This document shows, in pieces, positions 1 to 41,655 of a stretch of 41,655 nucleotides of DNA (its first letter is position 1; each line of letters starts with the position of its first letter). The position numbers were made by a program, and so were the translations under genes. The notes beneath the pieces are model-generated. The model saw nothing but the letters and a program-made list of their open reading frames with translations. It did not search any database and had not been told where the DNA came from. The stretch is from positions 79,832 through 121,486 of the forward strand of contig CANQPJ010000005.1 in assembly GCA_947625755.1 (NCBI GenBank). Reading direction: 5' to 3'. Source of the stretch: an uncultured Lachnospiraceae bacterium (GTDB lineage Bacteria; Bacillota; Clostridia; Lachnospirales; Lachnospiraceae).

Positions 1-264
1 CACGCACATTGCCACACAATCAATTCCGATGGTATCATGTTTATCCAATACAAAAGCAAGTTTAATTTTTGTTCCTACACCGTCCGTTCCGGAAACCAGA
101 ATCGGCTCTTCCATGTTTTTAAATGCACTCATATCAAATGCACCTGCAAATCCTCCGATACCGCCTATTACCTCCGGTCGTACGGTTTCTTTAATAGAAT
201 CTTTTATAAGCTCAACAGATTTGTAGCCTGCCTCAATATCCACGCCTGCTTTCTTGTAATCCAT
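1..264 (-). CDS. purM: Phosphoribosylformylglycinamidine cyclo-ligase, N-terminal part
   Basis: PurM closes the imidazole ring of FGAM to give AIR in purine synthesis, using ATP in the cytoplasm. Only the first 88 or so codons are in the window; the gene continues past the left edge. The N-terminus [14 protein letters not shown] and the segment [14 protein letters not shown] are the family hallmarks, the latter being part of the ATP/substrate site. The start at 264 is preferred to an in-frame ATG at 273, because AGGAGG (275-280) is 10 nt from the former and only 1 nt from the latter. It follows purE by 33 nt, so the two are almost certainly cotranscribed. Confidence 0.95.
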
Positions 265-297
265 TTCAATCATTCCTCCTGAATATTTTAAGATATT

Positions 298-798
298 TTA
301 ATAATTTTTGTAACCTGTCTTTTTTAATCTTGCATCTTTCGATTCTACTTCATTCTTCATTTTTTCAGAATATTCTTTAACCTTTTTCAGTAATTCTTCA
401 TCAGATGTGGCAAGTATTTGTGCCGCCAGAAGCCCTGCATTCATCCCTCCATTAATAGCTACCGTCGCAACCGGCACTCCGGAAGGCATCTGAACGATTG
501 AATAAAGAGAATCAACGCCACCCAAATCAGATGTTTTCATAGGAATTCCAATCACAGGCATCTTGAATAACGCCGCACACATACCCGGCAGATGAGCTGC
601 CTTTCCGGCTCCTGCAATAATCACTTTTATTCCTCTGTCCTCTGCGCCCTTCGCCCATTCAAAAAATATATCAGGTTCTCTGTGAGCAGAAATAATAGTC
701 ATTTCATATTCTATTCCAAACTGTTCTAATATATCTGCAGCTTTACCCATGATAGGCATATCTGAATCACTGCCCATTACAATACCCACTTTTGCCAT
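298..798 (-). CDS. purE: N5-carboxyaminoimidazole ribonucleotide mutase
   Basis: PurE moves the carboxyl group of N5-CAIR to C4 of the imidazole ring, giving CAIR for PurC. The 166-residue length is typical of a class I PurE. Seen are the phosphate-binding GSDSD at residues 9-13, SAHREP at 37-42 with the conserved His39, and AGAGKAAHLPG near 62-72, where class I enzymes usually have Gly at residue 66 instead of Lys. No purK lies in the window, so N5-CAIR must be supplied from elsewhere, or the enzyme may use CO2 and AIR directly. The gene has an AAGGAG site, its own candidate promoter, and precedes purM by 33 nt. Confidence 0.95.
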   Translation of the reverse strand: MAKVGIVMGSDSDMPIMGKAADILEQFGIEYEMTIISAHREPDIFFEWAKGAEDRGIKVIIAGAGKAAHLPGMCAALFKMPVIGIPMKTSDLGGVDSLYSIVQMPSGVPVATVAINGGMNAGLLAAQILATSDEELLKKVKEYSEKMKNEVESKDARLKKTGYKNY

Positions 799-829
799 TT
801 CTTTCTCCTTAAACTTTCCTTATATAATA

Positions 830-849
830 AAATGTTATCTGTAACATTT
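830..849. promoter_or_regulatory. Inverted repeat in the purE leader
   Basis: A perfect 8-bp inverted repeat, AAATGTTA-TCTG-TAACATTT, lies between the candidate purE promoter and its ribosome binding site. It is not followed by a T-run, so an operator or leader structure is likelier than a terminator. It does not resemble the Bacillus PurR box. Function is inferred only from position. Confidence 0.35.
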
Positions 850-875
850 CTACACAATATTTCAAACCAACCTTT

Positions 876-904
876 ATTTTACCACAAAACCCCAGCTTCG
901 AAAA
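876..904 (-). promoter_or_regulatory. Candidate purE promoter
   Basis: On the minus strand an extended -10, TGTGGTAAAAT (hexamer at 876-881), is preceded after 17 nt by a weak -35, TTTTCG (899-904). The same TGTGGTAAAAT motif occurs before the DUF2079 gene. It would let purE-purM be expressed separately from the long upstream pyr-linked run. Confidence 0.45.
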
Positions 905-923
905 GACAATATATGACTGAAAT

Positions 924-2939
924 CTACATCTTTTTCTTTTCGAAGGGTTCATTTAACATTTCACATCCCTCCAGAACAAATCTTCCGTCCCGAATAATTG
1001 TAATTTCCTCCCCTGCTTCTGTCACTGCAACGATTTCTCCCAGCTCGTCATACGGAATCGTTATATCTGTATGACATCCAAAATATGCCTTGGAAATATC
1101 GGTATTTCTTAAAGCAGAAACTTCATTCTCTCTGGCAATAATTTCTTTCCCGTCAGGATTATATAACGCTACATCTTCCTCAAAACTATAACATGTGTCT
1201 CCCACAGCAAAATGAGGTCCCATTTTTTCTACAATCAGAATCGGGAGTTTATATATTACATCAAATTCATGCGCAATGACATACGCTGTCGTGTTGGTTC
1301 CTATTGCAAACTCACCAATAGGAAGCGTGTCGTGATTAAACATTACATTTTCTTTAATATATTTCTTATTCTCTTCTTCCGTATCAAAATTCTTACATGT
1401 ATATTCCTGTATCATTCCATCCAGAAATTTAATTTCCAAATCTTTAAATTTCAGTTGTCCCAGGTATACCTCGCTGACATGCAGTACTCCATTTGTTCCC
1501 TTCAACACGGGTGATGTAAATACTTCTCCCAAAGGAATATTGACATCTGCCAGACAGTTTTCAAAATTGGTCTCTTTTTCAGGATTTTCCAGATGGTGCA
1601 GCTCCACATTCATGTAAGTCTTATTCTTTCCTTTTCCAACCACTCTTACATGCTCTGCCTTATCCAGTACATCAATAATTTTCTGCTGGACTTTTCCATA
1701 TCGTTCTGCATCCAGTGTATTAATTTTCACTGTCGCATCAAACATTTCCTCGAACCTTTCACCAAATTCCGGAATTGGAAAAGCAATAATGGTGAAACTT
1801 CGCTCGTCACCTTTAATATATTTTTGAACAATCTGTACATACTCTGTTCTAAAATCCACACTTAACTTCTGTTGTTCTTCTGTCAGTGCCAGCGCTTCTT
1901 TTTTGTTTTCAGGTTCAAATGGATTTTCTCCAAAAATTTCAATGACGGCAGGTCCTGCCATTTTCCCGGCAATATCCTTTCTTTTCTCATATGACTGCCT
2001 TACCACTTCCAGTTTGCGCTTTTTATACGCTTTATCAAAATACAGCGCCTCATCAAACTTGTGGTCGAACCAATATTGCTTATTGGGCATAATGCTGTGA
2101 TACCCGTTCGGATAAATAACCGGACGAAGTCCCATTTTTTCAAAGTCAGAAACAGCAGACCTTATAATCCGCTCAAATCCTATGTTATATCGAATATCTA
2201 CAGTATTCTTAATCGATAAATCTTTTCCTGCATTTTCAAATCCACGCCTGTATCCCTCCGTGTAAACATGAGCCAGTAAATCAATCTTTTCCTGATTCAA
2301 ACTGTTCAGATACTCTGCCATTTTAATTTCATTTTGACCAATATACTCTCCATACTGATATAAATATCTGCTATCTGTTAAATCACTGTTTAAAATAATA
2401 TCCACCGCAAATCTTCTATCCGGATTTACAGCCTCATCTGTTTTGTTGTTAATAAAAATCTCAATGTTATCCTTTTCAAAAGAATAAATAATATCCTTTA
2501 TAATCTCATACTGTAATTCTTCTTTGTTTTCAAAATGATTATATATTTCTATGAACAGTTCCATCCGCAGCGTAACAATTTCTATTTCCTGTCGGTAAAT
2601 ATTCCCGATGACATCTCTTATCGTCTTATAAAGGTAGCATAAAACCTGTCCATACTCCTTACCAAGAGTTTTTACCGCATAAGATGGATTGGCAAAACTT
2701 GTATCATAATTTTCTTTATAAATATCTCCGTACAGCTCATCATTTAAATCTTTTAACCGGCTGATTGTATATTTTTCTAATTCATTATTTTTAACCTGCT
2801 CAAACACCCGGTCCAATTTCAGTATGAATTTTGAAACCGTCTGAAAATAAGATATATACTGCTCTTCCACCAGCGTTTCTGTCTGTATTTCTTTAATTCT
2901 GTCTACTGCTATCTGATAGCGTTCTTTAATAATATTCAT
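924..2939 (-). CDS. M29-family (thermophilic aminopeptidase-like) metallopeptidase with long N-terminal extension
   Basis: This 671-residue protein looks like a cytoplasmic metallo-aminopeptidase of family M29 with about 250 extra residues at the N-terminus. The C-terminal half carries the expected metal ligands in order: Glu472 in PLGEVFTSP, Glu543 in PIGEF, His576 in EKMGPHFA with Tyr584 after it, and the HTD motif (His623, Asp625). The N-terminal part is charged, helical and has no motif I know. M29 enzymes are usually near 400 residues, so the extension is notable. The ATG at 2939 has AAAGGG 7 nt upstream and is preferred to a TTG two codons earlier. It follows the DUF6142-like gene by 15 nt. 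Confidence 0.75.
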   Translation of the reverse strand: MNIIKERYQIAVDRIKEIQTETLVEEQYISYFQTVSKFILKLDRVFEQVKNNELEKYTISRLKDLNDELYGDIYKENYDTSFANPSYAVKTLGKEYGQVLCYLYKTIRDVIGNIYRQEIEIVTLRMELFIEIYNHFENKEELQYEIIKDIIYSFEKDNIEIFINNKTDEAVNPDRRFAVDIILNSDLTDSRYLYQYGEYIGQNEIKMAEYLNSLNQEKIDLLAHVYTEGYRRGFENAGKDLSIKNTVDIRYNIGFERIIRSAVSDFEKMGLRPVIYPNGYHSIMPNKQYWFDHKFDEALYFDKAYKKRKLEVVRQSYEKRKDIAGKMAGPAVIEIFGENPFEPENKKEALALTEEQQKLSVDFRTEYVQIVQKYIKGDERSFTIIAFPIPEFGERFEEMFDATVKINTLDAERYGKVQQKIIDVLDKAEHVRVVGKGKNKTYMNVELHHLENPEKETNFENCLADVNIPLGEVFTSPVLKGTNGVLHVSEVYLGQLKFKDLEIKFLDGMIQEYTCKNFDTEEENKKYIKENVMFNHDTLPIGEFAIGTNTTAYVIAHEFDVIYKLPILIVEKMGPHFAVGDTCYSFEEDVALYNPDGKEIIARENEVSALRNTDISKAYFGCHTDITIPYDELGEIVAVTEAGEEITIIRDGRFVLEGCEMLNEPFEKKKM

Positions 2940-2954
2940 TGACAAGCCCTTTCA

Positions 2955-3317
2955 CTATACAAAAACTAAATACATTCCCAAAATATAAATCCATATTACA
3001 GCGTTTGAAATTGTTCCTATGTATGTATATCTCATAAATCTGTTTTCTTCATCAAAACTTTTTATACCGATTCCAAATCCTACCGCAGAGGTAATCAATG
3101 CCAAAAACGTCATCAGCCCTACATATATCCCGGCATTTCCCCTCATTAAAATAGAAATCAGCACCGCCAGCAGAATCAGCAGCAGACTTCCCAATGCAAT
3201 CAGCGACGATATTTTTCCGCCCTTCGTATATTTCCTAAGAGGAATATGCTTCGCCAGCTTATCTTCTTTTTCATCTAATCTAATCTTTTTCTGTTTATCC
3301 CAAAATTTCCAATTCAT
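2955..3317 (-). CDS. Small membrane protein, DUF6142-like
   Basis: A 120-residue protein with a charged cytoplasmic N-terminus (about 35 residues, rich in Lys and Asp) and three hydrophobic segments near residues 35-58, 65-85 and 95-119. It resembles the DUF6142 family of small Lachnospiraceae membrane proteins, an assignment from memory of the pattern. No catalytic motif is visible. It sits 20 nt after the VanZ-like gene and just before the M29 peptidase gene, in the tail of the pyr operon. Function unknown. Confidence 0.6.
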   Translation of the reverse strand: MNWKFWDKQKKIRLDEKEDKLAKHIPLRKYTKGGKISSLIALGSLLLILLAVLISILMRGNAGIYVGLMTFLALITSAVGFGIGIKSFDEENRFMRYTYIGTISNAVIWIYILGMYLVFV

Positions 3318-3337
3318 AACTTTTTTGTTTACAATCC

Positions 3338-3793
3338 TTATATGTGTTTTCTTATTTTTGTCAGTTTCATGAAAATATAACCCATCAATCCTCCAACTGT
3401 ATTTAAGAATATATCATCCACGTCAAAAGCCCCCACCTTTGTCAATAACTGTGCTGTTTCTATTCCTATACTAAAAAGCATTGTCATAGATGTCACGCTT
3501 AAAAAATTCTTAAAAACTTTCCTTTTGGATATGGTTGGCAGTAAAAATCCAAATGGCATAAAACATACAACATTGCCTAACAGATTTATAATTGTAACAT
3601 GCAGACCGTAAGTATATCTCATATTCCAAAACCTGTTTATCTCTTTAAATAATGTCAGATTATACCGATATTCATCACTTACCATGGTTCTATCCAATGT
3701 TTCCGAAAAAAACATAAAATATAAGGCAAGTATCATGTACAAAACAAAAAACACTCTTCCGAAAATACGGACTTTCCTATTTGCCTTCGTCAC
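3338..3793 (-). CDS. VanZ-like family membrane protein
   Basis: A 151-residue integral membrane protein of the VanZ-like family, whose founding member gives low-level teicoplanin resistance but whose general role is unknown. Seen are about four hydrophobic segments, the motif NLLGNVVCFMPFGFLLP and the C-terminal pattern ETAQLL...FDVDDIFLNTVGG, both diagnostic of the family. The start is a GTG at 3793, preceded by GGGGAG and 7 nt; a GTG five codons upstream has no ribosome binding site. It begins only 18 nt after the pyrE stop. Confidence 0.85.
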   Translation of the reverse strand: MTKANRKVRIFGRVFFVLYMILALYFMFFSETLDRTMVSDEYRYNLTLFKEINRFWNMRYTYGLHVTIINLLGNVVCFMPFGFLLPTISKRKVFKNFLSVTSMTMLFSIGIETAQLLTKVGAFDVDDIFLNTVGGLMGYIFMKLTKIRKHI

Positions 3794-3811
3794 TTTGCTT
3801 CTCCCCACGTT

Positions 3812-4489
3812 TTATTTTGCACCATACTGCTCATAATATTTATCAATCGCAGCCTTTATCTCATCCGTGATTACAACTCTGCCATTACATTCTTTATTAT
3901 AAAGATGTTCTACAACATCTGCCATAGATACAATCGCATTTGCATCAAATCCGTACTTTTCTTTGATTTCTTCTAATGCACTTTTATCGCTTTCACGCCC
4001 TTTTTCCATTCTGTTAAGAGATACCATAAGACCTATAATTTCTACGTTTCCCTGCGCTTTTATAATTGGGAAAGTCTCCTCAATCGACTTCCCTGATGTA
4101 GTTACATCTTCAATCATAACAACCTTATCCCCGTCTTTAATAGGGCTTCCAAGAAGTATTCCCACATCTCCGTGATCCTTGACCTCTTTTCTGTTGGAAC
4201 AATATTTAATTTCCTTACCATATAATTCGCTAAAAGCAATACAGGTGGCAACGCCAATCGGAATCCCCTTATATGCCGGTCCGAATAACACATCAAAATC
4301 CGTTCCGTAGTAATCATAAATTGCCTTTGCATAATATTGTCCTAATTTATGTAATTGTGTTCCTGTTACATACAATCCCGCATTCATAAAGAATGGAGAT
4401 TTCCGTCCGCTTTTTAATGTAAATTCTCCGAACTTTAACACATCACTTTCAATCATAAATTCAATAAATTCCTGCTTGTAACTTTCCAT
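3812..4489 (-). CDS. pyrE: Orotate phosphoribosyltransferase
   Basis: PyrE joins orotate to PRPP, giving OMP for PyrF. The protein is 225 residues, in the normal range. The PRPP-binding signature appears as VVMIEDVTTSGKSIEE, and the N-terminal FGEFTLKSGRKSPFFMNAG contains the orotate/PRPP-contacting segment. The ATG at 4489 has AGGAGG 9 nt upstream; an earlier in-frame ATG at 4519 has no such site. It is separated from pyrD by the GT2 gene but lies in the same direction without a visible terminator. Confidence 0.96.
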   Translation of the reverse strand: MESYKQEFIEFMIESDVLKFGEFTLKSGRKSPFFMNAGLYVTGTQLHKLGQYYAKAIYDYYGTDFDVLFGPAYKGIPIGVATCIAFSELYGKEIKYCSNRKEVKDHGDVGILLGSPIKDGDKVVMIEDVTTSGKSIEETFPIIKAQGNVEIIGLMVSLNRMEKGRESDKSALEEIKEKYGFDANAIVSMADVVEHLYNKECNGRVVITDEIKAAIDKYYEQYGAK

Positions 4490-4563
4490 ATTCCAAAACC
4501 TCCTTTGATTACTCACCATGTAATATTTTTATTATCTTATCATAAAAACCTGCGCCTATTTTA

Positions 4564-5514
4564 CTATTTTACTTTTTTCGCTTTATCGTTATTTGTCTCT
4601 CCTATGATATAGTGAGGTCTCTTTTTTACTTCCATATATGTTTTCGCTAAATACTGTCCTATGATTCCCATACAGAACAACTGAATACCTCCAAGAAATG
4701 TAATAATACACACCAATGAAGGCCAGCCTTCAACAGGGTCTCCCCATATCCATTTACGCACCATAATAAATATAATGGCAATAAATGATATACAGGTAAA
4801 GAATACCCCGGTCATGGATGCAAACTGAAGCGGCACTTGGGAAAAATTAAAAATCCCATCTAATGAATACCGAAACAGACTCCAGAAGTTCCACTTTGTC
4901 TCTCCTGCTGCCCGCTCTACATTTTCGAACGCAAGCCATTTGGTTTTAAATCCTATCCAGCCAAAAATACCTTTGGAAAAACGGTTCTGTTCTCCCATTG
5001 CCACAATAGCATCGGCCATCGCCCGTTTCATCAGTCTGAAATCTCTGGAACCATCCACAATATCTGCATCCGATATTTTATTAATAATTTTATAAAACTG
5101 TCTGGCAAAAAATGAGCGGATTTTAGGCTCTCCCGCCCTGGTTACTCTTCTGGTAGCAACACTGTCATATTCCCCATCTTCCAAATATGTCATCATCTCC
5201 GGCAATAAAGATGGAGGGTCCTGCATGTCAGCATCCATAACAGCCACATAATCTCCCGTGGCATTACAAAATCCTGCATACATTGCAGCCTCTTTTCCAA
5301 AATTTTTAGAAAACGATAAATAAATTACCCTTTCATCTTCCTGTGCAAAGCCTTTTAATACGGACAGTGTTTTATCCTTGGAACCATCATCTACAAATAA
5401 CAATTCAAATTCATAAGTATTCATCTGGTTCATAACTTTTTTTAATTCATTATAAAAAATTCCAAGCACCTCTTCTTCATTGTAACATGGAATAATTAAT
5501 GAAATTTTTTCCAT
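4564..5514 (-). CDS. GT2 glycosyltransferase, polyprenyl-phosphate sugar synthase type
   Basis: A 316-residue family 2 glycosyltransferase of the DPM1/GtrB type. These transfer a sugar from a nucleotide donor to undecaprenyl phosphate at the inner membrane face. The N-terminal GT-A domain shows LIIPCYNEEE, LLFVDDGSKD, KNFGKEAAMYAG and VMDADMQDPP (metal-binding DAD). Two hydrophobic segments follow, near residues 228-252 and 264-290, ending in GQYLAKTYMEVKKRPHYII, a typical C-terminus for this group. It lies between pyrD (23 nt) and pyrE (74 nt). The DUF2079 protein upstream of pyrC is a candidate membrane acceptor partner, by inference only. The sugar is unknown. Confidence 0.88.
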   Translation of the reverse strand: MEKISLIIPCYNEEEVLGIFYNELKKVMNQMNTYEFELLFVDDGSKDKTLSVLKGFAQEDERVIYLSFSKNFGKEAAMYAGFCNATGDYVAVMDADMQDPPSLLPEMMTYLEDGEYDSVATRRVTRAGEPKIRSFFARQFYKIINKISDADIVDGSRDFRLMKRAMADAIVAMGEQNRFSKGIFGWIGFKTKWLAFENVERAAGETKWNFWSLFRYSLDGIFNFSQVPLQFASMTGVFFTCISFIAIIFIMVRKWIWGDPVEGWPSLVCIITFLGGIQLFCMGIIGQYLAKTYMEVKKRPHYIIGETNNDKAKKVK

Positions 5515-5537
5515 AATTTTTCACTCCTGTTTTAACT

Positions 5538-6440
5538 TTATTTCACCAGTCCGATTAACTGATTTATATCTTCTACATGATGCCTTCTCATATAATCTTC
5601 AATACCGTCAATTACTTCTATGGAAGCATTGGGATTGTTAAAATTCGCTGTACCTACAGACACAATTGTGGCTCCCGCCAGAATAAATTCCAAAGCGTCC
5701 TTTGCGGTGGCAATTCCTCCCATTCCAATAATCGGAATCTTTACCGCATTTGCTGTCTGGTAGACCATTCGGACTGCTACCGGCTTAATAGCCGGTCCGG
5801 ACAAACCTCCGGTTTTGTTTGCTAAAACAAATTTTTGATTTTCCACATCTATCTGCATACCGGTTAAAGTATTAATCAGCGATATTCCGTCAGCTCCGCC
5901 TGCCTCTGCTGCTTTTGCCATTTCTGTAATATCTGTTACGTTGGGACTCAATTTCATAATCACCGGCTGTTTTGCTGCTTTTTTGACTGCCTTCGTAATC
6001 GCCTCCACTGCCTTGGCATCCTGTCCAAAAGCAATGCCGCCGTGTTTTACATTAGGACAGGAAATATTGATTTCCAGTAAATCGACCTTTTCATGTCCTA
6101 ATTTTTCTACTACATCGATATAATCTTCCGTTGTTCTTCCACAAACATTCACAATAATATTGGTATCAAACTTTTGCAAATAAGGAATATCTCTTTTTGC
6201 AAACAGTTCAAATCCCGGATTTTGAAGTCCTACTGCGTTTAACATTCCGCCATATGTCTCTGCCACACGAGGTGTTGGATTTCCCTCCCATGGTATGTTT
6301 GCAACGCCTTTCGTAGTCACTGCACCCAATCTGTTTAAATCTACAAAATCTCCATATTCCGCACCGGAGCCAAATGTTCCGGAAGCTACCGTTACAGGAT
6401 TTTTAAATTCTACACCTGCAATTTTTACCATGGTGTTCAT
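5538..6440 (-). CDS. pyrD: Dihydroorotate dehydrogenase B, catalytic subunit
   Basis: PyrD (class 1B) oxidises dihydroorotate to orotate with FMN and passes electrons to PyrK, which reduces NAD+. The 300-residue protein has TVASGTFG at the N-terminus, NISCPNVKHGG with the catalytic-base cysteine (about residue 128) that marks class 1 enzymes, and the FMN-phosphate segments IIGMGGI and GATIVSVGTAN. The ATG at 6440 shares one base with the pyrK stop (TAATG), and AGGAGG lies 10 nt upstream inside pyrK. This indicates translational coupling of the two subunits. Confidence 0.97.
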   Translation of the reverse strand: MNTMVKIAGVEFKNPVTVASGTFGSGAEYGDFVDLNRLGAVTTKGVANIPWEGNPTPRVAETYGGMLNAVGLQNPGFELFAKRDIPYLQKFDTNIIVNVCGRTTEDYIDVVEKLGHEKVDLLEINISCPNVKHGGIAFGQDAKAVEAITKAVKKAAKQPVIMKLSPNVTDITEMAKAAEAGGADGISLINTLTGMQIDVENQKFVLANKTGGLSGPAIKPVAVRMVYQTANAVKIPIIGMGGIATAKDALEFILAGATIVSVGTANFNNPNASIEVIDGIEDYMRRHHVEDINQLIGLVK

Positions 6441-7234
6441 TATAGTTCCACCTCCTGTGCCAAAAATACCGGTCCATCTTTGCATATCCGCTTATTATAA
6501 ACATTGGTATGAGGGTCCTTCTCTTTGGATTGGCAGACACATGCCAGACATGCGCCAATCCCGCAAGCCATTCTCTCCTCCAAAGAAATCTGACACTCAA
6601 TATTGTTCTCCAAAGCATATTCCTTGATTGCCCTTAACATTGGTATCGGACCACATGCATAAATTACATCTCCCTTTACTGCCTGCTCTTTTATGGCGTC
6701 AATAACTGTTCCCTTTGTGCCTGTACTGCCATCTTCTGTTGCAATGTATAAGGTTCCATTATTTTTCAATTCTTCCGTCAGAAACAACTCATCCCTATAT
6801 CCTGCAACTATCTGAACATATTGTTGCGGCTCTAATTCATTTTTCAATGCTATTGTGTTGAGAGTCTCTGCCAGTCCAACCATTGGAGGAATACCGATTC
6901 CACCTCCAATCAAAATTGCTTTTTTTCCTTCCCTTACGGTAAAACCGTTTCCAAGTGGTCCTATCAATGCAATCTCATCCCCTGCCCTGTAGGCAGACAT
7001 TTCCTCTGTACCTCCACCTACTACACGGTAGACGATGCGAATTGTACTCTGCTGCTTATTTATCTGACATATACTGATTGGTCTCGGCAGTAATTTTGCA
7101 CTATCCTTGCAGTAGACAGAAATAAATTGCCCTGCCGCCGCCTCTTTTGCAGCCTCTGTTTTTATCACCATGCTGTAAATACCGGTACCAATACACTCCT
7201 GACTTACAACTTTTGCAATTTCTTTTTTTCTCAT
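6440..7234 (-). CDS. pyrK: Dihydroorotate dehydrogenase B, electron transfer subunit
   Basis: PyrK carries FAD and a [2Fe-2S] cluster and links PyrD to NAD+. The 264-residue protein has the FAD-binding RPISI motif, the NAD-binding GGGIGIPP, and a C-terminal cluster motif MACGIGACLACVCQS followed by a further Cys near KRICKDGPVF. The ATG at 7234 has GGAG 7 nt upstream; a GTG two codons earlier is too close to that site. It follows pyrF by 54 nt and overlaps pyrD by one base. Confidence 0.96.
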   Translation of the reverse strand: MRKKEIAKVVSQECIGTGIYSMVIKTEAAKEAAAGQFISVYCKDSAKLLPRPISICQINKQQSTIRIVYRVVGGGTEEMSAYRAGDEIALIGPLGNGFTVREGKKAILIGGGIGIPPMVGLAETLNTIALKNELEPQQYVQIVAGYRDELFLTEELKNNGTLYIATEDGSTGTKGTVIDAIKEQAVKGDVIYACGPIPMLRAIKEYALENNIECQISLEERMACGIGACLACVCQSKEKDPHTNVYNKRICKDGPVFLAQEVEL

Positions 7235-7288
7235 ACACACTCTCCGGTTTTTTCATTTAAATCATGTATTATATTATCACATTCTGCT

Positions 7289-8209
7289 TTATTTAAAAAT
7301 AGAACGAATGTCCTCAATCATATCAATTACCGCCTGTCTTGATGCATCTGCATAATTTTCTGCACCAAACCCGGCATACTGTTCCTGTTTGTACGCGCAA
7401 ATAATTCCTCTGGACGAATTTACAATCGCTCCCAGTCCATCTTCATTAAAATATGGTTTTAATCCTTCTGCCGTACCACCCTGCGCACCATAACCGGGTA
7501 CTAAAATATAACTCTTTGGCATAACTTTACGGAGAACTTTTCCCATTTCAGGGTATGTAGCTCCAACCACTGCTCCAATATAGCTGTATGTATCCCCCAT
7601 ATGCTCTTCACCCCATTTTGCAACCTGCTCACCAACCCATTCATACAAAGGTCTTCCGTCAATGATTCGGTCCTGAAATTCTCCACTGGATGGATTAGAT
7701 GTTTTCACTAAAATGAACAATCCCTTCTTTTCTTCCTTGCAGACATCAACAAATGGCTTAATTCCATCCGTTCCAAGGTATGGATTCACCGTAGCAAAGT
7801 CTTCATCAAATAAGGAATATCTCTTACTTCCTACCTGAACCTTGCCGAGATGTCCTGTTGCATATGCTGCAGATGTGGAGCCAATATCCCCACGCTTCAC
7901 ATCGCCAATAACTACCAAATCTTTTTCCTTTGCATACTTTACAGTCTTATCAAATGCAGTCAATCCCGGAATACCAAACTGCTCATACATCGCAATTTGT
8001 GGTTTTACTGCCGGAATCAAATCACAGGTTGCATCGATAATTCCTTTATTATACTGCCATATTGCTTCCGCTGCTCCTTCTAACGTTTCACCATATTCGC
8101 TAAACGCCTTCTTTGTAATATGCTCCGGCAGATAACTCATCATTGGGTCAAGCCCTACCACCACCGGCGCGTTTGTCTTTTTAATTTTGTCTACTAACTT
8201 ATTAATCAT
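7289..8209 (-). CDS. pyrF: Orotidine 5'-phosphate decarboxylase (type 2)
   Basis: PyrF decarboxylates OMP to UMP, the last step of the pathway. The 306-residue length and the motifs DVKRGDIGSTS (about residues 103-113, containing the catalytic Lys/Asp tetrad) and VKTSNPSSGEFQD identify the longer type 2 subfamily rather than the roughly 240-residue Bacillus type. The ATG at 8209 has AGGA 7 nt upstream; the adjacent GTG at 8212 is an alternative. It follows pyrC by 21 nt. Confidence 0.96.
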   Translation of the reverse strand: MINKLVDKIKKTNAPVVVGLDPMMSYLPEHITKKAFSEYGETLEGAAEAIWQYNKGIIDATCDLIPAVKPQIAMYEQFGIPGLTAFDKTVKYAKEKDLVVIGDVKRGDIGSTSAAYATGHLGKVQVGSKRYSLFDEDFATVNPYLGTDGIKPFVDVCKEEKKGLFILVKTSNPSSGEFQDRIIDGRPLYEWVGEQVAKWGEEHMGDTYSYIGAVVGATYPEMGKVLRKVMPKSYILVPGYGAQGGTAEGLKPYFNEDGLGAIVNSSRGIICAYKQEQYAGFGAENYADASRQAVIDMIEDIRSIFK

Positions 8210-8230
8210 CACTTTTTCCTTTCCGGTAAA

Positions 8231-9517
8231 TTATTCATTTATTTTATTTGCGTATACAATCTTTCCACCCAGTATCGTGTACTGTACTTCACCACTCACC
8301 CGGTATCCGTCAAACGGTGTATTTCTTCCCTTGGACACAAATGTATTGACATCAATTTGATACTTTTTATCCGGGTTAATAATTGTTATATCTGCTACCG
8401 CTCCTTCATTAAGGGTTCCTTTGTCACTTCCAAGAACTCTTGCAGGATTATAACTCATTTTCGCCGCCATCTGAAGCGGTGTAATATACCCTGGTTTTAC
8501 TAAATTGGTAATGGTCAGCGCCACAGATGTTTCCAACCCTACAATACCAAAAAGAGCATGCTCTAAATCCCTCTCCTTCTCTTCTGCACTGTGCGGGGCA
8601 TGGTCGGTAGAAATTACATCCATAACATCCTCCTGAAGCCCTTTAATTAATGCTTCCATATCTTCTCTGGTACGAAGGGGAGGATTCATTTTAAAATTAC
8701 CATCATTGCCCGTAATGTCATCCGTACACAATGAAAAGTGATGCGGGCATACTTCAGCAGTAACTTTAATTCCCTCTGCCTTTGCCTGCTTCACCATCTC
8801 CACGCTGTCTTTGGTAGAGCAGTGACACAGATGAAGCGTTGCTCCCGTCTCTCTTGCCAGAAGAATATCACGCAGTGCAATCACATCTTCTACCGCATTA
8901 CTGATACCTTTAACGCCCAGTTCTTCTGACTTGCTGCCCAGATTAATTACACCGCCCTCTACCAGATTAATATCCTCACAGTGTGCCATAACAGGAACAT
9001 TCAGCCTTGCCGCTTCTTTCATTGCCTTTCTATATACACCGGAATTCATAACTGATTTTCCATCCTCACTGATGGCGCAGATTCCGGCTTTTTTCAATTC
9101 TTCAATATCCGTGATTTCTACACCTTCCATCCTCTTGGTAACAGCACCAACAGGAAGCACATTTGTAAGTCCTGTTTTACCGGACTTGTCCACAATATAT
9201 TTTACTGTATCCACATTGTCCGTAACAGGTTTTGTGTTTGGCATACAGCACACAGTGGTAAATCCGCCTTTTGCTGCCGCACGGCTTCCGGTCTCTATAT
9301 CTTCCTTGTACGTCTGTCCCGGATCTCTGAAATGTACATGTAAATCAATCAGTCCCGGCATAACGTAGCATCCTTCTGCCTCAATGACTTCGTCTGCAAC
9401 TCTTTCTATCGATTCTGCTTTTTCCGTTATCACTCCGTTTTCCACATAAATATCCATAATCCGGTCTATATTTTCTGCCGGGTTTAGAACCCGTCCGTTT
9501 TTAATTAATATTGTCAA
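8231..9517 (-). CDS. pyrC: Dihydroorotase (class I)
   Basis: PyrC cyclises carbamoyl-aspartate to dihydroorotate. The 428-residue amidohydrolase has all expected zinc ligands: His60 and His62 in DLHVHFRDPGQ, Asp152 in ISEDGK, His179 in MAHCED, His232 in LHLCHCS and Asp305 in STDHAPHS. The start is a TTG at 9517 with an AGGTGG-like site 4 nt upstream; the first in-frame ATG would remove the conserved LIKNGRVLNP start of the fold. It is the first gene of the pyrimidine run and has its own promoter. No pyrB or carAB is in the window. Confidence 0.96.
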   Translation of the reverse strand: MTILIKNGRVLNPAENIDRIMDIYVENGVITEKAESIERVADEVIEAEGCYVMPGLIDLHVHFRDPGQTYKEDIETGSRAAAKGGFTTVCCMPNTKPVTDNVDTVKYIVDKSGKTGLTNVLPVGAVTKRMEGVEITDIEELKKAGICAISEDGKSVMNSGVYRKAMKEAARLNVPVMAHCEDINLVEGGVINLGSKSEELGVKGISNAVEDVIALRDILLARETGATLHLCHCSTKDSVEMVKQAKAEGIKVTAEVCPHHFSLCTDDITGNDGNFKMNPPLRTREDMEALIKGLQEDVMDVISTDHAPHSAEEKERDLEHALFGIVGLETSVALTITNLVKPGYITPLQMAAKMSYNPARVLGSDKGTLNEGAVADITIINPDKKYQIDVNTFVSKGRNTPFDGYRVSGEVQYTILGGKIVYANKINE

Positions 9518-9537
9518 TATACCACCTCTATTCTATT

Positions 9538-9566
9538 TATATAATCTATTACCCAAACTGTCACAA
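9538..9566 (-). promoter_or_regulatory. Candidate pyr operon promoter
   Basis: On the minus strand TTGTGA (9561-9566) and TATATA (9538-9543) are separated by exactly 17 nt, about 20 nt before the pyrC start. The resulting leader is too short for a PyrR-type antiterminator/terminator, and no PyrR-binding loop is visible. Confidence 0.55.
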
Positions 9567-9583
9567 CAGCATAACTATCCAAC

Positions 9584-9608
9584 AAACCATGGTAAAAATC
9601 CCATGTTT
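9584..9608. terminator. Weak hairpin at the end of the DUF2079 gene
   Basis: AAACCATGG and CCCATGTTT flank a 7-nt A/T-rich loop, forming a short imperfect stem that begins inside the stop codon of the minus-strand DUF2079 gene. There is no clear T-run. It could partly separate that gene from the pyr promoter. Confidence 0.25.
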
Positions 9609-11427
9609 ATTTTCTATGATATATGCTTACCAGATTATCTTCATGATAAATCATTTCATATTTTCCGGTGTCCAATACATCATTGAACTTTTCCCTTTCC
9701 GATACTCTTTCATCTACCACTAGATACTCCGTCAGCTTTACCTCTGTGAGATGATTTTGGTCATACATTTCTAAATGGTCAGACAAATGCGGTACAAAGA
9801 ATCCGGATGCGCACACGGAAGCGCCATCAGGAATCATATCCATTGCCTGATTTAATATTTTATATGTCTCCTTGTTTTCATGATACTTTGCTGCATAATA
9901 ATCCATCTTTGGATAAATGGAGCTGATAAACATAATCATAGCGCATATTACGGAAGCTATAATGATGGTTTTTCCTTTTTCCACTTTCATCTCTGACAAA
10001 TTCATGATAATTACATACATAAACAGTGCAATGGAGCCAAAATAATATTGAAAACATACATCATGCAGATATGGGTAAGCAGTAAGCAGATTAATCAACA
10101 AAAATGGGAACAATAAAATATACCGGGAATATTTCTTTCCGGTTGAAAATAAGCCTCCTGCCATTGGAACAAGCATTATAATTAAAAATTCAATTTTATC
10201 CATTTTCATTGCATCATCATTAGAAACAATCTGCGTCAGTACGTACCCCGGATTTGAAATAACGGTCCGGATAATCTGCAGCAGGTTCCCATCCTGACTG
10301 AAAAACAGATTGCTGAATTTACTATCCATAATACCCAGTCCGTAACTGTTGACAACCGTTGCAGCAAGCACGAAATATGCAGCGGAAGCTACAATCAACA
10401 GAATACCCTGCTTTTTATTCCTTCTGGAAAACAAAAGATATGCTCCAAGCGCCATAATATATATCGCCGCATCCTCTTTTACCAGAAACACCATCAGTAC
10501 CGAGAAAATTGTCAGTATGTTTTTCTCTTTTTCTATCGCATATATAGCCAGCAAAATAAAGAAGGTTAAGAAACAGTTCTCGTGAATATCATAGAAGGTT
10601 CCACCTGCTGTAGCCGGGTAAAATGCATATAGTAATACAACCGCTACACTCATCCAATGGGACATTTTGTAATGTCTGCACAATAATAGCAAAGGAATAA
10701 CAGGTAATGCCACCATAGCCGCCTGAATCAGCTGTACGGTAATTGGACTGGAAAATATAAAATATATCGGAAGTGCGATATAATATATCGGTGAAAAATG
10801 CACAGCCCAATGAGACAGCAAAGTATTTCTTTCTACTGTAGTATTCATTGTACCTGTATGCTTCATATATTCATACATCTGTGCAAAAATTCCAAAGTCA
10901 AACGTAGCATTACTATAGGTCAAATATCTGTACACGGTAATCATGCCTACAAATGTAAACAAGCATATCCCTATCATGGCTAAAAGAATCCCGGCTTTTT
11001 TTCTGTCTATTTCTAAAAATCTAAACAGCCTGAAAATATCTTCTTTTACATACAAAAATGTCAACACAGCAAAAAAACACAACACTCCCTGAAAACACAC
11101 ATTTCCTATATGATTCTTGTTTATGGTAGACCAGTCGTGTTCATTTCCTGTCACTGCCAATAATATCAGGAACAAATATACAGACGCAAACATAAGCAGT
11201 CTTGCAGCAGAATCGCTTTTGTAATAAATCATACCTATCAGTATTCCAAACAGTACAATCAGCAGGATGTTTAAAACAAAATTACTCTGCGCAACAAATT
11301 GTATATCAGCTATCTTTTTTGCTGCTCCTCTTATAATGGAAGCCAATGCCCATGCCCCAATAAAACTGACAATCAAGCCCTCTATAATTTGTTTTTCATT
11401 ATTTAATAATTTTTTTATTTTATCCAC
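9607..11427 (-). CDS. DUF2079 polytopic membrane protein
   Basis: A 606-residue membrane protein with roughly twelve hydrophobic segments. The segment FDFGIFAQMYEYMKHTG followed by a large outer loop with LLSHWAVHFSPIYYIALP is typical of DUF2079, a family with the general layout of GT-C glycosyltransferases (lipid-linked sugar donors, active site near the first external loop). The C-terminal 120 residues are soluble, with ASVCASGFFVPHLSDH. The start is GTG at 11427 with AAGGAG 5 nt upstream; an ATG two bases away is out of frame. No enzymatic activity is established; pairing with the nearby GT2 enzyme is inference. Confidence 0.8.
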   Translation of the reverse strand: MDKIKKLLNNEKQIIEGLIVSFIGAWALASIIRGAAKKIADIQFVAQSNFVLNILLIVLFGILIGMIYYKSDSAARLLMFASVYLFLILLAVTGNEHDWSTINKNHIGNVCFQGVLCFFAVLTFLYVKEDIFRLFRFLEIDRKKAGILLAMIGICLFTFVGMITVYRYLTYSNATFDFGIFAQMYEYMKHTGTMNTTVERNTLLSHWAVHFSPIYYIALPIYFIFSSPITVQLIQAAMVALPVIPLLLLCRHYKMSHWMSVAVVLLYAFYPATAGGTFYDIHENCFLTFFILLAIYAIEKEKNILTIFSVLMVFLVKEDAAIYIMALGAYLLFSRRNKKQGILLIVASAAYFVLAATVVNSYGLGIMDSKFSNLFFSQDGNLLQIIRTVISNPGYVLTQIVSNDDAMKMDKIEFLIIMLVPMAGGLFSTGKKYSRYILLFPFLLINLLTAYPYLHDVCFQYYFGSIALFMYVIIMNLSEMKVEKGKTIIIASVICAMIMFISSIYPKMDYYAAKYHENKETYKILNQAMDMIPDGASVCASGFFVPHLSDHLEMYDQNHLTEVKLTEYLVVDERVSEREKFNDVLDTGKYEMIYHEDNLVSIYHRK

Positions 11428-11469
11428 ATTTTCTCCTTTTTGTATCTCTTGATGTATTAACCTAGAAAC

Positions 11470-11475
11470 ATTTTA
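11470..11475 (-). promoter_or_regulatory. Candidate extended -10 for the DUF2079 gene
   Basis: TGTGGTAAAAT on the minus strand is an extended -10, the same motif seen before purE. The -35 region (TTTCTT) is poor. It lies about 40 nt before the GTG start. Confidence 0.4.
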
Positions 11476-11545
11476 CCACAATAATTTAAGAAAAGAAATT
11501 CGAATGTTAATTTTATGTAAAAGTTTATTTTTTTGCAAAAATATA

Positions 11546-11573
11546 TTGATTATTCTAATATAAGTGTTATACT
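11546..11573 (+). promoter_or_regulatory. degV promoter
   Basis: TTGATT (11546-11551) and TATACT (11568-11573) with a 16-nt spacer, 36 nt before the DegV start codon. Confidence 0.6.
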
Positions 11574-11575
11574 TA

Positions 11576-11594
11576 TGTAGTATTCAATACTACA
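11576..11594. promoter_or_regulatory. Perfect 19-bp palindrome overlapping the degV transcription start
   Basis: TGTAGTATT-C-AATACTACA is a perfect inverted repeat beginning 3 nt after the -10 of the degV promoter, the usual place for a repressor operator. There is no T-run, so it is not a terminator. The left half-site TGTAGTATT recurs in the purL leader. Confidence 0.6.
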
Positions 11595-11608
11595 TTAAGG
11601 AGTTTTTA

Positions 11609-12493
11609 ATGTCTATGTATAAAATTATAAGTGATAGTGCCTGTGATTTATCCCAGTCATATATTAAAAAACATAATATTACAATTATCCCATTATCCGT
11701 ATCCTTTGACGGAGAAAATTATCTTCGGGACAATATTGATATTACCAGAAATGAATGTTATCAGAGAATGGTAGATAATCCCGGCAAATATCCTAAAACT
11801 TCTCTGCCGAGTGTAGACAGTTATTATACAGTATTTAAAGAATATGCAAGTCAGGACATTCCGATTATTTGTTTTACAATTTCATTAATTTTCAGTGGTT
11901 CTTATAATTCAGCCATGAATGCAAAAGGACTGGTGGAGGAAGAATATCCGAATGCCGTAATCCATATTGTAGACACAAAACAAAACACCGTCACCCAAGC
12001 ATTAATTATTGATCAGGCAGTGCGTATGCAAAATGCGGGGGTTCCACTGGAAAATACTTTAGAAATACTTGATAAGGTAATTGATTCTGCCAGAATTTTC
12101 TTTACTATCGGCTCTTTGGATTATTTACAGATGGGTGGTCGTATTGGCAAGGTTGCCGCTGCCGCCAGCAAGATTGATGTAAAACCGGTGATTATTATGA
12201 AAGATGGTGATATTTCACTTGGTGGTATTGGAAGAAACAGAAATAAATTAAAGAAAAAAGTATTAGCTGTGGCAGATAAATATCTCACCGAAAAGGGAAA
12301 AGATAATTTTGTAGTTTCTGTGGGGTATGGATATGATGCGTCAGAAGGTGTGAGCTTTATGAATGAGTTGGAAGAAACCCTTGGCGTAAAGCTTCAATCA
12401 GAAACCAACGTAGCAATCGGTATTGTGTCAGGCGTTCATACAGGACCATATCCAATCGGTCTCGGTTGTGTACAAAAATACGAAACATTATAA
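11609..12493 (+). CDS. DegV family fatty-acid-binding protein
   Basis: A 294-residue DegV/FakB-type protein. Members bind a fatty acid in a central cavity and several present it to the kinase FakA for incorporation into phospholipid. Seen are the N-terminal SDSACDLSQSY, the TSLPSVDSY segment, SGSYNSAMNA, which forms the fatty-acid carboxylate site, and GRIGKV in the C-terminal domain. No fakA is nearby. The ATG at 11609 has AAGGAG 6 nt upstream. It is a single-gene unit with promoter, operator-like palindrome and terminator of its own, transcribed opposite to most of the window. Confidence 0.92.
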   Translation: MSMYKIISDSACDLSQSYIKKHNITIIPLSVSFDGENYLRDNIDITRNECYQRMVDNPGKYPKTSLPSVDSYYTVFKEYASQDIPIICFTISLIFSGSYNSAMNAKGLVEEEYPNAVIHIVDTKQNTVTQALIIDQAVRMQNAGVPLENTLEILDKVIDSARIFFTIGSLDYLQMGGRIGKVAAAASKIDVKPVIIMKDGDISLGGIGRNRNKLKKKVLAVADKYLTEKGKDNFVVSVGYGYDASEGVSFMNELEETLGVKLQSETNVAIGIVSGVHTGPYPIGLGCVQKYETL

Positions 12494-12513
12494 GTTTTTA
12501 ATAAAAAAATAAA

Positions 12514-12559
12514 AGTGGCATATAGAAACTTCATTTACGAAAGGTTTCCATATACCGCT
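12514..12559. terminator. Bidirectional terminator between degV and the DUF308 gene
   Basis: AGTGGCATATAGAAAC (12514-12529) pairs with GTTTCCATATACCGCT (12544-12559) through 16 bp with three G.U/A.C-type positions. A-rich and T-rich flanks lie on both sides, fitting two convergent genes. Confidence 0.75.
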
Positions 12560-12607
12560 CTTATTTTATGCTCACATCAGACCTGATGAAACAATAAATC
12601 CCACAAT

Positions 12608-13258
12608 TTATTTATCATCCGGGTCCGGTACATCTTCAATGGTCTCAACAATTTCATCATCCTCATCATTTATAATGGTTGCAGTTCGGCTGATAGTCCA
12701 TAATTTAATTTTACTGGAAACAGCAAAGGTCGTAATCAAATCTATGAACCCTGTCACCGCAAAAATAATTCCCGACGCCTGTATTAAAAAGTCTGAAGCA
12801 GTCGTTGTCCCATTATCATTATGGTCCATAGGCATCATAAGAACGGATATTCCCAACATAATGCAGAGTACCGCAAACACCATAAGCAAAATCCAGTGAC
12901 TTCCCATCTTTTTTAAATCAAGAGAATTTTCAATCTTTATAAGTCCACTGACAATGATAATAATTGCTATAACATAAGTAATAATAGATAAAATCAGCTT
13001 CATGCAGCAAAGTACAATAATACCACCTAGTATCAGGGCAATCCCTGCAACCAGTTCATACCTGTAAAAATCGCTGATAGCATTATTTCTTTTATATTCT
13101 ATTAAATACCTTGCTCCCATAATGAATAAAATAGCCGCCAAGACAATGCACACTGCATTTATAATCTGACTGGGATAAATATACATCAGGATTCCAATTA
13201 CAATACTTGTTACAGAAAACAGTATCATTTCCCATTTTAAATTCTTTAAATAATTCAT
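12608..13258 (-). CDS. DUF308 (HdeD-like) membrane protein
   Basis: A 216-residue protein with six hydrophobic segments in pairs, near residues 10-30, 32-50, 67-85, 88-106, 120-140 and 152-172, the layout of DUF308/HdeD. The E. coli member is linked to acid stress; the role here is unknown. The C-terminal 35 residues are soluble and strongly acidic (IINDEDDEIVETIEDVPD). GGAG lies 7 nt before the ATG. It follows the secreted FnIII-like protein gene by 77 nt but has a candidate promoter in the gap. Confidence 0.8.
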   Translation of the reverse strand: MNYLKNLKWEMILFSVTSIVIGILMYIYPSQIINAVCIVLAAILFIMGARYLIEYKRNNAISDFYRYELVAGIALILGGIIVLCCMKLILSIITYVIAIIIIVSGLIKIENSLDLKKMGSHWILLMVFAVLCIMLGISVLMMPMDHNDNGTTTASDFLIQASGIIFAVTGFIDLITTFAVSSKIKLWTISRTATIINDEDDEIVETIEDVPDPDDK

Positions 13259-13287
13259 AAACTTTCTCCATTCCTGTTAATGGTAAT

Positions 13288-13316
13288 ATTTTAACATAAA
13301 CCATAATAATAGAAAA
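13288..13316 (-). promoter_or_regulatory. Candidate promoter of the DUF308 gene
   Basis: On the minus strand an extended -10, TGTTAAAAT (hexamer 13288-13293), with a weak -35 TTTTCT (13311-13316) at 17 nt. Confidence 0.4.
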
Positions 13317-13335
13317 GTAATAAAGTAAATTAGAG

Positions 13336-14445
13336 TTATTTTGCAGTTGCAGGCTTATCAATCCTATTATCAGCCACAAAATGTTTTGCAATCCAATGTG
13401 GTGCAATTTTTAGTGGTGAATCTTTACAGTCATTATATTTGTAATATGTTACTTTTGTATATGCTGAACCATACACATCATAATTCATTGTAAAAGAGAC
13501 AAATTTATCGGAATAAGCAATCTCCATGACCAGCGGAAATTGGGATATTAATTTACTTATATCTTTTTTGATTGTTAAAATCTTCTGATACTGCGGCAGT
13601 CCTGTAATATTTCCGTTAATATCACTTTTTATGATTCCACTTTTCCCTTTTTCTGCATATTGCGTAAAGTATTGTGCTATGTTAAACACTTCATCTTTAT
13701 AATGAGTTAGCAGTTCATTTATATAATTATTTTTCCCATTATAATAAGGAAAACCGTCAGGTCTTGCATAATTAATGACCTTTACTTTTACTTTTCCTGT
13801 TCTCCCATTATGCGCCCGAAAATAAATAAAACATGTTCCTTCCCTATTAAATGATGTCATTTTTCCTTTCCGGTTCATCTTTATTATTTTCTTATTACTG
13901 CTTAACCATCTGATTTTTTTAGAAACAGGAGTTGCCTTTTTATTTGTTGTATAATTGTCTGTATCCAGGATGGCAGATAATTTCATATCACTGCATATTC
14001 CGATTTTAATCGGATTATTATCCGTAATATGTAAATCCTCAACATTAACTCGTTTTCCCTTTTTTCCATACGTTCTTGCACTTACCCAATAAGAACGTTT
14101 ACTGTAGACTTTTTTCCCTTTTCTAATTTTATAAGATGCTACCTTGTATTTGTATGTTCTATGTATTTGCAAACCTGTATTAATCCAGCTATGCCGAGTC
14201 CTGTCATTTATGGTTTTTACCGGAATATATTTCTTTTTTGCTTTATTATATCTATATATTTTATAACCATCGCAATCTTTTATTTTACTCCACCTGATTT
14301 TCAATGCTCTGTTTTCCTGCCGGTTCACAATAACATTTCTAGGAGCTTCCTTTTTTGTTTGTGCATTAACTGTGTTAGAATGCACTAAAACGAACGACAG
14401 AAACAGTATCATGAAAATACCTGTTATATAATTTATGAATTTCAT
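13336..14445 (-). CDS. Secreted protein with FnIII-like and Big2-like domains
   Basis: A 369-residue protein of unknown function, predicted to be exported. Residues 1-29 form a signal peptide ending in HSNTVNAQT. Residues about 35-125 look like a fibronectin type III module (LKIRWSKIKDCDGYKIYRY, ending in YSKRSYWVSA). Residues about 145-225 resemble a bacterial Ig-like group 2 domain (IRWLSSNKKIIKMNRKGKMT). The last 140 residues match nothing I know and contain no catalytic motif. The protein is very rich in Lys. GGAGG lies 7 nt before the start. It shares module types with the GH25 lysozyme and the 18530-19210 protein. Confidence 0.6.
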   Translation of the reverse strand: MKFINYITGIFMILFLSFVLVHSNTVNAQTKKEAPRNVIVNRQENRALKIRWSKIKDCDGYKIYRYNKAKKKYIPVKTINDRTRHSWINTGLQIHRTYKYKVASYKIRKGKKVYSKRSYWVSARTYGKKGKRVNVEDLHITDNNPIKIGICSDMKLSAILDTDNYTTNKKATPVSKKIRWLSSNKKIIKMNRKGKMTSFNREGTCFIYFRAHNGRTGKVKVKVINYARPDGFPYYNGKNNYINELLTHYKDEVFNIAQYFTQYAEKGKSGIIKSDINGNITGLPQYQKILTIKKDISKLISQFPLVMEIAYSDKFVSFTMNYDVYGSAYTKVTYYKYNDCKDSPLKIAPHWIAKHFVADNRIDKPATAK

Positions 14446-14489
14446 TGTTTATCCTCCGCTCCTTCTCGCTGCCGGGCTGCGCCCTATAT

Positions 14490-14550
14490 AAACAGAAAAA
14501 GAGAAACTCTCCTGAAAGTAAACTTTCGTTGTGTTTCTCTTTTTCTGTTT
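14490..14550. terminator. Long double hairpin downstream of purL
   Basis: An 18-bp perfect inverted repeat, AAACAGAAAAAGAGAAAC (14490-14507) and GTTTCTCTTTTTCTGTTT (14533-14550), encloses a second small stem GAAAG-TAAA-CTTTC (14514-14527). It starts 14 nt after the purL stop and is probably its terminator, T-rich in the 3' arm on the minus strand. A short GGGCGCAGCCC hairpin follows at about 14472-14484, just before the next gene's ribosome binding site. Confidence 0.7.
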
Positions 14551-14564
14551 GTGCATGGCTTTGC

Positions 14565-17500
14565 TTACGCAAAGTAGTGGACGCCGGATTCAAAGACTTT
14601 CAGGTCTTGTTCTCCATATATATTTGTGGCAACCGCTCTGCCTTTACGTTCAATATGCGCCATCTTTCCAAAGCATCTTCCGTCAGGGCTTGTAATTCCT
14701 TCAATTGCCATATAGGAACCGTTGACATTCCATTCTTCGTCCATTGTCGGCTGTCCCTGCTGGTTGACGTATTGGGTTGCTACCTGACCATTCGCAAACA
14801 ATTCTTTTATGGTCTCTGCCGGTGCAACAAATCTTCCCTCGCCATGGGATGCCGGGTTTACATAAACTCCACCCAGCTCTGCTTCCTGTAACCAAGGGGA
14901 TTTGTTGGAAACAACCTTCGTATAAACCATCTTTGATACATGGCGGTTGATGGTATTGTATGTCAATGTAGGCGAATTTACATCCTGCCCTGTAATCTTT
15001 CCATGTGGAACTAATCCCAGCTTAATCAATGCCTGGAATCCGTTACAAATACCCAGAGCCAGTCCATCTCTCTCATTTAATAATTTATGTACTGCTTCCT
15101 CAATCTTTGCATTTCTAAACGCTGTAGCGAAGAACTTCGCTGAACCGTCCGGTTCATCACCGGCACTAAAACCTCCCGGAAACATAATAATCTGCGATTG
15201 CTGGATAGCCTGTTCAAAAATTTTAACCGAATCTCTAATATCTTCCGGCGTGAGATTTTTAAATACTTTCGTTATAACACTTGCTCCTGCATTTTCAAAC
15301 GCCTTTGCTGTATCATACTCGCAGTTTGTTCCCGGAAATACCGGAATAAATACTGTAGGCTTTGCAACCTTATTTTTGCAGACATATATACTTCCCTTAT
15401 CATAAACCGGAGTATCAATTATTGATGTATCTTTGTGGCTTCTGGTTGGAAATACCTTTTCTAATGGCTTCTCCCATGCTTTTAATGCTTCATCCATAGA
15501 GATAACTTCATCACCATATTCGAAAATCCGGTTATCATTGGTCTCACCAATCAATACATAATCAGCAATAATATCACCAAATCTATCGGCAGGTACTTCG
15601 GCGATAATATCACCAAATTCCGGTGCAAATAAATCTGTTCCCGAAATGCTGTCACTAATGCTGACGCCAATATTATTACCAAATGCCATCTTGCTGACAG
15701 CCGGAATAACGCCTTTACCATCTACTGCATAAGCTGAAATAATAACGCCGTCTTGAATCATACTATGAATCTGGTCATAAAGTTGCATGATTTCACTATA
15801 TACAGGCTTGTCAAACGCATCCTTACTGATTTCAAATTTAACAATCTTATTACCTGCCGCCTTAAACTCCGGCGTAATAATATCTTTCTCTTTTGCCACA
15901 TCTACTGCAAACGAAACCAAGGTAGGAGGCACATCAATATCATTAAATGTACCTGACATACTATCCTTGCCACCAATCGAAGGTAATCCAAATCCCATTT
16001 GTGCATCATAAGAACCAAGAAGCGCTGCAAATGGCTGACTCCAACGCCGTGGATTCTCTGTCATTCTTCTGAAGTATTCCTGATATGTCATACGGATTTT
16101 TTTATAATCTCCGCCATTCGCCACAATCTTTGCAATAGAATCTACTACTGCATAGATAGCTCCATGATACGGACTCCAGCTGGACAAATACGGATCAAAT
16201 CCATAACTCATCATCGTAACTGTATCGCATTTTCCTTTAAGAACCGGCAGTTTGGCAACCATCGCCTGTGTCTCTGTCTTCTGATATTTACCACCATGTG
16301 GCATAAACACAGAACCGGCGCCGATAGAACCGTCAAATTTCTCCACAAGACCTTTCTGTGAACATACATTCAAATCAGAAAGTGTCTCCAGCCATTTTTC
16401 TTTTACATCATCTACCGGCTGTGCGATAAAGAAGTTTTCTTCTTTTTTCGGCATATCTACCTCTACAGAAGTTTCCTGATGTGCGCCGTTGGTATCAAGG
16501 AATGCGCGGGAAAGATTTACAATTTCCTTTCCTCTCCACTCAAGGACTAATCTTGGCTCTTTCGTAACTTCTGCCACAACGGTAGCCTCTAAATTTTCTT
16601 CATTGGCATATATAAGGAACTGTTCCACATCTGCCGGGTCTACCACAACAGCCATACGCTCCTGCGATTCTGAAATGGCAATCTCTGTGCCATCCAAACC
16701 TGCATACTTCTTTGGAACTTTGTCTAAATTAATGTGAAGTCCGTCAGCTAACTCACCAATGGCAACAGATACGCCACCTGCACCAAAATCATTACATTTT
16801 TTAATCATATGGCTGACTTCTTCTCTTCTGAATAATCTCTGTAATTTACGCTCTGTCGGAGCATTACCCTTCTGAACCTCTGCGCCGCATGTCTCTATTG
16901 ATTCTTCTGTATGTATTTTGGATGAACCGGTAGCGCCGCCACATCCGTCACGTCCTGTTCTCCCGCCAAGAAGCACAATCACATCTCCCGGGTCAGAGGT
17001 AAGTCTCTGCACTGCGCGTCTTGGAGCAGCGCCCATAACAGCGCCAATCTCCATTCTTTTTGCAACATAGTCAGGATGATAAATTTCTTTAACCAGACCT
17101 GTAGCCAGTCCAATCTGATTACCATAAGAACTGTAACCGTCTGCTGCTCCCTGAACTAACTTTTTCTGTGGGAGTTTTCCGGTGAGAGTTTCACTCATGG
17201 ACTTTGTAGGGTCAGCCGCACCGGTCACACGCATTGCCTGATATACATAAGTTCTACCTGACAAAGGGTCCCGGATAGCGCCGCCGAGGCATGTCGCTGC
17301 ACCACCAAAAGGCTCAATTTCTGTAGGATGGTTATGGGTTTCATTCTTAAAATTCACTAACCATTCCTCTGTCTTTCCGTCTACCTCTACCGGCACAACA
17401 ATACTGCAGGCATTGATTTCGTCTGATTTTTCCTGATCGTCTAATTTTCCCTCTTTCTTTAACTTGCGCATAGCAATAAGCGCCAAATCCATAAGACAGA

Positions 17501-18320
17501 CAAATTTATCTTTTCTGTCTCTAAAAACATCTTTTCTCGTCTCCAGATAACTTTCATATGTTTTAGCTATCGGTTCATGATAGTAACCTTCGTCAAATTT
17601 GACATCCGTAAGTTCTGTATTAAAAGTTGTATGACGACAATGATCCGACCAATAGGTATCTAATACTCTGATTTCCGTCATTGACGGATCTCTGTCCTCT
17701 TCGGATTTAAAATAATTCTGAATATGAAGGAAATCCTTGAACGTCATAGCCAGTCCAAGGGAATCGTAAAGTTCTTTCAGTGGAGTTTCTTCCATGTCTT
17801 TAAAACCGTCAAAGATAATAACATCTTCCGGCTCTTCAAATTCCGTAACCAGTGTTTCCGGCTTTTCCAGCCCTGTCTCTCTGGAGTCTACTGGATTGAT
17901 GCAATAGCTCTTAATCTGTTCAAACTCTGCATCGTTAATATCTCCAACCAATACATATGTAGTAGCTGTTTTAATTTCAGGATTTTCATCTTCATTTAAA
18001 AATTTAACACACTGCACAGCAGAATCTGCTCTCTGGTCAAACTGTCCCGGTAAATATTCTACACTAAACACTCTGGATGTCTCTTTGTCATAAGGAAATG
18101 TCTCCTCATATACATCATCTACCGGCGGTTCTGAAAATACACTGGTAAGTGCTTTATTATATGTATCTTCCGATAGATTTTCTACATCATATCTTACTAA
18201 TACTCTTACTTCCTTTAAACCGCTAATCTCGAGATAGCCTTTCAAATCCTCTGTTAATTCCTTTGCTTTTACAGCATAAGGAGTTTTCTTTTCTACATAA
18301 ACACGCTTAACTTTACTCAT
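14565..18320 (-). CDS. purL: Phosphoribosylformylglycinamidine synthase, single-chain
   Basis: PurL converts FGAR to FGAM using ATP and glutamine. At 1251 residues this is the single-chain form of Clostridia/Bacteroides: an N-terminal PurS-like region (about 1-145), the two-lobed synthetase (about 200-960; NHPTEIEPFGGAATCLGG, VLLGGRTGRDGCGGAT, IGGKDSMSGTF), and a C-terminal PurQ-type glutaminase with triad Cys1092 in GICNGFQ, His1222 and Glu1224 in MAHIER; PASHGEGRF is also present. It therefore needs no separate purS or purQ. AGGAGG lies 5 nt before the ATG. It is a single-gene unit here, away from the other pur genes, with its own promoter and terminator. Confidence 0.97.
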   Translation of the reverse strand: MSKVKRVYVEKKTPYAVKAKELTEDLKGYLEISGLKEVRVLVRYDVENLSEDTYNKALTSVFSEPPVDDVYEETFPYDKETSRVFSVEYLPGQFDQRADSAVQCVKFLNEDENPEIKTATTYVLVGDINDAEFEQIKSYCINPVDSRETGLEKPETLVTEFEEPEDVIIFDGFKDMEETPLKELYDSLGLAMTFKDFLHIQNYFKSEEDRDPSMTEIRVLDTYWSDHCRHTTFNTELTDVKFDEGYYHEPIAKTYESYLETRKDVFRDRKDKFVCLMDLALIAMRKLKKEGKLDDQEKSDEINACSIVVPVEVDGKTEEWLVNFKNETHNHPTEIEPFGGAATCLGGAIRDPLSGRTYVYQAMRVTGAADPTKSMSETLTGKLPQKKLVQGAADGYSSYGNQIGLATGLVKEIYHPDYVAKRMEIGAVMGAAPRRAVQRLTSDPGDVIVLLGGRTGRDGCGGATGSSKIHTEESIETCGAEVQKGNAPTERKLQRLFRREEVSHMIKKCNDFGAGGVSVAIGELADGLHINLDKVPKKYAGLDGTEIAISESQERMAVVVDPADVEQFLIYANEENLEATVVAEVTKEPRLVLEWRGKEIVNLSRAFLDTNGAHQETSVEVDMPKKEENFFIAQPVDDVKEKWLETLSDLNVCSQKGLVEKFDGSIGAGSVFMPHGGKYQKTETQAMVAKLPVLKGKCDTVTMMSYGFDPYLSSWSPYHGAIYAVVDSIAKIVANGGDYKKIRMTYQEYFRRMTENPRRWSQPFAALLGSYDAQMGFGLPSIGGKDSMSGTFNDIDVPPTLVSFAVDVAKEKDIITPEFKAAGNKIVKFEISKDAFDKPVYSEIMQLYDQIHSMIQDGVIISAYAVDGKGVIPAVSKMAFGNNIGVSISDSISGTDLFAPEFGDIIAEVPADRFGDIIADYVLIGETNDNRIFEYGDEVISMDEALKAWEKPLEKVFPTRSHKDTSIIDTPVYDKGSIYVCKNKVAKPTVFIPVFPGTNCEYDTAKAFENAGASVITKVFKNLTPEDIRDSVKIFEQAIQQSQIIMFPGGFSAGDEPDGSAKFFATAFRNAKIEEAVHKLLNERDGLALGICNGFQALIKLGLVPHGKITGQDVNSPTLTYNTINRHVSKMVYTKVVSNKSPWLQEAELGGVYVNPASHGEGRFVAPAETIKELFANGQVATQYVNQQGQPTMDEEWNVNGSYMAIEGITSPDGRCFGKMAHIERKGRAVATNIYGEQDLKVFESGVHYFA

Positions 18321-18350
18321 CGGTTCCTCCTGGTAAATTGCTTATCAAAA

Positions 18351-18364
18351 TAGTGGTAATACTA
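18351..18364. promoter_or_regulatory. Imperfect palindrome in the purL leader
   Basis: TAGTGGTAATACTA has matching TAGT/ACTA ends around a six-base centre and lies immediately after the purL transcription start. On the minus strand it contains TGTAGTATT together with its flank, identical to the left half of the degV palindrome. Confidence 0.3.
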
Positions 18365-18372
18365 CACACGAT

Positions 18373-18401
18373 AGTATAACATTAATAGACAAAAAGGTAA
18401 A
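18373..18401 (-). promoter_or_regulatory. purL promoter
   Basis: On the minus strand TTTACC (18396-18401), 17-nt spacer, TATACT (18373-18378), about 50 nt before the purL start. Confidence 0.6.
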
Positions 18402-18427
18402 GGAAAAGGACCGCTTGAAAATCAGAA

Positions 18428-18460
18428 AAGGAGCTGAAAAAATAATTTTTCCAGCCCCTT
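18428..18460 (-). terminator. Terminator after the Big2-like protein gene
   Basis: AAGGAGCTG (18428-18436) pairs with CAGCCCCTT (18452-18460) through nine positions including one G.U, extended by A-run/T-run pairing, in the gap between the minus-strand gene ending at 18530 and the purL promoter. Confidence 0.7.
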
Positions 18461-18529
18461 GTACCAAAAGGTAAATTTAACAGTTTTGTTGATAAAATTT
18501 TGGGTAAATTCCATACGAATTCATTTTTC

Positions 18530-19210
18530 CTAATCGTCAAATTCGTATGAGAATTTTTGATTTAAATAATCTTCCACAGTTTCTAAATAATACTCAACCT
18601 TTTCTACTTCTCTTTCTATTGTTCGATAGGATTTATAACTTGTATTTCCCATCTCGTATTTCATTTCCCACTTATCATCCATCCTGCTTAATTTATTCTC
18701 GATATTATTTATCTTTCTTTCAAAAGCATAGTATTGGTTTCTTCTTCCCGTAGCTGTCGCAGATAATTTTGTTTTTTTTATGTCTGCCCTGACGGATTTT
18801 GCATTGTTCTTATACTTCTTGATTGTTTTCTTTGCTTTTGTAACAGCGGATTTTGATTTTTTGGCTTTTTTAACCGTAATCTTATATGTTGCCTTTATTT
18901 TCGTTCCACGGATTTTTACGGTAATCTTTGCTTTTCCCGGCTTAATCCCTTTTATTTTTGTATCTTCATCTCTGTGTCGTAATACTTTAGCTACCTTTGT
19001 GTTACTGCTGCGCCACTGAATATTGTAATCACTGATTTCTATATAGCCGGGGAAAACGTGAGAATCCAGTTCAATTATATCTCCTACATACACAGTCTTT
19101 TTTCCTGTAATAGTAATTCGCTTTACTCTCGGAGCTGCCGTAACAGGCAGCATCATAGTCAGCGCTAACACCATTGCTAATAAAACCGACAAATATTTTC
19201 TCTTTCTCAT
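18530..19210 (-). CDS. Secreted protein with Big2-like domain and charged helical tail
   Basis: A 226-residue exported protein of unknown function. Residues 1-26 are a signal peptide ending in LPVTAAP. Residues about 28-113 form a bacterial Ig-like group 2 domain (ITITGKKTVYVGD, QWRSSNTKVAKV, GIKPGKAKITVKIRG). A very basic stretch, about 114-150, is followed by a predicted helical, possibly coiled-coil segment to residue 220 ending in acidic residues. It begins 16 nt after the PepSY lipoprotein stop and so probably belongs to the two-component operon; its terminator precedes purL. Confidence 0.65.
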   Translation of the reverse strand: MRKRKYLSVLLAMVLALTMMLPVTAAPRVKRITITGKKTVYVGDIIELDSHVFPGYIEISDYNIQWRSSNTKVAKVLRHRDEDTKIKGIKPGKAKITVKIRGTKIKATYKITVKKAKKSKSAVTKAKKTIKKYKNNAKSVRADIKKTKLSATATGRRNQYYAFERKINNIENKLSRMDDKWEMKYEMGNTSYKSYRTIEREVEKVEYYLETVEDYLNQKFSYEFDD

Positions 19211-19226
19211 TCTGTACCCTCGCTTT

Positions 19227-19844
19227 CTATCTTAACTCCTGACTCCACTCCAAAAAGTTTCCTGTATTGGCATCAATTTTAAAGTCGTACTCATGTTGTC
19301 CATACCAAACCTCGCCTTCATAAACATAGTGTCCGTCATCATAATCCAGTTCAATTTTCATGTCGTTTCCTGTTGCGCCCTGCACTCTGTTAAGCACCTT
19401 CTTTTTCGCCTCATTCAGACTTACAGCTACATTTCTCTGTGTATTATTATTGTTCTGTACCTCATTCTGTACACTATTCTGATTCTGGGAAGTATTCTGC
19501 ACGGTACTTTCCTTTTGCATTTCTGTCTGCTGTGTCTGCGGAGTTACATAATGACTCTTCTCCTTATCTACTTTTTGGATTGTTCCATCTGATGCAAGGA
19601 CCTCATATTCATATTCCATACCGGACTGTGCATCAGTAAATTGTACCTCATAAACTTTTCGTCCGTCTTCAATATCCCGGGAGACATGTAAGCGGGAAAC
19701 ATTCTCTTCGCTCACGTTTGCATCTGTAAAAGCGATTTCCCGGGCTTTATCTTTTCCAATATCTTTACCATCAGTAATTCCACAGCCAACAAGCAGTACA
19801 GCGGCTGTGATTAGAAATCCTGCTCGAATAACTTTTTTAATCAT
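19227..19844 (-). CDS. PepSY-domain lipoprotein
   Basis: A 205-residue lipoprotein anchored at the outer membrane face. The signal has lipobox LLVGC with Cys21. Two PepSY-like repeats, near residues 35-85 and 140-203 (EAKKKVLNRVQGATG; HEYDFKIDANTGNFLEW), are joined by a Gln/Asn-rich linker of about 45 residues. PepSY domains are thought to bind or inhibit other proteins, and such lipoproteins often accompany PmrA/QseB-type two-component systems. The ATG at 19844 has AAAGGAG 8 nt upstream; a longer frame extending upstream overlaps the histidine kinase end and lacks a signal peptide. It follows the kinase by 88 nt and has its own promoter region. Confidence 0.82.
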   Translation of the reverse strand: MIKKVIRAGFLITAAVLLVGCGITDGKDIGKDKAREIAFTDANVSEENVSRLHVSRDIEDGRKVYEVQFTDAQSGMEYEYEVLASDGTIQKVDKEKSHYVTPQTQQTEMQKESTVQNTSQNQNSVQNEVQNNNNTQRNVAVSLNEAKKKVLNRVQGATGNDMKIELDYDDGHYVYEGEVWYGQHEYDFKIDANTGNFLEWSQELR

Positions 19845-19889
19845 TCCAATATCTCCTTTCATTTTTAACTTATTTATTTTGTTATATAT

Positions 19890-19895
19890 AGTATG
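19890..19895 (-). promoter_or_regulatory. Candidate -10 for the PepSY lipoprotein gene
   Basis: CATACT on the minus strand, 10 nt downstream of the direct repeat at 19906-19922; TATATA just after it is an alternative. No good -35, as expected for an activator-dependent promoter. Confidence 0.4.
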
Positions 19896-19905
19896 ACAGA
19901 TAAAG

Positions 19906-19922
19906 ATTAAAAAAAGATTAAA
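19906..19922 (-). promoter_or_regulatory. PmrA/PhoB-type direct repeat (response regulator box)
   Basis: On the minus strand TTTAAT-CTTTT-TTTAAT, a direct repeat with an 11-bp period, lies between the histidine kinase stop and the PepSY lipoprotein gene. OmpR/PhoB-family dimers bind head-to-tail to such 11-bp-spaced half-sites, and YTTAAT-N5-YTTAAT has the form of the PmrA box. It probably serves the response regulator encoded at 21327-22001. Confidence 0.55.
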
Positions 19923-19932
19923 AAATTTAATT

Positions 19933-21330
19933 TTATTTTTCATTTTGTTTTTTACATTCCAACGGAAGCCCAAAAGAAAAAATACTTCCTTCTCCCAGAA
20001 CACTTTCTGCCTTTATCCAGCCGCCATGTGCTTTAACAATCCACTCCACCATGGAAAGCCCAAGTCCCGAGTGACTGCCGCTACGGGATGGCGATACCTG
20101 ATAAAACCTTTTCCATATATATGGAAGTTTCTCTTTTGGAATCCCAATTCCATTATCCCGGATAGAACCCACGACTTCATGCTCTGTCTTTGTAAGAGAA
20201 AGCTCTACTTTTCCATTTTCTTTACTATATGCAATAGCATTAGAAAGAAGGTTCACAATCATGCGGATATAAAATGTTTCATCAATATATGCAAAAATGT
20301 CCGGTTCAATATGCGCTTCTATTAGTACCTGACCAACAGATAATCCGTTTATCATTTTTTGCTCTTCTATTATCATCTCTGTTATCTCACTAACGTTGAG
20401 GCGTTCCCTGTTCAGAGGCTGCCTTCCCTGATCCGCCCGTGATAACAAAAGCAGCTGGGAAATCATTTCCGCCATGTTTTTTGTTTTTCTATAAATCAGG
20501 GAAATCTGCTGCCTTTGCTCCTCCGACAGACTTTCATCTGCAAGACAGGCATCACATTGCGCCATAATTACACTAATTGGTGTTCTTAATTCATGAGAAA
20601 CATCAGATGTAAATTGCTTTTCTCTTTGAAAAGCAATCTCCAACTGTTCGAGCATTTCATCAAAAGTTTCTGCCAAATCATATATTTCATCTCTTGTTTT
20701 TTTTGTCTTTTTATTTTTTTCTACCGCATCCCGCAATCCGATACGTCGGGACATATCTGCATCTTCCTGTATTTTTCTTACAGTATATGTAATTTTACGG
20801 ACGGGCTGTAATGTCCTTTTTGTAAAAAAATATCCTAAAACTGCCATTACAATAACAAGCAGCGGAAGAATAATTCCTGCAAACCTTAATGTAATGCGAA
20901 AACTCTTTTCGGCATTTGTTATGGACGTTATTCCCCTGATATATAATCCCTCCTGTGGAACTGATAAATCAAAGACATACCAATCCATATACCGCTGGCT
21001 GATTTTTCTTAATTCTCCATCAGAAAATTCCGGCTGTTCATCAAAACCGTATGGGATTTTTCCATACATAAAATAATTATCTTTATTATAGACAGAAAGA
21101 TAGACATTATCCTCGACGGAATAAAAATCAGAATCAATCTCCAAATTCCCATCTTCCATTTCTACGTCATCTAATCCATTTTCAACGTGATGTTTCAATA
21201 TATCCTGTGTAGAACTAAGCATCTCTCTGTTACTTAAAGAAAATAAAAGAATTAACGCTGTCCCCGTCACTAGAACCATAAAAAAAGTATACACGATAGT
21301 TAATTTAAATTTTAATGTAAATCGTCTCAT
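19933..21330 (-). CDS. Sensor histidine kinase
   Basis: A 465-residue membrane kinase partnering the response regulator whose gene overlaps by 4 bp (ATGA). Membrane segments lie near residues 10-32 and 149-170, with an external sensor domain of about 115 residues between them. HAMP follows (about 171-235, interrupted by a Lys-rich stretch KNKKTKKTRDE), then HisKA with phospho-accepting His246 in SDVSHELRTP, then the ATPase domain with NLLSNAIAYSKENG, DNGIGIP and GLGLSM. The signal sensed is unknown. A linked PepSY lipoprotein suggests an envelope stimulus such as metal or cationic peptide stress, by family association only. Confidence 0.93.
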   Translation of the reverse strand: MRRFTLKFKLTIVYTFFMVLVTGTALILLFSLSNREMLSSTQDILKHHVENGLDDVEMEDGNLEIDSDFYSVEDNVYLSVYNKDNYFMYGKIPYGFDEQPEFSDGELRKISQRYMDWYVFDLSVPQEGLYIRGITSITNAEKSFRITLRFAGIILPLLVIVMAVLGYFFTKRTLQPVRKITYTVRKIQEDADMSRRIGLRDAVEKNKKTKKTRDEIYDLAETFDEMLEQLEIAFQREKQFTSDVSHELRTPISVIMAQCDACLADESLSEEQRQQISLIYRKTKNMAEMISQLLLLSRADQGRQPLNRERLNVSEITEMIIEEQKMINGLSVGQVLIEAHIEPDIFAYIDETFYIRMIVNLLSNAIAYSKENGKVELSLTKTEHEVVGSIRDNGIGIPKEKLPYIWKRFYQVSPSRSGSHSGLGLSMVEWIVKAHGGWIKAESVLGEGSIFSFGLPLECKKQNEK

Positions 21331-22001
21331 TTCTTCACCTTCAATACATACCCTGTACCTCGTACTGTATGGATAACTTTATGATCAAATCCATCATCAA
21401 TTTTCTTTCGCAGATACCGGATATAGACATCAATGATATTTGATCCTCCTGTATAATCGTAGCCCCACAGGTGCTCTTCCAATCGTTCTCTGGATAATAC
21501 AATCCCCTCGTTTTGTACCATATATCTCAACAGGGAAAATTCTTTTCCTGACAGCTGAATTTCCTTTCCGGCACGCAGTACCTGCTGGGTGTCCAGATGA
21601 ACTTCTAAATCCCCAATTTTATAACAGCTTTTCGGCACCTCTGACGGTTTTCTTAAAAGCACCCGGATTCTAGCCAACAGCTCCTCAAACGCAAAAGGCT
21701 TTACCAGATAGTCATTGGCTCCTGCGTCCAGTCCTTCCACCCTGTCATTGATACTGTCTCTTGCAGTAAGTAAAAGTACAGGTACATTTTTCTTCTGCCT
21801 CCTGATTGTTCGTAACACTGTCATGCCATCTACTTTCGGCATCATAATATCCAAAATGACAGCATCATATTCCGTAACGCTTATGTAATCTAACGCCTCA
21901 CTGCCGTCAAAACAGGAATCCACACTATAGTGGTTTTCTTTCAATCTCTTGGAAATAATCCTGTTTAAATCTGCTTCATCTTCAGCAACTAAAATACGCA
22001 T
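21327..22001 (-). CDS. OmpR-family response regulator
   Basis: A 224-residue regulator. The receiver domain (1-115) has the acidic pocket EDEAD, phospho-accepting Asp51 in VILDIMMP, Thr79 and Lys101 in YLVKPF. The C-terminal winged helix (about 125-222) ends with the family's DVYIRYLRKKID and VRGTGYVL. It probably binds the 11-bp-spaced TTTAAT repeat before the PepSY lipoprotein gene. GGGAG precedes the ATG by 6 nt. First gene of the operon with the histidine kinase. Confidence 0.94.
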   Translation of the reverse strand: MRILVAEDEADLNRIISKRLKENHYSVDSCFDGSEALDYISVTEYDAVILDIMMPKVDGMTVLRTIRRQKKNVPVLLLTARDSINDRVEGLDAGANDYLVKPFAFEELLARIRVLLRKPSEVPKSCYKIGDLEVHLDTQQVLRAGKEIQLSGKEFSLLRYMVQNEGIVLSRERLEEHLWGYDYTGGSNIIDVYIRYLRKKIDDGFDHKVIHTVRGTGYVLKVKK

Positions 22002-22089
22002 ACATATCTCCCTTTCCGGTAAAATCCTTTGTCACTGCCTGTAATTTTATGTTTCCTGTCTCCACCTGATGTAAATATATTTTATCATA

Positions 22090-22848
22090 CTACTGAAACT
22101 CTGTCACATTTTTGCGGTACCATTCGGGCATATGATTCTGCTGGCATTTCGGATTATATCTTGCCTCTATTCCTATGGTTTTAAAGAACACCTGCCACAA
22201 ATCCCGATATTCATCATTGGTCTGTAAATCTTTTGTCAGATGGTCCATATCCCTGCCCTCTACAAAAATTGTATCCATATTGTGTTTATGCACTGCTGAT
22301 TTTTTTCTTTTGGCATCATAGATAATCCAGTCTTCCTCTGGAAAACGCTCATCAAAATGCTGCGCCACAAAAGGTAAAACATCGCATTTCGGCTCTATTT
22401 TTCCATATAACACATTCCCTTTTAACTCATCAAACCGTAAGAACTCTTTAAATAAATGCGCTTCATTAGACACCTTTCTGCTCAATTCCATCAAACGCAT
22501 TACTGCCGGATTTCCTAACATCTTTGTCACTCGCGCCCCTGCCGGATATGCCAGTTTTAAAAAATTAAATACCGCATCTGCCCTATCCTCATCATAATGC
22601 ATACATGCCTCATAAACCATACGGTATGCCTTTTCTGATACTTTGATGCGGACGGATTCTGCCACGCGTACTGCCTTGTCCAAATCCGTCTCCACCGGTA
22701 CAAACTCTGAAAAAAATGTAGGAGTATAATTCCTGCCCGGATGAATATGCACAATCCATCCCTTATTCATAAACACCCAGCCATTATAAACCGCAGTCAT
22801 AATGCCATCAAATGTTTCCTCGCACACTAATGTTATCTCTTTATTCAT
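22090..22848 (-). CDS. Putative DNA metabolism protein, TIGR03915 family
   Basis: A 252-residue protein of the TIGR03915 family, which is found next to, and never far from, the radical SAM family TIGR03916; some relatives are fused to uracil-DNA glycosylase domains. The C-terminal part (DUF4130) shows WIIYDAKRKKSAVHKHN, followed by a segment LWQVFFKTIGIEARYNPKCQ and MPEWYRKNVTEF. The activity is not known to me. The gene overlaps the radical SAM gene stop by 4 bp (ATGA), indicating coupled expression and likely a physical or pathway partnership. No helix-hairpin-helix or nuclease motif is obvious. Confidence 0.85.
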   Translation of the reverse strand: MNKEITLVCEETFDGIMTAVYNGWVFMNKGWIVHIHPGRNYTPTFFSEFVPVETDLDKAVRVAESVRIKVSEKAYRMVYEACMHYDEDRADAVFNFLKLAYPAGARVTKMLGNPAVMRLMELSRKVSNEAHLFKEFLRFDELKGNVLYGKIEPKCDVLPFVAQHFDERFPEEDWIIYDAKRKKSAVHKHNMDTIFVEGRDMDHLTKDLQTNDEYRDLWQVFFKTIGIEARYNPKCQQNHMPEWYRKNVTEFQ

Positions 22849-24191
22849 CCCGCTCCTACCTTTCCTGACGCTTTTGTTTCCAAATCCAAAAGTGTCATCT
22901 GCCTGTATGTGGTATCCTCTTCAATCTCAAACATCTGCTTTCTGTCTTTATCCGCCAAAGCCCTTGCAATAAAGTCTTTGTCCATTTTAAGAGGGAACAT
23001 GCATCTTCCATTACAGGTAATAAAATATGCCGCCCTCTTTAACACCACTCCCATTTTTTTTAAACTGTTAAAATCAAGAATCCCATACCTCCGGGCAGAT
23101 ATAATACGTCTCGCTGACTTTACTCCAAGTCCCGGTATCCTGAGCAATGTGTAATAGTCTGCCTTCATAATCTCTACGGGAAATCTTTCTAAATGATTAA
23201 CTGCCCAATCGCATTTTGGGTCCAGTACAACATTGAAATTCGGATGTTGTTCATTAAGTAATTCTTTTACTTCAAAATTGTAATATCTAAGCAGCCAGTC
23301 TGCCTGATACAGCCTATGCTCCCGAAGCAATGGATTCGGTCCTACCGGTGCAGGTGCATCTATATTATGGTTGACATTCACAAACGCCGAATAAAATACC
23401 CGTTTCATCTTATATTCCCTGTACATATGCTCTGTAACCATCATTAACTGATAATCTGTCTCCGGCGTCGCACCGATAATCATTTGGGTACTTTGTCCCG
23501 CCGGAACAAACTTTGATTTCTGATGTCTGCCATTCCTTGTGACCAGACTGTATCCGTCCCCTGATGCTGCAATGAGATTTCCTGTACCATACTGTATCTG
23601 CCTCATTGACGCCAGCATGTGTTTATGACTCTTATTAGGCGCAAGTTCCTGCAAACCTTTTCTGGTAGGAAGCTCCAGATTGGTACTCATTCTGTCTGCC
23701 AGAAATCCTATTTTTTCTATAATTTCAGGAGATGTACCCGGTATAGCCTTTACATGGATATATCCGAAAAAGTTATGTTCATTCCGCAGCTTCCATATGG
23801 TTTCATAGATAAGGCTCATTGTATAGTCAGGACTCATTAAAATACCTGAACTAAGAAAAAGCCCTTCAATATAATTCCGTCTGTAAAACTCCATGGTCAG
23901 CCTGCAGACCTCATCCGGAGTGAAGCTGGCTCTTGGCACATCATTGGAACGTCTGTTGATGCAGTATTTACAATCATAGATACACTCATTGGTATAAAGG
24001 ATTTTTAACAAAGATATACATCTTCCATCTGAAGAAAAAGAATGACAGATACCACAGGCATGTGTATTTCCCATACCCTTTCCATGATTGCTCCGGTCAA
24101 CACCGCTGCTCGTACACGCCACGTCATACTTTGCAGCGTCCGTTAATATTTTTAACTTTTTTGAAATATCCATATTCTGCTGAATCTTCAT
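22845..24191 (-). CDS. Putative DNA modification/repair radical SAM protein, TIGR03916 family
   Basis: A 448-residue radical SAM enzyme. The [4Fe-4S] motif CX3CX2C is at Cys70, Cys74 and Cys77 (ECIYDCKYC). Additional cysteines at 26, 46, 49 and 58 (CGIC...C) may hold a second cluster. Near residues 355-400, LLRIPGLGVKSARRIISARR is a helix-hairpin-helix DNA-binding motif like those of DNA glycosylases and RadC. Together these indicate a DNA-acting radical enzyme, by family name a repair or modification protein; no substrate is known. GGAGG lies 8 nt before the ATG at 24191. The promoter carries a LexA-type box, which independently supports a DNA damage role. Confidence 0.88.
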   Translation of the reverse strand: MKIQQNMDISKKLKILTDAAKYDVACTSSGVDRSNHGKGMGNTHACGICHSFSSDGRCISLLKILYTNECIYDCKYCINRRSNDVPRASFTPDEVCRLTMEFYRRNYIEGLFLSSGILMSPDYTMSLIYETIWKLRNEHNFFGYIHVKAIPGTSPEIIEKIGFLADRMSTNLELPTRKGLQELAPNKSHKHMLASMRQIQYGTGNLIAASGDGYSLVTRNGRHQKSKFVPAGQSTQMIIGATPETDYQLMMVTEHMYREYKMKRVFYSAFVNVNHNIDAPAPVGPNPLLREHRLYQADWLLRYYNFEVKELLNEQHPNFNVVLDPKCDWAVNHLERFPVEIMKADYYTLLRIPGLGVKSARRIISARRYGILDFNSLKKMGVVLKRAAYFITCNGRCMFPLKMDKDFIARALADKDRKQMFEIEEDTTYRQMTLLDLETKASGKVGAG

Positions 24192-24221
24192 GGTATGTAC
24201 CTCCATAAAAGCGCTGTGTAT

Positions 24222-24235
24222 CGAACATCTGTTCT
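24222..24235. promoter_or_regulatory. LexA/DinR box at the radical SAM operon promoter
   Basis: CGAACATCTGTTCT contains the perfect core GAAC-N4-GTTC of Gram-positive LexA boxes (CGAACRNRYGTTYC). It lies immediately downstream of the -10 TAAAAT (24236-24241, minus strand), about 30 nt before the radical SAM start, an ideal repressor position. Confidence 0.75.
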
Positions 24236-24241
24236 ATTTTA
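24236..24241 (-). promoter_or_regulatory. -10 element of the radical SAM operon
   Basis: TAAAAT on the minus strand, adjoining the LexA box. No convincing -35 at 16-18 nt. Confidence 0.45.
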
Positions 24242-24275
24242 TGGTATCACGCTTTTTCAATAATTACAATACTTT

Positions 24276-24305
24276 TTGAGTATTTTCCATGAGACGTGTT
24301 ATAAT
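24276..24305 (+). promoter_or_regulatory. Promoter of the phospholipase C-like gene
   Basis: TTGAGT (24276-24281), 18-nt spacer, TATAAT (24300-24305), a strong match 24 nt before the start codon, divergent from the radical SAM operon. Confidence 0.65.
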
Positions 24306-24328
24306 AGTGAAAAGGAGGATTGAGACGA

Positions 24329-25132
24329 ATGCCGGCACTATATGCACATAACAAATTCGGTAAATTGGTCATTCCAAAATTACCGGATGAAATAAAAAAT
24401 ATCATAAAAAAATATCCCGATTCCTTCCGTATTGGATTACAGGGACCTGACTTTTTATTCTTTGATATTACAAAAAGGAAAATAACCGGACTGGGCGTCC
24501 ATATGCACCACTGTGACACCTATTCTTTTATGGAGCATGCCCGCACTGTGATTCAGCAATATGGATTAGACAGTTCTCAATTCAGTTATATTACCGGTTT
24601 TATATGCCACTTTACGTTGGACAACATCTGCCACCCATATGTGAACAGATTTATGAAAGAAACTAATTGTGGGCATGTCGAAATCGAGGGCGATTTAGAC
24701 CACTTAATTTTATCAGGTGACGGACATTCTCCGGAACGTTATCCGCTCAACCTATTGGTTCCTGCCAGCAGAGACACAGCCGTCGGCATGGCGCCTTTTT
24801 ACCCACAGCTGACCATTGATGAAATCTATCATTCCCTTTGTATGATGCAATACATTAAAAGGCTTTTTGTTGCACCCGGTAAAATAAAACGTGCTTTGTT
24901 TACGCTTCTTATGAAGGCAACCTTTCACTATAAGCGGTTAAAAGGTCATGTGATGACGCCTTATCCCAATCCAAAATGCAGAGCGCAGAGCATTTTTTTA
25001 TATGACAGGCTCGTTCATTCTGTGGAGGAAGCAGTAATGCTGGTTCATAACTTTACGAATTCTGCTTTAAAAGGAACAATTTTATCCGGAAAATTTCATA
25101 GGGATTTTAATGGAAACTATATGTATGAATAG
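24329..25132 (+). CDS. Zinc-dependent phospholipase C-like protein
   Basis: A 267-residue protein of the Zn-dependent phospholipase C family. His and Asp residues in HMHHCDTYSFMEHA and in FICHFTLDNICHPYVN match the zinc-binding pattern of the all-helical fold, and LQGPDFLFFD is typical of Firmicute members. There is no signal peptide, so it may act in the cytoplasm, unlike Clostridium alpha-toxin; it is not evidence of a toxin. The ATG at 24329 has AGGAGG 10 nt upstream; the longer frame begins with a TTG abutting that site. Single-gene unit with a strong promoter and terminator. Confidence 0.82.
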   Translation: MPALYAHNKFGKLVIPKLPDEIKNIIKKYPDSFRIGLQGPDFLFFDITKRKITGLGVHMHHCDTYSFMEHARTVIQQYGLDSSQFSYITGFICHFTLDNICHPYVNRFMKETNCGHVEIEGDLDHLILSGDGHSPERYPLNLLVPASRDTAVGMAPFYPQLTIDEIYHSLCMMQYIKRLFVAPGKIKRALFTLLMKATFHYKRLKGHVMTPYPNPKCRAQSIFLYDRLVHSVEEAVMLVHNFTNSALKGTILSGKFHRDFNGNYMYE

Positions 25133-25137
25133 TGCAA

Positions 25138-25182
25138 AAAAAGAAGCAGCGATATGGCATTCCCATATTTCTGCTTCTTTTT
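25138..25182. terminator. Bidirectional terminator between the phospholipase C-like and GH25 genes
   Basis: AAAAAGAAGCAG (25138-25149) pairs with CTGCTTCTTTTT (25171-25182); an inner stem ATATGG/CCATAT closes the loop. A-run on one side and T-run on the other serve both convergent genes. Confidence 0.85.
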
Positions 25183-25187
25183 ATATG

Positions 25188-26285
25188 TTACTTAACCTTT
25201 ACTTTTTTTACTTTGCTCCACTTCTTTGAATAGACTTTTTTATTACTATTCAATTTATATGCCTTCACTCTGAAATAATAGGTCTTTTTTGATTTCAGTT
25301 TCTTAATGGTCTTTGTCCTTGCTGTAGTATATACATTCTTTTTCCCTTTAAAGGATCTTTTTTTAGAGTATTGTATCTGATAACCTTTTGCACCTGATAC
25401 TTTTTTAATCTTTATTTTTACTTTCTTCTTGTACTTTTTTAATGATTGTATGGATGCACGTCCCGGAGCTGTTACCTCACTCGCAGGTATAACCGGCGGA
25501 GTAGTTAATTGAATACATTTTGCATTATATTGTCTGGTTCTTACTTTATCAAACCAAAAATTCAGGTCTACATCTCCATTGATACCATTTACCTTTCCGG
25601 TACTGGTACACTGCCACATCTGATAAACTCCCTGATATGTAGTACCGATATTGTTATACTGGGCTACCCACTTAAACCATGTCTGATTGCTTGCAATCGA
25701 TGCGTCAATATAATTTGTCCACCAATCCAGATTTGCGTAAATACCTACCTCATACCCCTGATTATGTATTAATTGGATAAAGGTATTAATTATTTTTGCC
25801 AACGCAGCCTTTGATAATTTTTTCTGTGTTGCATCTTCCACATCCAGATAAATCGGAAAGTTCAACATATGTCCCTGTATCAGACGCATAACATGATTAA
25901 ACTCACTTTTTGCCTGTGAAACGGTTGTTGCATATGAATATATGTAAACGCCATAAGGAATATTATTTTCCTCACACCCTTTAACATTCTTCTCCCAGTA
26001 TGCATCATCCTGATAAGTGTAGTTATCTCCATATCCACAACGGATAATTGCATAATCTACGTCCGTTGCCGCAACCTTTTCCCAGTTGATATTACCATTC
26101 CACTTGCTTACATCAATTCCTTTCATGGTAGCGCCTTCAATAATCTCACCGTTACCATTTACAAATTTTCCATCTGCTGTTTTGGACCATGGTTTAGCTG
26201 CCGCTGCACTGACACTATTTTCAAATAAAGTAAAAGCAATCACCATACAAACTGCCACAATTATTATCTTTGTAATTTTCTTCAT
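25188..26285 (-). CDS. GH25 lysozyme with C-terminal FnIII-like domain
   Basis: A 365-residue secreted muramidase cutting peptidoglycan between MurNAc and GlcNAc. Residues 1-27 are a signal peptide (ending in NSVSAAAA). The GH25 domain spans about 54-255, with Asp58 in MKGIDVSKW and the catalytic Asp148/Glu150 pair in YLDVEDA; the fold ends with VDLNFW. A C-terminal FnIII-like module (about 275-365), extremely Lys-rich (ends KKVYSKKWSKVKK), may bind anionic wall polymers in place of a usual wall-binding domain; this is inference. Its promoter region overlaps a palindrome. It could be involved in wall turnover. Confidence 0.92.
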   Translation of the reverse strand: MKKITKIIIVAVCMVIAFTLFENSVSAAAAKPWSKTADGKFVNGNGEIIEGATMKGIDVSKWNGNINWEKVAATDVDYAIIRCGYGDNYTYQDDAYWEKNVKGCEENNIPYGVYIYSYATTVSQAKSEFNHVMRLIQGHMLNFPIYLDVEDATQKKLSKAALAKIINTFIQLIHNQGYEVGIYANLDWWTNYIDASIASNQTWFKWVAQYNNIGTTYQGVYQMWQCTSTGKVNGINGDVDLNFWFDKVRTRQYNAKCIQLTTPPVIPASEVTAPGRASIQSLKKYKKKVKIKIKKVSGAKGYQIQYSKKRSFKGKKNVYTTARTKTIKKLKSKKTYYFRVKAYKLNSNKKVYSKKWSKVKKVKVK

Positions 26286-26313
26286 AAAATTCCCCTTTGT
26301 ACTTTATAACCTA

Positions 26314-26336
26314 TATCATATTACCCAAATATGATA
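26314..26336. promoter_or_regulatory. Palindrome in the GH25 promoter region
   Basis: TATCATAT-N7-ATATGATA is a perfect 8-bp inverted repeat about 30 nt before the GH25 start, between a possible TTGTTG -35 and a TATGAT -10 on the minus strand. Likely operator; no T-run for termination of coaBC. Confidence 0.45.
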
Positions 26337-26362
26337 CAACAATGTTTCTTTCATTTCAAGAT

Positions 26363-27562
26363 TCAATCCATTATGGTCAATATCTGATTGAATATCCGGT
26401 CTGCCACCTCTTCTTTCGTCATCGTTGGAAGCTCTGTAACACTGTCTTTTGTAATGATTGTAACCACATTTGTGTCCGTGCCAAATCCTGCTCCCTTTAC
26501 TTTCAAATTGTTGGCACAAATCATATCCAGATTCTTTTTTTCTAACTTTGCTTTAGAATTTTCCAGCATATTTTCTGTCTCCATGGAAAAACCACATAGA
26601 AACTGATCTTTTTTTCTTACAGACATTGTGGCAAGTATATCGTCCGTACGTTCTAATTCAATCACAGATTCTTTATCCTGCTTCTTAATTTTCTCCTCCG
26701 CTGCGTTCTTCGGACGGTAATCTGCTACAGCGGCACTCATAATAACAATATTCTGACTGTCAAACTGACCATTCACTGCCTCAAACATATCCTTCGCGCT
26801 TTCTACTTCCACAACTTTTACAAAATCAGGCTTTGGAATGTTCGTATGACCCGTCACCAATGTTACCTCTGCGCCCCGCAGCATAGCTGTCTTTGCCAAA
26901 GCATATCCCATTTTCCCTGTGGAATGGTTACTGATAAACCGGACCGGGTCAATCTTTTCCATGGTGGGACCTGCTGTTATCAGAACTTTTCTGCCCCTCA
27001 TATCCTTTTCCATGGCAATCTCTTTCATAATATAGCTTTCAAGAACTTCCGGCTCCGGCATTTTTCCTGCTCCGGTATCACCACAGGCAAGATACCCGCT
27101 AGCCGGTTCTATTATCTCATAACCGTAATTCTTCAGTTTTTGAATATTGTCCTGCACAATAGGATTCTCAAACATATTTGTATTCATAGCCGGTGAGATA
27201 ATCTTATGGCATTTACATGCCATCAGCGTGGTAGTCAGCATATCATCTGCAATACCGCCCGCAATCTTACCTATCACATTAGCGCTGGCAGGCGCAACCA
27301 TAAACACATCTGCCTGCTTTGCAAGAGAAACATGTTCCACATTAAATTCAAAATTTCTGTCAAACGTGTCTACCAGACATTTATTTCCTGTTAATGTCTC
27401 AAATGTAATCGGATGGATAAAATTCGTAGCATTCTTTGTCATAATCACATGCACATTTGCGCCTTTTTTCACCAGACTGCTGACCAGATTTGCTATTTTG
27501 TATGCTGCAATGCTGCCGCATACTCCCAACACGATTGTTTTGTTTTCTAATATCTTTCTCAT
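26363..27562 (-). CDS. coaBC: Bifunctional phosphopantothenoylcysteine decarboxylase / phosphopantothenate-cysteine ligase
   Basis: CoaBC couples cysteine to 4'-phosphopantothenate using CTP and decarboxylates the product to 4'-phosphopantetheine. The 399-residue length is standard. The N-terminal FMN-dependent CoaC part shows [38 protein letters not shown] and the substrate-flap [14 protein letters not shown]. The CoaB part begins near 190 with [20 protein letters not shown] followed by HSTGKMG. It is the last gene of the pantothenate operon, 19 nt after panD. Its product needs CoaD and CoaE, not in the window. Confidence 0.96.
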
Positions 27563-27581
27563 ATCTTTTCACTCTTTATTC

Positions 27582-27980
27582 CTATTTTTTATCCACATCA
27601 AAAAGCTGTCCGTGTTTCTCATAATTTGTTATTCTTGTAATCTTATTTTCATCATCTACAAAAACAACCTTTGGCTTGTTCTCATGAATTTCTTCCGGCG
27701 TCATCTGCGCATAACTCATAATAATAATTTTATCTCCAAGATTTACCATGTGCGCCGCAGCTCCGTTTAAGCATATCATGCCTGAACCTTTTTCGCCTGC
27801 TATCACATAAGTTTCAAACCGGTTTCCATTATTTACATCTGCTATTTGTACCTTTTCGTATTCATAAATTCCGGCTGCATTCATCAATTCTTCATCAATG
27901 GTAATGCTTCCCACATAATTTAATTCTGATTGAACTACCGTTGCTCTATGAATTTTACTTTTTAACATATTTACCTGCAT
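27582..27980 (-). CDS. panD: Aspartate 1-decarboxylase precursor
   Basis: PanD makes beta-alanine for PanC. The 132-residue proenzyme self-cleaves between Gly24 and Ser25 (YVGSITID), giving the pyruvoyl group; the start MQVNML puts Ser at exactly position 25 as in E. coli. Lys9 and His11 in KSKIHRATV and the [19 protein letters not shown] segment are conserved. AGAGG lies 6 nt before the ATG. It is 62 nt after panC and 19 nt before coaBC. Confidence 0.96.
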
Positions 27981-28042
27981 TTTATACCTCTTTATTTTGA
28001 ATCTTGAAATCCATGCTTCAGCTCAATTATGCTGCGCATGGC

Positions 28043-28885
28043 TTATGCCAGAATCATGTTGTCGATTAATCTTGTTTTTCCAATATATACTGCCATTGCA
28101 ATAAGCATTGGTGCTTTTATTTCTTTTTGCTGCTGCATTGTCAGACCGTTTACTGCTTTAACATAATCAATTTTTGCCAAAGGTTCTGTTTCAATATTTG
28201 CCTTCATCTTTGCTACAAGCATGTCTGCATCTTTTTCACCTTCTGCGATTAACTTCTTTCCCAATTCAATGGTCTTACTGAGAATTAAAGCTGCCTTTCT
28301 TTCTTCCGGTGAAAGGTATGTATTTCTGGAACTCTTTGCCAGTCCATCTTTTTCCCGGACAATCGGACAACCTACAACGTTTATGTCCATATTCAAATCC
28401 TGTACCATATGCTTGATAATTGCAAGCTGCTGGGCATCCTTTTCGCCAAAATAAGCATTGTCCGGCTGAACAATATGAAACAGTTTGTTTACAACAGTAC
28501 ACACACCTCTAAAATGTGCCGGACGACTCAGTCCGCATAATTCTTCCGTCAATACAGACATATCTACATAAGAACAAAAATCTTCATGATACATTTCTTC
28601 CGGTTCCGGATGAAAAATCAAATCTGCACCCAGACTTTCACAAAACCTGCTGTCTTTTTCCAAATCTCTGGGATAGCTGTCCAAATCCTCGCCGGGTCCA
28701 AACTGCATAGGATTTACGAAGATACTGACAACCACCTTATCATTATTTTCTCTTGCCTTGGTAATCAGGCTTCCATGTCCCTCATGAAGATACCCCATCG
28801 TAGGAACGAAGCCAACAGTCTCTCCATTTTTCTTCCATTCCTTTACCAATGCTCTGACTTCCTGAATCTTACCTGTAACCTTCAT
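28043..28885 (-). CDS. panC: Pantothenate synthetase
   Basis: PanC condenses pantoate with beta-alanine using ATP, via pantoyl adenylate. The 280-residue protein has the HIGH-like motif PTMGYLHEGHGSL, FVNPMQFGPGEDLDSYPR, YFGEKDAQQLAIIK and the KMSKS-like segment LAKSSRNTYLSPEER. AGGAGG lies 5 nt before the ATG. It is 35 nt after panB. Confidence 0.97.
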   Translation of the reverse strand: MKVTGKIQEVRALVKEWKKNGETVGFVPTMGYLHEGHGSLITKARENNDKVVVSIFVNPMQFGPGEDLDSYPRDLEKDSRFCESLGADLIFHPEPEEMYHEDFCSYVDMSVLTEELCGLSRPAHFRGVCTVVNKLFHIVQPDNAYFGEKDAQQLAIIKHMVQDLNMDINVVGCPIVREKDGLAKSSRNTYLSPEERKAALILSKTIELGKKLIAEGEKDADMLVAKMKANIETEPLAKIDYVKAVNGLTMQQQKEIKAPMLIAMAVYIGKTRLIDNMILA

Positions 28886-28920
28886 ATTTTTCCTCCTGAT
28901 TTTTCATTCTGTTTTCAGTT

Positions 28921-29748
28921 CTAATATAATTTTTCAATAATATCATCATCTATTTTGTATGTGTGCTCCTCTGCCGGAAAACTTCCATTCTGTACGGATT
29001 CAATATAATCCTTAAATGCATTTTTCATAATTTCTCCAACACTGGAAAACTGGCGTACAAACTTTGGCACATAATCCGTAAACATGCCAAGCATATCCTG
29101 ATATACCAACACCTGACCGTCACATTCTGCGCCTGCTCCAATACCAATGGTTGGAATATCAAGCATCTCCGTAATCTTTGCAGCAAGTTTCGCCGGTACA
29201 CCTTCCAAAACCACCATTGTAGCCCCTGCTGCCTGCACTGCCTGCGCATCCGCAATTAATTTTTTTGCTGCCGCCTCTGTTTTTCCCTGAACCTTGAATC
29301 CTCCAAAAGCATTAATAGACTGTGGAGTCAGACCAATATGTGCGCATACCGGAATAGATGCCTTTACAATCGCCTCAATTTGCGGTGCCACTTCTACGCC
29401 GCCCTCCAATTTTACCATATTTGCATGTCCTTCTTTCATCAGACGACCTGCATTGACTACTGCATCATACACAGATGTCTGGTAGGACATAAACGGCATA
29501 TCACAAACTAAAAATATATCATGAATTCCCCGTGATACTGCCGCACAATGATGTATCATATCTTCCATCGTTACCTGTATCGTATCTTCATATCCAAGAA
29601 TTGTATTTCCCAACGAATCTCCTACTAAAATTGTGTTTACTCCCGCCTCTTCCATCAGTTTTGCTGTGGAATAGTCATAACAGGTAAGCATGGTGATTTT
29701 CTTTCCTTCTTTTTTTTGCTGTAATAATGTATTCACCGTATTTTTCAT
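28921..29748 (-). CDS. panB: 3-methyl-2-oxobutanoate hydroxymethyltransferase
   Basis: PanB adds a hydroxymethyl group from methylene-tetrahydrofolate to ketoisovalerate, giving ketopantoate. The 275-residue protein has [32 protein letters not shown] (Mg-binding Asp) and the C-terminal [21 protein letters not shown]. The start overlaps the stop of the upstream PanG-like gene by 4 bp (ATGA), coupling the enzyme to the likely reductase of its product. Confidence 0.97.
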
Positions 29749-30584
29749 TTCAGAATCTCCTCCATTTTACTATAATCTCTATCCTTGTTTTTCATCTTTG
29801 CAATATTGAGTATCTCTCTTGATACTGCCTTATAGACCTCACTATGATTTCCTTCCAAGACTGCAAGATGTTTTTTCACTGTATCTGTGTCATTTCGCTC
29901 AATCGGTCCTGTCAATGCCCTCTCACATCCATCTTTTAAGACGTGTGCAACATTTCCTTTTATAATCGGGAAAAGTGCATTGTGTGCCGACATTTTGTCA
30001 AAACCACATTCCATCAACAGCTGTTCACTTAATCCAATCAATCCCACCACCAGATTGCTGGCAATCGCTGCTGCGCCATGATATTTTACTTTGTCCTCTT
30101 TAGAAATAACACACACGGTATTTCCAAAGCTCTCAAACAAAGCCTTCATATCTTCTATTTTTTCTTTTGATCCTTCTATTGTGAAATAACTCCCTGAAAG
30201 CTCTTTATAAGAATAATATTTATCACTTACTGCAAAGAGCGGGTGGATAGAAAATCCGAAACCTCCACGTTTCGAAATATCCGAAAAGACTTCTGATGAT
30301 AATGCGCCACTGGTATGGCAGATAATTTTTCCACGAATCTCTGTCTCCTTCAGTTGATTCCAAACTGTTCTAATCTCTCCGTCCGGAACCGTTAAGAACA
30401 AGACATCACTATCCTTTACTAATAGTCCTAACTGCATATAATAATTAGAATCTGTAAAGTCTGCTGCCTCTATGGCATCCTCTTTCCATTCGCTGTAATA
30501 GCCCACTACTGTCTGGCTGTTACCTGCTAAATATTTTCCCAAGGAAAATCCAACCTTTCCCGCACCTATAAATCCAAATTTCAT
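29745..30584 (-). CDS. Rossmann/DUF2520 protein, probable PanG-type ketopantoate reductase
   Basis: A 279-residue NAD(P)-binding protein. Residues 1-130 form a Rossmann fold with [17 protein letters not shown]; the helical C-terminal DUF2520 domain has [18 protein letters not shown] and [13 protein letters not shown]. PanG of Francisella, a ketopantoate reductase unrelated in detail to PanE, is to my recollection of this architecture. Here the gene is first in the operon, overlaps panB by 4 bp, and no panE or ilvC is present nearby, so the missing step from ketopantoate to pantoate is its likely job. The ATG at 30584 has AGGAGG 7 nt upstream. A longer upstream open frame lacks a start signal and is unlikely. 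Confidence 0.75.
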
Positions 30585-30910
30585 GGGCATCCCTCCTTTT
30601 ATGGAATCAGTATTATTCTTAACCTGTTTTCCAATAGTGTATAGGTTATAGTTCCTGTGAAACCTAAATCTTCCGGGACAATGAGTCTCATTCTTTAAGA
30701 TATGAGCTGCGCTCCAATCTTTATAGGGAAAAAATATCTTATTGTCATCGGTATAGCTTCCTTCGAATACTATCCGCGAATAATGTACCACAATTAATGG
30801 ATGAATGCAATTCTTTTTCTAAAAATACATTACCCGGCGACTATATTTATCTTTGCAGTTAAATACAGGAAAAAGGAAGTGAAAAAAATTTATTGTCAAG
30901 CTACCAGATA
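30585..30910. other. Non-coding leader region of the pantothenate operon
   Basis: About 325 bp between the PanG-like gene and the repeat array. The reading frame of the PanG-like gene stays open for about 70 codons here but has no ribosome binding site or recognisable domain. TATAAC and TATACA near 30637-30652 on the minus strand are possible -10 elements without a good -35. No riboswitch was recognised. Confidence 0.4.
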
Positions 30911-31354
30911 TATATGTAAAATTATTGGGAAATCCATGATGGGGAGAATGTATTACATATATTCTTTGAAAAACTAGACAAGTCTATATGTAAAATCTCG
31001 GGAAATCCATGGTGAGCGAGAATGAATTACATATATTCTTTGCAAAACAAAACAAATCTATATGTAAAATCTCGGGAAATCCATGGTGAGCGAGAATGAA
31101 TTACATATATTCTTTACAAAACTAAACAAGTCTATATGTAAAATCTCGGGAAACCCATGGTGGATGTGAATCAATTACATATTTTTTTTGGAAAACTAGC
31201 TAAACATATATGTAAATTCTTGAAAAATCCATGATGAGTGAGAATGTATTACATATATTCTTTGCAAAACAAACTAAATACATATGTAAAATCTTGACAA
31301 ATTCATAGCAGGTTAAAATATATTACATATCTATATAAAATGATAAAATACTAA
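30911..31354. repeat. Tandem array of six 74-bp hairpin-forming repeats (copy A)
   Basis: Unit starts are 30911, 30985, 31059, 31133, 31207 and 31281, with the conserved start box recurring at 31355: exactly 74 bp each time. Units 2 and 3 differ at only three positions, the others more, with no length change. Each unit begins (T/C)ATATGTAA, ends its stem with TTACATAT about 41 nt on, and has a 24-nt A/C-rich linker (like TTTGCAAAACAAAACAAAT). An inner stem TCTCG/CGAGA in units 2-3 is TCTTG/TGAGA in unit 5, so pairing is kept. The array has no coding sequence. It is related to the array at 41321-41655. Confidence 0.92.
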
Positions 31355-31471
31355 TATATGTAAATTATAAACATGACAAGAAAACAGAGTTTACAAAAGA
31401 CTATTTAGAAAATAAAAAGTGTATTTCAGAACTTGCACTGAAATCAACAATTATCCTATAAATATAAAAAG
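31355..31471 (+). other. Conserved tail of repeat element copy A
   Basis: Starts with the repeat box TATATGTAA and continues into about 115 bp closely matching copy B (41206-41320, opposite strand). A stretch of about 28 bp ending in GAAATCAACAATTATC is identical. The 28-codon frame that is open in copy B starts here at ATGACAAGAAAACAG but is broken by a TAG at codon 12 and a 1-base deletion. Confidence 0.85.
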
Positions 31472-31509
31472 ACAGAACCTGTATCCGCTAATGCGGATGC
31501 AGGTTCTGT
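31472..31509. terminator. Long hairpin of element copy A, also terminator of the PPIase lipoprotein gene
   Basis: ACAGAACCTGTATCCGC (31472-31488), loop TAAT, GCGGATGCAGGTTCTGT (31493-31509): 17 bp with one G.U. On the minus strand it is followed by CTTTTTATA, so it can end transcription of the gene at 31580-32773. The base CAGAA/TTCTG is shared with copy B while the inner stem differs completely. Confidence 0.85.
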
Positions 31510-31514
31510 TAATC

Positions 31515-31535
31515 AAGGGCTTTTTTCAAACCCTT
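31515..31535. other. Small GGG/CCC hairpin of element copy A
   Basis: AAGGGCTT and AAACCCTT form an 8-bp stem with one G.U around a short T-run loop, between the long hairpin and the stop codon of the PPIase gene. A hairpin of the same position and loop type is in copy B with compensating stem bases. Confidence 0.6.
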
Positions 31536-31579
31536 TTTCTTATATTCGCTGGTTTTTCTTAAAACTATGCGTTTATTTT

Positions 31580-32773
31580 CTATTTCGCAGCTTTTGTTGT
31601 TTCTGCCTTGGTTTCTTTCTCTGTCGTCTTTTCAGTAGCTTTTTCTGTAGCAGCTTCTGTTGTAGGCGCCTGTGTTGTAGGTGCTGAACCTTTCTTTATC
31701 TTAACATTTTCACAAATTACGTCTCTTACTTTCATTAACAGCAGATTTAATTGGATTGTGTCTTTTACAGTATCTTCACCATAATTCTTTTCTAAATCTT
31801 TGATACCTGTCCCATAATTTTTCTTGGCAAATTTGTCTGCTTCTTCTTTGTAAAGCTTATCTGCATCAAATCCTTCTTTGTCTGCTATTGCAAAAATAAT
31901 CATTCTGCTCTTCACAACTTCTTTTGACTTCTTATGCCATTCATCCGCTGACATACCTGTTACTTCTAAATATGACTTAATATCTGTAATGCCATAAGAT
32001 GAATACTGTGCAACAATAGATGATTCAGCCTCTGACTCATATTCTTTGAGCGCCTTATCATTATATTCTGATACCTTGCAGTCCTCTAAATAATTGGTCC
32101 ATAAACCATTCATAATCTTGTTATATTTTAATTCTTTTTTCTGATACTCTTTATATTCTTTTACAGTCTTTAAACCATCATCTTTATAGTTTTTCTTTAC
32201 AAAATCATCATCTAATTCAGGAGTCTGTGTTTTCTGTAAAGACTTAACCTTATAAGTAAACCAAACGTCTCTATTGGACAAATCAATATCTTTTTTATTA
32301 ATCTTTACTGTCTGGGAATAATCTTTCGGGAATTTTAATTTTTTTGTAAATGTATCCCCAACTTTATGTCCTTTCAATGCATCTACAAAACCATCAATAT
32401 ATGTCTGTCCGCCTACTGTACCGGCTGATATATCTGCTGTCTGATCTTCTGCAGAACCATCGTCAAACTTAACTTTCTTTCCATTTACTTCAATTTTTCC
32501 CGTAAAGTCAAATACAACTACGGAATCTTTTTCTATTTTACCTTTTTTTAATGTTTTTGTAGTAGAATGATTGGATAAATCAGAATCAATCGTAGTCTGT
32601 AATTCCTCATCTGTTACCTTAATATCATCTTCATATGCAGGCAATCCTTTATAATCTGCCAGCTTTACTGTCCCTAAATCTGTCTCTACGGAACCTGAAC
32701 TGGAACTGTTACAGGCTGCCAAGCTCAATGCCATTGTTGCGGATAATGTAACCGCTAAAATTTTTTTAAACAT
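31580..32773 (-). CDS. Trigger-factor-like FKBP peptidyl-prolyl isomerase lipoprotein
   Basis: A 397-residue lipoprotein foldase on the outer membrane face, likely helping exported proteins fold. The signal ends in lipobox LSLAAC with Cys21. An FKBP/trigger-factor PPIase domain follows at about 75-185 (VVFDFTGKI, YIDGFVDALKGHKVGD, FTYKVKSL), then a helical SurA/trigger-factor C-domain-like region to about 360. The last 35 residues are a low-complexity Thr/Glu/Lys tail (TTEAATEKATEKTTEK). No ribosome-binding domain of true trigger factor is present. The ATG at 32773 has AGGAG upstream. Own promoter; terminated by the hairpin of repeat element A. Confidence 0.85.
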   Translation of the reverse strand: MFKKILAVTLSATMALSLAACNSSSSGSVETDLGTVKLADYKGLPAYEDDIKVTDEELQTTIDSDLSNHSTTKTLKKGKIEKDSVVVFDFTGKIEVNGKKVKFDDGSAEDQTADISAGTVGGQTYIDGFVDALKGHKVGDTFTKKLKFPKDYSQTVKINKKDIDLSNRDVWFTYKVKSLQKTQTPELDDDFVKKNYKDDGLKTVKEYKEYQKKELKYNKIMNGLWTNYLEDCKVSEYNDKALKEYESEAESSIVAQYSSYGITDIKSYLEVTGMSADEWHKKSKEVVKSRMIIFAIADKEGFDADKLYKEEADKFAKKNYGTGIKDLEKNYGEDTVKDTIQLNLLLMKVRDVICENVKIKKGSAPTTQAPTTEAATEKATEKTTEKETKAETTKAAK

Positions 32774-32845
32774 GTTGTATATTCTCCTCTCCTTGTTATG
32801 CTTAAAACTAAAATCAGCCGCATACTCTAAACACGCATACAACTG

Positions 32846-32874
32846 ATTTTAACATATAAAACTAATTATTTAAA
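32846..32874 (-). promoter_or_regulatory. Candidate promoter of the PPIase lipoprotein gene
   Basis: On the minus strand TTTAAA (32869-32874), 17-nt spacer, TAAAAT (32846-32851). A small A/T stem ATTATTT-CACA-AAATAAT (32895-32912) between it and purC may be a weak purC terminator. Confidence 0.5.
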
Positions 32875-32921
32875 GTATAAATTTAAAATAACATATTATT
32901 TCACAAAATAATCACAAAACA

Positions 32922-33782
32922 CTATGCCAGTTTGGTTCCGGTTAATTTTTCATAAGCCTCTAAATATTTTGCAATCGTTTTTTCTTCCACATCTTTTGGA
33001 AGCTTCCAATCATGGTCGTTGGATTTTAACCAGTCACGTGCGAACTGCTTGTCAAAAGACGGTTGAGCATGTCCCGGTTCATATCCATCTGCAGGCCAAA
33101 ATCTTGAACTGTCCGGAGTAAGCATCTCATCTCCGATTACAATATTTCCGTTTTCATCCAGACCAAACTCAAACTTTGTATCTGCAATAATAATTCCACG
33201 CTCTAAAGCATAATCTGCGCATTTTTTATAAAGAGAAATTGTATACTCTTTTAATTTTGCAGCATACTCTTCACCTTTTCCCGGAAACTCTTTTTCAAGT
33301 ACTGCAATACTCTGTTCGTATGAGATATTCTCATCATGGTCTCCCAGTTCTGCCTTTGTAGAAGGAGTATAAATCGGTTCCGGTAATTTGTCTGATTCCT
33401 GAAGACCTTCCGGCAGTTTAATTCCACATACTGTTCCGTTTTTCTGATAACTTTCCCATCCACTGCCTGTAATATATCCACGGACAATGCACTCTATCGG
33501 AAGCATCTTTAACTTTCTGCACATCATACTGTTTCCATCAAACTGAGGCTGTCTGAAAAATTCAGGCATATCATTGACATCAACGGATAACATATGATTT
33601 GGTACAATATTTTCTGTCATATCAAACCAGAATTTGGACATCTGTGTAAGCACTGTACCTTTCTTCTGTATAATATTTTTTAAAATAACATCAAAACAGC
33701 TGATTCTGTCTGTTGCCACCATAATCAGACTGTCGCCATTATCATAAATCTCTCTTACTTTTCCTTCTTTAATCGGTTTCAT
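32922..33782 (-). CDS. purC: Phosphoribosylaminoimidazole-succinocarboxamide synthase
   Basis: PurC joins CAIR and aspartate, using ATP, to form SAICAR. The 286-residue product belongs to the longer variant of the family. Seen are EGKVREIYDNGDSLIMVATD at the N-terminus, RISCFD, LPIECIVRGYITGSGW and the C-terminal DTKFEFGLDENGNIVIGDE with TPDSSRFW. The ATG at 33782 has GAGG 5 nt upstream and gives the canonical MKPIKEGKVRE start; an in-frame ATG 11 codons earlier has no site. It follows purB by 39 nt and is the last gene of a purF-purB-purC run. Substrate comes from purE at the other end of the window. Confidence 0.95.
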   Translation of the reverse strand: MKPIKEGKVREIYDNGDSLIMVATDRISCFDVILKNIIQKKGTVLTQMSKFWFDMTENIVPNHMLSVDVNDMPEFFRQPQFDGNSMMCRKLKMLPIECIVRGYITGSGWESYQKNGTVCGIKLPEGLQESDKLPEPIYTPSTKAELGDHDENISYEQSIAVLEKEFPGKGEEYAAKLKEYTISLYKKCADYALERGIIIADTKFEFGLDENGNIVIGDEMLTPDSSRFWPADGYEPGHAQPSFDKQFARDWLKSNDHDWKLPKDVEEKTIAKYLEAYEKLTGTKLA

Positions 33783-33821
33783 ATATTCCTCACTTTCCGT
33801 TCGCATTTTTGCCAAACTATG

Positions 33822-35255
33822 TTACACATTTATATCTGCATGCATCCCAAGTAACTCTTTGTTTGCTTCAAGGATTGGATTAATTTCCTCCTTTAAGAAT
33901 TCATCCACCTGTTCCGGTGAGCGTCCCACATACTTACTTGGGTCCATTGTGTTTTCAAGGTCTTTCAATGACATATTAAATGCTGAATCATTTGCAATCA
34001 GTTCTAACAGATTATTATCAAGACCTTTTTGTTTCACATTAGCTCCTGCTTCCATAGAAAGCTCACGAATCTTTTCGTGCATTTCCTGTCTGTTGCCGCC
34101 TGCTTTCACGGCATCCATCATAATATTCTCTGTAGCCATAAACGGAAGCTCGCTCATCAGCCTCTTGGTAATTACCTTATCGTAAACTACCAGTCCATCT
34201 ACAACATTCATGTATAAATCTAAAATACCGTCAATCGCCAAAAATGATTCCGGCACACTGAGTCTCTTGTTTGCCGAGTCGTCTAATGTTCTCTCGAACC
34301 ACTGCGTTGCAGAAGTGATTGCCGGATTTAACGCCGTCACCATAACATAATTGGCAAGGGAAGCAATTCTCTCACTTCTCATAGGATTTCTCTTATATGC
34401 CATGGCAGATGAACCTATCTGATTTTTTTCAAAAGGTTCCTCGATTTCTTTTAAATGCTGTAACAATCTAATATCATTTGAAAACTTATGAGCACTGGCG
34501 GCAATACCTGCTAATACGTTAAGTACACGCGTATCCATCTTTCTGGAATAAGTCTGTCCCGACACAGGGAAGCATTTCTCAAATCCCATTTTTGCAGCAA
34601 TCTTATTTTCTAATTCCTTAATCTTTTCATGGTCTCCCTCAAAAAGTTCCATGAAACTGGCTTGTGTACCCGTTGTACCCTTGCTGCCTAACAACATCAT
34701 GCTATCTAAAATATAATCCAAATCATCAAGATCAAGTTTCAGTTCCATCAGCCAGAGCGTAGCTCTCTTTCCCACTGTAGTAGGCTGGGCAGGCTGAAAA
34801 TGTGTAAATGCAAGCGTTGGCTGCGCCTTATACTTATCAGCAAATTTTGCCAGCTCGTTCATAACATTGATTAACTTTTTGCGAACCAGCTTTAACCCTT
34901 CTGTCATGATAATAATGTCAGTATTGTCACCAACATAGCATGATGTAGCACCAAGGTGAATAATCCCTGCTGCCTTTGGGCATTGAAGACCGTAAGCGTA
35001 AACATGCGACATAACATCATGCCGGACTATTTTTTCTCTTTCCTTTGCATCCTCATAATTAATGTCCTCGGCATGCGCTTTTAACTCATCAATCTGCTCC
35101 CGGGTAATGTTCAACCCCAGTTCCATCTCTGATTCTGCAAGGGCAATCCAAAGTTTTCTCCATGTTTTAAACTTCATGTCCGGAGAAAAAATATACTGCA
35201 TTTCCTTACTTGCATATCTTTCTGACAATGGACTGTTGTATCTGTCGTTACTCAT
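33822..35255 (-). CDS. purB: Adenylosuccinate lyase
   Basis: PurB releases fumarate from SAICAR and from adenylosuccinate, so it acts twice in AMP synthesis. The 477-residue length suits the subgroup near 475 residues. Signature KGTTGTQASFMELFEGD and, later, the flexible loop GSSAMAYKRNPMRSERI with the catalytic serines are present; HDVMSHVYAYG and GATSCYVGDNTD complete the active site. AGGAGG lies 5 nt before the ATG. It follows purF by 47 nt. Confidence 0.96.
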   Translation of the reverse strand: MSNDRYNSPLSERYASKEMQYIFSPDMKFKTWRKLWIALAESEMELGLNITREQIDELKAHAEDINYEDAKEREKIVRHDVMSHVYAYGLQCPKAAGIIHLGATSCYVGDNTDIIIMTEGLKLVRKKLINVMNELAKFADKYKAQPTLAFTHFQPAQPTTVGKRATLWLMELKLDLDDLDYILDSMMLLGSKGTTGTQASFMELFEGDHEKIKELENKIAAKMGFEKCFPVSGQTYSRKMDTRVLNVLAGIAASAHKFSNDIRLLQHLKEIEEPFEKNQIGSSAMAYKRNPMRSERIASLANYVMVTALNPAITSATQWFERTLDDSANKRLSVPESFLAIDGILDLYMNVVDGLVVYDKVITKRLMSELPFMATENIMMDAVKAGGNRQEMHEKIRELSMEAGANVKQKGLDNNLLELIANDSAFNMSLKDLENTMDPSKYVGRSPEQVDEFLKEEINPILEANKELLGMHADINV

Positions 35256-35302
35256 AAAAACCTCCTAAACCGTTTGACTTTGATATGTAAAAAATAGCAA
35301 AA

Positions 35303-36745
35303 CTATTTTTGATACTCTCCTCTGATATTTTCTTTTGGCGGCTCCATAGGGTATTTTCCTGTAAAACATCCCTTGCATATGGCATTTCCCCCTGATATTT
35401 CTATCAATCTGTCTATGTCCAGATATGCCAGACTATCACAGCCGATAACCTGTCGGATTTCCTCTATGCTCCGGTTATATGCTATCAGTAATTCTTTACT
35501 CGGCACATCTGTTCCGAAATAACATTCACTGATAAACGGTGGGGAACTGATTCTGACATGAACTTCTTTTGCTCCGGCGTCTCTTAACATCTGTACAATT
35601 CTGTCACTGGTAGTTCCCCGGACAATAGAGTCGTCTATCATAATCACTCTCTTGCCTTCCACTGCTTCTTTCAACACATTTAATTTTACTCTCACACTGG
35701 ATTCACGGCTTTTTTGCTGTGGCTTGATAAAAGTCCGCCCTACATAGCTGTTTTTTACAAATGCCGTACCATAAGGAATTCCGGACTGCATCGCATATCC
35801 CATAGCCGCAGCATTTCCTGACTCCGGTACTCCTACTACAATATCCGCCTCAACCGCACTGTCCATGGCAAGAAATTTTCCCGCCATAATTCTTGAATGA
35901 TAAACGCTGACACCGTCATAACGGCTATCCGGTCTTGCAAAATAAATATATTCAAATACGCATCTTGCCTGTTCTTCCGGTTTGATACACAATGATTTAT
36001 CTGACCGGATGCCATTCTCGTCAATCGTTACAATCTCACCGGGTTCAACATCCCTCACAAACTCTGCATCTATCGTATCAAGAGCGCATGACTCTGATGC
36101 TAATATGTAAGCATTATCCCTTTTTCCGATACACAAAGGTTTAAATCCATACGGGTCTCTGGCGCCAATTAACTTTCGGGGACTGGACACCACCAATGCA
36201 TATGCCCCTTTAATCTTTTTCATTGCCCTTGCAACTGCCTGTTCAGCATTTTTTGACTGAATCCTCTCTCTGGCAATATGATAAGCAATCACTTCCGAAT
36301 CAATGGTAGTCTGGAAAATGGCTCCCGTATATGCCAGCTCTTTTCGCAGTTCATTTGCATTAATCAGGTTTCCATTATGTGCCATCATCAACGTGCCCTT
36401 CACATAATTGAGGACCAATGGCTGCGCATTGCTTGGAATACTGTCTCCTGCTGTAGAATATCTGCAATGACCCACACCGATATTTCCCTTTAACTTTGAC
36501 AGATTCTCCTGATGGAACACCTCATTTACCAGTCCCATTCCCTTTAACAAATCTACCTTCCTTGGTCCATTGGTGTCTGACACTGCAATACCACAGCTTT
36601 CCTGACCTCTATGCTGTAAAGCAAAAAGTCCATAATAGATAGTAGAAGCCACATCCTCTCCATCTAAATCATAAATACCAAACACCCCGCATTCCTCATG
36701 TGGCTTGTCCGGTTCAAAAGACATGCTTACATCCCTCATATTCAT
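35303..36745 (-). CDS. purF: Amidophosphoribosyltransferase
   Basis: PurF makes phosphoribosylamine from PRPP and glutamine, the committed purine step. The 480-residue precursor has a short propeptide of 18 residues before Cys19 in EECGVFG, the N-terminal nucleophile after cleavage. The glutaminase domain spans about 19-250 (HRGQESCGIA, GHCRYSTAG, MAHNGNLIN), and the PRTase domain has VIMIDDSIVRGTTSDRIV. Spaced C-terminal and central cysteines, including CKGCFTG, fit the Bacillus type with a [4Fe-4S] cluster. The ATG at 36745 has AGGAG 7 nt upstream. First gene of purF-purB-purC. Confidence 0.96.
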   Translation of the reverse strand: MNMRDVSMSFEPDKPHEECGVFGIYDLDGEDVASTIYYGLFALQHRGQESCGIAVSDTNGPRKVDLLKGMGLVNEVFHQENLSKLKGNIGVGHCRYSTAGDSIPSNAQPLVLNYVKGTLMMAHNGNLINANELRKELAYTGAIFQTTIDSEVIAYHIARERIQSKNAEQAVARAMKKIKGAYALVVSSPRKLIGARDPYGFKPLCIGKRDNAYILASESCALDTIDAEFVRDVEPGEIVTIDENGIRSDKSLCIKPEEQARCVFEYIYFARPDSRYDGVSVYHSRIMAGKFLAMDSAVEADIVVGVPESGNAAAMGYAMQSGIPYGTAFVKNSYVGRTFIKPQQKSRESSVRVKLNVLKEAVEGKRVIMIDDSIVRGTTSDRIVQMLRDAGAKEVHVRISSPPFISECYFGTDVPSKELLIAYNRSIEEIRQVIGCDSLAYLDIDRLIEISGGNAICKGCFTGKYPMEPPKENIRGEYQK

Positions 36746-36838
36746 TTTTAATCTCCTAACCTTCTTGTGCCTGTCCAAACATGAAAATGCAGACACAAAA
36801 CCTATTCTTCATATTTTCCAAAAAATGTAGTCCTATTA

Positions 36839-36860
36839 TGGTATTTTATAAAACATACCA
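36839..36860. promoter_or_regulatory. Palindrome at the purF transcription start
   Basis: TGGTATTTTATAAAACATACCA pairs at nine of eleven positions across its axis, written in two halves TGGTATTTTAT and AAAACATACCA. It starts just after the predicted purF transcription start. Probable operator for a purine repressor; it does not match the Bacillus PurR box. Confidence 0.45.
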
Positions 36861-36867
36861 CGGGTTC

Positions 36868-36896
36868 ATTATAAAACGATGAAAAGAGAAAATCAA
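36868..36896 (-). promoter_or_regulatory. purF promoter
   Basis: On the minus strand TTGATT (36891-36896), exactly 17 nt, TATAAT (36868-36873). The best promoter match in the window, about 120 nt before the purF start. Confidence 0.75.
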
Positions 36897-36952
36897 CAAA
36901 CTTACTGTCCTGACCTTTGATTGTTTACTTTTTTATTTTTACAATCGGAAAA

Positions 36953-38386
36953 TTATATCATCTCTTTTAACAGTTTGTTTACCATCGCCGGATTTGCCTT
37001 GCCGCGGGTCGCTTTCATGGTCTGTCCCACCAAGGCTCCAATCGCCTTATCTTTTCCGGAACGGACATCTTCTACTGCCTTTGGATTTTCCTCAATAACT
37101 TTCTTTACGATTTCGCGTAATGCATCTTCATCATTATCCTGTTTCATTCCGTGTTCCTCAACATATGCCTCCGGGTCAATATCTGATTTGAACATTTCTT
37201 CAAATACTTCCTTTGCCGCGCCACGGTTAATAACACTTCCCTCAATTAAATGAATCAGCTTTGAAAGATTGGTTGCAGAAAATCTGATTTGGTCAGGGTC
37301 AATGCTCTCTTCCTTACACAACCGCATTGTTTCTCCCATAATCCAGTTGCTGACCTCTTTTGGCTTGTTTCCCAAAGCAACGGTCTCCTCGAATAAATCT
37401 GCCAATGGTTTATATAATGTAATAATATCTGCATCATATTCCGGAAGCCCAAACTCTTCCATATATCTTGCCATCTTTTCATCTCTAAATTCTGGCTCTT
37501 TGGATTTTACTTCCTCCAGCCATTCTTCACTGATAATAACCGGAACCAAATCAGGATCAGGAAAATATCGGTAATCCTGTGCATCTTCTTTGGAACGCAT
37601 TGCATAAGAATATTCTTTTGCATCATCCCAGCGTCTGGTTTCCTGCACTACTTTTTCTCCTGATTCAATTAAGTCTATCTGTCGTTCCTGCTCATTTTTA
37701 ATAGCTCTCGCAATCGCCTTAAATGAGTTAAGATTTTTCATCTCCGTTCTGGTGCCATATGCATCAGCTCCAACTTCTCTTACGGAAAGATTGACATCAG
37801 CTCTCATGGAACCCTCATTTAACTTACAGTCAGAAGCACCCAGATACTGAATAATCATACGCAGTTTTTCCAGATATGCCACTACTTCATCAGCACTGCG
37901 CATATCCGGTTCTGATACAATCTCAATCAGCGGTACACCGGAACGGTTCAAATCTACCAAAGAACAGTCATTGAAATCATCATGTATTAACTTTCCCGCA
38001 TCCTCTTCCATATGAATTTCGTGAATCCGAACTTTTTTACTTTCTCCGTTATCGCCTTTGATTTCTACATATCCGTTGGTACAAATTGGCTTGTATAACT
38101 GTGAAATCTGATAATTCTGCGGGTTGTCAGGATAAAAATAATTCTTTCTGTCAAACTTCCCGTTGCGGGTAATATCACAGTTTGTAGCAAGTCCTACTGC
38201 CATTGCATACTCTACCACCTGTTTGTTAAGTACAGGCAGTGAACCGGGCATACCGGTACATACCGGACAGGTATGTGTATTGGGTGCTCCGCCAAACTCT
38301 GTTCCACAGGAGCAGAAAATTTTTGTTTTTGTTGCCAACTCTACATGAACTTCCAGTCCAATGACTGTCTCATATGCTTTTCCCAT
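36953..38386 (-). CDS. gatB: Aspartyl/glutamyl-tRNA amidotransferase subunit B
   Basis: GatB holds the tRNA and activates the misacylated Glu-tRNA(Gln) or Asp-tRNA(Asn) by phosphorylation; ammonia arrives from GatA. The 477-residue subunit has ETVIGLEVHVEL, FCSCGTEFG with THTCPVC as the zinc site, PLIEIVSEPDMRS and DYRYFPDPDL. The C-terminal YqeY-like helical tail binds tRNA. The ATG at 38386 has AGGAGG 7 nt upstream; it starts 11 nt after the gatA stop. Confidence 0.97.
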   Translation of the reverse strand: MGKAYETVIGLEVHVELATKTKIFCSCGTEFGGAPNTHTCPVCTGMPGSLPVLNKQVVEYAMAVGLATNCDITRNGKFDRKNYFYPDNPQNYQISQLYKPICTNGYVEIKGDNGESKKVRIHEIHMEEDAGKLIHDDFNDCSLVDLNRSGVPLIEIVSEPDMRSADEVVAYLEKLRMIIQYLGASDCKLNEGSMRADVNLSVREVGADAYGTRTEMKNLNSFKAIARAIKNEQERQIDLIESGEKVVQETRRWDDAKEYSYAMRSKEDAQDYRYFPDPDLVPVIISEEWLEEVKSKEPEFRDEKMARYMEEFGLPEYDADIITLYKPLADLFEETVALGNKPKEVSNWIMGETMRLCKEESIDPDQIRFSATNLSKLIHLIEGSVINRGAAKEVFEEMFKSDIDPEAYVEEHGMKQDNDEDALREIVKKVIEENPKAVEDVRSGKDKAIGALVGQTMKATRGKANPAMVNKLLKEMI

Positions 38387-38397
38387 CACTGCTCCTC

Positions 38398-39885
38398 CTA
38401 ATCTCTTTCTTTTGACATGGCATTTTCTGCCAAACGGCATCCGTCATAGTCCCCCGACTGTTCGTATGCGTAAGCCATTCTGATAATATTATTTTCTTTA
38501 AAACAATCACCAATAATCTGCATTCCGATAGGAAGCCCTTTCGAATCCATCCCACATGGAACTGTAATTCCGGGAAGTCCTGCAAGATTAACGGAAATCG
38601 TGTAAATATCTCCCAGATACATCTGAATCGGATCTGACAGACTCTCTCCCAGTCTTGGCGCTGTGGCAGGTGACGCAGGTCCTATAATTACATCATACTT
38701 TGCAAAGGCATCATCAAATGCCTTTTTAATCAAAGCCTTGGTCCTAAGCGCTTTCAGATAATATGCATCATAATATCCGGAACTCAGAACAAAAGAACCT
38801 AACATAATACGTCTCTTGACTTCTTCTCCAAATCCTTCCGAACGTGTCTTTTTATACATGTTATGCAAATCCCCGTATTCAGAAGTACGATAACCATATT
38901 TGACTCCCTCGAATCTGGCAAGATTGGAGCTGGCTTCTGCCGCAGCAATGACATAGTATGCCGGAATCGCATAATCAATTAAATCAAGATCAAATTCCTC
39001 TACAATAGCTCCCTTTTTCTCAAGTACCTGAACAGCATGTAAAATTGTATCTTTTACTTCCTTATCAAGCCCCTCACCAAAATATCCTTTTGGAATACCG
39101 ATTTTCATTCCCTTTACATCATCTGTTAAGGCTGATGTGAAATTATAAGATTCCCTTTGAACAGATGTGGAATCCTTTGCATCATGACCGGCAATTATCT
39201 CTAAAATCGTAGCGCAGTCTGTAACATCTTTCGCTATCGGTCCAATCTGGTCGAGCGATGAACCATATGCAATCAGCCCATATCGTGACACCGTACCGTA
39301 AGTCGGCTTCATACCTGTCACGCCACAAAATGAACTTGGCTGTCTGATAGAACCACCTGTATCCGAACCGAGCGCATAGGAACATTCTCCGGCTGCCACT
39401 GCTGCGCAGCTGCCGCCCGAAGAGCCGCCCGGAACATGTTCTGTATTCCATGGATTTTTTGTCTCACCATAATATGACGTCTCGGTAGTGCTTCCCATGG
39501 CAAACTCGTCCATGTTTGTCTTTCCTATAATAATGGCTCCTGCCTTTTCAAGATTTACAACTGCTTCTGATGTATATGTCGGGGTAAAATTTGACAGTAT
39601 CTTTGAACTACAGGTCGTTAAAATTCCTTCTGTACACATATTGTCCTTGATTGCTACCGGCACGCCAGCCAGCGGTCCGTCTAATTTTCCCTCATCAATT
39701 TTTTTCTGAATTTCTTCTGCTTTGGCTAAAACCTTTTCTTTTTCCAGCACAGTCACATAACTGTTAATATCACTCTCAACTGCTTCAATCTGACGAAAAG
39801 CATCAAGAACAGCATCCTTTACTTTTACTTCACCATTCTTAATCTTTTTTCCCAGCTCAACAGCCGTCAAACGCATTAAGTTCAT
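38398..39885 (-). CDS. gatA: Aspartyl/glutamyl-tRNA amidotransferase subunit A
   Basis: GatA is the glutaminase of the amidotransferase, an amidase-signature enzyme. The 495-residue protein has the Ser-cisSer-Lys triad: Lys in PVAIKDNMC, the Gly/Ser-rich GGSSGGSCAAVAAG, and the nucleophilic Ser in GSDTGGSIRQPSSFCG. GGAGG lies 7 nt before the ATG. It follows gatC by 83 nt and precedes gatB by 11 nt. Confidence 0.97.
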   Translation of the reverse strand: MNLMRLTAVELGKKIKNGEVKVKDAVLDAFRQIEAVESDINSYVTVLEKEKVLAKAEEIQKKIDEGKLDGPLAGVPVAIKDNMCTEGILTTCSSKILSNFTPTYTSEAVVNLEKAGAIIIGKTNMDEFAMGSTTETSYYGETKNPWNTEHVPGGSSGGSCAAVAAGECSYALGSDTGGSIRQPSSFCGVTGMKPTYGTVSRYGLIAYGSSLDQIGPIAKDVTDCATILEIIAGHDAKDSTSVQRESYNFTSALTDDVKGMKIGIPKGYFGEGLDKEVKDTILHAVQVLEKKGAIVEEFDLDLIDYAIPAYYVIAAAEASSNLARFEGVKYGYRTSEYGDLHNMYKKTRSEGFGEEVKRRIMLGSFVLSSGYYDAYYLKALRTKALIKKAFDDAFAKYDVIIGPASPATAPRLGESLSDPIQMYLGDIYTISVNLAGLPGITVPCGMDSKGLPIGMQIIGDCFKENNIIRMAYAYEQSGDYDGCRLAENAMSKERD

Positions 39886-39968
39886 TAAATATCCTCCATT
39901 TTTTCAAAACCACCATCTGTCTCAAACAGTCGTGCTTCGGGCATCACCCGGCAATGCATGTGGTAAAA

Positions 39969-40262
39969 TTATTCGAATGTTTTCGGCACAACAAATGCTC
40001 CCTCTCTCACTTCAGGTGCATTTTTCAATATATTTTCCCGGTCATCTCCATTCACTACAACATCTTCGCGGAACACATTGTTTACCGGAAAAACATGGCT
40101 CATAGGCTCCACATTACTAGTATCCAGCTCGTTTAATTTGTCGATGTAATCAAGCATTTTGCCCATATCTTCCTTTGCTTTTTCTTTTTCATCATCAGAC
40201 AGCTCCAGCTTTGCCAGAATACCAACATACTCGATTGTTTCATCTGAAATAACGTTAGCCAT
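39969..40262 (-). CDS. gatC: Aspartyl/glutamyl-tRNA amidotransferase subunit C
   Basis: GatC is the small clamp that stabilises the GatA-GatB complex. The 97-residue product has the conserved [38 protein letters not shown] and the C-terminal [12 protein letters not shown]. The ATG at 40262 has AGGAGG 5 nt upstream, chosen over an in-frame start nine codons earlier without a site. First gene of the gatCAB operon, divergent from the PRTase-like gene. Confidence 0.96.
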
Positions 40263-40303
40263 ATTGACCTCCTTTGATATACATAACATACTTTCACATA
40301 TAA

Positions 40304-40309
40304 ATTATA
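40304..40309 (-). promoter_or_regulatory. -10 element of the gatCAB promoter
   Basis: TATAAT on the minus strand, 41 nt before the gatC start; the -35 at 17 nt (TTTTAG) is weak. Confidence 0.5.
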
Positions 40310-40350
40310 GTTTACAAAAAAACATTCTAAAAATCAATTCATTTGGGAAT

Positions 40351-40380
40351 ATTACTAATAATCTTAATGTTTTTAGTAAT
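40351..40380. promoter_or_regulatory. Inverted repeat between the divergent gatC and PRTase-like promoters
   Basis: ATTACTAA (40351-40358) and TTAGTAAT (40373-40380), perfect 8-bp arms with a 14-nt centre, lying between the two promoters and just before the plus-strand -35. Confidence 0.35.
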
Positions 40381-40394
40381 TTTATATTATTTCA

Positions 40395-40422
40395 TTGAAA
40401 AGATACGATAATATTGTATAAT
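40395..40422 (+). promoter_or_regulatory. Promoter of the PRTase-like gene
   Basis: TTGAAA (40395-40400), 16-nt spacer, TATAAT (40417-40422), about 50 nt before the start. Confidence 0.6.
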
Positions 40423-40473
40423 TATATTATTCTAATGTACGGAAAAACAGCATAATGAAAGGAGGGCATGTAT

Positions 40474-41121
40474 ATGATTACAAACAGAATTGTAAAATAT
40501 TATGCCAGAAAAGATCCTAATATTGCCATTAAGGTAATACCGGGACATTTTGCAACAACACATTCTCATCTGAATTATTATCTGGATATGACAACTATGA
40601 AGACACGTGCAAATGAAGCAGAACGTATTGCCATAGCCATGAAAGATTATTACAATGTTATGGGAAAGCCGATTGACACCATTGTATGTCTGGATGGATG
40701 CGAAGTCATAGGAGCATTTCTCGCTAATGAATTGAGTCGTGCCGGTGTCTTATCCATGAATGCGCACAAGACCATTTATGTAGTTACGCCGGAATTTAAT
40801 TCTAACGGTCAGATGATTTTCAGAGATAACTTAAAACCGGAAGTCGCAGGAAGAAACGTATTACTTCTGCTCGCCTCTGCCACCACCGGAAAGACCATAC
40901 GAAACAGCATTGAGTGTATTCAGTATTACGGTGGCATTCTCCAAGGCATTTCAGCTATATTTAGTGCGGTTGATTCTGTTGACGGGCATCGGATTGATGC
41001 GTTATTCCGGGCAGAGGATATTCCAAAATACGAAGCATATTCCCAGAATGACTGTCCAATGTGCAAAGAGGGTAAGACGGTAGAAGCATTGGTCAATGGA
41101 TATGGATATAGTGAGATATAA
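40474..41121 (+). CDS. Orotate phosphoribosyltransferase-like protein
   Basis: A 215-residue protein with a type I PRTase-like fold. VLLLLASATTGKTIRNSIECI resembles the PRPP loop, with Thr-Thr-Gly-Lys-Thr in place of the usual acidic VDD/EDV start seen in the true PyrE at 3812-4489, so PRPP catalysis is uncertain. The hood is poorly conserved, and the C-terminus has CPMCKEG, a possible metal or redox CxxC. A bona fide pyrE is present, so this protein does something else, perhaps regulatory or salvage. The ATG at 40474 has AGGAGG 8 nt upstream; an in-frame ATG two codons earlier is too close. Element copy B follows its stop. Confidence 0.75.
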   Translation: MITNRIVKYYARKDPNIAIKVIPGHFATTHSHLNYYLDMTTMKTRANEAERIAIAMKDYYNVMGKPIDTIVCLDGCEVIGAFLANELSRAGVLSMNAHKTIYVVTPEFNSNGQMIFRDNLKPEVAGRNVLLLLASATTGKTIRNSIECIQYYGGILQGISAIFSAVDSVDGHRIDALFRAEDIPKYEAYSQNDCPMCKEGKTVEALVNGYGYSEI

Positions 41122-41139
41122 CAGATACAGACAAAAATT

Positions 41140-41158
41140 GGGGCTGTTAAAAAGTCCC
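41140..41158. other. Small GGG/CCC hairpin of element copy B
   Basis: GGGGCT and AGTCCC pair around GTTAAAA, 18 nt after the PRTase-like stop codon. Compared with copy A (GGGTTT/AAGCCC in the same gene-to-element direction), T.G became G.T and T-A became C-G, so pairing is preserved. Confidence 0.6.
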
Positions 41159-41165
41159 TGATTAG

Positions 41166-41201
41166 CAGAAGGGGTTGCCAGGAAATAGGCAACCCCTTCT
41201 G
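41166..41201. terminator. Long hairpin of element copy B, also terminator of the PRTase-like gene
   Basis: CAGAAGGGGTTGCC (41166-41179), 8-nt loop, GGCAACCCCTTCTG (41188-41201): 14 bp perfect, followed by TCTTTCTAT on the plus strand. The base CAGAA/TTCTG and the flanks match copy A; the inner stem is unrelated. Confidence 0.85.
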
Positions 41202-41205
41202 TCTT

Positions 41206-41320
41206 TCTATGTTCATTAGATAATTGTTGATTTCAGTGCAAGTTCTAAAATTACACCTTTCATTTTCTGAACAGTCTTTTGTAAGCTCTGTTTTCTTGTC
41301 ATATTGATAATTTACATATA
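41206..41320 (-). other. Conserved tail of repeat element copy B
   Basis: About 115 bp that, read on the minus strand, starts with the repeat box TATATGTAA and matches the tail of copy A at most positions, with long identical stretches such as GAACTTGCACTGAAATCAAC. It contains the 28-codon open frame. Confidence 0.85.
41216..41302 (-). CDS. Possible 28-residue peptide inside element copy B
   Basis: An open frame for MTRKQSLQKTVQKMKGVI followed by LELALKSTII, basic at the N-terminus and hydrophobic at the C-terminus. It has no ribosome binding site, an in-frame TAA lies just upstream, and the copy A counterpart is broken by a stop and a frameshift. Against translation: the identical stretches between copies extend past codon boundaries and beyond the frame. 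I consider it more likely a chance frame in a structured non-coding tail, but record it. Confidence 0.2.
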   Translation of the reverse strand: MTRKQSLQKTVQKMKGVILELALKSTII

Positions 41321-41655
41321 TTAGTATTTTATAGTTTGATGTAGATATGTAATATATTTTCACTTGCTATGGATTATACATGTATATTGGACTGATTTTG
41401 CTGAAAATATATGTAATTGATTTTCACTGATTAGGGATTTGACAAAAATTTACATATATGTTTGGCTTGTTTTGCAAATATATATGTAATTCATTTTGCC
41501 GGCTATGAGTTTGTTTATGAATTTACATATGTATTTGGTTTGTTTTGTTGAAAATATATGTAATTGATTCTCACCAGTTAGGGATTTGACAAGATTTTAC
41601 ATATATAACTGTCTTGTTTTGTAAACAATATATGTAATTGATTCTCACCAGTTAG
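41321..41655. repeat. Array of 74-bp-class hairpin repeats, copy B (inverted, runs off the edge)
   Basis: The box TTTACATATA (or close variants) ends at 41320, 41384, 41458, 41531 and 41605, spacings 64, 74, 73 and 74. Units align to those of copy A on the opposite strand; the first has a 10-bp deletion, about one helical turn. Unit stems vary in a paired manner: ATTTTTG/TGAAAAT here against ATTCTTG/TGAGAAT in copy A unit 5. One unit pairs TTCAT with ATGAA next to the outer arms, giving a nearly continuous 13-bp stem. The array continues beyond the window. Confidence 0.9.

What the first reader, a model, noticed from the sequence alone, without database searches (positions are those of the whole stretch)
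30911..31354. Array of six hairpin repeats with an exact 74-bp period
Seven consecutive boxes (T/C)ATATGTAA start at 30911, 30985, 31059, 31133, 31207, 31281 and 31355, each exactly 74 bp apart, even though outer units have diverged considerably. Every unit has an outer inverted repeat ATATGTAA/TTACATAT enclosing an inner stem and a 24-nt A/C-rich linker. Zero indels with many substitutions implies selection on length or phasing (74 bp is close to seven helical turns), or recent amplification with gene conversion. It is neither a CRISPR array nor a coding repeat, and I know no named family like it. It could be a processed small-RNA array, a protein-binding scaffold or a replication/segregation site.
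Basis: partly seen in the sequence, partly recalled or inferred. Interest (0 to 1): 0.85.

Follow-up and report, generated by a model that had tools for sequence, protein, structure and literature searches.

The report
Helically phased box arrays in repeats
A gut bacterium carries dozens of copies of a small jumping-gene-like element whose core is a row of mirror-image DNA words set at fixed turns of the double helix, which looks like a docking strip for a protein nobody has named yet.

Summary
In detail: seven boxes exactly 74 bp apart at 30911-31363. The array is one of 43 found in the genome (233 units; 148 of 190 unit spacings exactly 74). It sits inside a modular element (about 30875-31533) with inverted-repeat ends and a terminator-like hairpin, usually facing a gene's 3' end (36 of 41). 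The constant feature is a pair of inverted 6-bp boxes, ATGTAA/TTACAT, alternating at 39 and 35 bp. Five of 22 congeners and one species of another genus share it, although in that species the spacers resemble the others barely more than shuffled sequence does. Spacings that depart to the short side are mostly 10-11 bp short, about one helical turn (11 of 16). The box stem does not covary; the terminator hairpin does. This favours a DNA scaffold for an unknown protein over a small-RNA array. Nearest in design are pneumococcal BOX and the BrickBuilt MITE. No target duplication, mobilising enzyme or binding protein was found, so function is inferred.

The parts
30875..31533 (+). Whole modular element: left end, 74-bp array, tail, hairpin, right end
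   Evidence: Family alignments of 43 arrays' flanks; end search (length 659 for this copy)
30875..30890 (+). Left terminal inverted repeat (degenerate; consensus GGGACTGTAAAAAAGT)
   Evidence: 12 of 16 to the consensus; column position
30891..30910 (+). Left leader, family consensus TTTTTGTCAAGCTGCCA
30911..31354 (+). Six 74-bp units, each box F (ATGTAA) + 33-nt spacer + box R (TTACAT) + 29-nt loop
   Evidence: unit profile from 146 exact-74 units
30914..30919 (+). Box F1; F2-F7 follow every 74 bp (30988, 31062, 31136, 31210, 31284, 31358)
30953..30958 (-). Box R1 (inverted); R2-R6 follow every 74 bp (31027, 31101, 31175, 31249, 31323)
31323..31363 (+). Terminal R-F pair with its own conserved AT-rich loop
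31364..31465 (+). Tail, present in full in only part of the family's copies
31472..31509 (-). Terminator-like hairpin, read in the direction of the neighbouring peptidyl-prolyl isomerase gene
   Evidence: fold -38.9 kcal/mol, z -8.1; covarying stem across the family; the simple terminator scan did not flag it
31518..31533 (-). Right terminal inverted repeat (degenerate)
   Evidence: 10 of 16 to the consensus; column position
41140..41655 (-). Second element of the same family, inverted, cut by the contig end; its hairpin stem has a different sequence
31580..32767 (-). Right-hand neighbour: FKBP-type peptidyl-prolyl isomerase gene whose 3' end faces the element
   Evidence: Pfam PF00254, E 2e-6
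30679..30776 (-). pan motif (RF01749) of the pantothenate operon, left of the element

Best explanation
It is one copy of a dispersed, mobile-element-like intergenic repeat built as leader + n x 74-bp units + tail + terminator hairpin + right end. SHOWN: the array is a row of inverted 6-bp boxes (ATGTAA / TTACAT) alternating at 39 and 35 bp, so that like-oriented boxes are 74 bp (about seven turns) apart; this grammar outlasts the spacer sequence across species and in a second genus; the commonest short departure removes 10-11 bp. INFERRED: the boxes are duplex-DNA sites for a sequence-specific protein that binds cooperatively along one face of the helix and builds a regular nucleoprotein patch. 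Least certain: what the patch is for. My order is (a) it belongs to the machinery that spreads or maintains the element (about 0.35), (b) it serves the host as a boundary or anchoring patch behind genes (about 0.25). The hairpin end most likely terminates the neighbouring gene.
For: 43 arrays, 233 units, 148 of 190 unit spacings exactly 74 and 180 of 190 within one base. In stretches of the own genome chosen by similarity, not spacing, F->R is 39 in 177 of 203 adjacent pairs and R->F is 35 in 191 of 225, with no peak in the reversed-sequence control. Same pattern in G002, G006, G012, G013, G014: 48, 180, 221, 25, 30 hits on both strands against 379 in the own genome, none in 17 other congeners, control 0 in all 23. 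In 397 genomes of the family only G277, of another genus, stands out (14 hits), with 39/35 spacing and spacers near the shuffled level (0.33-0.37 against 0.31-0.33). Among 16 deduplicated sites with a short F->R distance before a normal R->F, 10 are 29 and one 28. R->F hardly ever departs (8 rows, 3, few of them array members by my reading). Box core columns 92-98% conserved in 146 units. Right-end hairpin: 32 two-sided changes in 12 of 16 pairs. Right neighbour's 3' end faces the element in 36 of 41 (p 8e-7). At the window's locus 11 of 11 congeners examined, including array-bearing G006 and G012, have no array.
Against: No binding protein was found, nor could presence of a gene be correlated with arrays with the tools left. 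Spacers within the genus keep some similarity (0.35-0.53 against a null of 0.31-0.37), so part of the kept spacing is common descent by tandem duplication. Some spacer columns are as conserved as the boxes (positions 10, 37, 38, 52 at 95-96%). The 11 short departures are not all independent: three in the own genome sit in the same terminal unit type and three in G013 look alike, so I count about six events by eye. Departures of +-1 bp are common. No target-site duplication (only short low-complexity matches in 6 of 43). The terminal repeats are degenerate in many copies, including this one, and differ in G277. The simple terminator scan missed the hairpin.
Confidence: 0.58

Rival explanations
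1. A minisatellite inside an old MITE-like repeat: units copy in tandem, unequal crossing-over and gene conversion keep them alike, and the exact period is inherited with no selection on phasing.
For: Tandem duplication alone keeps a period; unit number varies from 2 to 11; minisatellites inside MITEs exist (BrickBuilt, PMC4596501, abstract and passages read); spacers in the genus are distantly alike.
Against: Neutral drift should hit boxes and spacers alike and bring indels of all sizes; instead box core columns are 92-98% conserved, spacing is kept where spacer similarity is nearly gone, and short departures cluster at one helical turn. At a locus shared with G012 and G006 the box order is unbroken while spacers are about 71% alike and third codon positions of the neighbouring gene 79% (the box identity there is exact by construction of the extraction).
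Confidence: 0.2
2. A transcribed array of RNA hairpins (small-RNA precursor or structured RNA).
For: Box pairs can form 9-bp stems; a promoter-like TTGTCA-18-TAAAAT lies in the leader (10 of 12); the element ends in a strong hairpin; BOX elements are transcribed and folded (PMC3049150, abstract).
Against: Promoter-like sites are at chance number (6 found, 6.6 expected). Box stem: 2 two-sided changes and 105 broken of 1314 cells, against 32 two-sided in the terminator hairpin; stem pairs have mutual-information z between -1.7 and 1.0. No Rfam family at gathering score. RNA gives no reason for one-turn departures.
Confidence: 0.1
3. A chromosome-organising or segregation site for a host protein, spread through the genome by a mobile repeat and then kept in place by selection.
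For: Dozens of dispersed arrays; at least two loci shared with G012 (L043 = L073, also G006 L081; L026 = L151); all-or-none presence among congeners.
Against: Absent from 17 of 22 congeners, including a clade next to G006/G012, which is odd for a core chromosome function; left neighbours show no orientation preference (19 against 21 of 40); the neighbouring gene of the shared L043 locus is 91% alike between species whose isomerase is 48% alike, so transfer of that stretch between species is possible.
Confidence: 0.25
4. A CRISPR array or integron-like cassette array.
For: Regular period and short palindromic words.
Against: No unit has identical repeats with unrelated spacers: spacers within an array are homologous; 43 dispersed loci; no cas or integrase gene was sought or seen among the neighbours that I read.
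Confidence: 0.01

Closest known systems
BrickBuilt MITE of Porphyromonas gingivalis (PMC4596501; abstract and passages read)
   Same: Leader + tandem units + tail, small inverted-repeat ends, always intergenic, many copies per genome, no transposase inside
   Different: BrickBuilt units are 23 nt, head to tail without inverted boxes; here units are 74 bp with two inverted boxes at fixed spacing, shared across species and by a second genus; no comparison of sequences was made
BOX elements of Streptococcus pneumoniae (PMC3049150; abstract and section 'Three families' read)
   Same: Modular A-Bn-C plan with a variable number of central units, dispersed intergenic copies, hairpin ends, patchy distribution among relatives
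   Different: BOX has published TIR and target duplications and a predicted whole-element RNA fold; here no duplications were seen and the central units do not covary as RNA
SPRITE terminator-like repeats of pneumococcus (PMC3049150, section read)
   Same: Dispersed repeat that can act as a Rho-independent terminator, no clear target duplication
   Different: SPRITE is a single short hairpin without an array
Transposon ends with repeated subterminal transposase sites (for example IS607, PMC6188088; listing and start of abstract seen)
   Same: Several sites in a row for one DNA-binding enzyme
   Different: No transposase found; far more sites, alternating in orientation, in the middle of the element rather than at its ends

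Membership tests
MITE | Short non-coding element in many intergenic copies | tested here: met
   43 arrays of 2-11 units, neighbours judged from simple ORF picking
MITE | Terminal inverted repeats | tested here: inconclusive
   Consensus ends GGGACTGTAAAAAAGT pair; one copy is 16 of 16 at both ends (L034), many copies, this one included, are near the level of a best chance match
MITE | Target-site duplication | tested here: not met
   only short low-complexity matches in 6 of 43; hence called MITE-like, not a MITE
MITE | Autonomous parent with the same ends | not tested
   No transposase family was searched in the genome
BOX element | Modular A-Bn-C plan with variable n | tested here: met
BOX element | Sequence homology to boxA, boxB or boxC | not tested
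   BOX sequences were not compared
BrickBuilt | 23-nt unit without spacers | tested here: not met
   unit is 74 bp
CRISPR array | Identical repeats separated by unrelated spacers | tested here: not met
   All parts of the unit are homologous within arrays
Structured RNA family | Compensatory changes in the proposed stem | tested here: not met
   box stem
Structured RNA family | Match to a known Rfam family | tested here: not met
   gathering threshold: only the pan motif outside the array
Intrinsic terminator (right-end hairpin) | GC-rich hairpin followed by U-rich tract on the gene's strand, maintained by compensatory change | tested here: inconclusive
   in favour; simple scan did not flag it; termination itself not testable
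Helically phased protein-binding array | Spacing kept in whole helical turns independent of spacer sequence | tested here: met
   with the limits stated there
Helically phased protein-binding array | A protein that binds the boxes | not testable with these tools
   needs biochemistry

The most novel reading that the evidence does not exclude
An undescribed nucleoprotein system of gut Lachnospiraceae: a trans-acting protein recognises alternating TTACAT/ATGTAA boxes and polymerises along arrays that a mobile repeat has sown behind dozens of genes, so that a selfish element has supplied the genome with a dispersed set of anchoring or boundary sites whose helical geometry is under selection; losing the protein would explain why congeners have either dozens of arrays or none.
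Probability: 0.25. Interest if true: 0.85.

Novelty: new variant of a known kind. Interest (0 to 1): 0.66.

Why it matters
Small dispersed repeats of bacteria are usually read as RNA folds or as debris of transposition. Here the array's letters drift but its geometry does not, which points to a protein reading duplex DNA. If true, it gives a ready-made bait (a 6-bp box at 39/35 bp) to fish out a new DNA-binding protein, and a natural spacing series (74, 64, 75 bp) to test it. It would also show how a mobile repeat can distribute a protein platform, with terminators attached, behind many genes.

Tried and rejected
Small-RNA array: rejected as first choice because the box stem does not covary. 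CRISPR: rejected on unit structure. Target duplications: none convincing. An exact empty site from G012 for the L060 array: the two genes are adjacent there without an array, but the intergenic sequence is too diverged to place borders. Spacer comparison pooled both strands and so understated similarity; redone with the better strand and a shuffled null, which showed that spacers within the genus are still distantly related. An array at G000:C11 (L203) that looked unrelated is, read on the other strand by eye, a distant relative in its F->R spacer. The one-turn reading of longer departures was not tabulated: most of the rows span a box that has mutated. Viral contigs: no match to the four-box pattern. 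The left-neighbour test used 18 and 20 of 38, where one search gives 19 and 21 of 40; the reading is unchanged. Literature: searches found no description of this repeat; the library holds only open-licence papers.

Not done: no search for the binding protein or for transposases; structure prediction was not used; no covariance model was built; of 12 relatives' loci that held both neighbours of the window's array, 11 were read (L119 was not), and loci with only one neighbour were not read.

Full report
Observation. The array is real and as described: period 74, no indels over six units, and box pairs far above chance in the window (10 against a mean of 0.15). A second array of the same family, inverted, is cut by the right edge of the window, which is the end of contig C5.

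Family in the own genome. BLAST of the array against the genome gives 50 matches, the best other copy 82% identical (40 of 99 candidates were scored). A profile search of 42 fetched stretches gives 46 clusters and 236 units. I dropped three single-unit hits on the opposite strand, leaving 43 arrays of 2 to 11 units and 233 units. Of 190 unit spacings, 148 are exactly 74 and 180 are 73-75. Flank alignments show a common left end (GGGACTGTAAAAAAGTTTTTGTCAAGCTGCCA), a common last unit with its own AT-rich loop, a tail present in only part of the copies, a hairpin, and a right end that mirrors the left. Several arrays lie at contig ends, as expected of repeats that break assemblies.

Anatomy. In 146 units with exact spacing, the core columns of the two boxes are 92-98% conserved; other columns range from 43 to 96%. 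In all profile-defined units the F core is exact in 203 of 231. Written by boxes, the array is F-39-R-35-F. In the own genome's stretches 177 of 203 adjacent F->R distances are 39 and 191 of 225 R->F distances are 35; reversed sequence shows no peak. Like-oriented boxes are thus 74 bp apart, about seven turns of B-DNA.

Comparative test. The three-box pattern occurs in 6 of 23 genomes of the genus (own 379 hits on both strands; G012 221, G006 180, G002 48, G014 30, G013 25) and in none of the 17 others; the backwards pattern occurs in none. In 397 genomes of the family, G277 of another genus has 14 hits; six others have one each, and the backwards control has single hits in 12, so those six are chance. 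Viral contigs have none. In the Dorea the boxes are extended differently (GGTATGTAA/TTACATACC), the spacing is 39/35, and the spacers are hardly more like the others than shuffled ones. Within the genus spacers are still distantly alike, so descent explains part of the shared spacing there.

Phasing. A search for short F->R distances followed by a normal R->F gave 25 rows, 16 distinct sites in six genomes: ten at 29, one at 28, and 32, 27, 26, 16, 16. The common departure is therefore 10-11 bp. Three of the own-genome cases share a terminal unit type and the three of G013 look alike, so I judge about six separate events; this is by eye. R->F departures are few. Single-base departures exist, so the constraint is not absolute.

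DNA or RNA. Nine box-stem pairs over 146 units: 1209 of 1314 cells paired, 16 one-sided, 2 two-sided and 105 broken; the right-end hairpin: 541 of 644 cells paired with 32 two-sided changes in 12 of 16 pairs (rows without a proper hairpin were not removed). Mutual information shows no stem signal. The hairpin thus behaves as RNA and the boxes as duplex DNA.

Context. By simple ORF picking, the right-hand neighbour's 3' end faces the element in 36 of 41 cases (p 8e-7); left neighbours show no preference (19 against 21). In the window the neighbour is an FKBP-type isomerase gene, and the hairpin folds at -38.9 kcal/mol on that gene's strand, although the simple terminator scan did not list it. 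On the left lie a pan motif and the pantothenate genes.

Age and movement. At the window's locus, 11 of 11 congeners read have the isomerase and pantothenate genes side by side with no array, including G006 and G012 that bear arrays elsewhere. At L060 the two neighbours are adjacent without an array in G012. Two loci are shared: L043 with G012 and G006, and L026 with G012. At L043 the neighbouring gene is 90-91% alike between species whose isomerase is 48% alike, so that stretch may have moved between species; its third codon positions are 79% alike and the array's spacers about 71%. On the isomerase tree the bearers fall in two clades, with an array-free clade beside one of them (21 of 23 genomes, G013 and G017 missing). 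In the Dorea the arrays lie in larger repeats with different inverted ends, matched 103 times in that genome.

Reading. The best account is a MITE-like modular element, in the manner of BOX and BrickBuilt, whose core is a helically phased row of duplex-DNA sites for an unknown protein, and whose end terminates the neighbouring gene. The first half is shown by sequence; the protein and the purpose are inferred. I do not file it as a MITE because target duplications were sought and not found.

Noticed in passing
30679-30776 (-): pan motif (RF01749, 41.2 bits) ahead of the pantothenate operon; the operon's first gene here is a DUF2520/Rossmann oxidoreductase-like gene.
   Followed up: partly
41140-41655: Second element of the family, right behind the gene 40468-41121; its hairpin stem has a wholly different sequence from that of the first copy, a natural compensatory replacement.
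   Followed up: yes
L203:1669-2010 (G000:C11): A further array in the own genome with perfect 39/35 spacing but strongly diverged spacers, missed by BLAST; next to it (from 3060) an irregular cluster of boxes.
   Followed up: partly
L187:5675-6267 and L190:4877-5381 (G277): Large nested inverted repeats around the Dorea arrays, with about 100 matches in that genome, a repeat family of its own.
   Followed up: partly
L206 and L207 (G012:C34, G006:C24): Two arrays that end in the same odd F-16-R step.
   Followed up: no
C5, C20, C29, C40, C42 ends of the own genome: Arrays lie at or near contig ends, so the true number of arrays is probably above 43.
   Followed up: no
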